Source: Hansfordia pulvinata (lineage: Eukaryota > Ascomycota > Sordariomycetes > Xylariales). From it: a stretch of DNA of 64,000 nt. Shown piece after piece: positions 1 to 64,000 of this stretch. Location of the stretch: positions 2,728,001 to 2,792,000 of the forward strand of contig BJKQ01000003.1 in assembly GCA_006538405.1 (NCBI GenBank). Direction: 5' to 3'. Below the pieces are notes generated by a model. The model had not been told where the DNA came from, searched no databases, and worked only from the letters and a program-made list of their open reading frames with translations. Each line of letters starts with the position of its first letter. The stretch's first letter is position 1. The position numbers were made by a program, and so were the translations under genes.

Positions 1-808
1 GAAATTGAAAACCCAAAACCCACAGGTTTTGCAGGAGGATGGAAGATGAGGGGACTCGCAGAGCATGTACATACGGTATCTACGTTACCACACGGGAACG
101 ACTCGGCACCAGTGGAGGAGTGGGAAGAGGGAAAGGTGGAGGGACGGTCAGCTGGTCCGGGGAGCAAGGGAAGCTCAACAACTTTGAGCATCACCATCCT
201 CGGCTTCTGGCGCCCCCCTCCCCTCTCTTCCCCCCTTCTTATCTGCTTCTTTCTAGAAACTCTCGCGGCTCTCTCTAATTCCTCCTCTTCTCTTAATCTT
301 CGCACTTTGGCGTTTACCTCCTCTTCTTCTTTCCTCTATTTTCCCGGTCCACAGGTCAGGGTTTTCTCAACATTTTTCCTCCTCTCTCATCAGGCAGACA
401 CAGAGAAGCTCTGGTCACACTAATATAAGAATGCGATGATCAATGTCTTGCAGTCCGCATCGTGAATCGAAGTGCCCGGGCTACCCAAGTACAGATACTT
501 TCCGACTCCTCGCCTATGTACCGTCCGAAGACGAACACGCACCCTCCACATGTCCCATGGGATAAGGGCCACGGGGCCGGGGAGAGGGCTCAGTAAGTGC
601 CCCCCCTTCCCCCAGCTCAGGCCGGAGGCTCAGCCCCGGCGTAGGAGAGTTTTGCGCACCCGCGTCCGCAGCCGCATCTCTGGCACGAGCAAGCCCGCAG
701 CAGCCCCAATCTCTACCTACCTAACTTCCATTGCCCTCCCACTCGCACCCTGCTGATCTCTCACGTGGTCGAAAAGGCAAGCGGCGAACAGAAGAAGACG
801 AGGCAAAC

Positions 809-810
<2 letters not shown>

Positions 811-860
<50 letters not shown>
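811..860. repeat. Dinucleotide microsatellite (CG)4(CA)21
   Basis: Four CG units (811-818) run directly into about 21 CA units (819-860). The alternating purine-pyrimidine tract is a potential Z-DNA former and a likely length-polymorphic marker. The Thr-His and Val-Cys frames crossing it are artefacts of the repeat. Confidence 0.95.
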
Positions 861-861
<1 letters not shown>

Positions 862-1550
862 GAGCGTTGCAGAAGTGGGCTTCGCCGAGGAGCTCGCCGG
901 GTATATTATCTAGGGTAGGTATGGTATGTGCCTGCAATGGGTATGTATGTACTGATGATGGTGATGATGATGATGATGTTGGCGGGCACGCCAAGGGCCT
1001 CCTTCCCAGCGAGAAGGGGGAGGGGAACGCGCGTCCACTTGCTGATAGGTGTGTATAATGGCTGAATGGAATGCACGTGGGCGGGCGGTGTGCTTGCGCG
1101 CGCGCGCGCGTCAAGGAAGAATGCAATGCACACGCGCGCTGTGAGCTTCCGCCGCTCCCTTGCCCCTGCGCAGCGGACGGAGGGCCAGCTCTGTTCCCGT
1201 CTGGAAAGAAAGAGAGAGGGGGGGGGAGAGCGCTGGGGGTGGGTAGTGCCTCGCGTGTGTGGGCAGGTCGTCGTGGCTCTCGAAATCAGCCCGTTTTCGC
1301 CGGTCGAGAAGGGGGGGTGGGAGGTGTTCCGTAATCTCGATTCGAGAGGGGAAAGGTCTTCACTTTGTCCCACGTCATTTCAGTGCGCACAGCCAAGTCG
1401 CTCGTCGCTTGCAAAATCGAGGGGGAGAGAGGACCCTCCTTCGTCCTCGTCCTCGTGTGAAGTCGTGTCGTGTCGTGTTCCTAGTAATCTCAAGATGGCG
1501 GGCGCTGGTGTCGATTTCTCTAGGAAATGTCGTCCTCTTGTTTGTCCCCC

Positions 1551-1572
1551 TTTTTTTTTTTTTTTTTTTTTC
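1551..1572. repeat. Poly-T tract (T22)
   Basis: An uninterrupted run of 22 T follows a run of C, about 50 bp beyond the stop codon of the minus-strand wall-protein gene. On that strand it reads as poly-A, so it lies in or near the transcript's 3' end. Confidence 0.9.
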
Positions 1573-1624
1573 GTGGTGTCACATGCTTTTCGTCTTTTTC
1601 TGCTTTCACTTCTGTCGCTTCTGC

Positions 1625-3214
1625 CTATGCCCACCCAGCCACGCCGACAACCAGCGCCGCAGCAGCAACCGCCGACACCACCAGCGCCGCGCCACCGCCA
1701 CCACCGCCGCCACCGCCATACCTGCCCGCCGGCGACGCCCCGGACCCCTGGCTGCCCGGAAGCTCCTTGGCCACGGTGCTGGTGGCCTCGGGCTGCGCGC
1801 GCGTGCAGCTGGCCGTCCCGCAGGCGTAGCCCGAGGGGCAGCAGCCCGCCACGGGCCCCGCGTCGCGCCCGCACATGAACCAGCCGCCCGCGCACGTCTC
1901 TTCCGCCGACGAGGTCGCCGTCGCCGCGCCGGCCGGGACCACCACGGTGGCGCCGTCGGTGGTCACGGTCGACGAGCTGGGCGGCGGGCACGAGGTCGTG
2001 GCGCAGTCGCGCCCAGTCTGGCAGCACCCGCCCCCCGCCGCCGCCGAGCACGCGTAGAAGCCCGTCGGGCACCAGCCCGAGGTCGGGCGCACGGGGGGCA
2101 GGAGGCCGCCCGTCAGCGTCGTCGTCGTAGGCCCATCGTCGTCGTCGCCGCCGCCGCTGCTGCTGCTGTCATCGGGAGATGATGTGGTCGTCGTAGTAGT
2201 CGCGGTCTCGGTGTCGGTGGTCGACGGGTCGCTGCTGTCGGTCTCGGTCGAGGTCACGGTGCTGGTCTCGGGCGACCTGGGAGGCGGCGTCACGGTCACC
2301 ACGATCGTGGTGACCACCGTCGTCGGCGAGGGGCCCGCCAGCACCGTCGACGAGGTCGCGGTCGAGGTGATCACCGACGCCGGCGCGGTGGTGGGCTCGG
2401 GGTTCGAGGAAGAGGAGGGCGCGGGCGCGGGCGCGGGAGCGGAGGGGATGCCTGTCATGCGGAGAGACTCAGTCAGCGGGCGAAAGGAAAGATGAAGAAA
2501 CAAGGGAGGGGAAGAAGGGGGAGGAGAAGAGAACTCACATCCGACGCTGGCGCACACGAAGCCCGCGATGCAGCAGCCACCGCCGACCTCGGCCGCGCAC
2601 GCGGTGCTGCCGGAGCCGCAGCGCCCGACGGCGCCGCCGCAGCTCTGGCCCTCGGGGCAGCAGCCCACGTTGCCGGCGTCCGGCGCGTCCGGCACCGTGA
2701 AGCACTTGGTCCCCGCCGCGCAGCAGTAGTTGGGCTGCTCGATCGAGCCGCACGCGCTCGTGTCCTCGGGGCACGCGAACGAGCCGCCTCCCTCCGCCGT
2801 CGCCCCCGCCTGCTGGCGCGCGCCCAGCCGGGGCGCGACCCCGATGGACCTCGGCGCGGCGTGCGGCGCGAAAGGCGCCCGGAACGCCAGCGCCGCGCTG
2901 CTGTTGCCGGCCAGCCGGAGCTCCTCGTCCGGCGTCAGCCGCGCGTCCGTCAGCCTTCCGTCGACGCCGGCGCCGGCGAGCGGCTGCTGGGAGGTTCTGG
3001 AGCCATCGTCGTAGAGGGCCTCGGGCGCGAAAGCAAAGTGGTCTGGCATCAGCTTCGCCCCGCCCCCGGGGGCCAGCTTCATGATGGCCGTGGGCAGCAG
3101 CTGGGGCGCCTGGTCCTCCGCCGCCGGCCCTGCGCCATGTGCTTGCGCCTGCGCAACGGCGACTAGAAGCAGCGACGGCGGCAGTCGCCGCAGAAGCGTG
3201 CTGGTGAGCTTCAT
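1625..3214 (-). CDS. GPI-anchored cysteine-rich cell-wall/surface protein
   Basis: Two exons, 3214-2539 and 2451-1625, give about 500 aa. The 87-nt intron (2452-2538, donor GTGAGT) has no in-frame stop. I remove it because splicing restores a Cys (..SVG|CIPSAP) and deletes an odd hydrophobic stretch. The start is the ATG of MKLTSTLLRRLPPSLLLVAV, a signal peptide ending near QAQA. The mature protein has Cys modules of the type C-x6-C-x7-CC-x5-C, one group before and two after a long Ser/Thr/Pro-rich linker (about residues 245-345) that is probably O-glycosylated. The C-terminus is a Gly run followed by a hydrophobic tail (ALVVSAVAAAALVVGVAGWA), typical of a GPI attachment signal. Such proteins are displayed on the fungal plasma membrane or wall. 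No enzymatic motif is visible and the exact function is unknown. Confidence 0.82.
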   Translation of the reverse strand: MKLTSTLLRRLPPSLLLVAVAQAQAHGAGPAAEDQAPQLLPTAIMKLAPGGGAKLMPDHFAFAPEALYDDGSRTSQQPLAGAGVDGRLTDARLTPDEELRLAGNSSAALAFRAPFAPHAAPRSIGVAPRLGARQQAGATAEGGGSFACPEDTSACGSIEQPNYCCAAGTKCFTVPDAPDAGNVGCCPEGQSCGGAVGRCGSGSTACAAEVGGGCCIAGFVCASVGCEFSSPPPSSPPLFLHLSFRPLTESLRMTGIPSAPAPAPAPSSSSNPEPTTAPASVITSTATSSTVLAGPSPTTVVTTIVVTVTPPPRSPETSTVTSTETDSSDPSTTDTETATTTTTTSSPDDSSSSGGGDDDDGPTTTTLTGGLLPPVRPTSGWCPTGFYACSAAAGGGCCQTGRDCATTSCPPPSSSTVTTDGATVVVPAGAATATSSAEETCAGGWFMCGRDAGPVAGCCPSGYACGTASCTRAQPEATSTVAKELPGSQGSGASPAGRYGGGGGGGGGAALVVSAVAAAALVVGVAGWA

Positions 3215-4632
3215 CTTTTTCTTCCTTTGATTCCTCCCTCTTTGTTTCCGCACTTCGCTGTCTTGCTCTTAGATGTCGCTCTCAATCGCTTCGTTCAGTC
3301 GTTAAATCGTACCTTCCCCGTCGCGGCTTGTGTGTGTGTTTGGTGGTGTAGGTGGTGCGGACGGTGTAATTCGCTGGGTGCGTAGCGCTCTCGGACCTCG
3401 TTGGAGAAGCTACCGGCGGAAACGAGGCGAGGTGTGCTGAGGTGGGAGAGCCCCGACAGTAAGCAGAGTGGTCACCGGCGGCAGTCTTCGGTGCTGTCAG
3501 ACCCGGCAGCAAAGGTCGTATTCAAGATCAGGTAACGCAAGTCGGTCCCAACCCCTCTACTCGGAGTTTTTCTTCCAAGACATGCAGATGGGCACTCTAT
3601 GCTAAAGAAAGCAGAGCGATGGTGAGACTGGCGACGAACGATCTGGCGTACGAGTAAATAGCGGGTGATAGCAGAGTGCAGGTAACTCAAGTCGAGAAAG
3701 GCGAAAATCGTGAGCGTACAGTCGGGCTCGAGAGGTAATGGCCGTTCATCAGCTCTTCGGATCGCCAGCCGCCTGCCCAACACCAGCGGAATACTCGTAT
3801 AACAAGTAAACAAGCGAGACGAGGCGATGATCGCGCATCCACGTCACCCGCGAAGCTATGCAAATGGGGGTGGTTGGCGGGTCCTCGTCGAATGGCTGGC
3901 CGGCTGATTAGCTGGCCAGGGGGTCGCCCCCCTTCTTTAGCTCGCCCGCTCGTGGTGGCGAGGCGTGCGAGGTCCGCCTGGCTGCCCGTCCGACCACTCG
4001 CCCGCCCCGCCTGTCTAGCTGGCACTTTTGCATCCCGGCACTCACCGACGCCTACCTACTTGGCTTTCTTTTGGGTCCTCCACACCGCTGTCGGCGGCTG
4101 TTGGGGAGGCGACACAGAAGTGGCGGACAGGCGACTGCTTGTGCTTCGATGAGTCTACCAGACTTGCAAACATCGTGTTGAAGAATCTCGGGCACAAGAC
4201 CAAGAACCTAAGTTAGCGTCAAGAGTGCAAGTACTCGTATTCAGCGCGCGTGATAAACAAGACGGTCGCTAAACAGGAAGGCTTCGAGAAAGGCGGGCTT
4301 GTGAGGCCGGGCTAAAGTCCCTGCATGGGATCGTCGGCAGATCCCTGCTGGCGTGGGCCACTGCCGCTCACATTGCACATTCGAGTACTCGTAGCCGCGT
4401 GCCGCTCCAAAGACTGGGCTGTGTGGTGTCAGTCGCCACGCGAAAGAGTCGTGAGAATCGCCCGTCCGTCTCGTTTTGGCTTCTTTTTCCGGAGTAGTGG
4501 TCTATCATAACGCCCCGTAATGTGGTGATGCGATGCGATGTGTATCGTACAAGATTGTTACAAGTAGTTGGGACAAGATGGTGTAGCAGGTATATGTACA
4601 GGGTTGGGGGCAATATGGATATCGTCCAGCTT
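3215..4632. other. Intergenic: promoter of the wall-protein gene and 3' flank of mrm1
   Basis: No convincing gene. The part next to 3214 should carry the promoter and leader of the leftward wall-protein gene, and the part next to 4632 the 3' UTR of mrm1. It contains four copies of the octamer TACTCGTA or its complement (3649, 3792, 4232, 4386), a motif that recurs across this window outside genes. Confidence 0.6.
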
Positions 4633-6480
4633 TTAAAACATGGCTCCCTCTTCTTCTCCATCGTTCGTGTCTTCGTCCTGCTCGATGAAACCATGCTGTT
4701 TCTTCAGGAATCCGTTGCACAGGATCCCCGCAGCAACACTGACGTTCAAGCTGTCCACAATGTTGAATAGGCCGGCCGAGTTGGGGATGGCCACTTCAAA
4801 GTCGGTCTGTCGGCGAATCTGCTTCGTCAAGCCTTCGCCTTCGCTGCCGAGCACCAGAACGGCAGGCTGAGTCGCCAGCGGGTCGTAGGTCTCCACCCGG
4901 TCAAGCGTGAGGTAGCTGTTCCCGCGGCCCCTGGCCTTGTACGGCACGGCTGCGTAGGTGAGCCAGCCCCATTCCTTAGACCGGTTGATGAAATCAACGG
5001 TCGACTTGACCGAGAACAGAGTGAGGAGCTCGGAGGCGCCGGCCGAGGCCTTGAGCGCGACTGGAGTCAGGGTTGCCGAGTTGTCCTTGGTGATGGCGAC
5101 GGCATTCACCCCGAGGAAGGCCGCCGTCCGGAGTATCGCACCCAGGTTCGCGGGGTCCTGGATCCCGTCCAGCAGCAGGACAAATGGCTTGCGCCCCCCG
5201 GAGAGCTTGTGGCTGACAAAGTCGGCATCACCGTTGATGGCGACATCCTCGCTGGTCTGGTGCGCCAGCTCCAGACTGAACCCGGGGGTCTCGTGGTCCT
5301 CAGACACAGCCCCGAGGCACTTGAGAGGTCGCTGGGGCAGCGGAGAGGCCTCGAGCACGAAGCCGTTGTGCGGGCGACCCTCGCTCATCTTGTCCATCAT
5401 CCGCAGACCGTCGCCGTCGTGAACCTTGGTAATCTTGATGAACTTGTTTTCGGCCAGCCGCTCTAGGCTAGCGTCCTTGCCGAGGTTTTGTCGGTTTGCG
5501 CCCGCGTATATGTACAGATGGTAGAGCTGGCGCTGTGAGTGCTGGAGGGCGGCTTTGACGACATACTGGCCGTAGAGAAACTGCGAGGCGGCGGTGGTAT
5601 GGCGAACGCGGATGGGGCTGTCGTCTTTGTAGGGGTCTTGCTTGATGATTCTCAGCTGTGGCGTGGGCACCGGGCCCTCGTCCGAGCCCGGTGGGAAGGA
5701 CCTCGGCACCGCAGCCTCCACTGCGTCGCGCTTGGGCCTGTCAAAGGCGCCCGGCTCTGAGCGCTTCATGTTGGAAAAGCCATTGTCTATTTTGTCAAGC
5801 TTTTTTGAGGGGAACGTGCGCCTGGAGTCGCGACTCTGCCTGTCGAAAGAGCGTGGCCCTCGGTTTCGACCAACAAAAGAACCACCCTGGGAACGGGCAG
5901 GCCGGGCAGCGCGCGGAGGGGGGGCTTCGGCAACGTTGGCTTTTCCGATCGTGTCCTGCATACGCTTGCGAAGGGTCTTGGAGCCCGGGCGAGCTTTTTC
6001 GGGGGATTTGATGTCGCTGAACTCCCTCATAAAGTCATCCTTGGAGAGACGCTCGTTGCCAGCGGCCCTGGCCTTTTTAGCCGCTAGTGTGGCGAGCTTT
6101 TCCGTGAAGCTGTCCTGGCGGAGATGGTATACAAGACTTTGCTTGCCAAAACTCTCATCGGGGTTGTTGAAGCGCCCTGCGCGCGGCTCGGGCCGGGGGC
6201 CTTTGTCGGTTACGTCTTTCTTGCCTCTCTTGATCTTGAAACCCGGGGCGGACCAGTTGGGGTCCTGCCTCCTGCGCGAGGTATTGGCATCTGGTTTCAG
6301 GTTTCTCCCGGTGAAGCCCTGAGGTTTGGCCTTGTGAGAACTGCGCAGACCGCGGTGGATGGCGGACATATGGGAGGCATGGCGGATCGCGGCATGGCCT
6401 TGGGAGTGGATGGCCGTGATAGGGCGGACCAGAGACAGCGCGGGCCTACATGACGAGCATGTAGAGGCGAAAGGCGTCAT
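4633..6480 (-). CDS. mrm1: Mitochondrial 21S rRNA (guanosine-2'-O)-methyltransferase Mrm1 (SpoU/TrmH family)
   Basis: A single exon encodes 615 aa. This family 2'-O-methylates a conserved guanosine in the peptidyl-transferase loop of the mitochondrial large rRNA using SAM. The N-terminus is basic and Ser/Arg-rich with almost no acidic residues, as expected for a mitochondrial presequence, and a long disordered basic region follows. The substrate-binding subdomain begins near residue 290 (SQFLYGQYVVKAAL). The SPOUT knot carries the three SpoU motifs: LLDGIQDPANLGAILRTA (about 435-455), VLVLGSEGEGL (about 535) and SLNVSVAAGIL (about 575). A short acidic tail (DEDTNDGEEEGAMF) ends the protein. 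The ATG at 6480 is the first in frame. It is divergent to mit1 with about 0.9 kb between them. Confidence 0.93.
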   Translation of the reverse strand: MTPFASTCSSCRPALSLVRPITAIHSQGHAAIRHASHMSAIHRGLRSSHKAKPQGFTGRNLKPDANTSRRRQDPNWSAPGFKIKRGKKDVTDKGPRPEPRAGRFNNPDESFGKQSLVYHLRQDSFTEKLATLAAKKARAAGNERLSKDDFMREFSDIKSPEKARPGSKTLRKRMQDTIGKANVAEAPPPRAARPARSQGGSFVGRNRGPRSFDRQSRDSRRTFPSKKLDKIDNGFSNMKRSEPGAFDRPKRDAVEAAVPRSFPPGSDEGPVPTPQLRIIKQDPYKDDSPIRVRHTTAASQFLYGQYVVKAALQHSQRQLYHLYIYAGANRQNLGKDASLERLAENKFIKITKVHDGDGLRMMDKMSEGRPHNGFVLEASPLPQRPLKCLGAVSEDHETPGFSLELAHQTSEDVAINGDADFVSHKLSGGRKPFVLLLDGIQDPANLGAILRTAAFLGVNAVAITKDNSATLTPVALKASAGASELLTLFSVKSTVDFINRSKEWGWLTYAAVPYKARGRGNSYLTLDRVETYDPLATQPAVLVLGSEGEGLTKQIRRQTDFEVAIPNSAGLFNIVDSLNVSVAAGILCNGFLKKQHGFIEQDEDTNDGEEEGAMF

Positions 6481-7392
6481 TGATAGGTCCGGGGCGGTAT
6501 GAATGCGCGATGCGAGGTGGATGTCGTCGTGGAGAGACAGCGAAGGGGGTTGATTATCGAGTTTCTGAGGCGGATGGCTTTACCGTAGATTTTTTTCTCC
6601 CCTGGGCCGTTTGCGATATGGATGTCTGGCGAGTGATAGCTGAAGCGCGTCGCGTCTTTCAGTGCCGCCTGTGACAGCCCTGTCTTAGAGCGCTGAAGAG
6701 CGCTGGGCAAGGCGGAAGACCCCTGGAGGGGCCCTGAAGCGTTGAGTCTGACGTATCGTGTGCGCTATGTACCTGACACTCAGTATTGGCTGGGCATCTA
6801 CTTTCACGTGGGATTTGGGCAGGCGCCCTGTACCGGTACTTGGCTATCTTATCGGCCCAGCTCAATCCCGGTCTTAACCACGCGCGTGGCGGGCCAGCTA
6901 AAGTAGAGGCTCGCCCAAAGCACTTTACCCGTGTTGAACGCGCCCAGGGACCCGGCCGCCTGGAAAGCGCGTCCATCACCGCCCACATCCATGCCACTCA
7001 TGCTCATCCAATCCTCGCCCTCAACCTGAGCCAAAGCCCGGCGCTGCCGCCCATTCTTCTGCTCTTTGCGCGTCTTGATCCCTTCTTCAGGTACGAAATC
7101 CTGGGAGAAGAACGCGCCGCTCCGTCGGAGAATCCTCCTGTCCGCGTTCTTCCTCCCCGAGTCTTGCGCGCATTTCGCCAGCGTCATCCCGTGCGCTGCA
7201 GACACCTTGGCTAACTTACTTGTCATCTAGTTGAGCGAAACCCAATATTTGCGCCCCCGCGGACAACATCCTCTGAGCCCATCGCGCGCTCTTCATACAC
7301 TCGAAAACTATGCGACCTCGATCCTGATGCTTTTATGAAGAGGAAGAGAATTATGCGTGCCTGGAGATCTCTTTTCCGGGTTGACCAGTAGC
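6481..7392. other. Divergent promoter region between mrm1 and mit1
   Basis: No gene is supported in this 0.9 kb between two divergent starts. It must contain the promoters and leaders of both. Open frames on both strands lack recognisable protein sequence. Confidence 0.6.
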
Positions 7393-10300
7393 ATGGACTC
7401 GGACCAGGAAATGGAGGACCAGGTTCTGGCCCTGGAGACGGCCGCCATGTCGCCCTCTGATGTCTTCAGTCAGGATCTTGACCATTCGGCTCCGGGCGAC
7501 GTCGACATGGTCCTTGACGAAATCCTGGGACATGAGTCTCTGACCTCCGAGTTGCATGCCATTGACGACGGCATGGGCGACGAGGATGACGGAGTCGAGG
7601 ACGAAGGCGAAAACAGCGACAATAATTCTGCGGAGGAGAAGGAAGAGGGAAGCGACACCTACGACAGCCAAGACGATGCCGAGGTTGAACTTCAATTGCA
7701 GCAGGACGCCCTCAATGTTCTGGGGCACAGCTTGAAGAAGCACGCCCTGCATCTGAGCTGCAGCGCATCGAGGTTGTCCTCACACCGCCGCCTGACCCTG
7801 AGGCGTATGAGCAGCTCTCGCCTAGCCATATTGTCGACCGGGTGCTTGAAGAGGAGGAGATCGACGAAGAATACTGGCTTAGTGTTGAGTTCTCGGATGG
7901 CCGTATTGAACAGGTAGGTGCTTGATTGTCTTTCCTTGCTGTTTTCCAAGCCACACCAGTTTCTTCTGTCCTGGATTTCGCTGCTTGGTCACATGCCTTC
8001 GCCTGCTGCCAACGCGTCGCTTCATCTGCTCGTGCGCGCCTGGTCTCATTCGCGGCTTTCATTCCGTTCGTCTGGATGCAAGTTGCATCTGTCCCGCATC
8101 GGCTCCCGGCATATCCTGTCTGCAGTCAGCAGTCCACACGCTCACAAGTCTTTGAGCCGGCGGCCCGGGATACTGAGAAGATATCGGGCTTGCAAACCGC
8201 CTTTGGCTTGACCGACCGACCCACCCCGGCCGTCTCTTACCCACACCGCACCGCACACCGTCACCCACATCTTTCCTATCCACCACCCAACACTCACTAT
8301 TGCCTACCCACCCAATGAAGGCTGCACATTAATTACTCTTCAACCTCCGCCACCCTCTCCCCCTCATCACCCTTTCTCTGGCCAGTGGCATCAACACAAG
8401 ACTCAAGACTCTGCTGGCTTGCCGGCCTTGCGCTCCGCGACTTCTCGTCGAGCTGCTACCTCGGGGTCTCGAGTCAAGCCTCGCCGTCCCAGCGGTGGCC
8501 TAGTCTGCTTCCGTTTGCGCTTCGTCTCTCATTCACACCAACCATAACCAATCCACTCCAAGTACAACTACACTTGCTTGTTGCATCATCTGCTTTTTAG
8601 GTTGAGACGTGATTACTCCGTCGCATCGGCCACTTCCAACAATCTTCCTTTCAGAAGCATCCAAACTTATCACACTCCTATATCTTCGCTCTTTTCCAAC
8701 TTCCACTATCTTTCATACAACACTGGCTTTCAGAACTCGACAAGATGGTATGTTTTTGTTGTCTGGTTCTGGGACTGCCGTTTCACCCAGGTCCCACTCG
8801 CCTGATCAAGCCGTCAATGCCACCATAGTAGTCCTCTGACTCAACGGCATGCTATCCCATGTCACAGCCCAATTATTCTATTCATGCCCGGTTCTACCCA
8901 GCACAAAATAGCTAAGTCTTCATTTCTAGGTGTCGTACGACGATCTACTGGGGCGAGAACGGGGCCCTCAGGCTATGGAGGAATTCAAACATGATTCTCG
9001 TTTCGATATGCTCGAGACCAATGCCTTGCCAGTCAAGCGCTACAGTCCTGAGGAAGACTATTCAGAGTCAAATTCGTCCGAGGCATCAAGAGCGCCAGCT
9101 CGGCCGAAGCGCCAGAAAATCAGCCCAGTAGCCACTCGTCGGACTCGAAGAGCAACCTCGACACGCAGTTCGGCCGACTTGGAGCCGATGCCCACCAGAC
9201 AAACTCGGAGAGCTACTTCGACTCGCCCGTCGGCTGATTTGGATATGAGAGACGAATTGAACGACTTCGAAAGCTTGGCCGCCCCGGCAGATGGGCAGAG
9301 TGCAACCACTCGGTCCTCGCACCGCAACCACCAGTTGCGACCCCGCAAACCTGTCTCTTCAGACGATGAACTGGCCGGCGGCGCCGCCGAAGAAGATGAT
9401 GACGACGATGATAAGTTCTTGCCCGTCATCTCTGATCTTCGACCACGCGGCAGAGGCAGGAGGCCACTACGCAAGAAGGCACAATCTGCAGCCCGGCCGA
9501 CACGATCATCCGTTGCCAAGCCAGCTCGGTCAGGTGATCGTGATCGAGAGTCTTCCATTGAGTTCGAAGATGCTGGTCGACGACGCACTGGCCGGAGCCA
9601 TGCTAAGGCGAGCTACCGCGAACAAGAGGTGGACGATGATTTCGAAATGGCTGAAGAGAAGGCTCCTGCAGTGGTCAAGTACGCCAGCATGAAGGAGAAC
9701 TTCCCACCAGCCCCCTCACAGTTTCGGCAGATGCATTGCCCGACCTGCGACACTTGTGAAAGCAACCACCAAAAGAGTCAGCTTGTCTTCTGCCAGGGAT
9801 GCTCTAACTCATACCACAAGCACTGTCTCCCACCTCGGTCTCAGCGTGAAATCCGGACCACCAAGATCGGCCCCGACGAGTTCATTCTGCAATGTCGCTT
9901 CTGTGTCGGCACGTATGCCAAGAAAGACTCACGGGCACCAGCGCACTCCCTTTGCCAAGTTTGCAAGAGCCACGGTCCGTCATGTGCCGAGTTCTCGACG
10001 AAGAAGACTCCCAAGCAGGAACAGAAGCTTCGCGATGAAAATGGTGGGGAAGACCCTATCGTCCATGTCGACCCGGCTCTGATCAACAATGTCGACAATG
10101 TCTTATTCCGTTGCCACAAATGCAGGCGCGGTTACCACTTCGCGCACTTGCCACCTCTGACCTCAGACTCCGTTGGCGATGCCACGCAGGATCGCCTCGA
10201 GGAATACTCGGAAGAGTGGAAGTGCAAGGATTGTCTTGAGCACAAGGACAAGGTTGATGCCATTGTGCATTGGAGGCCGTTTGAACAAGGCTCATACACG

Positions 10301-13300
10301 CCGGGCCAGACCGTCGCCGACTATTGCGAAGACGACATCGAGTACCTCCTCAAGTACGAAGGGCGTTCCCACTTCCATGATAAGTGGATGCCTGGTGCCT
10401 GGGTACACGGCGCTTGTCATGGTACCATGCGAACCTCGTTTCACAAACGCTCGCAAGATGATGGACCGGCTATGGACGCCCAGGATGCAATCGATCTGGA
10501 CTGGCTTCTACCGGACGTCATACTCGATGCTAAGTACCGCCGTAACCGGACAAAGATCACCAAAGCGGATGACTTGGCTCGCATCAACGACGTGGAGAAG
10601 ATTTACGTCAAGTTTCGTGGCCTTGGATACGAAGATGCTGCCTGGGATACCCCTCCTCCTCGCGACAGCGTCTGGGGCAAGAAGCCTTGGGAGGCATTTT
10701 GCGCAGCCTACGAAGATTACATCAACGGCGTTCATTTTGAGACGATCACTGATCGCACGATGAATGATCGTATTGAGACTTACCGCGGTATTGACTTCTC
10801 CAAGCAAGGTGTTCTCAAAGAGCAGCCTCGAGGATTGAAACGTGGCAAGCTCATGGAGTACCAACTGAACGGTGTCAACTGGCTGCTACACAACTTCTTC
10901 ATCCAGCAAAACGTGATCCTCGCCGACGAGATGGGCCTCGGCAAAACCATCCAAGTCGTTGCTTTCATCACCTCTCTAGTGCAAGACAAGCCCCGATGCT
11001 GGCCCATGCTGATTGTGGTGCCCAATGCGACCTGTGCCAACTGGCGCCGTGAGCTGAAGCACTGGTCCCCGGATCTCAGAGTGGTCACCTATCATGGAGG
11101 CAAGACTTCGCAAGACCTAGCTTACCAGTACGAATTGTTCCCGCATGGTCCCAAGGAGAAGATCAGGGCCCACGTTGTCATCATGTCCTTCGAGTCGGCT
11201 ACGACTGCCGCAACGACATTCAACAACGTCAAGTGGACAGGCTTGATTGTCGATGAGGGGCAAAGACTCAAGAACGACAACAGTCTGCTATACAAAGCTC
11301 TTGAGAAGATGAGAATTCCCCACAGGGTTCTTCTATCAGGTATGGAATGAAATATCCATCTGTCCTCCTCTCTCATCTTTTGCTAACTGACGACCAAGGC
11401 ACCCCGCTTCAAAACAACGCCCGTGAGCTTTTCAACTTGCTTCAATTCATCGACCCCGCGCACAGGGCGGAAGCTCTGGAACAAGAGTACCAGGAGATCG
11501 ACAACCAGAAGGCGAAGGAGATCCACCAGCTCATTCGGCCCTACATCCTCAAAAGAACCAAAGCTCAAGTTCTCAAGTTCCTGCCACCTTTGGGTCAGGT
11601 CATTGTGCCTGTGTCAATGACAGTGTTGCAGGAGAAGCTCGCGGAGGCTACTTTGCAGCGAAACCCAGAGCTTATCGAGGCCGTTCTTGGTGACAGCCAA
11701 GTGAACAAGAAGGATCGCAAGAGCTTGAACAACATTCTGATGGAGCTCCGAAAGATCATTTGCCACCCGTACTGCTTCAACCGGGACGTCGAGGTCCGGG
11801 GTTTGCCCCGGGATCAGGAACATGAGCAGCTGGTGACAGCCTCTGGGAAGCTCGTTCTGCTCAGCGTCATGCTCCCCAAGCTCAAGGCTAGAGGCCACAG
11901 AGTGCTCATTTTCAGTCAGTTCCTCGAGAACCTAACAATTCTTGAAGACTTCCTCGCTGGCATAGGTTTATCCTGCCTGCGAATCGATGGCAGTGATTCG
12001 TCTCGGATCAAACAGAAGAAGATTGACGACTACAACCGGCCGGATTCCCCCATTTTCGCAATGCTACTGTCTACGCGTGCCGGTGGTGTTGGCATCAACC
12101 TGGCGACAGCCGACACTGTCATTATCTACGATCCCGATTACAACCCTCACCAAGATTTGCAAGCCATCTCCCGTGCGCACCGCATTGGCCAACAGAACAA
12201 AGTTCTGTGCTTTCAGCTGGTGACTGACGACTCGGTCGAGGCGCTCACCATGCAAGCCGGTCGCAAGAAAATGGCACTTGACCACGCCCTGATCGACAAG
12301 ATGGACGACGAGGACGACGGGGCCGAGGATGTCGAGTCTATTTTGAAGAAGGGCGCCGCCGCTCTCTTTGCTAAAGAACGCAAGAAGATCGTGCATGACT
12401 CTGCCAGCGTGGACAAGCTGCTAGACCGATCCAACCTCGTGTCCAATGCTACTGACGAGGACGAAAGCACAGAAAACCAATTCTCCTTTGCCCGCGTCTG
12501 GGAAGGGGATGACCTAGTTGACAACAAGTTCCAGGATGAAAGCGATGTGCCCGTCTTGGACGCCGACGAATGGACCCGGATCCTCCAGGAGCGTGAAGCA
12601 GCTGCTGAAGCCAGCAGGAAGGCCAAACAGGTCGAGCTGGGACGGGGTGCCAGGCGAAAGGGCAAGGAGGTATGTTGCAACTCCCCTTAGCAAGGTTGTC
12701 ACTTGATATGATAACTAACAGCCCGCCAGGTCAGCTATAAAAGCCAAGTAGGTTTCGAGTTTGATACAGGAGACGATTCAGATCCAAATCTAACACACAT
12801 GAAGCCTCGTGGGGCCGACGATTCCGACACAGACGACGCCAATGACGCGTACTCGGACAAGGAGCCCAACGAAGCAGATGACAGCGACGGTTACGACGAA
12901 CGTCTTGAAAAGCCAAAGAGCAAAGGTACGAAGCGCACTGCAGCTCGGCAGAAACAAGCTGTCACCAGAACCCAGACCGCAGCCATTAACAGAACTCCCG
13001 TCAAAAACAGAAACCAGCCAAGAGGTGGAGAAACCGGACCTCGAGTTTCTCAACCAAGGACTCCCCGCGCTGGCACCAAACAAACCGCCACCAAACAAAA
13101 ACCCCAAGCCAAGAGCACAACCGGCTTCACTTCCCCTCCAGCCTCCGACGCCGGAGGCAGCGAGCCAAGCTCGAGCGAAGGGGATTCCAAGGCAGTCGCA
13201 GATGTCATCACAGATGCCCTCGACAGCGCAGACTGGTATGTACATGTGGTGTGAGACGGGTCAGCTGACTTTGCAGCTGTAGTGATGAAACTGACTTCTT

Positions 13301-13840
13301 GCAGTACCCTCCTTACGCCCTAGTGACGTCCCTATGGCTCAGCAAATGGCGCTTAGGATGACGCCCGTTGCCACGCCACAGGTACAGCACTTTGTCCCGA
13401 ACCAGGCGCCGCGCGGCAACTTTTCGGAGTTCAGGGGTTACCACCCTTTTCACAACACGATGGTGACCAATCCTCACGGCGCGATGTTAACCTTGTCAAG
13501 TAATGCCTCGCCAGGGTTGGTGCCGTTGAGAAACCACGACCCCATCCCACCTCTACAGCCGCAGCCACAGCCAACGCCATTAGCAAATGATCATTTACAC
13601 GTAATGCGCTATTTCACCAACGCCAACGGCCTTTGCTTGTTTCATAACGAACACCTAGACGCTGCTTGCCTGGACTGGCATAGAGAATCCGATCTGAGGT
13701 TCCTCATAGACTTTGTGCGGGAACTCGGCCAGACGGAAGACACAAAGCTTCGTATCAAGCATTTTCTTAAGCAACGACTCAACGCGGCCATCAACGCGGC
13801 CAGAATGGCTGCTGAATTGGCGGCGCAACAGGGAGCCTGA
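7393..13840 (+). CDS. mit1: Mit1/CHD-like SNF2 chromatin-remodelling ATPase with PHD and chromo modules
   Basis: Five exons: 7393-7913, 8930-11339, 11399-12669, 12730-13235 and 13324-13840, about 1741 aa. Order of parts: acidic N-terminus; a chromo-like segment split by intron 1 (HIVDRVLEEEEIDEEYWLSV..DGRIEQ|VSYDDLL); basic linker with a tandem 20-residue repeat; a PHD-type Cys/His cluster (CPTCDTC..CQGC..YHKHC) and a second one (CHKCRRGYHF..CKDC); chromo-type YVKFRGLGYEDAAWDTPP; SNF2 ATPase with DEMGLGKTIQ and DEGQ; LLSG|TPLQNN spanning intron 2 (11340-11398, branch TGCTAAC); helicase C with STRAGGVGINL and ISRAHRIGQQ; acidic and basic tail; a last Cys/His-containing helical segment. By family it should be the nucleosome-remodelling subunit of a SHREC/NuRD-like silencing complex in the nucleus. 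Exon 1 has an apparent one-base gap at the G4 run 7722-7725. Acceptor 13323 is chosen over two nearer AGs because it alone keeps the final exon open. Confidence 0.87.
8200..8747 (+). promoter_or_regulatory. Candidate internal promoter and alternative first exon of mit1
   Basis: Intron 1 of mit1 (7914-8929) is 1016 bp, about ten times the other mit1 introns. Its second half is CT-rich like a fungal promoter and leader. At 8745-8747 an ATG is followed immediately by GTATGT (8748), a consensus donor. Splicing that donor to the acceptor at 8929 joins ATG to GTG-TCG-TAC in frame (M-V-S-Y-D-D-L). A transcript starting here would encode mit1 without the acidic N-terminus and the first half of the chromo segment. 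This is inferred from splice phase only. Confidence 0.5.
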
Positions 13841-15418
13841 GGGGCGGCAGGAGAGATCAGGTGATGAGGCATGGAGTTTCGGAGATGCATGCTGCGCCGG
13901 CGTCATAGAGGATAGTCAGTTTTGAGCATTTGCATCCCAAGTCGCGGCGTTCTCCACATTGGTTTTTAGCTGGGGTGTTTTCTTGCAGGAACCGAGAGCG
14001 AGCAGTGAATTGTTTCTTCTGCGGGTGCCTTGATCGACGGAAAGATCAGGCTGGGATATGACACAATGCGCACTTCGGACAAGGCATCGAGTGGACGATA
14101 GTTAGAACCATCAATACCAGGATTGTTCCCAGCTCACGAGCGGCCGTCTCTCGCGACATGGCAAGCGGAGAGTAGCAGGCAACCGGGGGCCGGCCGGTAG
14201 GCGTTTGCTCGTGGAGCAGGCGGTGCGGGTATGCAGCCAGCCGAAGCACCCATGCGGAAGATATTACGCGCTGCCCGGACAAACGCCCGTGAGGACAGCT
14301 TGTCGACAATACGGACGTGTCTGCAGCTTCCAGGCCGGCCGGCAAAGCAGGTCGGGCGGGTTTCATATCATCGATCGGTGCTCTGGAGCTCTACAATGCC
14401 AAGGAGGAAGAAGGATATTGTGACTTGCTGGGGAGGAGTGACTCAACCCCAAAGACTATCTCCCATCCGTGGGATATATAAATAGGCAATGAATGAGCCG
14501 TCGTACGGGTATTGGAGGTGCGAGTCAACCCGTGCGTCTTTCAACCACACAGCGCTTCTGCCATCCGCCTCCTGTCTCTGCAGAGGTCCGTTCCAAGCCT
14601 CTCTTTCACAGCCGTCGTGGCCATCCTGAAGTCTTCCGTTTGTTCTCGGCCCCGTCCAAAGTTTCGGTGAGGTCCGCAGACGGGTTGGTACACCATCACT
14701 GTCCCGGCTTACCGAACGGCGGCCACCCATCTCGACGGCTCCTGGCCTGGGTGCCCTGCTGTGCATCTCTCTATTGGCTGTCTATCCCACCCCCAAACAC
14801 ACCCGGCTGGTCTGCACAAGCAACCATGGAGCGAAACCCGTGCAGCTCGACCGGCGCAGACGCAGCTTTTGGGTCTTCCTACACCGCCTCGGGAATCAAC
14901 CGCCCGCCTTCGCCATCAGCCGGTTCTGGTGGGAAGACGGGATCGAATATCTCGGACGGCTCGCCCTGTCCTTCTCTCACCACGCTGCCCTCCAGCTCTT
15001 CCCCCTCTTCATCATCCGGAGAACCGGTCGCCTCGTCCCATCTCAAGCGAGCACAGCACGGAAACTCGTCTTCTCTCCCAGCCACGAGCTCGAGAACTCC
15101 TTGGCCTGCTCTCGTGCCAGTCTCGACTGCCCGGTTCCCGGCGGGCGTCTGTTCGTCTCGCCAGTCCACTGCCGTCCCGGAAACTGCCTTGACTCCCTTA
15201 GCCCGGCTCTGCCAGCGGTAGCCCAGCACCCTCGTCACGGCCTGGATGCCACCAAGCCCCCTCCAGCCCCTCAAGACACAACCAACGCCGGCGGCGCGTC
15301 GATCTCCCAGAACCACCGAGCTACACCCGCCGCCCGGGCGTCCTCAGGACACCGCGCCGACGCCGCCATCGCCACCAAGAACACATCCTCGCAGAACCGC
15401 CGGCCCACCGCCGCAGCC
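13841..15418. other. Intergenic and leader region upstream of the CCCH gene
   Basis: I see no gene of its own. The left part is the 3' flank of mit1. A TATA element lies at 14475, and the following 0.9 kb up to the ATG at 15419 is C/T-rich and looks like a long 5' leader. The frame of the downstream gene stays open upstream to 14774, but that sequence does not look conserved and has no good start context. Confidence 0.55.
14475..14484 (+). promoter_or_regulatory. TATA box candidate for the CCCH zinc-finger gene
   Basis: TATATAAATA is a near-perfect TATA element. It is followed by a pyrimidine-rich stretch and no competing gene before the ATG at 15419. If used, transcription would start near 14510 and the leader would be about 900 nt, minus any leader intron. 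Confidence 0.55.
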
Positions 15419-17658
15419 ATGAGCCGCGACGCGGTGGACACCAGCCGCCCGGACGGCTACGGCAGCAGCGCGTGGCTCTCGCCGCAGGGCTCGCCCCTCG
15501 ACGCCGCCGCGTGCGGGAGCCGCTCCCTGTTCGCCGCCGGCGGCGGCTTCCGCGACCTGTCGGTCCAGCAGCAGCAGGCGTCTCCGCCGGACAAGAGCCC
15601 GTTCGGCCCCGTGGGCGGCCGGGTCCCGCGGCCCTCGGGGGGGCCGGGGAGCGATCTCGGGTCTGCGGCTCCGGACGGCACGACCGCCGCCACCGCCAAC
15701 AACAACAGTCACAGCAGCCGCAGCAGCGTCGGCGGCGGCAGCAGCAGCAGCAGCCACGACGGCAGCGGCGGTGGCAGCGTCGGCGTCGGCGTCGGCAGCA
15801 ACACCCCTCTGGCGGCCCACCCTGCTCGCCACCCTCCAGCTCCGTGACCGCTGCCCCGGCCGCTGCCGCCCCGGTCGTCCTTGCCGGCTCGCCGGAGAAC
15901 ACCGCCGCACCTGGTCCGGAAGCTACCCCGGTCCTGGCCCCGGCTCGGATCTCGACCGCCGAGATGACCGCGCTGGTCATCGCCGACGACGTCCTGGAGA
16001 GCGCCGTGATGTACTGCCTCGACCGCGGCAACGGCACGTGCACGAAGCTGGTCCCGGCGGACACGCTGACGGCGCCGGGGCTGATCGGGGTGCCGTGCTA
16101 CGAGCCGCTGGGCCCGGGGATGGTCGTGCTGCCTCCGCTCCGGGGCACCGAGCAGCCGTGGTTCCAGGTGAGTTTGGGGTGCCGGTGGGCTCCCGTTTCC
16201 CACCCCCCCCCCCCCCCCCCTTTTTTCCACTTTCATCCCCCCCTTTTACCCCTATTTCCGAATTTCATCACTCCTTTTTCCTCGCAACAACAGCTTCTGA
16301 CCCGATGCGTAGAATGAAATCAACGAGATAATCGCCAAGCACGGACCGACGATCCCGAGTCCGCACCCGGCCCAGGTGCTGGAGGAGAGGGCCGCCGCCA
16401 TCGAGATAGCGGCGGCCATCGGCACCACCACCAACCCCGGGGCCTTTCCGGTCGCAACCCCGCGGCTCTCGGCGGCGGCGGGTAGCAGCGGGAGCAGCGG
16501 CAACTACCACTACCAGTCGCCGCCGCCGCCGCCGCATGCAGCTTCGCAAGCCATGGCCGGCGACCGCAACGTGTTCACCCACGGCCCCCACGGCAGAGGC
16601 GGCCCGTACCCGCGCTACTACCACCAACCACCACCGCCGCCGCCGCCGCCGCCGCCGCCGTCGTCGTCGCGCCTCCCAAACCCGCATCCCAGCGTAACGC
16701 CGTGGGCCCCCAGATCCAGCATCACCGCGGCCCAGCCGCCGCCGGCGCTGGCACCCAGCCCCTCGCCCAGAATAACAACAACAACAACGGCAGCAACCCC
16801 TCCAACGGCAGCGTCGGCAGCAGCAGCAACAGAAGCACCGGCGGCGGCGGCGGCGGTAGGCCGCCCAAGATCTACTGCGACAAGTGGGTGCACGAGGGCG
16901 TCTGCGCCTTCACGCAGCAGGGGTGCAAGTACAAGCACGTCATGCCCCTGGACCGCGCGACGCAGCTGTCCCTGGGGCTCAACAACGGCCTGCCGGCGTG
17001 GTGGCGCAAGCTGCAGCAGCACCGGCAGCAGGCCGCCTCTTCTTCGGTCCTGTCCTCGTCGTATTCCTCCTCGGCTTCATTATCATCATCATCTTCTTCT
17101 TCGTCGTCTTCCTCCGCTTCCTCCGCCTCTGCTCCTCCGTCTGCCCCTTCCTCGTTCCCCGGCCACTACGCGGCGCTGTTGACCGGCCCGAGCACTGGTG
17201 ACAGCATCAGCAGCGTCGGGAGTGCCGGGAGTAGCGTGCCCGGGACCGGGGGCTGGAGATCTGCCGGCGCGTACGGCCACGGCCACGGCCACGGTCACCG
17301 CGGGTATGCTCACACCCACTTCGGCAGCCCGCCCTATCAGTACCAGCATCAGCCTAGAACCGGCACGGCCATCCCGGCCCCGCACGCGGCCTTCCCGCCG
17401 CCGCCGCCGCCGCCCACGCCCAGCCGGAGCCAGAGCCGGAGCCAGGGCCAGGGCCAGAGCCAGAACCAAGCGGGCCGCGCCCAACAACAGCAGCCGCAGC
17501 AGCGCCCGCGACAGAAACAAGAGCAGGCCGGCACCGGGCGCGGCGGTCCCGCCGGTGGACGCGGCGGCGCCGGTGCGAGCGGTGCGGGCAGCACGAGCCC
17601 GGCGATGCAGGGAGGGGCGACGACTGCGAGCAAGCCTGAGCTGATCGACCTGCTCTGA
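15419..17658 (+). CDS. CCCH-type zinc-finger protein, putative RNA-binding
   Basis: Two exons, 15419-16167 and 16313-17658, flank an intron (16168-16312, GTGAGT...TAG) that contains a C18 tract. About 698 aa if two missing bases are allowed for. A Ser/Gly/Gln-rich N-terminus (DLSVQQQQASPPDKSPFGP) precedes a more ordered central segment (TAEMTALVIADDVLESAV...LIGVPCYEPLGPGMVVLPP, then NEINEIIAKHGPTIPSPHPA). A single zinc finger C-x8-C-x6-C-x3-H (CDKWVHEGVC..GCKYKH) lies at 16876-16938, with KHVMPLDRATQLSLGL after it and long Ser/His/Pro/Gln tracts. Such fingers bind RNA, and the family is common in filamentous fungi without a settled role. The frame steps once near the C4 run 15804-15807 and once near the C5 run 16707-16711, each as if one base were missing. 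With both counted, the exon lengths fit the splice phases. Confidence 0.75.
16203..16220. repeat. Poly-C tract (C18) inside the CCCH-gene intron
   Basis: Eighteen C followed by six T lie between donor 16168 and acceptor 16312. The tract is purely intronic and a likely site of length error or polymorphism. Confidence 0.9.
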
Positions 17659-18259
17659 GCCGTGACGACAAGGCGCAGACACGTGCACAAACCGCACACA
17701 CAAAGGCCCGGGGGGGTTGGGTGCTCTGGACAGCACATGAGGAGGTCAAGTTCTCAGGTGGGGTTCATTCGGGTTGGCTTTCTTTTCCTGTTTCCACTGC
17801 CTTTTGTTCTTGTTTTTGTTTCATCTTCGACGTGTGCCAGGCTCATGGCAGCACTGGTACCGGCGAAATCGGTTTTTTGCATCGGGGTGTGTCTCCGTCC
17901 TTTCATTCTCGGACCTGTCCGACTGGGGCGACTAGGTTAAGAGGGGGCGGGAACGGGGCGCTTTCGACGTCCTATAACTCGGCGCAAAAATCTAGATAGA
18001 GCGGGCGACGCACATGACGCGAGCCAGCGAAATGGGGGGAGGGGGGGTGGGGTGGTCACAGAGGACTCACGAGTTTACGGCCTAGATATTCTGACTATCA
18101 TTCTTTAGCAGCACAGATGAAATTCTACACGTTTGCAGCGCTCTACACATTATCTCTACTCGTCTTCTTTACTCGCCTTTTTTCTCTCTTATTGCACCCA
18201 ATGCAGCCCTCGCCCACGCCATGCTTTTTTCCGTGGAATAGATGAACGATCGGCAAAGC
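17659..18259. other. Convergent 3' region between the CCCH and dihydroorotase genes
   Basis: The two flanking genes end toward each other, so this 600 bp should hold both 3' UTRs and polyadenylation sites. Around 18034-18054 there is a G-rich stretch (G6, G7 and G4 runs) that could form a G-quadruplex. No gene is seen. Confidence 0.6.
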
Positions 18260-19585
18260 TTACTTCCACTCGACGCTCCAGGTCGTCTTGCCGCGCCGGA
18301 AGTTCATGACCTCGACGCCGTTACCGGCGATCGAGTCGGAAATGACCTCGCCTGCGTTGCGCAGGGTGATACTCTGGTCGCCCGGGTTGGCAACGCCGTA
18401 GAAGCGACGACCGTACTCGCTGAGGAAGCCCTTGACGAGCTCGGGGGTGACGGAGGCGGCATCGATGTCACCGCGCTCGGAGGCCTCCTCGAGGGCCGTG
18501 AGGACGAGCTGGGCGGCGCTGGAAAAGAGAGAGGGGCGTCAGCTGGTTTGGGTAAAGGGGCAACTGAAGATCTTGGTGCGGCTCTGAAGTGGGGATACGC
18601 GGCCGGTCGTGTTGGTCCGCGTTGCATGATACGTACTGGGGCTGGGTGAAGACACCGGCGGCCGTATTGCCCTTGACCTTGGCCTTGACGTCGTGAGGCG
18701 CCGAGTCGGTGCCGAGGAAGAACTTGCCGTTACTGCTGACTACGGCGCGCAGCAGGGCGAGGCGGTCCAGCGGGAGCTACGACTGTCAGATGCGCATTCC
18801 TTGCAAAGGGTTACCAGTTACGTCACTCACCTTGGCGACGGGCTTGCAGTAGCAGTACTAGATGAAGGGGGGAAAGTATGGTCAGCTTCTGTCGTGGGCA
18901 GGGCAGGGCAGATTGGGGGGCGCGACGAGATTGCGAGGACGTACCACGTCGCTGATGGCGTCGTCGATGGTGATGAAGAGGTGGTGGGAGGTGATGGTGC
19001 CGACAACGGTGTCGCCGCACTCGCGGACGGTCTCGACGGCGTCGGCGGTGGTGCAGTGCTCGAGGACGATGCGCAGGCGGGGAAGCGCTGGTGGATGCTC
19101 TTGAGGGTGGGGAGGAACTGGGACTCGGCGTTGAGGATGGTGATGCCCTGCTTCTGGTCGGAGGGGCACTCGCCGTGGAGGTTGAGGACGAGGCCCTCCT
19201 CCTCCATGGCCTGGAAGACGGGGTAGAAGGGCTCGTAGGAGAGGACGCCGGAGGCCGAGTTTGTGGTGACGCCGGCGGGGTAGGACTTGATGCCGGAGAT
19301 GCCGGCGCGCTTGGCGTGGCGGACGACGTCGGGGGTGATGGACTCGTGGAGGTAGAGGGTCATGAGGTAGTCGACGGAGGGGTCGAGGGCGAGGAGGCGC
19401 TGCTTGTAGTCGAGGGCCATCTGGACGGTGGTGACGGGGGGCACGAGGTTGGGCATGACGTAGACCTGGTTGACGCCGCCGCGGCGGATGGTGGGGACGA
19501 CGGCGGCGGACGTGTCGCCATCGCGCAGGTGGACGTGGAAGTCGGCGGCGGCGGGGAGGTCGAGGGAGTCGAAGGGGAGCGGCAT
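18260..19585 (-). CDS. URA4: Dihydroorotase, class II (pyrimidine biosynthesis); one-base frameshift in this sequence
   Basis: Catalyses the reversible cyclisation of carbamoyl-aspartate to dihydroorotate, the third step of UMP synthesis, in the cytosol. Exons on the minus strand: 19585-18945, 18857-18831 (27 nt), 18776-18637 and 18518-18260, about 355 aa, the usual fungal length. Active-site residues are visible: HVH in ADFHVHLRDG; the carbamylated Lys in GISGIKSYPAG; His in LNLHGECPSD and in IVLEHCTT; HH in TSHHLFITIDD; Asp in FLGTDSAPH. KPVAK is encoded by the microexon. After IHQRFP the frame changes; one extra base in the G4 run 19079-19082 would read RFP-RLRIVLEH, and with it exon 1 becomes 642 nt, ending exactly on a codon as the splice phase needs. 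The gene is essential in prototrophs, so I read this as a base-call error, not a pseudogene. Confidence 0.92.
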
Positions 19586-19866
19586 GGTGGGCGGGGGCCG
19601 GGGGTGTGGGGTCCCAGCAGTCTGTCGTTCGGTCGGTCTGTCAGGAGAGGGGTTGCTTTGCTGGGGTGGTCGGGCAGTGGGAGGAACAGCGCGGTGGGAT
19701 GAGGCTATCGTCAGGTCGGCGGCGAGGGGTGGTTCACGGTGGGGTTGACGGCAGAGGCAGAGTCCGAGTTGCGCGGTGGCGGGCCCGGCCGTCGCGTCAA
19801 TTGTCTTTTGGCGGGCGCTGCTCCGGCGGGCGATGGTGGGGGCGGGGTCGTCCTTACCTTACACAA

Positions 19867-19923
19867 GGTACAGGTAGCGTAGGTACCTAAGGTAGCTGGT
19901 ATCTAATACGAGTACCTAGGTAG
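19867..19923. repeat. Cluster of TACCTA/TAGGTA short motifs
   Basis: Within 57 bp the stretch contains AGGTAC, AGGTAG, TAGGTACCTAAGG and TACCTAGGTAGG, that is, overlapping and inverted copies of TAGGT/ACCTA, with one TACGAGTA (19907). Several parts are palindromic. The same hexamer is scattered at lower density elsewhere between genes (for example near 717, 22440, 26270, 29401, 30433, 59460). Confidence 0.7.
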
Positions 19924-20834
19924 GGGCACTTCTCAACGTCGATAATGAGTTGCACCCAATCGGTGTGTTTCTGAGTGCATTCGTGGGGGCAAGTAGAGAG
20001 AGAGAAGCATTGTTCGTGGTTGGTGCCACGGAACACCACCGAATAGCACTCTCCGTTCCCTCCATCAATTCCTGCAGACACGGCTGGAAATATTCATTCC
20101 CCTCGAAGCCACGAACGCAGGAGCCAATGGCAGTGGCAGTGGTTTCTGGCCGGGCCGTCTTTGCATCGTGGCATCGCCGCTGCCCTGGAAAGTTCCATTG
20201 TTGGCAGATATAACCACCGGCAGGGCACACGGATTAGTAAACCTGATCCCTGGCTCGTCGCGAGAGAGTGGACGAGACTCGGCCCGGAATTGTTGCAGAC
20301 TAACTAGACTATCTGGGGTTCACTTGCACTGGAATCACCATTGATAGATGCCATCATGCCACGTCGAGGGCTCATCATCGCCGCCTCGGGTCCAGATCGA
20401 TCCAAGCCTTCAGCTGTCCGCCATGACGCTACGTGATATAAGCTTAGGTTGAAGCAAGGTATAGAGGTAGTTACCTGCCTCTTACCCGGTTGAGAATCAA
20501 TGCAAGTGACTCGAGGTGAGGACTATCCCGCAAGCGGACTCAATCCGCGCCGAGCCAATCACGCCCCGGCCTCTCCAGCGGCGCTCCGACCCGGCTCGGA
20601 GCTCCAGGCCCCCGCCGCCTACCAGTATATTGCCCGTCGTCCCGCCTCGGGCACTTTCAGCAGAGAGGCCGCCGCCCTTTTTCTGTCCTGCTCAAGGTCG
20701 AGCTACTGGGCTCTGCCTTTTCCTCCCGATACGCCTCGCCTTGTCGTAAGCCCCGAGCCACGTCGGCGCCTGATCGTGGTCATGTCCACGCCATGGAAAG
20801 GACCCGGGCTCACGTCGAGGGCCTGCCTGCCGAC

Positions 20835-20840
20835 TATAAA
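20835..20840 (+). promoter_or_regulatory. TATA box candidate for the DUF1772-like gene
   Basis: TATAAA lies within GACTATAAAGGGAG, 256 bp upstream of the ATG at 21096 and on the same strand. This is a plausible distance for a fungal promoter with a roughly 200-nt leader. Confidence 0.5.
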
Positions 20841-21095
20841 GGGAGCCTAAGAGCCATCGTTTCATAGATGGAGGGACGAATATCGTGGCAACTACTTAGG
20901 AGTTAACTTGCGTCACAAGCCTTGGCCGAGTATACCTCATCAGCCTCACCTTACCTCTTGAGCTCCATACGCTCGTGCTGTTCTACTCCAGGTACTCACG
21001 CCAACGCTTATTACACTTACTCACGACCTACGCCGCAACTCATGACCCCATTACCAACCATCGTCTCCCCCTTCCTCCCGCACCCAGCAGCAGCC

Positions 21096-21830
21096 ATGGA
21101 CGCCCTCACCCTCGACCACGCCGCCGCCGCCGCCGCCGCCGATGTCCACCCGGCCCTGCGCGCCGCCCACCTGCTCTCCCTAGCCTCCTCCTTCCTCCTC
21201 GCGGGGGTCTACATCTCCTCCTCACACCTCTCGCTGCCCCTGGTCCTGCAACACCTAGACGGCAACAACAAGAACAGCAACAAGCCCCGTAACGGGGCCC
21301 CCGCGGCGACCAAGCCCAGCACCACCACCACCAGTAGACCCCAGCCAGCGGAAGCAGCAGCCAAGGCCTTCGCCACCCTCTACCGCAAGGGCTTCCGCCT
21401 CGCCGTGCCCCTGGCCCTGCTCTCGGGCGTCTCCTCCCTCGCCGCCGCCTCCGCCGGCCCCGCCCACCCGGACACCCGCCAGCGCGCCCTCTGGCTGGCC
21501 TCGGGCGCCGCCGCCCTGGCCGCCCTGGCCTGGACCCGCGCCACCATGGCCGGCACCATCGGCGCGATCCTGGCCGTCGCGGACTGCCAGTCCGGCCTCC
21601 TCCCGGGGGCGAGGGGAGACGGAGGGGAGGGGCAGGAGGAGGAGGAGGAGGTGGAAGCGCTTCTGCCCGGCATCGAACAGGGCGGAGGAGATGGCAGCGG
21701 CAGTGAGGGAGGGGAGGGGGAGGAGGTCGCCCGCCTGCTCCGGCGGTGGGGCCGGCTCAACGCCGTGCGCAGCAAGCTCGCGCTGCTGGCGGGCGTGCTG
21801 GGCGGGTGCGCCGTGTTCTTCTCCGGGTGA
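21096..21830 (+). CDS. DUF1772-like (anthrone oxygenase-type) integral membrane protein
   Basis: A single exon encodes 244 aa; the ATG at 21096 is the best start in the frame. Hydrophobic segments are visible at about residues 26-48 (LLSLASSFLLAGVYI), 105-130 (FRLAVPLALLSGVSSLAAA), 133-170 (ALWLASGAAALAALAW..MAGTIGAILAVAD) and the C-terminus (LALLAGVLGGCAVFFSG). The closing W-G-R-L-N-A-V-R-S motif before the last helix is the hallmark of DUF1772. An unusually long acidic Gly/Glu loop (about 172-212) precedes it. The family includes small membrane proteins implicated in anthrone oxidation, but no polyketide genes are near here, so a housekeeping or unknown role is as likely. Confidence 0.72.
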   Translation: MDALTLDHAAAAAAADVHPALRAAHLLSLASSFLLAGVYISSSHLSLPLVLQHLDGNNKNSNKPRNGAPAATKPSTTTTSRPQPAEAAAKAFATLYRKGFRLAVPLALLSGVSSLAAASAGPAHPDTRQRALWLASGAAALAALAWTRATMAGTIGAILAVADCQSGLLPGARGDGGEGQEEEEEVEALLPGIEQGGGDGSGSEGGEGEEVARLLRRWGRLNAVRSKLALLAGVLGGCAVFFSG

Positions 21831-23242
21831 GTGTGGAGTGTGACGTCGGAAGGAAGGGATGGTTGAGGTGCTGACGAGCCAGCCCCGGGTGGGGGGGGCG
21901 GTGTAACCCCGACGAGTCTGTCTCGGGCTACTAAGTTAGCCACGTGGGAGAGAAGGAAATATCACGGGATGCTGCGACGGTGCTTCGAGAGGTTTCGAGG
22001 CTACCCGCCCACCCATCGTCCCACCTCGCCTCTCTGCGGATGGGGGGCGATCCGAGCATACTTCTCGAAGCCAGGCAATGAAACACACGAGACTAATGAG
22101 TGGTTGAGGGAGGGTCGGGGTGGAGAGGCGGCGAGGATGTTCCATCCAGGTAGTCATTCTATTTCAAATAACGAGAAACCAGGCAAATAACAAAAAAAAG
22201 AGAACATAAATTCACATCTCCACTCATTAGCCACTTCTCAACTCGACAGCCGCATTCGCAGAGACCCACGAAATGACACCATTGTGACCTGCCTGTGTAT
22301 CCCACCGAGGCCCATGGTGGCGGCGGCAGCGGCAGCAGCAGTAGCAGCAACAGTGATCCGAGGCCCATTTACCGAAAGCACGTCGCTTATACGTGGCCTC
22401 CCCCCCGCCCAAAATTCGCCGATCCGTGGTTTGGTTACCTACCTACGTATTTGCCTCCTTCTTTCCCCCTTTCCCCTCTGGCCGCTCAATCGCCGCAGTG
22501 CTAAGCATTTCTCTCTTCTTTGGCGCCTGCATTGTAGCGGTGCTAAGCCCCACCACAACAACCAAAAAAAAACAGAGTCGAGTCTAGCCAGCGGCGAGGG
22601 TGGCGAGAGAAGCCCGCCGCATCCGCCCATGCATGTAGCGACTCGTCCGTTCGGTGTGGGCGGGTGCCGTGCAACGGCGCTTGGGAGCGGGGAGGGGGAA
22701 GAAGACGAAAAGAAAAGACCACACGGGGGGGCCAGAAGATCTTACCGCGCTTCCGGCAGGTGTCTCTCGATTCTCCGAGGCTCCATTTCCTGCATGCAGA
22801 TCCGCCTCCACCGCCGTCGGCGGAAGGAGGCGACTCTCTTACCCTTGCGTCATTGCCTTCGAGCGTTGGGCCCCCGGAGAGGGGCGGCCTGAGGTTCTTC
22901 ACTTTTTTTCTTTTTATGCTTTAGCCTCAGCCATGTTGTTCGGGCATCTCGAAGAAGAAACAGTCGGGCTCGGCTCGCAGTGGGCCGGCCGGCCGGTCTG
23001 TAACCGGGAAACGAAACGGCACGTGGGCGGCGCTTGCTGGGCCCCGCCGGTTTCGGATGCTGGAGGTCGCCACCGTATGGGTTTGGACGAGTAGATTAGG
23101 TAGGCACGTAAGTTAGATAGTCGGCCGTGCGAGTACACATTGTTGCGTTTGCTTGCGGGGTTCGATGGACGGCGGGGGTCGGTTCGGGATCGGTCGTGAT
23201 CGGTCGTCGACATTGCGAAAGAGTTCTCGGGGTGAGGGGAAG

Positions 23243-23265
23243 CCCCCCCCCCCCCCCCCCCCCCC
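23243..23265. repeat. Poly-C tract (C23)
   Basis: Twenty-three consecutive C, the longest homopolymer in the window. On the minus strand this is G23, able to form G-quadruplexes, and it is prone to length errors in sequencing. Confidence 0.9.
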
Positions 23266-23755
23266 AGCCGGGGAAGCGGGCAAGCAAGGAGGTGCTTTGC
23301 TTGTCTGTTTCCTCTGTTACCTTCTGGGCGCGGTCGATGCCTTCGAGCCATTGTGTGTGTGATGGAGTCGTAGTATGGGTGACAGGCAACACGCTACGCA
23401 AAACCGACAATGGCTCGAGTTCCCCTGCCAGCCTTCTCATCCATTGTTGTCTCTAGCCACTCCCGGGAATATTCGTCGCAAAGTCTCACTGCGACGCGAG
23501 GAGCGCAGGGCCTCTCCGCAAAGACCTAATATTTGCAAAGTAAAGTACCAAGGTAAGTTATGCACACTGCGAGCTACGGGTGTGGAACCTGGATATACAC
23601 AACCAGAGTCTTGAAGACTATGCCCTTGAACATCGGCATGACTCAAGTGGAAACAATAAATATGCGGCGGCTGGGTTACGCAGGCTGTCTTTGTACGGTT
23701 TGTTTGAGCTATGTGATTGAATTTGACTAAACTGATGACCGAGATATACGTCCCT

Positions 23756-23768
23756 AAAAAAAAAAAAA
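23756..23768. repeat. Poly-A tract (A13)
   Basis: Thirteen A in the 3' flank of the minus-strand secreted-protein gene. No gene spans it. Confidence 0.85.
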
Positions 23769-24012
23769 GGTTTGAGCAGATCAGCTGTTGGTGGTTATTG
23801 ATACACTGGGCAACCGTTCCGACCCAGGAAGAGTGTTCGGAGAGGCGGAGAGGGCGATGTGGACTCGACGTGTGGGTGGTTTTCTGAGCCTGCCACGCCC
23901 CTCTTGCCGCGCAAACCATGAGCATATGTTAGGTAGCGAATGCTGCTTGTCGATCCGCCGCCGACAGAAAGAGGTTTCGGATTCCAATGTCGTGGGCTTC
24001 TTGGCTTCTTGG

Positions 24013-24702
24013 CTACTTGGTGGTCTTGACGGGCCGGATGGCCGACATGGCGCTGTTCAAAAGACCCGTCTTCCTGCCGTCACCCACGATAGTGTTCGAT
24101 ATTGTCTTCACACCACCTTTCGTCAAATCCGGCACAGCCTCCAGGAAGGTCTTAACGAAGTTACTGGACCAGGTCTCCCGTTCCTTGCTGTTCAACTTGT
24201 CGATCTTCTTCCCCGTCATGCCGCCTATCATAGTGGCCGAGGCCGTGGCCAGGGCAGTCGCCACGGCTTCTCCGAGCGCAGACGACGAGGCAATAGACGA
24301 GCCCAGCGACTTAGCCCCCGTCCAGGTCTTCTGGGCAAAGGGCTGCAGCTTCTGTATCTGCTTCTTCATCCAGCCCGGGTTGTCCTTGTTCTTCTCGACC
24401 GCTTTCTCGACCTTTTCCACCTCATCCTCCACATCGTCGGGTGGGTCGTCCGAGACCTCTTCGGCCGCCTCCTCTTTTTTCTTGTAGGCCTTCTTGTCCT
24501 CGTCTTTCGAGGGCTTTTCGTCCCTCCACCAGTTCTTGAAACTCTGGAAGCCCAAGATCCGGGCCTCGAGCGGCACGGGGACCGCCAGCGACAGGTCGGA
24601 TCTTGTTCCCACGCCGGCCACGCCGGCCACGCCGTCCGAGTCAATCGGAGCCGCTAGGGCGCCGGCGGCCCCCAAGGCGACGAGAAATAGTTGAAGCTTC
24701 AT
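24013..24702 (-). CDS. Small secreted protein, function unknown
   Basis: A single exon encodes 229 aa. The start is the ATG of MKLQLFLVALGAAGALAAPI, a clear signal peptide with probable cleavage after ALA. The mature region has no cysteine. It begins with Gly/Val-rich sequence (GVAGVAGVGTRSD), then a strongly charged Lys/Glu helix (about residues 62-105), and a more ordered C-terminal half with TASATMIGGMTGKKIDKLN and KERETWSSNFVKTFLE. I do not recognise a family. Secretion, small size and lack of known domains make it an effector-type candidate, but absence of Cys is atypical for apoplastic effectors. It stands alone with more than 2 kb free on each side. Confidence 0.65.
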   Translation of the reverse strand: MKLQLFLVALGAAGALAAPIDSDGVAGVAGVGTRSDLSLAVPVPLEARILGFQSFKNWWRDEKPSKDEDKKAYKKKEEAAEEVSDDPPDDVEDEVEKVEKAVEKNKDNPGWMKKQIQKLQPFAQKTWTGAKSLGSSIASSSALGEAVATALATASATMIGGMTGKKIDKLNSKERETWSSNFVKTFLEAVPDLTKGGVKTISNTIVGDGRKTGLLNSAMSAIRPVKTTK

Positions 24703-27098
24703 CACGCCAGCGGTGTCACCACGAAAGGCGTTGCAATATTCGTGCTATCGCTGAGTCGAGTCGTCGTCGTCGTCGTCGGCCTGGTCCAGCAGTCGTAGTG
24801 AGACGGTGCTGCTCTCGGGTAGTGTTGTTGTCGGAAGGCACCGGTGCTCGCCAATATTTCAAAATACTGTCAGCTAGGACGGCATGTGGAGAGGAAAAGG
24901 GTCGAAGCCTTCCCACTCGGGGTCCCGAGCAGCGGATGCGGCCGACTTATCATTCCCCCTCCCGACTTGGGTGGCGCCAGAGACGTGGCGACCGCGGCGG
25001 CGGTGGCGGCAGCAGTAGAGTGACGAAGGACCGCCTCCCTGCCCCAGCATGGCAAATCAGGGCGCCTAATTTTGGCAGGCGCAAAAGGGCAGACTCGGAT
25101 CCTTGGGAGGCGCCACGACGCACACCACTGTGCGCCCGCGCTCGGGCGATGGGGGCCCGGTCTTTTGCCTGCGCGTGGTGTCGAAGGATCTAAGGTCGTC
25201 TGACAACAACACTGTGGCCGGCCGTCTGGGTCTCGTGTAAGATGGCCCAATCTCGGTCGCAGGATCACGGGCGCCACGCCCTGGGTGGCGACTTGTGGCG
25301 ACTTTGAGACTCCCCTTCCAGCTTTGTTGCCCACAGGGAGGCAAGGCCTCCCGACCGGCCCAACTCAATATCGCATCAAGGTGTGGAGGCTCCCCGCTGT
25401 AGCTGCCGACTCGGTCTGTTCGATATAAGCCTTATTTCCAAGGAAACACAGCTCAAGGGTCCCAGTATTGTAGCCAATCAGAACCCTAGGCTTGATTCAG
25501 CTCTTCCTCTTCCTGTTGCTATGTGCCTGGAATCAAAGTCTGGAGCGAACGCTTTCAATGGTCCTCTCGTCAATGACACCGTAACGAAGCGGGCGCAGTG
25601 TCGCCCGATTGAAATTCCGAGCACACAGTGAACAGAACACAACGTCTATCTTGTCGCCGCCAGCAGCTTATGCAAAACCCCTCCAGTCCTCATCCTGCGT
25701 GGCCACGCCGTCGGCCCTCAGTCGCAGCTTACGTTCATCATGGGCCTGCCTCGCCGAGGGGAAAGTCGCCTGGCGGGGCGAATTGCGGCGATGTGCACAG
25801 CGAAGGATGGCAGGTACCGCGGCTGCGTCGGGTGCCTGCCCTGACCGATTCGACATTGCAGACTGATTCCCCGACGCAGGCGCTGAGAGACCGGCACCGC
25901 TTGGTGAGTCGCCTTGTCGCCGCCACCTGCGCCTAAGTTAGAGTTGTTTGCCACTGCATCTGCCAGGCTGCGGCTTATCAACAACGAACCTATTACCTAA
26001 GTCGAGGTTGGAAAGGCGCTGTCGGGCAGGCGGTCGTGCAGACATTGCCACTCGCTCGGCCAAGCGCTGTGCGGCCCCGAGTCGTTCCCGCCACGGATAC
26101 GCTCTGATGTACAGTCCAGGCAGACCAGTCAACATGTGCTCTGGGCTTGTACACCTGCCAATTTGAGGTGAGAAAGCCCCTCCGATTTAATCATTCCGCA
26201 TGGTGACAGCGCCGTCGCGGTAGTCGAGCCGGCGGCCGCCTCGGCCGATGAGCGTCGAGCGGCCCAGAGAGGTAGGTAGGTACGTGTCGTGCGTCTGTGT
26301 GGCCAAGTTGTCGTCCATCTCGGTAATATTGGCGGGGCGAAGCGTCGCATTCGCCAGCCCGCGGTTCCACGCCTCTCGGCAACACTTTACAAACAACGCC
26401 GCCCTCCCCCACCTCACGCCACTGCAAGTCAGCAACTCGGCCCACAGGAAGGCACTCATCCGCCCGTACGTCTTCTATTGCGGGCTGCGGGCGACCTCGC
26501 CCAAGACCCAAGACCAGGCCTCGGCGATCTCGGGACAGCAGACTCCCGGTATCTCCGCGCGAGGCACTGCCCGAGAACCAGCCCGGTAGACCCGTCAACC
26601 AGCACAACCATGCACCAGACAACCGGTTGGTTGTTCACAACCACCCCACCCCAACAAGCAACAGAATGGCAAGCTTCAATACGTATCAGTCGTTTCACAT
26701 TCGAAAGGTATCTCCAGCCTCTCTTCCTCATGCTACCCTCAGGCGACACGGTCCGCCCAGTACATATATAATACCCAATTGTGTGTCCCGACTTCTCCCA
26801 AGTCAACTGCTTGCCTTTCGAGCCTGACTGTTCCCGCTTAAAAGAGCCCTCTGCCGATAATGCATAAGTCCTACACGTGATTCCACCGAATCGTAAGATA
26901 AACAATGTGAAGGATAATAAGAGCCGAGAATGCGTTTCAAAAAAGCAGCATGGGCCCTGGTGACCCGATCCAGCCATGTTGCGCCAAACTCCCCTGCCTA
27001 CTGTGCGGGCTCGCGGCGTCTTGGTGTCCGCAACCCTGATTGGAAGAAATCAATCATTGGGCGACCTGTCCCACTGTCCTCCCGAGGCGGTTGCAGTC
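24703..27098. other. Intergenic, no gene recognised
   Basis: The left end is the promoter of the leftward secreted-protein gene, with a (GTC)n-like repeat near 24757-24779. The right end is the 3' flank of the coiled-coil gene. Open frames in between do not resemble proteins and do not line up through plausible introns. Confidence 0.5.
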
Positions 27099-29191
27099 CT
27101 ACTCCTTGATGGCCTCGGGCGCGGGTTGCTGCGGCTGGGACTGTGGCGACAAGGGCGGATGAGGCAGCCCTTGTTGCTGGGCCTGTTCCTCCTTCTTGCC
27201 CCAGGCACTCGATGCCCAACCAATCCAGCTTGCACGCTTGTTGGCCGTATCCGCCTTTGCGTTCTCGGCATTCTCCTGTACCAGACGCAGAGGCCGAGGC
27301 TTGTTGCTTGCAGCAAACTTGGTGTTCTTCTCATGGAACCCGCTGCTGCTGCTGGCCCGCGGTGGGCTTTGGGTTGTGCTGGTGGTCGAGGTGCCGTCGC
27401 CGCCCGTGATCGAATCGCCACTAACGCTGCTGGTCTCGCTGCGCATGCTGCCAGGGAAGTTGCCTGCGCTGGGGGCTCCGTTGCTCGTGGACGGCTGGCG
27501 GGGCGAGAAAAAGGTCTGCGAGTTGCGCGGATTGGTCAGAGTCGGAGACAGAGGGCCGTCGGGCCCTTTGTACATGGCATTGACGACGCCGGCGGCTCCG
27601 ATAAGCTGCTCGCTCATGGGGCGACTGCGGCGCACACTCTGGTTCCGGTTGGGACCAAACGGAATCCGAGGGGCGGTGTCGGGGTTGGTGTTGGCTGACG
27701 GCTGGTCAGAGATTGGGGGTGGCATCATCATTGATGAGTTGCGTTTGCCGCCAGCAGCCGGGGGTTTGCCGGCGCCGGTGGCGATCGACTTGGCGCGCTG
27801 CAATAGCGACGCGCCGACCCCAGGTACATCGGCAGGCGGAGCGGGCAGGTCCTTGTTCGTGTTGGCACCGGGCTTGAACTCGGAGGACTGGTCGAGAATG
27901 TGCTCGAACTCTTGGTGCTGCAGTAGCCTCTCGATGATCTTGTTGATGTATAGGGTCAGGGCCTTGTTCTGGTCCTTCATGGCTCGTACTTCAGCCTCGA
28001 GGCGCCGGTTGGTATCCTCGTTGTTCTCGGAACCTTCTCCGGCGGCGGCGCCAAGCTCATCAGCCAGACTCGTCCCGGCAGCGGAGGTAGGCTCCACGAC
28101 GCCACTGTTAGGTCGCCCTTCGAGGGCATTGAGCGCGTCTTGGTGTGCGGGAGCACCCATGTAGCTGAAGTCGCCTTTGCCAAAGTCGCCGTGCAGCGTC
28201 TTCTCTTGAAGCAGCAGCTGGTACGACTCATTGTCCTCCATGAGACGAGCGTTGGCCATGCGAGCCTCCATCAGGAGGCGCTCAACCTCGTTCAGGCGGC
28301 CACCACCCGAGTTCTCCGACTCGACAAGCTTGATCTGCGCCTCGGCCAGCTCCAGGCGAAGGGACTCGATCAGCTTGTCCTTTTGCAGTAGGATCTTGGA
28401 GCTATTGCGCGAGTCGCTGCGCTGGATCGACGAGGGAGGCGCAAAGTTGCCGCTGTCCACGTTGGGAGAGGAGTTGTTGGCTTCAAAGTGTTAGTTGGCA
28501 GATATCCAGAGCGCATGGGGCAAGTCGCATGAAGCGATTTGCGAGGGCACTTACACTGTCTTGAAGGGCGGTAGTCCTCGTCTAGGTTGCGCTGGTTGAG
28601 GTTCTCCTTGAGCCTGGCGATGATGGACTGCATTTCCTCCTCGCGGTTGGACATCTCCTCCTTCTCCTTCAGCATGGAGCTGCGCTCGGCTTCATATATC
28701 GTCTCCATTTCTCGGATCTGTCTGGCAGCCTCTCTTTTCTCGTTGCGGAGCGCTTCGATCTGCTCCTCACTCTCATGCACTCGCTCTTCCAGCTTGTTTT
28801 GCTCCTTCTGCGCATCGTCCAGGCGGGTCTGCAGGACCTCGGACTGTTTCCGGTGCTGCTCTGACCCGGCGTCGGCCTTCTGCAGGCGGTCCTTGAGATC
28901 GTCTACCAGGGCAACATGCTCAGCGCGAGCTGCGTCGGTGTCCGCATTGTTGGACGAGTTGCTGAGCGAGGACGATGTGCGGGTGGCGACAGCGGCGCGT
29001 GCGGAAACGGGAGTGCTGCCGCGGACAGAGCGCGCCCGCGTGGGCGTGGTCGCGGAGCCGGGTCCGGAGGCAGAGGTCCCGGAAGTAGAGGTCCGGGGTT
29101 GCCGAGAGGGCGATGTGTTGCCGTTGGTATCGGCCGAGTTGGAGAGGCGATTGACGCCGTTGGACAGCGGCTTCTTCGTGGCAGCCGACAT
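27099..29191 (-). CDS. Long coiled-coil protein, conserved-looking fungal protein of unknown function
   Basis: Two exons, 29191-28555 and 28480-27099, give 672 aa; the intron (28481-28554, GTAAGT, branch CTAAC) joins ..RPSRQ|SNNSSPNVD. The start is the ATG of MSAATKKPLSNGVNR; the open frame further upstream has no ATG. A Ser/Thr/Arg-rich N-terminus (about 1-85) precedes a long coiled coil (about 85-205, repeated Glu/Lys/Gln heptads), a second (about 235-300, ILLQKDKLIESLRLELAEAQ) and a third (about 355-400, LYINKIIERLLQHQEFEHIL). A disordered Ser/Pro tail contains RASWIGWASSAWGKK, a short conserved-looking Trp motif. Fungal relatives are often labelled M-protein-repeat or myosin-like on coiled-coil content alone. 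A scaffold or cytoskeleton-associated role is possible but not shown. Confidence 0.8.
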
Positions 29192-32100
29192 GATGGCGAT
29201 GGCTGTGTCGTCTGGCGAAGGCGAGGGACTGGGTGGAGGGGCAGCTGGTGTCAAGGCGCGGAAGACGTCAGCTTCTGCGTTGGCAGGGCAAGACGGGGCG
29301 TTGCTTGGAGCACTCCAGGTCCAAAGGGCTTCAATGTCTCATAGATGAGGTCGGATTTCGAGAGCCAGAGACGAGCCAGTGGCTGGACGTGGTGGGCAGG
29401 TCAGGTAGGTAGGTATGTAAAGTAAACAGAGACGATCGAGGAGCAAGGTGCGGTGAAAGCGGGCCAGCGAAAGCTCTCGTGGGCAGGGTCCGCTGCGCAG
29501 CGGGTTGCGACAGACAGAGAGCAAAGCCACCTGCAGGACAAGTATAATGCTAGGGCACGGAGCAGAGAAGAGGATCGTCCGCGGCTCGACAGACGGTGCA
29601 GGGTGATTGTTTTGGTCGAGGATGCGAGCAAGGACGGTCAATGTCGCGTAGCCTGGGCCGCATAGAAGTGGCCGTGCCAGTAAGAGTGAAAGTGGGATCC
29701 GGGGGTGGACAGGTGCAGGCCAGAGTGTAATTTGCCCTATTTCCCTCGATCCAGGAGCACGAGCAGAGGGAAATTTGGAGATGTTCTGGAATTGCAGCGT
29801 TGTCCCGAGTAGCAGCGCCGGTGCCCTGAACTCCCGCCAAGCAACTGGGGCCGTTGTGTCGCAGCCAGGCCCGTCGCGGTTTAGCGGGCGGTGCAGGGGG
29901 CGATTTGGGCTATTTTGGGGGGCCGTTGACCGCTCCCAAGGACGGGTGAAGGTGGTTTTTCCTCTATTGCGGACGTAGAACTGCAGCCTGTTGTTATGGT
30001 GGTGTTGATGGTGGTAGTGATAGCTGTAGAGATGGTTGGATACTTGTGCGGAGATGCACACACAAGGTCATGAAACGGCGTTGTCGTCAACGCTCCAGAC
30101 TCGGAGGCTGATGGGGGAGCGGGAAGAGGAAGAGCCTGAGGTAGGGGGCGATCGAAGGAGACGAGGTGTGGAGGTATCCTAAAATAGACCCCTCTGGAAG
30201 ATACTTGGGGCTCCACATAGACAGGCGGTTTGAAGAACGACCCGGAAGTAGAGGTACAGGCTGCTTTACAGATGTATACTCAGCTTTCAAGTATCTCGCC
30301 CACAAACGTGCATCAAGGATGGCAGTTTCAGCTCGATGGCATGCGCATTCGGCAGACTTTCGCTCATCGACATCTGCTGCAGGTACCTCGCGGCCTATCG
30401 TACATCACTATCACATCCACCAGATCAAGATTGAACCTACCTACATGTACTTTACATAACACGCGACACAAACGAACATGTGTAATGGAACCTTCTCCCA
30501 AGCCAGCCGAGTTGGCGATACTTTGGGACGGACCCGTCAGGTCACCCCAAAGTTCAGCCAGGGACACTCATCAATTTAGATACCTTGGGTACCCAGGCAC
30601 GTATGGATGTACACTCAGCAGTGAAGATGATTGTTAGAGCCCGCCACCCCGCCAGGCGGTTTCCCTGCCGTCCCCTGTCCCCTGTCCCCTGCCGGTCCAA
30701 TGCACCTGATGACTTGTTGCCCTGGTCTCGAGTACATGGTCGAGGCATAAAGGAAACGGGACACGTGAACCACCGAGGCCTGACTTGGTGTCCAAGAATG
30801 GGTACTTTCAAGCTGACTTGTACAGTACCTACTGGACAGAGCACAGCCACCTGCATCCAGGTCGACCACTCATCGAGCGGTCTTTGGTTCTCCAGTGGTT
30901 CTTTGGCGCGAATAGCGAGCGCTTTGTCGATCAGACACTCAAGAACTCGTACCCGCCGACTGGCCCTGGTTGCTCAACAGCGGTGCCGCCTCCTTTATGC
31001 CTTTGTTTCCACCACCCTCACGTGCCTCACGACCGACGGCGCCAAAAGCGGAGCGACAAAGCCGCGCTAGTCGCTTTCGCTTGCTGGCTCCGAACTTTAC
31101 CGCTCGTTTCACCGTCAGACAGGTTTGAAGAGTACAGGCTTTGTCCCGAGACTGGTCACTGATACGTAGAGCCCTCAGGGCTGTCAGGCGGCCTGTGTAC
31201 CAGCTGCAGACGGCTCTGGTGGACATCCATTGAGAACAGAGGGCTCAAGAGGGCTGACGAGCACGAGACGCCTCGTCCGACGTACTCGTGCGTCTGTACG
31301 AATACGCCGTCGCTTGGTTTGTGGGAAACTTAATCAGTGGTCATCAAACTGCAGCAAGGCCTCTTGGCCCCCACGAAGCATAGCAGGGACTGTGCCTGCC
31401 GCGTTTCTGCGGAGGGAATGTGAGATATCCTGTTCCCGCTGATGGTTCCAACGCATGCAAGCCGCGAGGCAAGATTGAAGGCAGTCTTGAGCTCCAGCCG
31501 CCCACGCCCGCGATCTAATTCTATGCGCTGTGCGGTCCGATGCCTTCTCCGTACGAGTACTCAATATACCAGCCACATTCATGTGTACCTACGAACAGCC
31601 TACATGTAGGCTGGGAATGAGGTACCGCTGTCGCTGTTGCTCCATCTGGCAAGGAATCCAAATGCCAGATTCATGCGGCCCTGAAACTCGCTGTTTGAAA
31701 CACGCCCTCTGCGCAGACGGAGGCACACGCATTAATTGCCCATTAATTGCCAATTCCTCCGCCTCCTCCGCCGCCGCTGTCGTAAACACACACATATGGA
31801 GTGTGCGTCTCCGTCGCCTGGCTAGTCGTAAGTCACTACCCTCGGTCACAGCGCTGATGCGCAGCCGGAGAATCCCATTGTCTGAGCCAATGCCGAGACG
31901 ACCCTTGTGAGCATGACCTACGGACGGACGAATCTGATTGATGTAGGCGAACGCGTGTCTCCCTCCCTGGCAGGTCCCTGCGTGAGTAGCTGGGCCGCGA
32001 TGACGTGTGCCCTGCTCGAGTCTTCCGTCCACATTTGTCCGCCCAATGACCAAGCCGGTCCCAGCCACATTGTCCAGGCCTATTCCACAAAATTGCATAT

Positions 32101-32798
32101 CCCCGTCGACCACATATCATCTCTTATATCATTTAACTTACATGCAGCAGTCACCCATGCATCATCTGTAAACTTGCAGATGTCGTACATCAATATGAAG
32201 TCGGGTCTGGAGTGGTTGGACTGTATTTGACCCGGCTGGTCCAGAAAACTGGCTATGACCATTGGCTTGGAAAATCAATGTGTCGCAGCATTCACCTTGA
32301 TCGCTTCTCGGACAGTATTGGGAGAGTAGGTACGTAAGGTATCCTGCTCGTGATCTTGATGGTATATGGGTTCCCAGCACACAGCTCTAGATCTTGCACT
32401 TAAGGTTGGCATTGGTAGAGTCGCGAGCGAGTCTCGCCATGGTTCAACACCGGAAGGACAAAATACGTGGTGCCCGTACATACCAGGCTTACGACAGTGA
32501 ACCAGCAATACCAACATCTTGAGCTGTGCACACATCACCATTGACATCTTCAGCAGCAAGGAGTCAAAGGGTATCACTTTTTTTCATTTATCCAGAATAT
32601 CGTGGATCGCTGTCCGGATCGTCACTAAGCATTGGACTATCTGACTACTCGTGGTAATCCTAGGCAGCAGTAGGCCAAGATACGCCAAATGGTGACCGTC
32701 GTAGCGGCTGGACCGTATCGAGGATCGAAGAATCATGCAGTTCATTTTCCCGTGACCGTTTGTGCCTGAACGCCGTCCGAAATATGCAAAGTCATGAT
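29192..32798. other. Long intergenic region (3.6 kb), no gene recognised
   Basis: The left third is the promoter and leader of the leftward coiled-coil gene; the right end is the 3' flank of rpl30. I found no reading frame with recognisable protein sequence, no terminal repeats and no transposase or reverse-transcriptase fragments. It includes TAGGTAGGTAGG at 29403, one TACGAGTA (31552) and a small tandem ATTAATTGCC duplication at 31732-31751. Confidence 0.5.
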
Positions 32799-33392
32799 CT
32801 ACTGGGCCTGGTCGGACAGAATGTCACTGTCGCCAGCGTCCAGGATGGCCATGGTGGAGCAGCGGAACAGCTTACCGCAGGCAGTGCCGAGCTCGATCTG
32901 TGGAGGAATAATGTGTAAGCCTACTGTTACCCTCCAAAGTCTAGTAGAGACTTTTTCGCTGGGTAGGCTCGCTTGACTTTCGTCATTGGGCCGTACTACG
33001 CGCGCGAGAAGCGGATATCAAGCGTTGCGAACAAATCGCTGCTTAGGCGGCTATCGCCAGAGGGAGTGGATTGTTGGCGTAACTTACGTTGGAACCGGAG
33101 AAGTGGTGGACGGCGACCTTGGACAGCATGGAGTAGTACTCAAGCTCAGACTTGCGCAGAGGAGGGGTGTTGCCGGCCTGGAGAAAATTCGTGTTAGATA
33201 TTTGTGCGCCCGCAATACGCGTTCAGGGTGCCTTGAAGGGATGAGACATACAATGATGACCAGCTTAGCCTTGCCGGAGCGCAGAGACTTGAGAGTCGAC
33301 TTGTAGCCCAGAGTGACCTTTCCGGACTTCATGACCAAGGCCAGACGGGAGTTGATGCTGTTGGCATCCTTCTTGTTCTTCTTGGGGGCCAT
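32799..33392 (-). CDS. rpl30: 60S ribosomal protein L30 (eL30)
   Basis: Three exons on the minus strand: 33392-33252, 33177-33088 and 32897-32799, 109 aa, the normal length. Introns have GTATGT and GTAAGT donors and CAG acceptors, and all exon lengths are whole codons (phase 0). The protein starts [20 protein letters not shown] and contains [26 protein letters not shown] and [20 protein letters not shown], the conserved eL30 core, ending [12 protein letters not shown]. It is a component of the large ribosomal subunit and an RNA-binding kink-turn protein. It is head-to-head with rpl10, about 0.6 kb apart. Confidence 0.97.
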
Positions 33393-34010
33393 TGTGACGG
33401 TTTGGTGGTGTGGCGGGCTATGTCGAGTGGTGACGGGCCTTGGTGATGTTGTCGTGGGATGATGAGGTTGTAGAAGTCCTTCGTCAGTAGCTCGACGTCT
33501 TGGGTAAAAGTTCAATGCTGGCAGGTTGCCGCAAAGATTCCCCCACCAAATCGGGCTGGGCGCAGGGCCGGACGGCAAAGTCTGTGGGCGTGGTCTGATT
33601 GGCCAGTCTGCGACGAGAGCACAAATCATTTTGAAAAAGCCCTAATCATGCCCCGCCCTGACACTGCGTCGAGAATGAGATGGAGAGGTACTTGACAAAA
33701 GGCGTATTGTAGCGGTGAAGCGAGGTACGGTACCTTGGCCCAATTCTCCCGATCCTCGAAAGGCCTGCAGTCTGTGCACGGACCACTCGGTAAAAATTCA
33801 CCCGTGTCTCCCACCAACTGGATGCTTCGGTGCTTTGAAATCAATGCTGGCGAGTACCCGCTGACTGAGCGGTCCCGCGCCCCTGGTCCGACCGTCGCTT
33901 GCCTTTCTGGAGGAAATTCAAAGAGGCCCGCCCACCGACATCATCTTCCCTCCACACAACTTACCACCACCAACCCATCTACGGCATTTCACCACCAGAA
34001 ATCAGTCAAG
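33393..34010. promoter_or_regulatory. Bidirectional ribosomal-protein promoter (rpl30/rpl10)
   Basis: 618 bp separates two divergent ribosomal protein starts. It contains ATTGG (33598-33602, a reversed CCAAT box) and AGCCCTAA (33638-33645), which matches the Tbf1-type RCCCTAA element described for ribosomal protein promoters in many ascomycetes. CT-rich leaders run toward each ATG. Shared control of the two genes is inferred. Confidence 0.65.
33638..33645 (+). promoter_or_regulatory. Tbf1-like AGCCCTAA element
   Basis: Exact RCCCTAA core, roughly midway between the rpl30 and rpl10 start codons (about 245 bp and 370 bp away). Similar elements mark ribosomal protein gene promoters in ascomycetes that rely on Tbf1. 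Binding is inferred from the sequence only. Confidence 0.5.
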
Positions 34011-35035
34011 ATGGCGCGTCGTCCCGCGAGATGCTACCGGTACTGCAAGAACAAGGTAAGCACTCGACACCGCCCGTTCACGACTCCTCCCCAACGGCCG
34101 CCAACGCCTTCCCGGACCCCTCGTCGAATCCCATCACAAATCGAACTGCCACTGTCGGACTGGCAAAGGCGCATCACCAAAATCACTTCACACCTCCACA
34201 ACAAAGATCAGGCGTATCTGGCCGGAGGAAATGCGCTTATGCGGCTGCGCCATCTTCTCTCACGAGACACTCTCCTGCTCGGCCCGATGCGTTTTGGGAT
34301 TCGCGCGGGGCTCAGCACACCACCCATTCTTCAAGGGCCATTTTGACTTGATACTGACGAATCATTCTCCAGCCGTACCCTAAGTCCCGGTTCAACCGTG
34401 GTGTCCCCGACCCCAAGATCCGCATCTTCGACCTGGGTCGCAAGCGTGCCAAGGTCGATGACTTCCCTCTGTGCATCCACATGGTGTCCAACGAGTACGA
34501 ACAGCTCGGCTCTGAGGCTCTCGAAGCCGCCCGTATTTGCTGCAACAAGTACATGGTCAAGAACACCGGAAAGGAGGGTTTCCACATCCGCGTCCGCGCC
34601 CACCCCTTCCACGTCGTCCGCATCAACAAGATGTTGTCGTGCGCTGGTGCCGATAGACTGCAGACTGGAATGCGTGGTGCCTGGGGTAAGCCCAACGGCA
34701 CTGTCGCCCGTGTCAACATTGGCCAGATCCTGATCAGCCTGCGCACCCGTGACTCCAGTACGTCTCCGTCTTGCCTACAACCCGTCTTGTCCCTTTCTAA
34801 CCTTGCTACAGACAAGGGCCACGCCCTCGAGGCTCTCCGCCGCGCCCAGTACAAGTTCCCCGGTCGCCAAAAGATCATCATCTCCAAGAACTGGGGCTTC
34901 ACCCCCCTGCGTCGCGAGGAGTACCTTGAGCGCAAGGCTGCCGGCCGCGTCAAGGTCGACGGTGCCTACGTCAAGTTCCTGACCAACCACGGTCCCCTCG
35001 CCCAGAACATGAAGCAGTTCCCCGAGGCCTTTTAA
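34011..35035 (+). CDS. rpl10: 60S ribosomal protein L10 (uL16)
   Basis: Three exons: 34011-34055, 34373-34757 and 34812-35035, 217 aa. Exon 1 encodes only [16 protein letters not shown] 317-nt intron (34056-34372) follows, longer than the others here, as often seen in ribosomal protein genes. Exon 2 begins [18 protein letters not shown] and carries the uL16 core ([36 protein letters not shown]). Intron 2 (34758-34811, GTACGT...CAG) splits the Asn codon of DSNKGHALEA. The end is NMKQFPEAF. uL16 forms part of the large-subunit active core and is loaded late in 60S maturation. It shares its upstream region with rpl30. Confidence 0.97.
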
Positions 35036-38000
35036 GCACCTGAAGGATCATCAGGGCAAGGAAGGAAAACTGGGTTGTGGACAGGCGTACATCGGATTCC
35101 CATAGCACTGTTGATTGACAGTCAATACGGACATTGATTGCATTTGCATCTACACCACTGGCCTGTCTTGCCTATATGTGCATGCTACTATGATTCATGC
35201 ATACCATGTGACGCGGCTGGCAGTCAACGCGAAGCTGGGTCAACATTGTTCTATGACGAGCTTGGCTTCGTACTCTTGGCCGGTCTTACGCATTATCTTG
35301 TCGAGACAGCAGGCCGTAGCCCCTACGCTGTCTAGCCAAATGAGTTATTTGGAATGGTATATGCCCACTTAGTGACATGGCCAGAAAAAGCCGCGCAAGC
35401 ATTCGGGACGAGGTGAACAAAGCGGCGCACGAAGGCTTGCAGTCTCAGCCGAGAGCGCTGGCGATATCTGTCACGCAGCTCTGCCCTTCAGCCCTCACCC
35501 TCCTCAGCCTCGCAGGGCAATGTCGGCAGCCTCACACACGTGCCGACATGATATGAGGGCCCCAGCATCAATGTTACTCGTACACAGAGCCGGATGCCCT
35601 AGGAGTGTGTACCTGGTTTAAGGCAGGGACGGGACAGCCAGAGGGTTTACCTGTCCCTGACCACCCTCCACTGAGCGTCCTGCATGGCTCAGTACCGGGG
35701 TACTCCGCTGATGACGAGATATGTTGCAATCGCTCACGGAATAAGCATGGTTGCGACCACACAAGGGGCCAGTGAGAAAGGGCCGGCCTTGGAGGGGGCC
35801 ACCTGACCACCTGATCCAATCATGCTTCCTCCCGCACCCGGGCGAACGAGCCAGAAGGATGGGTAGCGTGGGTGCCGGCGACGCCCGGCTGGATTCTCGC
35901 GGGGTCGCAGGCCCTCGTACCGTCACTTACCCGCATGGGCATATTTCCCTGAGACTCCCTGACCTGAGATCTGGAGGGCTGGCGGAAACCCCGGCGGCCT
36001 GTCGCCTGGCTTGCTGCGGATGTTTGCGACGTGGCTCACATGGCGCAGCAACGATCTCGATGGGCCATATATAAGGTAATGTAGACTCATGAGCAGAACG
36101 CTGGTGTTGTAGAGGCGTCACTTGGGAGCCGCGATGGACAGCAGGGCGAAGGGGGCGAGCAGGCAACCGGTCCGTCCGGGCCCAGGCGGCCGGGTACGAG
36201 TAGTGGGTAAGGCAGTACTCGTAAGATCCAGCGCATTCGTCCCCATCGTTAAATCGTCGACACAGTTGTACAGGGACACCTTATCTGCCCTATTCCCAAG
36301 AGTACCTACTTGATCCATGCTGGGCGTGCTGGGCTAATCATCAACGCTAGCCTAGGGCGAGGCATGAGGAGGAGAGACGACCCACCGAATGATCTCACTT
36401 GCACTTTCAGGGTCTTCTGTTGGGGCGAAGACGACCTGATAACCGCCAGTAATCTGGCGGCAATGCTTCCGCGGTCATCTGCCTGGATCCTTGGGCACTT
36501 CATCCACGGACGAGTACACGTTCTATTCATGGCGACGTACGAGCAGGTAGCGCATGTAAGCCTGCGATGCTCCTCGAAACTGGCTGAGTCGAGATACTCG
36601 TGCACAGCCGTCGCCAGTCCCAGCTGCAGAGTAAGAAACAGCGTTGCGCCACACTGTCGAGGTCCAGTGAGAGTGCTGGCGGCACAGAGCACAGCCCGAC
36701 CTGCGTGTCTCCCCTGTGCGCAGATACTCTTCTGCAAGCCGGCAAGCAAAGATGGCGAACCGGGAAACCTGGAAGAGGCGCGCCGTTGGGCTATTTTAGT
36801 CAACAGCCACTAGGCGGGCGACATTTGGCGAAACATGAGGTGCCCGCCATGCTCGCCTGATCTAAAATGCAGAAGCTGGGTACCACTACATGATACTGGA
36901 TCCCAGTGAGCACCAGCCGCTAATCAATGATCGTACAGGCACAGATTTGCCCTGGAACGCGCAATTTCGGGGAGAAGATCCGGGCGCTTTTACGACGTGG
37001 ACGACTTGTCGCTCGACTATCGCCTGGTGAGGTTGAGACCGGAAAGCATGGAAACACGCAGACACGGCAAGGGAGATAGAACCTAATCTTGAACACGTCG
37101 GGCGTGTATCGCGCTGGCCTGCGCGGTGGCCCGCTGTTGTCGTCGTAGCGGTCTGGCCTGCAGGCAAATGGAGACGGGCGGCTGCATCGAGACGAGGAGT
37201 CGCGTGCAATCCGGAAAGGAGGTGGGCGGCGGCACTGGGTCGATCAGTGGTCGCCACAGGCCATGGAAAGTCGCAGGCCATGTACGAGCTACGTGCGCTC
37301 GTGCCGTGCTCTTCGTGGTCGTGTCTGTCCCTGACGTCGCGGAGCCCCCCACCTCGAGTCCCTGCAACGTGGGAGGGTTCAATAGCCCGCTGGCTGGCCG
37401 AGAGGCGTGCTCGTACCTAAGCGTCATGGGCCGCGCTCAATAGTCGACAGGATGTGGCTCGCTTGGCTGGTGGTGGTTGCTTGTGGCACCCACCTGAACG
37501 TCGCTGTTGTTGCACAAGGTCACCAGGGACTGCGAGGGCGGGCGACTGACGAGCGCGTGTTACAGGGCGACGCCGTGCGTTAGTCCTCGATCCCTCGCCT
37601 CTGCCGGCCCAACAGGTCTGGAGATGCTTTGCCGCGTAGGGGTGGTAGGGGTGGGTAAAGCCGGTGATGAGTCGATGGATGCTGAGGTGAGGGCAAGTGA
37701 CGTGGGTACGAGTAGATACCTGCCTTCAGAGGTTGCCCGCGCCAGCAAGCGGAGGGAGGGCGCTTGACTTGGTGACTTGGTGGTGGAGAAGAAGAGCTGA
37801 TCTTCGCGGGCGTGCTTGCCGCGCCTGCCCCCGTGCGATTCCACGTCGGCGGCGTCTTCCCACGGCCCCTCGACTGCCCGCCCCGTCGTCCCACCCCACC
37901 GCCTCACGTCCGCGCCCGGTCTGGGCAGCTTCACCGTCTGCAGGCGGTATCTGTGCTTGTATGTACATGTACATCCAGACCAGCCCATCCACGGACGCAC

Positions 38001-38982
38001 TCCTCCAGCTGCAGCACCTCATCTGCGCCCTCATCTACCAGCACCTCCGACTGCGTCTCGCGTGTCCACGCATCCTCCGTCCTTGTGCACCCTCCAGCAA
38101 CACCTCACACTACACGCCAGCCTCAGTAGCACGGCCAACCTCGAGTCCTGTTCTCGTCGCCTCGTCTCGCCTCTGTACGACTGTCTCCCTGCGTACCTGG
38201 CGCGCGACCGACTATTTGGTCCTGACATCCTGGCCAACCCCGTCATCGGCTGTCCGCCCCTGCGTCAGTCCTCACCCAGTTCGGGTCTGCCCGATCTTGA
38301 CAATTTGGTCGCTTGCCTTACGACTCGTACGAGGGCTACTTCGAGGCTCCTTATACAGCAGACCGCCTCTCGTTCGACCTGCCTTCTGTCCCACCACGCC
38401 TCGTTTGACGCTCACAAGGGGCTCAGGTCAAGCACTCAACTCTTGCTAGCTCAGCTGTTTGGCTTAAGCGACCGGACGACCCTAGTTCTCGCGTTGTCTC
38501 TGCTGTTTGCACGCCCAGCACCCGTTTGCCCGCTGGCCGCATCACTCATCAGCCTGACCTGTAATCAACCTGACGCACCCTGGTCGCTGGACGGACCGTC
38601 CTGCCAACGCTTGCCAGCAGCGCCTTATCGACTCTCTTATTGCTCAGGGCCCCGCTTGCAAACATCGCAGTGCGGGCTTCTGTTGTTATTGTTATTCCGT
38701 CCTCTGACTTGAACGGTATTTCAACTGCGCCTGTTTCCCTCCGGTGGTCGGCACCCCAATCATCCACCTTATCCCAGATCCGACTTAACGCGACCGACAG
38801 CGCTATCTCCACTAGACGCCCTCTAATCTGATACGGAGTCTGGGGACGCGTATGAGCTGTGACGCCAGTAGACTAGGCCGTGTCTAGATCTCATCGACTC
38901 TGCCCCTGCAGAGCCGATAACACGGCTGGTCCCTTCGACTGGACTCGAGCATTCCTCTCATCTCATCCCACACTCCACAACC
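35036..38982. other. Long intergenic region (3.9 kb)
   Basis: No gene recognised. The left end is the rpl10 3' UTR. The last 1.2 kb (about 37800-38980) is strongly C/T-rich on the plus strand and resembles a long promoter and leader for the gene starting at 38983. Four TACTCGTA/TACGAGTA octamers occur (35575, 36195, 36216, 37707). The open frames between 37697 and 38712 are Ser/Pro/Thr-rich and not protein-like. Confidence 0.5.
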
Positions 38983-40722
38983 ATGGCTTTCCAACAGCCG
39001 ACCCGCGCGGTTCCTCAGCGGAGTTTCCGCCCTGCACATGCCGACGACCAAACGCCAAGCACCCCCCAGCCGACGTCACCAGCGGTTGAAGAATCGCAGA
39101 CTTGGGTTCTGTTCCCGCCCCCGACTGAAGACGGCACTGTCTCGTCGTATTTGACTTCCCAGACCGCAAACCCTACCCCAGGCCGATCGCGGCTCAGCGA
39201 CCTCGGTAGTCTCAACACCGTCGCACGATCTGGCGATAGTGCACATCGGGAAGCCTCGCCTACATCTGAAGATGTCCTAGACGACAACTCGGAGGACGAT
39301 GATGCCGAACTTGATAGCCTGGATAGCCACCTGCCAGGGTTCCGCTCAGCTCCCAACTACCACAACCCAACGCCACAGGGTCTTCAGCACACGGCGCCTG
39401 TAGTTCCCGCGCATGATGGCCTTGGGTCCTTCCGACTGGACCAGGAAGCGGCAGGCCCTGCTTTCCAGGCCCGCCTCTATGAGTTCGAACAATACAATCC
39501 CCAGCGCTTCAAAAGGCGCCGCGAGAGTCTGGATCTTGCGCAGGCTGAACTCGAGGAGCAGGATCAAGAGGCGGAGAAAATGCGCCGCATCGAAGCGTGG
39601 CGATTGGAGCAGAGTCGTCTTCTGCTAGATGAGATTCAGAAGGAGACCAGAAGGCAAAGACGATCATTCGCCAGCGCTACCAGCGTTCGCCGCCTGAGCA
39701 GCGCCGCCGAAGATATGGCATCCATGAACGCGGAGGAAACTGCTGACCCGGGAGATGCCTGGCACGATCAAAATTCTGCCGCCGGCTCAGAGCCCGAACA
39801 CGAGCGGGAAAGTGTGTGGGGTCTGATCACTCGCAAGGTTGTCCGAGACATTCTCGGCATTGATGACAAGATGCTAGCTATTCTCTATGGCGAAGCCCTC
39901 CCAGACGAGGATGATCTGTCGTCGACCCCCAAGGCTTCGATCAAGCAGCCCACGCCCCTGCCGCAAGACGGACCACCTCAGGCGACAACGGACCCTGCTT
40001 GGCACATCAAAATGCTTGAACGCGTTGCGAAGGAGCTCGGGCATTTGGTCAGTCAGCTCTCGGGGCATCCGGGCGCTTTTTCGACCTTTTCCCGGATGCA
40101 ACAGATGCCAATCCCTTACGCTGGACTGCCGCCGATTCCAGAAACAGCCGCCGACCTACAGCACAGTACGACGGCCAAGAAGACGACCATATCGATTCCT
40201 GAGTTTCAGCCTACTGTCGGGACCCAAACCAGGCCGATTGATATTCTTCAGAGAAGACTTTCGTACGACTCGACTCAGCCCGGACCGCATCATGGACACG
40301 GTGAAGGCAACGGCGCTTTCACGCAAGACGAATGGGAGCAAGACCTAGACGTCCGGCTCATATTCCGATACCTTCGATCGCGGTTCACGTCACGGGCCGG
40401 CAATTCCACCAACGCGGCAAGCCACTCGCATGCGGCCCCGCCAAGTTCACAGGACTTGGCAGCCAAGGTTGCTCGGGTAAGGCAGCACCACCCCTTGGTG
40501 GCCAGGTCGCGGCCCGTTGAGCGGAGGACTTTCAAGGCAGCCACGCCGACGAGCCCGGTGCACTTTCGACCGGGGTCGAGCTGTGCGAGTCAGAGCGCGC
40601 GACGATCGGTCAGGAGGAGCAGCTGTTCGTCGCGGCATTACTGGGACATTGGAGCAGGATCCGTTGGCACGGGATCGCTGATAGCAGCGACAGGCCCAAT
40701 GGGAAGTTGGGGCGAGATATAG
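38983..40722 (+). CDS. Conserved-looking fungal protein of unknown function
   Basis: A single exon encodes 579 aa. An N-terminal disordered part contains ESQTWVLFPPPTED and an acidic Ser/Asp stretch. A short stretch with ARLYEFEQYNPQRFKRRRESL leads into a charged coiled coil (about residues 178-227). A more ordered segment includes SVWGLITRKVVRDILGIDDKMLAILYGE and DPAWHIKMLERVAKELGHLV. The C-terminus is basic and Ser-rich (RSVRRSSCSSRHYWDIGAGS), closing with GSLIAATGPMGSWGEI. The alternation of aromatic and Gly-rich short motifs looks like a conserved Pezizomycotina protein, but I cannot name the family. No signal peptide or membrane segment is seen. Confidence 0.72.
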   Translation: MAFQQPTRAVPQRSFRPAHADDQTPSTPQPTSPAVEESQTWVLFPPPTEDGTVSSYLTSQTANPTPGRSRLSDLGSLNTVARSGDSAHREASPTSEDVLDDNSEDDDAELDSLDSHLPGFRSAPNYHNPTPQGLQHTAPVVPAHDGLGSFRLDQEAAGPAFQARLYEFEQYNPQRFKRRRESLDLAQAELEEQDQEAEKMRRIEAWRLEQSRLLLDEIQKETRRQRRSFASATSVRRLSSAAEDMASMNAEETADPGDAWHDQNSAAGSEPEHERESVWGLITRKVVRDILGIDDKMLAILYGEALPDEDDLSSTPKASIKQPTPLPQDGPPQATTDPAWHIKMLERVAKELGHLVSQLSGHPGAFSTFSRMQQMPIPYAGLPPIPETAADLQHSTTAKKTTISIPEFQPTVGTQTRPIDILQRRLSYDSTQPGPHHGHGEGNGAFTQDEWEQDLDVRLIFRYLRSRFTSRAGNSTNAASHSHAAPPSSQDLAAKVARVRQHHPLVARSRPVERRTFKAATPTSPVHFRPGSSCASQSARRSVRRSSCSSRHYWDIGAGSVGTGSLIAATGPMGSWGEI

Positions 40723-43159
40723 ACCAGCCATATCGGCCCGCCAGCAGTCGGCCCGGAGCTGGCTGTATTTGTACGACCGAGTCGCAGCATGAAGGCGACA
40801 TGACGAGCTAGAAACGATTTTGCACGCGGCGTTCGGAAGGGATCTTTCCACCACATACACTAGCATTAACACATACCAATACCACTCGAGACATTTGACG
40901 ATTGACTGCCAAGTAAGACACATTACGCCGAGTCGGGTGGGAATGGGGCAGGTTTCTGGCACTGAGCTGGCATTGGCCAATCAAGCTGGTCAATTAGAGT
41001 GCTTGTCGACGTGGGCCGCGATGACTCCGAGAAGCGTGGTCACGATCTGTACGGGACCGTGAGACGGCTGTCAATGGCATCACCGCTCGACATTGCCGTA
41101 GACATCCACGATGTCGCAGGCTTGGGCCACCACTGATGAGCCACTGCCGCCTAACCTGACTGCCTGGCATCGACTACGAGATCAGCCTTCAGCAGCACGC
41201 AATGAGGAAACACCTGAAGACGCTTGCCATGGCGCCTTACACAGACAAACGAGGGTGCCGGGGGTCGGCTCTAGGGCGAGGGCTGGCTCGCACCTGGTCG
41301 CGCGTGTGAACGGATGCGTGAAAGACAAGTCACTTTGCGAGGACCGAGTTCAGCTTGCGGGCGACGCGGGGTGAGCAGTCGGGCGAGAGAGCTCGGCCGG
41401 GTACCTGGTGGAGCTGGGCGTCTTTCACGAGGGGGATCTGCGGGCCGCAAGGGCTCCTCCGGCCAATAGGGGACGCGCTGCTCCACGTTGACGAACAACA
41501 TCAGCGCGACGCGTTAATTGGCAGAGCTGCGCTAGACTCACACTCTCTACGGACATCCGACCAGAGAAGAGCAACACCCCCGCGCTGGGTTTGCTGTCTG
41601 TCTGTACCGTCACAAAAGGGACAGGCTATTCTGTGAGCAGGCACAGAGCAGAAGCCAACATGAGATGGCCGCCTGGTAAACGACACAGCTGGATTAGGTA
41701 CCTAAACGCACTGAGATGTCTAGATGTGCGGTGCTGGATCAGAGCATGATGGCACGAGACACGCTGACCCGGGGGAGGGGCTTGTCTTGTATCCCGGATA
41801 CCAGCACCAGCAGGAGGCGCAGACAAGAAAGACACTCTTCGAGCCCCGTGCTCAACCCGAGCCGAAGAGACTGGCGATGGTTTTCCAGCGACACGCTCTG
41901 GCGATGAATGCTGAATACGATGACCGCTGAATACAATATACCGCCAATGCTCGTCTTTTAGAAGCGACTCATTACGCAAACCGAGAATGGACGGGGCTGA
42001 CGACTGTAGCGCACCCCCTTCCTATAGCGAAAGAGTCATCTTGCTGCCCGTCGCATGCAGATCGTGCCGAGTCGCCGTGCTGCGGAGGTTGAGTAAAAGG
42101 GCAGACGACTGACAGCGACCAGCCCAGCCCACTCACACACGGGTTTGGGGTCGGATTGTTTGGTCAGCTCTGTTCTGCGGGCCGTTGTCTGCTGGATATC
42201 GCAAAATCCCGGCCCCGTCAGCGCTCGCAGGGCGGTGGCATTGGCACTGGCCCTGGGTATAGGAAGTACTCGTATGGATGCCATCCAATCCATGCGATCC
42301 AGCTGAGGCGAAGACGTGCCCGAGACTGTGCATGTGGCACTGGACTGGCCTGTGGCACTGGACTGGCCTGGAGCGGAGCACCCGCCCAACCCCACCACCA
42401 GCGACCCCAGCGACCCCAGGCTTGTCTGCCTGCCTGACGCCTCCAGTCTTCCCACCACCTGCCACTCCATACCACACGCACCCACGGTGCTATCTGCTGC
42501 TATCCACCAACACCGCCGCTCTCACCACCCTCTTAGCCAATTCCGACCCGGCGCCTCACTCTCGCGATCCTGCTCCCGTCTGCTCTGCTCTGCTCCTAGC
42601 TGCCCGCTCGAACCCCCTGCTTCGCTTGAACCGCTCGAATCGATCCTCGACACCGTGCGCGACACCCTCCCAGCTGCAAGTGAGCGCCCGCCGCGCACCC
42701 TAAAGCCCCAAGCTTGCTGCTGCGATATCCGCTCTCCCCTCCCAACCCAAGCCTGTCTGCGCGCCTTCTTCTGCCGTCTTTGATATCCCGAACCCCGCGG
42801 TCAGTCCTCGTACCCGTCTCGTCTCCATTCTGGCTCTGCTTCACGCCCCAACACTGGCCACCGCCGTGCTAGGCCACCTCTGCCCCCGTCCTCTCGCTTC
42901 CCCCCCTCTGCCTCCCCAGCTAACAAGCAGCAGTGCCATGTGCTAGGTGCCTCTGCCTTGCGACCCCAGCCGAGCCCGGTCGGGTCGCATGGAGCAGAGA
43001 GAAGCCACAGAAAAGGCCGCTCGCATACTCTACATTGCGCGAGAATAAATAGAGGCTGCTCGACCGCCCGCCCGCCCACTCCTGTGCCTTGCGCCTCTCG
43101 TCTCCGTCCTCTTCGCCTCTCAATGCCCCCGACCACGCCGCTGCGCCCCACCCTCCCCC
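40723..43159. other. Intergenic region and leader of the 1093-aa protein gene
   Basis: No gene recognised. The last 700 bp are C-rich and promoter-like, ending in an AATAAATA element at 43044. A short tandem duplication (TGGCACTGGACTGGCCTG, twice) lies at about 42334-42371. One TACTCGTA lies at 42267. Confidence 0.5.
43044..43051 (+). promoter_or_regulatory. TATA-like element for the 1093-aa protein gene
   Basis: AATAAATA (TATA-like) sits about 110 bp upstream of the ATG at 43160 in otherwise GC-rich sequence, on the correct strand. Confidence 0.4.
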
Positions 43160-46100
43160 ATGGCAGGACTCGGTCCCGACTTCGTGCTTCCCAACAGCCC
43201 CTTCTTTAATATCCACGACGATGCCCCCGTCGCCGCGCCCTCCCCGACCTTCACCGGCGGCCCCTGCAACTTCGTCGACCTAAACCAAGGCGCCAATGGC
43301 CCCAAGTGCGGCTGTCGTCGCTTTTGGAGCCGCCCTGCCCACGCTCCTGGCGACTCGAGTCTCGCCGACCAAGGCGCTTTCTGCATGTGTTCCCATCATG
43401 CTTGCTACCACGATGATGCTCCGGGACCCGTCGCGCCCACGGTTCCCGCCATGCCGCTGCACGTTCAGGTCGGCCAAGAGAACGAGCGCCCCAAGGCAAA
43501 TCGCGAGCCCTTAACCCCCGTGTTACCGGACCTCCCCTTCCACTTGACACAGATCCTTGGACAGACCCCCGGACTCGATGCCCCCAAGAAAGACTCCCCT
43601 ACGTTCAATGGGCACCCTCCTGGAGATGCCAATTCCCAACGCGACGGAACCAACTCCGTGCCGGCGCGCCAGCCCTCCATTCCTGATACGTTAAGCTGGA
43701 ATCGTTTCCTCATGACCCAACCGGATCTTGGGTCGCTATTGCCGCCTATACCGAGCCAATGCCTGATGTCGTCGCAGCCCAGCTCCACCACCTCTTCTGC
43801 GCGCGTGACATACCTGAAGCCATTCGCAGGCAAGGGCCTCCAGACACTGGGTGGTCACAAGTCCAAGCTGCGTGACTCAGTACAGCCCACCAGAGAGGAC
43901 CATGCCACGGTCGATGAGGACGCCACAGAACCCAATACCCACCTGTCTGTTGATGACGAACAGACAGTCGAGAACACACCGCGGTCCGCTCGGGATGCTG
44001 AGCTTTCCCCCAGGCAAAGTCAGGTCGACGCCTCCCGAGCTTCTCGCGGAAACTTCCAGGAGCTTTCCAATCTTCTGCAAGGCCATGAGCACCGTTTGGA
44101 CAGGCTCGAAAATGTGTCCTTCTCGGCTGCAGCACACGACGACTGTCATGAAAAACATGACCAGGCCGACCTGCGAGTCACGGAGCTGGAGTACCGCGTC
44201 ACCGAGGTCGAGAAGATGCTCAATGACAGCAGCAGCCACGCTGATGCCTCTCACACGTCTGATGTCAATGGAAGTATAGACAGCTCTGCGTCTTTTACCA
44301 CCGACCCAGCAGGAAACAAGATAGATCGCGCGGAGCTGTTTAGTGAGCTGCAGTCCTTGAGGGCCCAGCTCAGCCAGCTGCAAGACAGCTCGCCGTTCAC
44401 CTCCTATAATCGACCGTGGGAGATTGAGGTCGTCTTTCTCCCGTTCGCCTTGAAAGGTGTGTGGCTGACATCAAACGATTTCAACAACAGCCAAAGGGCA
44501 GCAGGGAGCCTCGCCACCGATGCCGATTCTTGGACTCAGCTGCCCAGCAGCCACGGCTCTGTCGACTTGCACTCTCCCGGATATGCGGAATGGACTGGCC
44601 CGGAGTTCGAAACAGACTGGCTGCTGCCTCGAGCCTGCCCCCCAGGTGGAATGGTTGACAAACGCCTCAGGAGTCGCGGGCTGGTCAAGAATGTAAAGGT
44701 TCGCGGTCCAGATGCCCGTAGCGTTCAAAAGGCAATCGGCGATGCCTTCGGGACGCTATTCCGCACATTCTCGCGCATGCAAGCCAACGTCCACCACGGG
44801 TCCAGCACACACCATCGTGTCGACAAATTCTTGGGCCTGCAGCACTCGTGGGTGCCACTCCGCAAGATACACAAAGACTCGCGGCTGAGGTTTCTCACAC
44901 CGGCCGAGATGATCACGCCGACCTTCTGGGACGTGCAATTCCTTACCTCAAGCATAGTGATGAAGGCCACTGACACCCATCGCCTCTACATAACGCAGCC
45001 CGAGGCCTATCTGCAGGATCAAGACGCCTACGATAACTGCTGGGGGTGGCAGCGGTTGCGTGAACTCAGCCGAGTGTATCCAGACTCACAGAGCAGCGAA
45101 GACGTGCCCGAGGCTGACGCCAAAGAGGACTGCTGGTTTTGGAACGACCGACTCGACGAGAACGCAACGAGTGCAAACAGCTCCCAGGATCTCAGCCTCC
45201 GGCAGGTGCCTCCAAGTCGGATGCTGCGGACGACCACGTCGCCATCCCCTCACATTCTGTCGGCCCGCCGTGGGGTCTCGCGCGTATCATCGTCTTCGGA
45301 GGCGCGCAGGAAGTCCAGACCGTTGCACGTCCGCACAACATCCATGCCACCGACTGTGGCGGCACCGTTCATGGCGTCGTCGCCTCTTTATCAGCAGGCT
45401 GGTAGCCGCCGTGTGGCCTCGTATGCGCATCCCCACGATCACCGTCGGCTCCCGCCGCTCGCCACAGGACGCCCCGCCATGGCCACCGTCTTTTCATCCT
45501 CGAAACGTCATAGCATCGCACGATCTCCCTCGGCGCGAGTTGCAGCTGCGGCAAGGTGGTTCACAGCGTCGCCCAGCCCAATGCCCGAGTTGGCCAACAA
45601 TCCAGGGGCAACCGCGCGCCGCCAGCGCCATCCCGCACCTATCCCACAGCAACGAGGCCACCACCAACAGCACCCTAACCCACATCCGCGTGCGATGACG
45701 CCCTACTACGCGACACCGTACAGTATTGTCCCGGGGGTAGCCGCGGCTGCCGACACGCGATCGAATCGCAGTGCGGGCGGTGGCACTATCGTCATATGGG
45801 ACGATGGCGACGACGACGTCCATGTTGTCGATATTGACCTTGACAACGGCAGTGGCACGGATATCTTTGAGGAAGACGACGATGATGAGAACGGTATGAC
45901 AGACTTTTCAATCGACATTGACAACGAGAACGGGGATGAGGACGAGGACGAGGGCGAAGACAGCCAAATGCGGGACTTGGATAACGAAGACGTCGACCTC
46001 GGCCTGGACGCGGAATTTAGCTTGGGCTTATCAGGGACGGGGTGGATCTCGGGCGCCAGCCAAGAGGACGATAGCCAAGCACGGCAGGGGGTCTCTGGGG

Positions 46101-46441
46101 CGGCGCCCGAGGATGAGCCATGGCCTGGTATTGAGGACGCTGAGAACCTGGACCCCGCGGCAACGATATCACAGCGCAGCGACCTGGATCACAGTCAGCA
46201 CGGCAACATTGACATTCACATCGACGCCGATGCCGTGGTCAGCAGTGGAGACGAGGACGAAGGGGCGCCTAGCCGGAGGACCAGCCGCGCTGCCTCGAGC
46301 GTGCCCAGCGAGTATCCCAGCACGCAACGGGCTTGGACGGCTGCAGCTGAAGAGGAGGGCGATCACCGCATGGGAGGCGGCGCGGGCGAGCACGACGGCC
46401 CTGGGTTCAGGGTGTTTGAGGATGGCGATGGCGGGGCCTGA
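43160..46441 (+). CDS. Large conserved-looking fungal protein with N-terminal Cys/His cluster, coiled coil and acidic tail
   Basis: A single exon encodes 1093 aa with an uninterrupted frame; the ATG at 43160 is the first. Residues about 36-85 hold a likely metal-binding cluster (PCNFVDLNQGANGPKCGCRRFW ... FCMCSHHACYHDD, quoted in two parts). Proline-rich sequence follows, then a short coiled coil (about 295-357). An ordered domain (about 415-680) contains EIEVVFLPFALKGVWL, DWLLPRACPPGG, HSWVPLRKIHKDSRLRFLTP and CWGWQRLRELSRVYP. A basic Ser/Pro/His-rich region and an acidic Asp/Glu tract (about 878-955) end the protein. I do not recognise the family. A Trp-rich ordered domain plus an acidic tail suggests a nuclear or chromatin-linked scaffold, which is only a guess. 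Confidence 0.75.
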   Translation: MAGLGPDFVLPNSPFFNIHDDAPVAAPSPTFTGGPCNFVDLNQGANGPKCGCRRFWSRPAHAPGDSSLADQGAFCMCSHHACYHDDAPGPVAPTVPAMPLHVQVGQENERPKANREPLTPVLPDLPFHLTQILGQTPGLDAPKKDSPTFNGHPPGDANSQRDGTNSVPARQPSIPDTLSWNRFLMTQPDLGSLLPPIPSQCLMSSQPSSTTSSARVTYLKPFAGKGLQTLGGHKSKLRDSVQPTREDHATVDEDATEPNTHLSVDDEQTVENTPRSARDAELSPRQSQVDASRASRGNFQELSNLLQGHEHRLDRLENVSFSAAAHDDCHEKHDQADLRVTELEYRVTEVEKMLNDSSSHADASHTSDVNGSIDSSASFTTDPAGNKIDRAELFSELQSLRAQLSQLQDSSPFTSYNRPWEIEVVFLPFALKGVWLTSNDFNNSQRAAGSLATDADSWTQLPSSHGSVDLHSPGYAEWTGPEFETDWLLPRACPPGGMVDKRLRSRGLVKNVKVRGPDARSVQKAIGDAFGTLFRTFSRMQANVHHGSSTHHRVDKFLGLQHSWVPLRKIHKDSRLRFLTPAEMITPTFWDVQFLTSSIVMKATDTHRLYITQPEAYLQDQDAYDNCWGWQRLRELSRVYPDSQSSEDVPEADAKEDCWFWNDRLDENATSANSSQDLSLRQVPPSRMLRTTTSPSPHILSARRGVSRVSSSSEARRKSRPLHVRTTSMPPTVAAPFMASSPLYQQAGSRRVASYAHPHDHRRLPPLATGRPAMATVFSSSKRHSIARSPSARVAAAARWFTASPSPMPELANNPGATARRQRHPAPIPQQRGHHQQHPNPHPRAMTPYYATPYSIVPGVAAAADTRSNRSAGGGTIVIWDDGDDDVHVVDIDLDNGSGTDIFEEDDDDENGMTDFSIDIDNENGDEDEDEGEDSQMRDLDNEDVDLGLDAEFSLGLSGTGWISGASQEDDSQARQGVSGAAPEDEPWPGIEDAENLDPAATISQRSDLDHSQHGNIDIHIDADAVVSSGDEDEGAPSRRTSRAASSVPSEYPSTQRAWTAAAEEEGDHRMGGGAGEHDGPGFRVFEDGDGGA

Positions 46442-48186
46442 GCACTGTCCAGGGTCGTTGCTGCTTCTAAATCTGTCATGCTGAGAGCAGATCGAAGCGA
46501 ATGACCTGGTCCAAACGCCGCGACTCAGGGCTAGGGAGGGATTTGGATACGATGATGCGATTACGAACACAACACGAACAAACAGAACCAAGAGCGATTC
46601 TGTTTGACCAGGATCAAGTTGACGCCCATTGACAGTACATGTACTGTCACCACGGGTGCACCCAAATGCCCATGCCCGATGTGGTCACGAATTGCATGGA
46701 GTCCGGGTGGAAGGAGCAGGGATGCCATTTCTTTATCTCACAATGTTTTTTTTTTTTTTTTGGATCATTTGATTCAGGGTTGGGGCGACATCTCCTGTCA
46801 TGACGAGCGAAGCAAAGCAAGCAGGCCTTCAGTGGCGTTCATGGTTTTTCTCGACGAATATTTGCTTGCCAATGTGTGGTCGGCGAAAACGGATTTACGT
46901 GGGATGGCGGGGTTTGCCCGTCACTAATCGCACGACCCGGCACCTTCTTGTCATATTTCGCGCACCCCCTTTTCTGGATATATGGCGCACGACTCGAGCT
47001 GGGTGAGGGTGCGATGGGTTGTGGTGGGCTGGTGATGGCAGATGAAGCGTGATTCCTCGCGCCGCTCTGATGGGGTTCAGATCGAACGAGGGGACTGAGA
47101 GACAGGATGCAGGTATCTTGTCGTGCTTGTAATCTGTGCACTGATATGTATGTATGTACGCGATACACGAGAGGCGCGGGTGCGAGGCCAGCGCACACCT
47201 CGCTGGACTGATAGATAGAAACGCACAAACCTATTCTCCTCTACATCATTTCCGAAATCGTCGTCGTGACTTGAGATAATCAGTCGGAACAGCAATACTC
47301 GCTACTCGCTCTGACAATATGACGGGACTGTAAGGTTCTTGACTTTATGCTGCAGGAACTTGGGCTCATGGCCCAGTAAAACTGCCGGTCATGTCTGTGG
47401 CAGAACGAAGATGTAGAACAGAAGAGGCGGATCCTATGCTTTCAATGCTTCGGCATCATATTAATACAACTTGACGTTACGTGCTATGTATCATGATCTC
47501 CAGTCATTATCATCCGGACCTGGAAAGATCTCTGCTGGAGACCCTATCTCCTTAGTCCATGCCATCCACACAAGTTGACACACCCCAGATCCAGCACGGC
47601 CCTTCCCAACAGGACCAGCGACTTCCCGGTTCTTCCCTGAATGGGCTCGCCTGGCGAACTGTTGACCGTGTTTTCAGCATATCGACTGGCTGGTGGCGGC
47701 GCAGGCTGTGCTGCTGCGTGGATGGTCAGTGGCTTCCGGCTCTGCGCAGCGCCGGCGCACACCCACCGTGGCGATGATGTTCAGCCAGCGCAGAAAGGCG
47801 GGCGTGGCTTGGGTGCAAACCTCATATACACAGGGCTAGATGGTGAGAGTAAGAGTGGTCTCTTCCCTCGCAGGGGTGGTTGAGAGCGGTCATCTCTCGT
47901 GGGTGACTGCATGCTAAGGGTTTGCCGCTGGCTGGCTTCGAAGGAGCGCCATCCTCTGCGGCGCCGCTCTGGTCTTTGTGCAGTTCACGGTCTCCCAGCA
48001 ACCAATATCACTTTGCAAGTCCCGGGACGGGGAGCAGGCAGACAGGCTGGTTCTGGGAGGTTCTGGGCAATTTGCCGTGATGCCGTGACGAATATAATCA
48101 CCAACCGGCATGCCCGTCACCATTGCCTTCCCCTGACCAGATGGAACTGTATCGGCCCCGCGCTATCATCGTAGAGAGGAACGCGA
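46442..48186. other. Convergent intergenic region
   Basis: The 3' ends of the 1093-aa gene (plus) and imp4 (minus) face each other. I see a T16 tract (46746-46761) and no gene in 1.7 kb. Confidence 0.55.
46746..46761. repeat. Poly-T tract (T16)
   Basis: Sixteen T about 300 bp past the stop codon of the 1093-aa protein gene, probably part of its 3' processing region. Confidence 0.85.
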
Positions 48187-49148
48187 TCACAAATAGTCCT
48201 TCTTGCGGCTGGTGCGGGTGTACTGGTTGAGGTGCCACTCGACGTCGCCGTCCTTGTTGTCGAGGGTGCCGCCGCGGATCTCGAAGAGCTTCATGGACAT
48301 GCGGGGCCGACCTCGGAGAGCTCGACGCTGTCGTAGCCGGTGCGGACGAAGACGTGGTGGCGGACCTCGATGGCGTCGTCGATGTTCTTGAAGGTGACGA
48401 CGCGGCTGCCGAGCTTGGCCTTGGAGGTCAGGGGGTCGCGCGGGGGAAGACGTGCTTGAGGATCTTGACGACGCGCTGGCCCAGGCGCGAGGTGAAGCCC
48501 TCGAAGATGAGGTGGGGGTACGACTCGCTGACGGTGCCGCGGATGGAGTTGGGGATGTCGTGGCGCAGGACGACGTTGTGGAGGGAGAAGGAGGCGGTGG
48601 GGCCGTGGGGGAAGTGCGAGAGGGTCAGGGCGGTGGGCACGCCGCGGTGCTCGTGCAGCAGGAGGATGTCGGACAGGCCCGAGGCCTGCGCGGAGCGGGT
48701 CAGGTCGGGCAGGACCAGGTTGCCGCGGTTGAGGCGGATGGCCGTGGGCAGCAGCAGGCGGATCTCCTTGGCGAAGGCGGCCAGGCGGGCCGAGGGATCG
48801 CGGCTGGTGGTTACGAGGACGCGGGGGTCGACGATCCCGGACAGCTGCGCGTACTCGTCGTCGAGGTCGAGGTCCTGGTCGGCGGTGCGGTCCGGGCGCG
48901 ACTCGTCGTAGACGAAGTCGCGGCGCAGCTCTTTGTCGTTGGCGATGCTCGGGTCGAGGCTGCGGCCGCTGGCCAGCGACTCGCGCAGCTTGGCCCGCTT
49001 CTCGCTGATCTCGGCGTCGCGCAGCAGCAGGGCGCGCCGGTAGAGGTAATCGCGGCGCTGGCGAGCTTGTTTGCGCTGCGGGTGGGGATGTCAGTCCGTG
49101 ATGCAGTGGAGCGACGAGGGTCTGGTATCTGTCGAGACTCACAATCAT
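48187..49148 (-). CDS. IMP4: U3 snoRNP protein Imp4 (Brix domain); two one-base frameshifts in this sequence
   Basis: Needed for early 18S pre-rRNA cleavages in the nucleolus as part of the U3 snoRNP / small-subunit processome. Exon 1 is only ATG-ATT (49148-49143). A 67-nt intron (49142-49076, GTGAGT...CAG) leads to [20 protein letters not shown], the family's N-terminus. The Brix domain runs from [20 protein letters not shown] through [20 protein letters not shown] and [20 protein letters not shown] to [20 protein letters not shown] and ends [10 protein letters not shown]...RTSRKKDYL. The frame changes at the G5 run 48442-48446 ([12 protein letters not shown]) and again at the G4 run 48303-48306 (SEVGPRMSMKL). 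One extra base at each gives an intact 298-aa protein of normal length. The gene is essential in yeast, so assembly error is the best reading. Confidence 0.93.
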
Positions 49149-50467
49149 TTTAACGTTAATCTACGATACTCCGGCAAGCGAATGTGGAATTTGTGTAGAC
49201 ACGGCCGGCAGTTGTGAAAGTGGTGGCAGTGGTGGTGGTGGTGGTGAGCCGGAGCGGCGTCGGGCCTGGATTGAAGGCTGAAGGCTGTATGTAGGTTGGC
49301 AATTGGGGACGAGGTTCAACTGTGCCGCCCAGTGAATGCTGCCGGTGCTACCGGCAGCGACAATCACTTTTTTCCTCGAGGCCGGCCTTATCGGCAGCGA
49401 TAAGCACCCGGCAGCGGTACCTGTACCCGCTGATGGGCAGCCGGTGCGACGGCGGGTGGGCGGTACTCGTACCTCGAGGTCCCGACAGCCGGGGTCCTGC
49501 CCCGCCGTGCCCTCCAGTGTGACTCTGGAGAGCGTCTTCCATTCGTTTATTAGCGGGACGGGGACGTCACGATGTCCACGAGCCAGCCTATTCCGGCATT
49601 TTCACCTTTTTTCTGTCATGACCATTCAATCCGTTAGGTATGTCGCGATCGATCTTGTGTAAGTCGTCCCATGCGGATGAGTACCTGAAATAGACGGAAT
49701 AGAACCAATGCCGTCGCTTTAACGCGACGAGTAGAGCCCTATGAGGGGAAAGGGCCGGCCCATTAACCGATTTCTCAGTGCGTTCAGGTTGGTATTCTTT
49801 CGTATTTTTGCGCCCTGCTATGCGGCGCACGGCACGGTGTCTGCCCCATCAGCCCTTTACGGCGCAATTGACGGAGTACCCAGTACCGTCACGTCACGGT
49901 CCCATCGCTGGTAACGCGCCTGGGTCCGTTTATCCTCCAAGTGAATTCAATGTTTGGTCATTGCCCGAGATATGGCGACGACAGACATGTCGCAGCAGAG
50001 ATTAAACCATTGGATCAGTCTGCTAGGTAGCAACACGGCAACAATAATATTCGTTCATGTGCGTTGCACGTAAGCGTTGAGTCTGGGTTGGCGTCGCACA
50101 GCGCCCGCAGCTTCCCGCAGGTATTGTAATGAAGGTACCTGGCTGTACTTGGGTAGTGTTGGCGACGGGCTGGCGTTCCGTCCCAAACCGCGAATTCGAC
50201 TTCCCCTCCATCCCGCCAGTCGCTGCGTGCCTTCCGCACCCAAGCATTGGCTGCGATTTCTGTTTCCGTTTCTTCTCAACGCCTGACTACGGCCCCATCC
50301 CATCACCATTCCTCGCCGCCCCCACAAACCACTTCGCTACAACACCGCGAGCCATCACCGACCTCCCCAACCCATAGGGCGCACCTCACCCGAGTCGCCC
50401 GCTTCCCCTCCTGGTCGCCCCGGCCCTGCTTCCTCCCGGCCCCAACACCCCCGACCATCGCCAGACC
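49149..50467. other. Divergent promoter region between imp4 and upf1
   Basis: 1.3 kb between two divergent starts, both RNA-metabolism genes. No gene recognised. It contains one TACTCGTA (49464) and a GGT/ACC-type simple repeat near 49220-49245. Confidence 0.6.
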
Positions 50468-53400
50468 ATGGAGGGCGCATTCACCCATCTCGGCAATCAC
50501 CTCGTTTCCGACTCGGCCGCCCACATCAACGCCGGCGACGACGACCTCTCCACCATCGGCGACCCCGACGACCGTCTCCTCTACGCGAATGGCGCCAACT
50601 TCCCGGGCCGCGGAGGTGCTGGCTTGAGCAGCAACAGCCCTAAGGCCAGTGCCTCCTCGACCACGCCCCAGCCTGCTGCCGCAGGTCGCAGACGCAACGA
50701 CGATGACGACAACAAGACGGAGAACCCCGAGGACGATGACGACGACGCCGATAGCAACGGTGCAGTGGCACAGATCAATTTCATTCAAACCCTGAGCCTC
50801 ACGGAGCCTCGCACCGAGCAGAACCCTCTTCCCGCCCATGCTTGCGCGTATGTCTAACCCTCTCACGTGTCACCTCTTGCGAGCAAAGAAACTTACCTTC
50901 CCTAGTTACTGTGGTATTCACTCGCCGTCCTCCGTCGTCAAGTGCCTGGCTTGCAACAAGTGGTTCTGCAGCGCCCGTGGAAACGCCAGCTCCGCCCATA
51001 TCGTCAACCACCTTGTCCGCGCCCGCCACAAGGAAGTCCAACTTCACCCCGAGTCGACCCTTGGCGACACAATCCTCGAGTGTTACAACTGCGGTACCAA
51101 GAATGTCTTCCTTCTCGGCTTCATTCCCGCAAAGTCCGACTCTGTTGTTGTCCTCCTCTGTCGCCAGCCCTGTGCAGCCGCATCCTCCTCGAAGGATATG
51201 AACTGGGACATTTCGCGCTGGCAGCCTCTCATTGAGGACCGCATCTTCCTCGAATGGCTCGTCGCGCGCCCCTCAGACCAGGAGCAGGTCCGCGCTCGTC
51301 ACCTCACCCCCAACCAGATCGCGAAGCTCGAGGAGATGTGGAAGGAGAACTCGTCTGCCACGTTCCACGACCTCGAAAAGGCCGCCACCCTCGACGACGA
51401 CCCGCACCCCGTCCTGCTCAAGTACGAAGATCCATTCCAGTACCAGAACATCTTTGGCCCACTCGTCAAGATGGAATCCGACTACGACAAGAAGCTCAAG
51501 GAGGCCCAATCCGAGGAAGGTCTCGTTGTTCGCTGGGACATGGGTCTGAACACCAAGCACCTTGCCAGCTTCACCTTCCCCAAGCTCGAGTCAGGCGATG
51601 TCAAACTTGCCGTCGGCGACGAGATGCGCCTCAAGTATAAGGGCGAGTTGCGTCCCACGTGGGAAGGTGTCGGCTACGTGATCAAGATCCCCAACAACCA
51701 GTCTGACGAGGTCACCCTCGAGCTGCGCAAGACGGGCAACGACAAGTCCATTCCTACCGAGTGCACCCACAACTTCTCTGCCGACTACGTCTGGAAGGCC
51801 ACTTCCTACGACCGCATGCAGGCCGCTATGAAGACCTTTGCCGTCGACGAGATGAGTGTGTCTGGATATATCTTCCACAAGCTGCTCGGCCACGAAGTCG
51901 CCGTTGCGCCCATGAAGACCAACCTGCCTAAGAAGTTCAGCGTTCCTGGTCTCCCAGAGCTCAACAGCAGCCAGATCAGCGCGATCAAGAACGTCTTGTC
52001 CACCCCGCTCAGCTTGATTCAGGGCCCTCCCGGTACCGGCAAGACTGTCACTTCGGCTACGATCATCTACCATCTGGCCAAGATGAACAACGGCCAGGTT
52101 CTCGTTTGCGCCCCTTCCAACGTCGCCGTCGACCAGTTGTGCGAACGCATCAACCTGACCGGACTCAAAGTCGTCCGTCTCACTGCCAAGTCGCGCGAGG
52201 ACGTGGAATCTTCTGTCAGCTTCCTGGCTCTGCACGAACAGGTCCGCATGCTGGACAGCAACCCCGAGCTCATGAAGCTATCTCAGCTCAAGAGCGAACT
52301 TGGCGAGCTGTCTTCGGCCGACGAGAAGAAGTTCAAGCAGCTGACCCGCGCCGCCGAGCGTGAGATTCTGAGCAACGCCGATGTTGTCTGCTGCACGTGT
52401 GTTGGTGCTGGCGACCCGCGCCTGTCCAAGATCAAGTTCCGCAATGTGCTCATTGACGAATCCACCCAGTCAGCCGAGCCCGAGTGCATGATTCCCCTGG
52501 TCCTCGGTTGCAAGCAGGTCGTTCTTGTTGGTGACCACAAGCAGCTTGGTCCTGTTATCATGAACAAGAAGGCCGCCAAGGCAGGACTCAACCAGTCGCT
52601 TTTCGAGCGTCTCGTGCGTCTGCAGTTCACCCCTATCCGCCTCAACATCCAGTACCGCATGCATCCGTGCCTCTCCGAGTTCCCCTCCAACATGTTCTAC
52701 GAGGGCTCTCTGCAGAACGGCGTCTCCGCCCCGAACCGCATCCGCAAAGACGTCGACTTCCCCTGGCCTGTTGGTGAAATGCCCATGATGTTCTGGTCCA
52801 ACCTGGGAAGCGAGGAAATTTCCGCCTCTGGTACCTCCTACCTCAACCGCACAGAGGCTCAGAACGTTGAGAAGATTGTCACGCGCTTCTTCAAGGCTGG
52901 CGTCCGCCCGGGCGACATTGGTGTCATCACCCCGTACGAAGGCCAGCGCAGCTACATCGTCAACACCATGCAGTCCACAGGCTCCTACAAAAAGGAGCAA
53001 TACAAGGAAGTGGAGGTTGCCTCTGTCGATGCTTTCCAGGGTCGTGAGAAGGACTTCATCGTTCTCTCTTGTGTGCGCTCCAACGACAACCAAGGTATCG
53101 GTTTCATGTCGGACCCGCGGCGTCTCAACGTCGCTCTTACCCGTGCCAAGTACGGCCTGGTCATCATCGGTAACCCCAAGGTCCTATCCAAGCACGAGCT
53201 CTGGCACCACTTGCTGGTCCACTTCAAGGAGCGTAAGTGTTTGGTCGAGGGTGTCTTGACCAACCTGCAGACCTCGCTCCTGCAGTTCAGCCGCCCCAAG
53301 AACAGTTTCCGCCAGCGCCTCCAGCAACAGTCCTCTTACGCCCCTAGCGGCTATCCCCAGTCTCGCTCTGGAGGTATGAATGGCCACGGCCAGGACTTCG

Positions 53401-53882
53401 AGGCCGGTTCGATGCTGTCCTATATCCCTGATGATGTTTCGAGTCTTCACAGCTCCGCGTTGGGCGGCGCCGGTATTGCCAACACTGCCTTCCCTCAAGG
53501 TTTCTCCAGCTTCAACCCGGAGCAGTGGCCTGGACTTCCAGGCTTCAACACGGGATCTGCCGGACGCGTGGGCGGGAAGAGGCAAGCCCGTGGCGCTGAG
53601 AGTGTCGCCGGCGAAAGTGTAGCCACGTCTGAATACACTGACGCCAGCTCCAGCGTTATTGGCGCTAAGGGCGTGGGACAGGGAGGTGCCAGCCTTGGTG
53701 CTGGCCTGCAGGACGCCTTCCGTCACCGACCTGCCTCTTATACCCAGAGCGACCGCCTCCGAAGCTTTGTCGAGAGCGCTCGGCCCGGTTACCCCGCTAA
53801 CGGCTACCGACGGCCGTACGACGACGACGAGAAGAGCGTTAGCACCGCGTTTGCAAGCCAAGTTGGCAGCGGATTCGACTGA
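50468..53882 (+). CDS. UPF1: Upf1/NAM7/RENT1 ATP-dependent RNA helicase of nonsense-mediated mRNA decay
   Basis: Two exons, 50468-50847 and 50906-53882, give 1118 aa; the 58-nt intron (GTATGT...TAG) splits the Ala codon of HACA|YCGIH. A disordered acidic N-terminus ([16 protein letters not shown]) precedes the Cys/His domain that binds Upf2 (about residues 126-240: [20 protein letters not shown] ... [14 protein letters not shown]). SF1 helicase motifs: GPPGTGKT (about 500), [10 protein letters not shown] (about 644), [16 protein letters not shown] (about 709), [20 protein letters not shown] and [19 protein letters not shown]. The C-terminal tail (from about 930) is Ser/Gly-rich. It acts in the cytoplasm on premature-stop mRNAs. 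The frame is intact and the length is typical for a filamentous fungus. Confidence 0.97.
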
Positions 53883-55224
53883 TAAGACGACTGACAAGTT
53901 TACGACGACAAGGCTTATATTAAAACTACATGATTCATACGCGATCGACGAATGCTAGGCCGGGCGAGGTCACTTGAGCGTGAGCATCGCACAAGCAGAC
54001 CGGCCTCGACGGCGAGTTGACCACTCAACAGCCGATTGGCAAGCCACACACAAGTTGCTCAGCCTCATGGCCAGCCGCAGGAAGTGCCCTGTCCCATTGC
54101 GGGTCAACATGCAGCGTATCCTTGCGACTCGCCCAGGACGAAGCAGAGTTGCACTCCCGGCCACGCTGCGTCATGCTTTGATGTCGCAATGTCACATCGA
54201 GTGCACCATGGACAGATGTTTGGCGGCCTAGCTATGCAACTGTTTACGAAAATAAGGCGCGAGGCAGTCATAGCGATAATAGGCAGAGTCCTCGAGATGA
54301 GTTGCTTCAGGCGGGCTGCCGGCCATGGCTTTCAAGGCACGGGCTGCCGACTTGCAGCACGCAGCCCGCGCTCCGAAAGGCACTTTTGGACGTCAGTCAT
54401 TAGCTGTGACTTGGACCTGATACTGATACAGGAGATATGAGGTATGTGGCCAGGGGAAGGAAGACACGGGTCTTTGGCCCAAGTCAGGAGAAAAGGGATC
54501 ACGCGCCCATGCGGAGGAAGTAAGGTGACGCGTCCAGCAGTTGTTCGCACATCCATAGTCGCTCATTAATCTACACTCGCTTTCACACACCACGGCACAC
54601 TTTGAGGTGATCGTATTGCCGTTCCCTGGGATGAGCCCCGCGCAAGGCTCTGACCCTGGACATCTAGCCGATGTGCACATGTGAGATCTGCGTCGGGTCT
54701 CGCATGAATGGACCAGCTTTGGGAAGATCCGCAAGTACGAGTATGCACCCACGGCACAGCCTTGACTATCTGTACCTATGGAACGCACCTCTCAGTCAGG
54801 TGTCCCATAGCCGGTCCTGTGATTCGCTCGCGAATGTGCAGAAACTGTCAAATCAGACACGAGGAGGCGCCTCCCTAGACCAGAAGCGAATGGTGAGGCC
54901 AATTTCCCCTCTTCACTAGCCTGCGCGGCAGCCGTGCAATGCTACCCAAACAGAAGGTTAATGCGTCGCCGGCTTGACAGCCACGCCTACTTCCTCGCGA
55001 GACTAAGCGCTCTTCGGCATCGAGGTGCTGCACGACTGCGCCATGTCGACAACTCGGTGCTCACGGAATCATGGCACAGAAGCTCAGAGGAAGGCCCCGG
55101 GTGATGGGCTATGGCAACACGGGCGGCGGGGATCCTTTCGGTGGGAACGAGTTTCCCGGAATGTATTGCATTCTGTTGAGGGCCTAGAGTGTATGTAGTC
55201 GAGTTATCATACATGGACGGTGTG
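53883..55224. other. Intergenic region between upf1 and the amyloid-motif protein gene
   Basis: 1.3 kb, convergent. No gene recognised on either strand, and I see no third member of the NLR cluster here. One TACGAGTA lies at 54736. Confidence 0.55.
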
Positions 55225-55755
55225 CTATTGCTTCCCAAAATTGAACGTTGATCCGGTGAAGCTCGCGCCAGAGAACTGACTCCCACTGCCCGAGTTGATA
55301 TTGTTGGATCCATTGAACGCGTTGTTCATGGTGCCTCCGCCAGTGTTGTAGAAACTGTGCTGCTTCCCGGATGCCGCGATCGAATGATCCAGACTCTTCT
55401 CTGCATCTTGGAGCTCCTTCAAGACGCTGGGGTCGACCTTTGGGTGATTCGATAAAAGCTTCAGCATATTCATGACGAGGTCCTCCAGTCTCTTGCCTCT
55501 TTTGACCAGCTTGTTGTACTGAGCCAGCCTCTGGCTGGCCGGTGCTTGTACCAGGACTGAGACCAGATCGTCGCAATCCATTGCGTCGGTAGCTAGGCCG
55601 TCGGGCAGAGCGCCGCTGACACCTCTAGCGGCCCTCTCCACGAGCAGCAGCTGTTGGCACGCCGACCTGGTTGGCTCGGGAAGCTCCGGGATCATCGTTT
55701 TGCAGGCCTGGCTACAATTGCCTAGAGATGACAGACAGGCGTCGGACGAGGCCAT
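55225..55755 (-). CDS. Putative NLR-partner effector with C-terminal amyloid-signalling motif
   Basis: A single exon encodes 176 aa; the ATG at 55755 is first in frame. Residues 1-130 are predominantly helical with five cysteines (7, 14, 18, 33, 61) and a charged helix pair (about 72-123, including LVKRGKRLEDLVMNMLKLLS and LKELQDAEKSLD). I see no signal peptide or membrane helix and do not recognise the fold; it is shorter than a HeLo domain. Residues 137-176 switch to Gly/Asn/Ser/Phe-rich sequence with roughly 10-residue periodicity, with core NINSGSGSQFSGAS and end FNFGKQ. The segment 142-174 matches residues 18-50 of the adjacent NLR at 20 of 33 positions. In known fungal pairs such a C-terminal motif receives an amyloid template from the NLR and activates a cell-death or enzymatic N-terminal domain. 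That role here is inferred from architecture and adjacency. Confidence 0.78.
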   Translation of the reverse strand: MASSDACLSSLGNCSQACKTMIPELPEPTRSACQQLLLVERAARGVSGALPDGLATDAMDCDDLVSVLVQAPASQRLAQYNKLVKRGKRLEDLVMNMLKLLSNHPKVDPSVLKELQDAEKSLDHSIAASGKQHSFYNTGGGTMNNAFNGSNNINSGSGSQFSGASFTGSTFNFGKQ

Positions 55756-56317
55756 GTTGACTTGACGAGAGGAAGGGACTGTTTAAAAGCGTCAGCATGA
55801 AGGGCACCGCAAGGGCCATCGTTGACGTACTTGTTGTCCTTGCTGGAAGTGGTCGGCCGTGATGATGGTCGACTTGGTCGGGGGACATGACGGTCAAGGT
55901 CAGCGAGTCCTCACGAGAGGGCACCTCGCTCATTTGTATTCCAGCTGGCGCGGTTAGTCGAAAGCGGCTCGGCGAGGATTGGATCGTCCGAAACACACCG
56001 CATGTCAGCCCCATCTCCGGGACGCGACGCTTCGACCAATGGCAATGGAATCAGGCTGCCAGCCACTCACTCGCCAGGGAGGTCTGCACCCTGAAGCGGG
56101 GTTTCTTGGAGATCCCGTCCCTCGTGTCCTTTTCCTACCACCCCGTACTATTGCTCCCCTGTCCCTACACGGCACCAGACGGTGAGAAAAGAGAGCACTG
56201 TTCTTGCCCTGCCGCCAGTTTCCTCCTTCTCGTTGATAATCACCCATTAAAAGCCGTGCGCCAAACGACTTGAGGTCACGTCCCCTGCCAAGGGGATGGC
56301 CTCATCTGCCTTAAACA
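55756..56317. promoter_or_regulatory. Shared divergent promoter of the effector/NLR pair
   Basis: 562 bp separates the two start codons, so both genes must be driven from here. Leader introns are possible on the effector side (GTACGT on the minus strand near 55828, AAACAG near 55782). An out-of-frame ATG at 56296, 22 nt before the NLR start, would open a short overlapping upstream frame and may lower NLR translation. Confidence 0.5.
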
Positions 56318-59300
56318 ATGGAAGAAAGGAGCAACGCCAACCCGGTAAGAGAACGGTGGTACCAACTCAAGTGTCATGGGGTGTCACTAACTCTGGCCGC
56401 TCCCGTATCTCAGTCCTTCGCAAACATCGCCTCGGGATCCCAGCACAACGCTCCCAATGGAACACAGAACATCAACTCCGGTCCTGGCAACCAGTTCTCT
56501 GGTGCTTCAATTCATGCCAGCAATTTCAACTTCTGTGGGTTCAATTATCCGAGCACTCGCCCAGACAATTACTCATCGTTCTGCGCAGACACCCAGGCGG
56601 GCCCGAGCCTGGTCAACAAAACTTTACAATCACTTGCCTTCCCGGAGATGCAACATCGAGCCAGTGACATCGAATCCAAAGCAGCAGCTTCGGGGACCTG
56701 TCGGTGGCTTCTGAGCCAGGAGCCCTATAACAAGTGGTTGGAAGGCAGCCACGGGCTACTGTGGGTGAAGGGTCATCCCGGCTCGGGCAAGTCGACCATG
56801 ATGCACTTCTTGGTGAACCACGCGACGAGAACTTTCCACGAACAGAGACCATCAGTTATCCTGTCCTTCTTTTGCCACAACCGTGGTACCGATCTCCAGA
56901 AATCGCCGAGGGGTTTGTACCGGTCCCTACTGCACCAGCTCCTGAAAACCGACCCCGGATCCTGCTCTGCCGTCACGGACGACTACAAAGACAAAGAGAA
57001 TACGTATGGAGACCATGCAAAGGCTTGGAGCTGGCATTCTCCAGATGTGCAGCGCCATCTCTTCGAGTCCATCGGCCGCGCGCTCGAGACCCACGACGTG
57101 TATGTCTTTGTTGACGCGTTGGACGAATGCGGGGAAGACGATGCTGTCAAAGTGGTGGAAGCTTTCCGGTTGGCGTTGGGGGCAATCACATCCGGTCTTC
57201 CCAACCGTTGTCGGGTTTGCTTTGCCTGTCGTCCCTACCCCGTATTAGAGGCGAAATGCACCCTGGAGATTACGATGCAGGATCACAACCGCGATGATGT
57301 CTCGACCTACGCCACGTATCGATTGGCGTCATCTTCGATCCAGAACGAGTCGCTTGCATCTCTCATCCGAGACAGAGCCCAGGGCATTTTCATGTGGGCT
57401 CGCATGGCTGTGGACAAAGTCCTTGATCTGCAGCGGGAAGGCACTCCACCAGAGAGATTCTGCAGCATCGTGTCAAAGATGTCCCCTGATCTCGCAGTCT
57501 TGTACGAACAGGCGCTGGACCACATGAAGTCAACTCAATCACTGAGGCTGATACAGTGGATCTGTTACAGCAATCGGCCACTGCACCTCGACGAGTGGCG
57601 CTGGGCCATGCTGGTCGAGCCGGGTTCCCCAACCAAAACGATCAACGACTACAAGAACTCGGATGCATATGAGTCGGACGACAGCGCCCTAAGGAACCAA
57701 GTCCGCAAGCTCAGCCATGGGCTTGTGGAAGTCACTGAGCCCAGCGAATATGGGCCAGAGGATTTGCAGTTCATCCATGAATCTGTGAAGGAGTTCTTCC
57801 TTGACAAGGGACTGCCAACCTTGAGCAGAATGGCAGAGGACAAAGACGCTACTCCGGCGGCCACGCATTCGGTACTCCACAACATCTGTGTCTGTTACAT
57901 GATTGTGGTGTCGAACGACCCCAACTTCGACCTTGACAACAATCGCAGCTCACCGTTGGATGACTTTCCGTTTCTGGGTTATGCAGTGTACGCGTTCATA
58001 GCTCATGCGAAACGCTGCGAAGAGTCCGGAGCCTTTCAATTGAACCAGACTCAACTGCTTCTGGACCGCTTTCTCGACATCAAATATCTTTTAAAACATC
58101 AATATGTTGCCGAATTTTTGAAGGACATTGATGTTCTCTTTGGCAATGGTAATATTATTCACTTGTTGGCAGAGGGGGGGCTCTTCGAGACATTGCATGC
58201 CTTGCTCGGAAGCTCTTCGCGAGACATTTCACATCGTCAACCGAGCGGCATTCCTCGCGAGCGGCAGTATCTTGAAGAAATTGACGCTGAGAATGATGCC
58301 GGACAGACGCCCCTATATCTGGCGGTCTTGGGCAGATATGAGGGCTGCGTGGAGTTGTTGGCGAAGTACGGGGCTGACGTAGACCACGTGATGTCCCGGG
58401 GCTTTTACAAAGGTCAGACCGCGTTGATTTGGGCTCTTGAAGGCGAAGACTGGGGAATGATCAGGATTCTCGGCAGGTATGGGGTTCGGATTGACCCAAG
58501 GTCATTGTACGAGTCTGTTGACGACTACAATTGGGATCTTTTGGAAGCACTGGGTGGGAATGAAACAAAGACAGAGAGCTCTGATCTCGAACAGACCCGA
58601 TTGAGACTCCGTCACGATTCAGACGGTGAGGATTGGGAAGAAAGTGTTTCTCTTTTGCGACAGATAGGGCCAAAGCGCATCGACAGGGGCGAGGAGGGGA
58701 TGCCGCTACTGCATCTGGTCTGCTCTGTGCACGACCCGTCGACGGCAAGGATGCTTCTTGCAGCAGGATGGCAAATCGGTGAGTTGGATGACAGCGGGTG
58801 TGGAGTGCTTTGCCATGTCATGAATCCACGGTGGGGCTGGGGATATGCCGACGAGGAAGAATTTGACGAGCTTGTCCGGGTGCTTGTACAAGAAGGGGCG
58901 CAATGGCAGAACGAGTGGCCACAGTTGTTTGAGAGCTGTGTCGACCACAAAGGGAAAGTCAAGATCCGGGCAGTCAAGGCCCTGGTGGATGCGGGTGTTC
59001 CGGCCAACGAGCTTCTGATAGGAGCGTGTGCCGAAGTCGATCCAGCAGCAGAGAGTTTGTACAAGTTCGTAGGCTTGCTCCTCGAGTACGGAGCTGACTG
59101 CAACTTCGAAGACGGACATGGCAGGACTGCACTGATATGCGCTTGTCGGAACGCGAATGTAGACCTGGTCCACATTCTTCTGCAGAATTGCGCAAATCCA
59201 ATCGCACGGAACAGGGACGGGAAGACGCCGAGGATGGCCCTGCCATCAGTCTCTAGTGCTGAGTTATTGGGGAACCGGGAGACCGCCAAACGTCACGCTA

Positions 59301-59362
59301 GGATTCGCAGGTTGTTGCATACGTATGGAGATTGGAGCGACTCGGGAGGGGAAGCGATATAG
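56318..59362 (+). CDS. NACHT-ankyrin NLR with N-terminal amyloid-signalling motif
   Basis: Exon 1 is 56318-56344 (9 codons). A 69-nt intron follows (56345-56413, GTAAGA, branch CACTAAC, TCTCAG; no in-frame stop), then exon 2, 56414-59362; 991 aa spliced. The N-terminus is MEERSNANP|SFANIASG. Residues 18-50 then form a Gly/Asn/Ser/Gln-rich motif (core NINSGPGNQFSGAS, then FNF) matching the C-terminus of the divergent neighbour. A NACHT NTPase follows: P-loop GHPGSGKST (about 129-137), Walker B VYVFVDALDECGEDD (about 238-252), then the fungal NLR winged-helix region (IQWICYSNRPLHLDEWRWAM, LQFIHESVKEFFLD). C-terminal ankyrin-type repeats include AGQTPLYLAVLGRYEGCVEL (about 638) and HGRTALICACRNANVDLVHI (about 910). 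By family it is a cytosolic STAND receptor that oligomerises on ligand sensing. The motif would pass the signal to the partner. The frame is intact. Confidence 0.88.
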   Translation: MEERSNANPVRERWYQLKCHGVSLTLAAPVSQSFANIASGSQHNAPNGTQNINSGPGNQFSGASIHASNFNFCGFNYPSTRPDNYSSFCADTQAGPSLVNKTLQSLAFPEMQHRASDIESKAAASGTCRWLLSQEPYNKWLEGSHGLLWVKGHPGSGKSTMMHFLVNHATRTFHEQRPSVILSFFCHNRGTDLQKSPRGLYRSLLHQLLKTDPGSCSAVTDDYKDKENTYGDHAKAWSWHSPDVQRHLFESIGRALETHDVYVFVDALDECGEDDAVKVVEAFRLALGAITSGLPNRCRVCFACRPYPVLEAKCTLEITMQDHNRDDVSTYATYRLASSSIQNESLASLIRDRAQGIFMWARMAVDKVLDLQREGTPPERFCSIVSKMSPDLAVLYEQALDHMKSTQSLRLIQWICYSNRPLHLDEWRWAMLVEPGSPTKTINDYKNSDAYESDDSALRNQVRKLSHGLVEVTEPSEYGPEDLQFIHESVKEFFLDKGLPTLSRMAEDKDATPAATHSVLHNICVCYMIVVSNDPNFDLDNNRSSPLDDFPFLGYAVYAFIAHAKRCEESGAFQLNQTQLLLDRFLDIKYLLKHQYVAEFLKDIDVLFGNGNIIHLLAEGGLFETLHALLGSSSRDISHRQPSGIPRERQYLEEIDAENDAGQTPLYLAVLGRYEGCVELLAKYGADVDHVMSRGFYKGQTALIWALEGEDWGMIRILGRYGVRIDPRSLYESVDDYNWDLLEALGGNETKTESSDLEQTRLRLRHDSDGEDWEESVSLLRQIGPKRIDRGEEGMPLLHLVCSVHDPSTARMLLAAGWQIGELDDSGCGVLCHVMNPRWGWGYADEEEFDELVRVLVQEGAQWQNEWPQLFESCVDHKGKVKIRAVKALVDAGVPANELLIGACAEVDPAAESLYKFVGLLLEYGADCNFEDGHGRTALICACRNANVDLVHILLQNCANPIARNRDGKTPRMALPSVSSAELLGNRETAKRHARIRRLLHTYGDWSDSGGEAI

Positions 59363-60111
59363 GGAGAATCAACATGTCGGACTCTTGACGAGATGGGCGC
59401 CTAGTGACCGACACGGCGGATGAGAGATGGACCTGGCCGAGTGTATTGCATATCTCCTTACCTAAGTACATATTATCCGTACATGCAGTCGTAGATGGCA
59501 CGATCTTGCTCAACATCGGCGGTCGAGTTGAGAGGTGGTGGCTAAACCGGTAGAGGAATAGATTCATTGGGAGCAAGGCGACCGGATCGGAAGCCGGGGT
59601 GCGTCGAGTCAGCGAAAGCGTTGCGATCCGTCGGCAACGGTGGCGTTGGATCCTGAATGCTGACATACATTCCTCCTACAACCAACGTCTTCTGTCCTGC
59701 CGGGCGCCTTTGCACCACGGCCGCGCACGCTTCTTCCTCTCTACAATTCCAGTTGCCCCTGCGGGCGGAACCATTTCCATTCCCGGCTTCTTGAATCTGT
59801 CTCAGCACACCGACCAGTACAGCGCACCTAGGAAACGACCACCAAGGACCTATCTAAGGTACTCGTACTGCGCACCCATCACGAGCACTCTGGCCCACGA
59901 GCCGCCACCCGCCCACATCGTCGTCGTCGTCGGCTACCGCACTTTGGACCTCCTGCGCCTACGCGCGCCCTGTGCGACCGACGGGCACAGGCAAGGCCTA
60001 CGATTATTCTTGGCCCAGCACCGACAGCCTGGCTGGCACGGCCCATCTGCACCCGCACCCAATCTACATGGAGCCCTCGAGCCCGTAACCCACCCCGCGT
60101 TCAACCCAGCA
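59363..60111. other. Intergenic: NLR 3' flank and amidohydrolase promoter
   Basis: 750 bp. The amidohydrolase frame is open back to 59599 but contains no convincing earlier ATG, and its sequence there is not protein-like. It contains TACCTAAG (59460) and TACTCGTA (59860). No separate gene. Confidence 0.6.
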
Positions 60112-62406
60112 ATGGCCCGGCCGTGGTCCTCGCCGGGTTCGTCCCCGCGCCCCCGCACCACAGCAACCGCCCTCGCCGCCGTCGTCCTGCTCTGCGCCCT
60201 CGCCGCCGTCGACGCCGCCTGCACCGTCACCCACGACGGCAGCCCCCAGCAGCGCCCCGCCCGCGACCTCGTCCTGCGCGGCACCCTGCTGACCCCCCAC
60301 GGCGCCCAGCCCCACAGCCAGCTGCTCATCCGCCACGGCCGCATCGCCTCCATCTGGTACGCCACCTGCGTCCCCGACAGCGCCCGCCAGAAGGCCCGCG
60401 ACCTCTTCCTCGCCGACCAGCGCAGCCCCTCCTCCGCCTCCTCCGATGACCCCGCCACCACCATCATCGACTGCGACCCGGCCGACGTCATCAGCCCCGG
60501 CTTCATCAACACCCACGAGCACATCACCTTCTCCACCACCCCGCCCATCACCCTCGACGACGACACCACCACCGCCACCACTCACAAGAACCGCCAGTAC
60601 GCCCACCGCCACGACTGGCGCGTCGGCGCCCGCGGCCACGACCCCATCCGCCTCCCCGAGCCCCCCGCCGACCTCCAGTCCGCCGCCAGCGCCTGGGGCG
60701 AGCTGCGCCACCTCTTCAGCGGCACCACCTCCATCCTCGGCAGCGGCGCCGGCGGCGGCTTCCCCGCCGGCCTCATCCGCAACCTCGACTCCGCCGACGG
60801 CCTGCTCTTCGGCCGCGACGACGTCCTCTTCGCCAAGGGCGACGACGACCCCGACCTCGGCGCCGCCGGCTCCCCCTCCGTCTCCGTCGCCGCCGCCGCC
60901 TGGGACACCTTCCCCCTCGACGACGCCGCCGGGGGCCTGCGCACCGCCGACTGCGACTACGGCCCCGACCCCGCCGCCTCCGCCGGCGCCGCCGCCCGCC
61001 AGAACCGCTACGTCGCCCACGTCGCCGAGGGCGTCGACGCCGCCGCCCGCAACGAGTTCCGCTGCCTGTCCGACGCCAACTACGACACCACCCCGTCCTC
61101 ACCGCTGCGGAGGCGCGCGCCCGTCGGCGAGAGCAGCGCCGTGTCCGGCAAGAAGCGCGGCGGCACGGCGGGCCTCAGCACGGACCTGCTCGGCCCCAAC
61201 TTCGCCATGGTGCACGCCCTGGGGCTCAACAGGGCCGACTGGGAGCTCGCGGCGCGGCGCGGCGCCGGCGTCGTCTGGAGCCCCCGCAGCAACGCCTTCC
61301 TGTACGGGGGCCGCACGCTCGACGCCGAGGCCCTCCTGCGCCTGCAGCGCGAGGAGCAAGGGACGCCCGCGGCGGTGGCCGCCGCCGCCCGGCGCGGGAA
61401 GAAGGGCTCGCGAGCCGGGGGGCAGACGCACAAACGTAAGGGGGGCGGCGGGAGCACCAGCGAAGACAGCGACGCGGAGCAGCAGAAGAAGATGAAGGAC
61501 TCGGACAGCCCCGACGGGCTCGGCCTGGGCCTCGGCCCCGTGGCCCTCGGCACCGACTGGCTGCCCACGGGGTCCGCCACCATGGGCCGCGAGGCGGCGT
61601 GCGCGCGGGCCGCGGCGCCGGGCCTGTCGGCGCGCCAGGTCTGGACCATGATGACGGGGGCCGCGGCCGAGGTCGCGGGCTTCGGCGGCGGCGTGCTGGG
61701 CGTGCTGGACAAGGGCGCCGTCGCCGACATTGTCATCTTCTCGCCTGTCAAGGGCGGCAGCGGCGGCAGCGACAGCAGCAGCAGCAGCAGTGGAGGAGGG
61801 GCAGGAGGAGGAGGAGGAGGAAAGACGAGGCCGAAACGCGAATTTACAAAGAAGCCCGACACCCCCTCGAGCTCCGATAGGGCGCGCGAGGAGACGGCCT
61901 ACGCGACGGCGATCCACGGCCCGCCCGAGGCCATCCAGCTCGTCCTGCGGGGCGGGCGGCCCATGCTGGCGGCGCCCGAGGTCGCGCGCGGCCTGGGCAT
62001 GCGCGTGATGCCGACGTCGGCCACGGAGGCCGCCGGGGGCGGCGGCAGCGGCACCACCAAGGGCGAGGTGAGCGGCGGCAGCAGCGGCGGCGGCGGCGGA
62101 AGGGGCCGCAGGAAGAAGCAGAAGAGCAAGGTGGAGGCGCGCGACTGGCCCGTGCAGCACCAGCAGGGCGAGGGCCGGTGCGAGGAGATTGCGTTCGGGC
62201 CCGGGGCGACCAAGGTGGCGTGCGTCGCGGACGACCTGCGCGACGGCAAGGGCGGCGGGTTCGAGTCGTACCGGGCGCTGGAGCGGGCGCTGCAGTCGGC
62301 GGCGGCGAGCGGCAGCGGCAGCGGCGGAGAGCTGTACCCGGCCGTGCTGCCGGGGGTGCCGCCGGGCGAGCCGCCGTGCGAGGTGGTGCGGACCGGGTGG
62401 TCGTGA
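60112..62406 (+). CDS. Secreted metal-dependent amidohydrolase (ATZ/TRZ-like)
   Basis: A single exon encodes 764 aa. The ATG at 60112 is chosen because it opens a signal peptide whose hydrophobic core is ALAAVVLLCALAAVDA. Amidohydrolase features in order: N-terminal beta part (DLVLRGTLLTPHGAQP..LLIRHGRIASIW); metal ligands HxH in GFINTHEHITFS; GELRHLFSGTTSILGSG; His in RYVAHVAEGVDAAARNEF; GPNFAMVHALGLNRADWELA; WSPRSNAFLYG; the catalytic Asp in ALGTDWLPTGSATMGREAA; and the returning C-terminal strand KGAVADIVIFSPVKG. The family hydrolyses C-N bonds of cyclic or aromatic amides. The substrate is unknown, and secretion suggests an external one. Two low-complexity insertions (about residues 420-465 Lys/Gly/Ser, 550-590 Gly/Ser) and a Gly-rich stretch near 645-675 are unusual. 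Third-position GC is extreme. Confidence 0.82.
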   Translation: MARPWSSPGSSPRPRTTATALAAVVLLCALAAVDAACTVTHDGSPQQRPARDLVLRGTLLTPHGAQPHSQLLIRHGRIASIWYATCVPDSARQKARDLFLADQRSPSSASSDDPATTIIDCDPADVISPGFINTHEHITFSTTPPITLDDDTTTATTHKNRQYAHRHDWRVGARGHDPIRLPEPPADLQSAASAWGELRHLFSGTTSILGSGAGGGFPAGLIRNLDSADGLLFGRDDVLFAKGDDDPDLGAAGSPSVSVAAAAWDTFPLDDAAGGLRTADCDYGPDPAASAGAAARQNRYVAHVAEGVDAAARNEFRCLSDANYDTTPSSPLRRRAPVGESSAVSGKKRGGTAGLSTDLLGPNFAMVHALGLNRADWELAARRGAGVVWSPRSNAFLYGGRTLDAEALLRLQREEQGTPAAVAAAARRGKKGSRAGGQTHKRKGGGGSTSEDSDAEQQKKMKDSDSPDGLGLGLGPVALGTDWLPTGSATMGREAACARAAAPGLSARQVWTMMTGAAAEVAGFGGGVLGVLDKGAVADIVIFSPVKGGSGGSDSSSSSSGGGAGGGGGGKTRPKREFTKKPDTPSSSDRAREETAYATAIHGPPEAIQLVLRGGRPMLAAPEVARGLGMRVMPTSATEAAGGGGSGTTKGEVSGGSSGGGGGRGRRKKQKSKVEARDWPVQHQQGEGRCEEIAFGPGATKVACVADDLRDGKGGGFESYRALERALQSAAASGSGSGGELYPAVLPGVPPGEPPCEVVRTGWS

Positions 62407-64000
62407 TCCATCCTCATACCTTGCGGCAGCGGTGTCTTTGCATTGTCCATATTTTTTTTTTTTTTTGATTTTTTTTCTTAGCTTAGTACCACGATTACTG
62501 CTAGTAGCGCCCGTTGTCTAGATGAGCGGATAGGCTGGATATACCCCATTGATTACCGTACTCAATATCTTGACGGCGCGCAACGTGAGACGGCTATTTG
62601 CGAGTGATGTCTATACTTAGGTACCTGTCTTAAACTGTCTATGCCCGAGAAACCAAGCTGCAGGCGATACAGACTGGGACTGACTGCACAGTGATACTCT
62701 TGGTGATGGGTAAAGGCTCACGATACGTGACAATAGCTCTCATGGTGGTTTCCCGCAAAGGAGCTGTCGGCAAAGCTCCGAGCTCTGCGCATCCACCACG
62801 ACCACTCTTGCTACGCAAGTACGTGACACATAGCCACCTCCAAATGCTCACCTCCATGGTCCATGATCTGGCCCTTAACGGCCGAAAGACACGAATCCCT
62901 CATGTGGACTTAACCGCCGCTTGCCATACCCATTTGCCTCATCCGAGGCGTGGTTCCCCGTTTACCCCCGAAAGCGCATCGCCACACGAGCAGGACCAAC
63001 AAGCTAAGGTGACCAGTCTGCCTCGCCAAGCTGGGGCGGCGCGGGACGCACATGCGCGGCACCTGCGGGAGACTTTGCCACGGGCGGCTTTATCGTGGGA
63101 GCAACCCGCCCCCCGCCCTTTTCTCCTTGACCGTTCAGGACGAGGGGAGTTTTGACGAGAGAGAAAGGGGGCCTGGGCGTATTGAGATGAGAGACTCAAG
63201 CATTTCTCGGCACCTGAACCTGCACGCGCAACCGGGCTCCACGGCTCGAAAGGGACCGCGCGCATTAGATAGCCCCTACACTGCCTGCCTCGGAGATAAG
63301 ATGCCGAACTGGACTGGACCGGACCGAGAGAGCTGATTTACAAGGAACGTTTGCCGGTGTGTGTGTGTCCATTGAAAGCGCCTGCGTTCCCCCGGGTGCG
63401 GGATCGCTACGAGTAACAGGTCGCATGCACTGCCTCACTCTGGCTTTCTTCTTCTTTCTTTTTTCCTTCTTTGTTTCGCTCAGGGCACGCACACGTATCT
63501 TTGCACTTCTGCCTTGATCTTGGTGTGTTTTCTTCTTCTGCTTCTTCTTCTTATTTTCTCTTGTCGGCCGTACTCGCGCGTGCAAGCAGACACGGTGAGA
63601 GTGAGGTTAAGCTTGATACAGAAGCTGGATGGCTGCCTTGCCTAGCCGGCTTTGCGGGGATCTGGGGGGGTGGCGTTGCTTCGCCACGCTGCCGAGCTGC
63701 AGCGGTGATTGGGCCGTTGCGGGAGCTGAAAATGTGGCTTTGGGGAGGTTCGGGCTGGGAATGGAAGAAGGCGAAGACGAAACATCCATGATGGCGGCGC
63801 GCTGTGAGAAGCTTACTGCCTATGTAGAGTTCGTGGAGAGGGAAGTGGGGTGGAGGGGCACAGGAGCACAGGGGCATGAAGGGCTAACGACGGCGGTACG
63901 CGGGCGGCGGGTGCAGCAGCGGGCCTTCTGGGCGTGCTCTAGGGGCTTGAATAAGCGAGCGCTACCCGGGCGGATCCAATCCGATGATACGACGGGAGTA
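62407..64000. other. Right flank, no gene recognised
   Basis: Contains the 3' UTR of the amidohydrolase with a T15 tract (62452-62466), CT-rich stretches near 63440-63560 and one TACGAGTA (63408). Open frames are short and not protein-like. A gene might start beyond 64000. Confidence 0.5.
62452..62466. repeat. Poly-T tract (T15)
   Basis: Fifteen T, about 45 bp after the amidohydrolase stop codon. It probably belongs to the 3' UTR. Confidence 0.85.

Follow-up and report, generated by a model that had tools for sequence, protein, structure and literature searches.

Sigma-motif loci combining sesA and STAND genes have been on record since 2012 (PMC3321046), so that the novelty implied in a preliminary description of the locus analysed here is not supported. 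According to the cited sections of that paper, the sigma motif consists of three repeats of two submotifs, A (GxGxQFNxx) and B (GGTQNINT). The het-eN/sesA genes of Nectria haematococca have the same architecture as the locus below, including an overlooked 5′ intron in the NLR gene (PMC3321046). Loci without sesA or sesB and with varied gene orders are on record in the same source, where a role for the NLR was proposed from sequence and unpublished fibril formation by the het-eN sigma peptide is mentioned (PMC3321046). The SesA gene of N. haematococca is a 210-codon ORF, and described SesA proteins range from 201 to 214 codons (PMC516043). An insertion mutant of SesA made no sigma element and was not contaminable by it, from which the authors concluded that the sigma element probably requires SesA in order to be produced and transmitted (PMC516043). 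In the cited part of that study, the N. haematococca Ses locus as assigned from the functional analysis comprises SesA and SesB only and does not include the NLR. Sigma motifs can be numerous: 17 were counted in one Fusarium oxysporum strain (PMC12261475, as far as the cited section goes).

We analysed a window of 64,000 nucleotides from the filamentous ascomycete Hansfordia pulvinata (contig BJKQ01000003.1), the whole stretch of DNA to which the following positions refer. Two adjacent genes in it carry sigma motifs, and they are oriented divergently, head to head, with start codons 562 bp apart according to the ORF coordinates. The features of this pair and of the two large genes that flank it are as follows.

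50838-53882, plus strand: UPF1 RNA helicase gene, flanking the pair and ordinary in appearance
55225..55755, minus strand: effector gene, a 176-aa ORF with a SesA-like helical domain and a C-terminal sigma motif (ORF list, Pfam)
55237..55356, minus strand: C-terminal sigma motif of the effector, residues 134-173, with A-B-A type repeats (PF17106, motif alignment)
55363..55755, minus strand: predicted six-helix domain of the effector, residues 1-131 (structure model, Pfam)
55831..55933, minus strand: candidate first exon of the effector with an ATG at 55933 and an in-frame join, equally possible as 5′ UTR
56318..59362, plus strand: NLR gene encoding sigma motif, NACHT (NPHP3_N) and ankyrin repeats, 991 aa when spliced (ORF list, Pfam)
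56345-56413, plus strand: predicted 69-bp intron between the NLR start codon and the sigma motif, with canonical-looking fungal signals (GTAAGA...CTAAC...CAG)
56414..56533, plus strand: N-terminal sigma motif of the NLR, spliced residues 10-49, with A-B-A type repeats (PF17106, motif alignment)
56693..57232, plus strand: NACHT-type NTPase (NPHP3_N, PF24883, E-value of 5.2e-32)
59063..59230, plus strand: top-scoring of the three ankyrin stretches (Ank_2) in the C-terminal repeat region (Pfam)
60112-62406: amidohydrolase-family gene, flanking the pair and ordinary in appearance, with a very high third-position GC of 0.958

The motifs, the domains, the adjacency of the genes and their divergent arrangement are observed at the locus. 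We consider it very likely that the two genes form an amyloid signalling pair of the sigma type, with the signalling logic of such a pair. Like the N. haematococca ses locus (SesA/SesB/Het-eN), the locus encodes a NACHT-ankyrin NLR whose N-terminal sigma motif lies behind a 5′ intron, here a predicted one, next to a small protein in which a probable SesA domain is combined with a sigma motif at the C-terminus, and the motifs share the A/B repeat pattern (cited sections of PMC3321046). Unlike the ses locus, it has a shorter and divergent effector, its genes lie head to head and no SesB lipase was seen adjoining. The latter follows from the large flanking genes being UPF1 and the amidohydrolase and from the absence of any Pfam family (0 each) in 10 smaller ORFs around the pair (54987-61736), which are 10 of the 14 listed ORFs that had previously gone unscanned.

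The combination of an NLR bearing an N-terminal motif with a neighbour bearing a C-terminal one also recalls HET-S/NWD2 of Podospora anserina, but motif family and effector domain are different: neither the HET-s motif PF11558 (maximum E-value of 10, HMMER filters on) nor PF14479 had a Pfam match in the NLR or the effector. Amyloid signalling links an NLR to helical or lipase effectors in the HELLP/SBP/PNT1 system as well, but the PP motif of that system (PF17046, called a misnamed SesB in the cited part of PMC12261475) had no Pfam match in either protein of the pair. In the GDQN pair of F. oxysporum, a SesA-associated protein and a probable NLR likewise have a common motif (cited part of PMC12261475), but the GDQN motif follows another pattern, and the present pair matches sigma.

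Profile searches with both motifs pointed to sigma, one of the candidate classes that had been named beforehand. The profile HMM PF17106 (NACHT_sigma) matched the N-terminus of the full unspliced NLR ORF with 32.2 bits, above the curated cut-off of 27.6, and the effector C-terminus with 23 bits (E-value of 8.7e-5), below this cut-off. By inspection, the NLR repeats read SGSQHNAP / NGTQNINS / GPGNQFSGA in A-B-A order. The effector repeats, GGGTMNNAF / NGSNNINS / GSGSQFSGA, meet this order loosely: the first A repeat is degenerate, with Met replacing Gln, and the remaining motif is intact. The preliminary description had placed the NLR motif at residues 18-50; the motif is present, and this numbering is valid only once the predicted intron is removed. 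Splicing shortens the ORF from 1014 to 991 aa and leaves nine residues, followed directly by the sigma motif. The spliced 150-aa N-terminal piece scored 36.4 bits with PF17106, a gain that is at most suggestive, since the query lengths differ.

The Pfam content of the NLR comprises sigma, a NACHT-type NTPase and ankyrin, with no effector domain. A homologue search with the NLR found 2,273 proteins, of which the best 120 share 28-41% identity with it and are mostly NACHT-ankyrin proteins. According to by-eye counts of precomputed annotation, PF17106 is present in 39 of these best 120, with 26 of the 39 from Fusarium; the 81 proteins without it include the top match, P0001. A protein of Gaeumannomyces hyphopodioides, P0071, contains SesA, a Gly-rich linker, NACHT and ankyrin repeats in a single chain. 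It is 32% identical to the NLR over 72% of the latter and corresponds to the two-gene arrangement in naturally fused form.

Within the 46.8-Mb genome, sigma motifs were found in four places, namely the effector and NLR of the pair and two further NLRs on contigs C10 and C13. Searches of the genome with the C10 and C13 motifs identified 2 and 4 places, respectively, all among these four, and the own-genome searches with sigma motifs detected no further sigma effector, either near the C10 and C13 NLRs or elsewhere. As the motif searches are intron-blind and score the best candidates only, an intron-split motif would be missed; within this scope, the effector described here is the only candidate partner found. 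The SesA family had no match at an E-value of 0.1 or lower in the six genome frames, but this search also missed the window's own effector and is thus insensitive to divergent members. For the SesB/PP family (PF17046), the best E-value in the genome was 2.54, on C5. Apart from sigma motifs, the own-genome search with the effector had one weak match, on C16 (E-value of 0.095, 28% over 62-161), which lies in a 694-residue Ser/Pro/Gln-rich frame and was rejected as chance by eye. The additional amyloid-type genes of the genome are as follows.

C10:412296: sigma-NACHT-ankyrin NLR, with the motif in a short separate exon-like frame and the NACHT-ankyrin ORF adjoining
C13:154159: sigma-NACHT-ankyrin NLR, with the motif in a short separate exon-like frame and the NACHT-ankyrin ORF adjoining
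C1:1134561-1135375: gene with a HeLo domain (two exon-like pieces) and a HET-s prion-forming motif (PF11558, E-value of 6e-12)
C1 piece L012, 3-608, minus strand: divergent NACHT-like gene beside the HeLo gene, its start resembling a HET-s motif by eye

The only genomic match to PF11558 at an E-value of 1 or lower is that on C1, and judging by their sequences the two C1 genes look like a HET-S/NWD2-type pair. Given the presence of these HeLo/HET-s and NACHT-like genes, this fungus may have two amyloid pathways operating side by side. The co-existence of different HET-s-related families within one species has been reported (cited part of PMC5485727). On C13, a long ORF has a weak HeLo-like start (PF17111, 147400-147882), separated by some 2.7 kb from the stop codon of the sigma-NLR; PF17111 was the only Pfam match in the 660 residues of this ORF that were scanned.

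The effector gene may have a further exon upstream. The candidate exon would join the ORF in frame across a putative intron of 52 bp (55830-55779) with canonical-looking signals (GTACGT...CTGAC...CAG), giving a protein of 218 instead of 176 aa; no hydrophobic helix encoded by it was found by eye. In the structure prediction, the modelled helical bundle stops where the low-confidence motif tail starts, and one of the five models was confident (74.0 versus 40.3-46.1). SesA (PF17107) matched effector residues 56-101 with a library-corrected E-value of 0.0054 and 17.3 bits, below the cut-off of 26.3, and the match spans profile positions 71-119 of 122, which is the C-terminal half. With this match and the modelled bundle, the partner domain that the preliminary description could not recognise can be given a tentative name: it is probably a divergent SesA-like (HeLo-like) domain. 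Its SesA identity is not proven, given how short and divergent it is and that a single protein search (147 candidates, none at an E-value of 1 or lower) provided no homologue.

Foldseek with the effector model returned 353 matches at an E-value of 10 or lower, none at 0.001 or lower, with a best E-value of 0.31. The VIA-align rows include MLKL and plant CC domains, which are indistinguishable there from generic helical bundles. An NCBIfam search yielded 0 families, and a PDB sequence search yielded two rows, both trypsin inhibitors (E-values of 0.32 and 0.47). Short sigma proteins were also sought using the natural NLR fragment, with no candidate having three shared words. The first predicted helix of the effector (residues 4-24) is weakly hydrophobic and weakly amphipathic, and over the three leading 18-residue windows of the protein the mean Eisenberg hydrophobicity lies between 0.09 and 0.14.

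The 176-aa minus-strand protein ending in a Gly/Asn/Ser/Gln/Phe motif is present as described (ORF at 55755-55225), and the 20 of 33 identities claimed for it and the NLR were reproduced. The best ungapped register aligns effector residues 141-173 with spliced NLR residues 17-49 and has 21 of 33 positions identical; the earlier register is the identical alignment shifted one residue onward. Since both tails are compositionally biased, their likeness might be mere low-complexity Gly/Asn/Ser sequence. Against this, the best ungapped 33-mer in 2,000 composition-preserving shuffles of both tails had at most 12 identities. An HMM of 11 sigma motifs from other fungi, which were taken from the PF17106-bearing NLR relatives and whose rows came from an alignment built jointly with this genome's four sigma motifs, scored 42.8 bits for the NLR and 22.1 bits for the effector, whereas 20,000 shuffled tails scored 16.1 bits at most. 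When this HMM was run against the 1,265 six-frame ORFs of the window, the only window ORFs among the 12 best matches listed were the NLR and effector genes. The shuffles and the HMM thus show a similarity beyond shared composition; together with the Pfam matches they contradict a chance low-complexity resemblance, which we rejected as having next to no probability. The effector motif is identical to that of the neighbouring NLR in 24 of 40 positions. With 13 other sigma motifs it shares fewer, between 13 and 19 of 39, and the C10 and C13 NLRs account for two of these values (16/39 and 17/39). Of 15 aligned motifs, those of this pair alone have an additional residue directly preceding the final Phe. 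A strict reading of this closeness is countered by P0002, whose motif matches that of the NLR nearly as well (23/39) as the effector's does. We give little credence to a decayed or non-functional pair, with a truncated SesA remnant as effector and an NLR that signals elsewhere or to no effector at all. While the 176-aa ORF is shorter than the SesA proteins described in the cited part of PMC516043 and its motif has diverged in the first repeat, the motif is otherwise intact and the candidate in-frame 5′ exon would lengthen the protein to 218 aa. The effector frame is open, with GC by codon position (0.537/0.446/0.701) resembling the neighbouring UPF1 gene (0.58/0.423/0.752) and NLR (0.575/0.417/0.627), and the intron-blind searches detected no other sigma effector in the genome.

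A real sigma pair would be compatible with a helical domain other than SesA, that is, an unrelated small helical domain recruited to a sigma tail, with the output of an adaptor, a regulator or a scaffold and not that of a membrane killer. We think this unlikely, though seriously in play. It is consistent with the sub-threshold and partial SesA match, the first helix that is not strongly hydrophobic, the lack of a homologue in the one protein search and the non-specific structure matches, but the library-corrected E-value was obtained for exactly the domain expected beside a sigma motif, and the structural rows include MLKL and plant CC domains, with values that helical bundles commonly reach. 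P0071, the sole SesA-domain protein compared, provided a weak 26-column match to the effector (E-value of 0.027 for that single comparison). The local alignment with its SesA domain is not collinear (8.55% of shuffles equal it), which would fit an unrelated domain, whereas the global alignment has the helices in collinear order and is marginal (2.75% of 2,000 shuffles equal it). The structure prediction of P0071 has a mean pLDDT of 48.5, with about 40-60 in the SesA part, too low to be of use for comparison. A bolder proposal, to which we give very little credence, is that the domain represents a distinct shortened class outside SesA/HeLo, without a pore-forming first helix, and is a common sigma adaptor on which the three sigma-NLRs (C3, C10 and C13) converge.

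The reading of the locus as an NLR/effector amyloid signalosome, as first proposed, is the best supported, with PF17106 in both proteins and the genes adjacent. Taking HET-S/NWD2 and the ses locus as models, we infer amyloid formation, membrane activity and a biological role in signalling and cell death. The NLR would sense a trigger via its ankyrin repeats, bind nucleotide and oligomerise, thereby gathering N-terminal sigma motifs and nucleating the amyloid fold. This fold would template the same motif at the effector C-terminus, and templating of the tail would release or cluster the helical domain, which is probably SesA-like. The domain may then act on membranes, leading to cell death or to a self-propagating cytoplasmic state.

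The basic system has already been described, and the locus adds to it a pair of the sigma type whose effector is divergent and probably SesA-like. If the proposal of a common sigma adaptor were true, this effector would be a hub and not a dedicated executioner. As the genome also has a HET-S/NWD2-like pair and two sigma-NLRs for which no effector was detected, it can serve to test how specific the signals of parallel amyloid pathways are. The pair can also be used to ask whether one effector serves several receptors.
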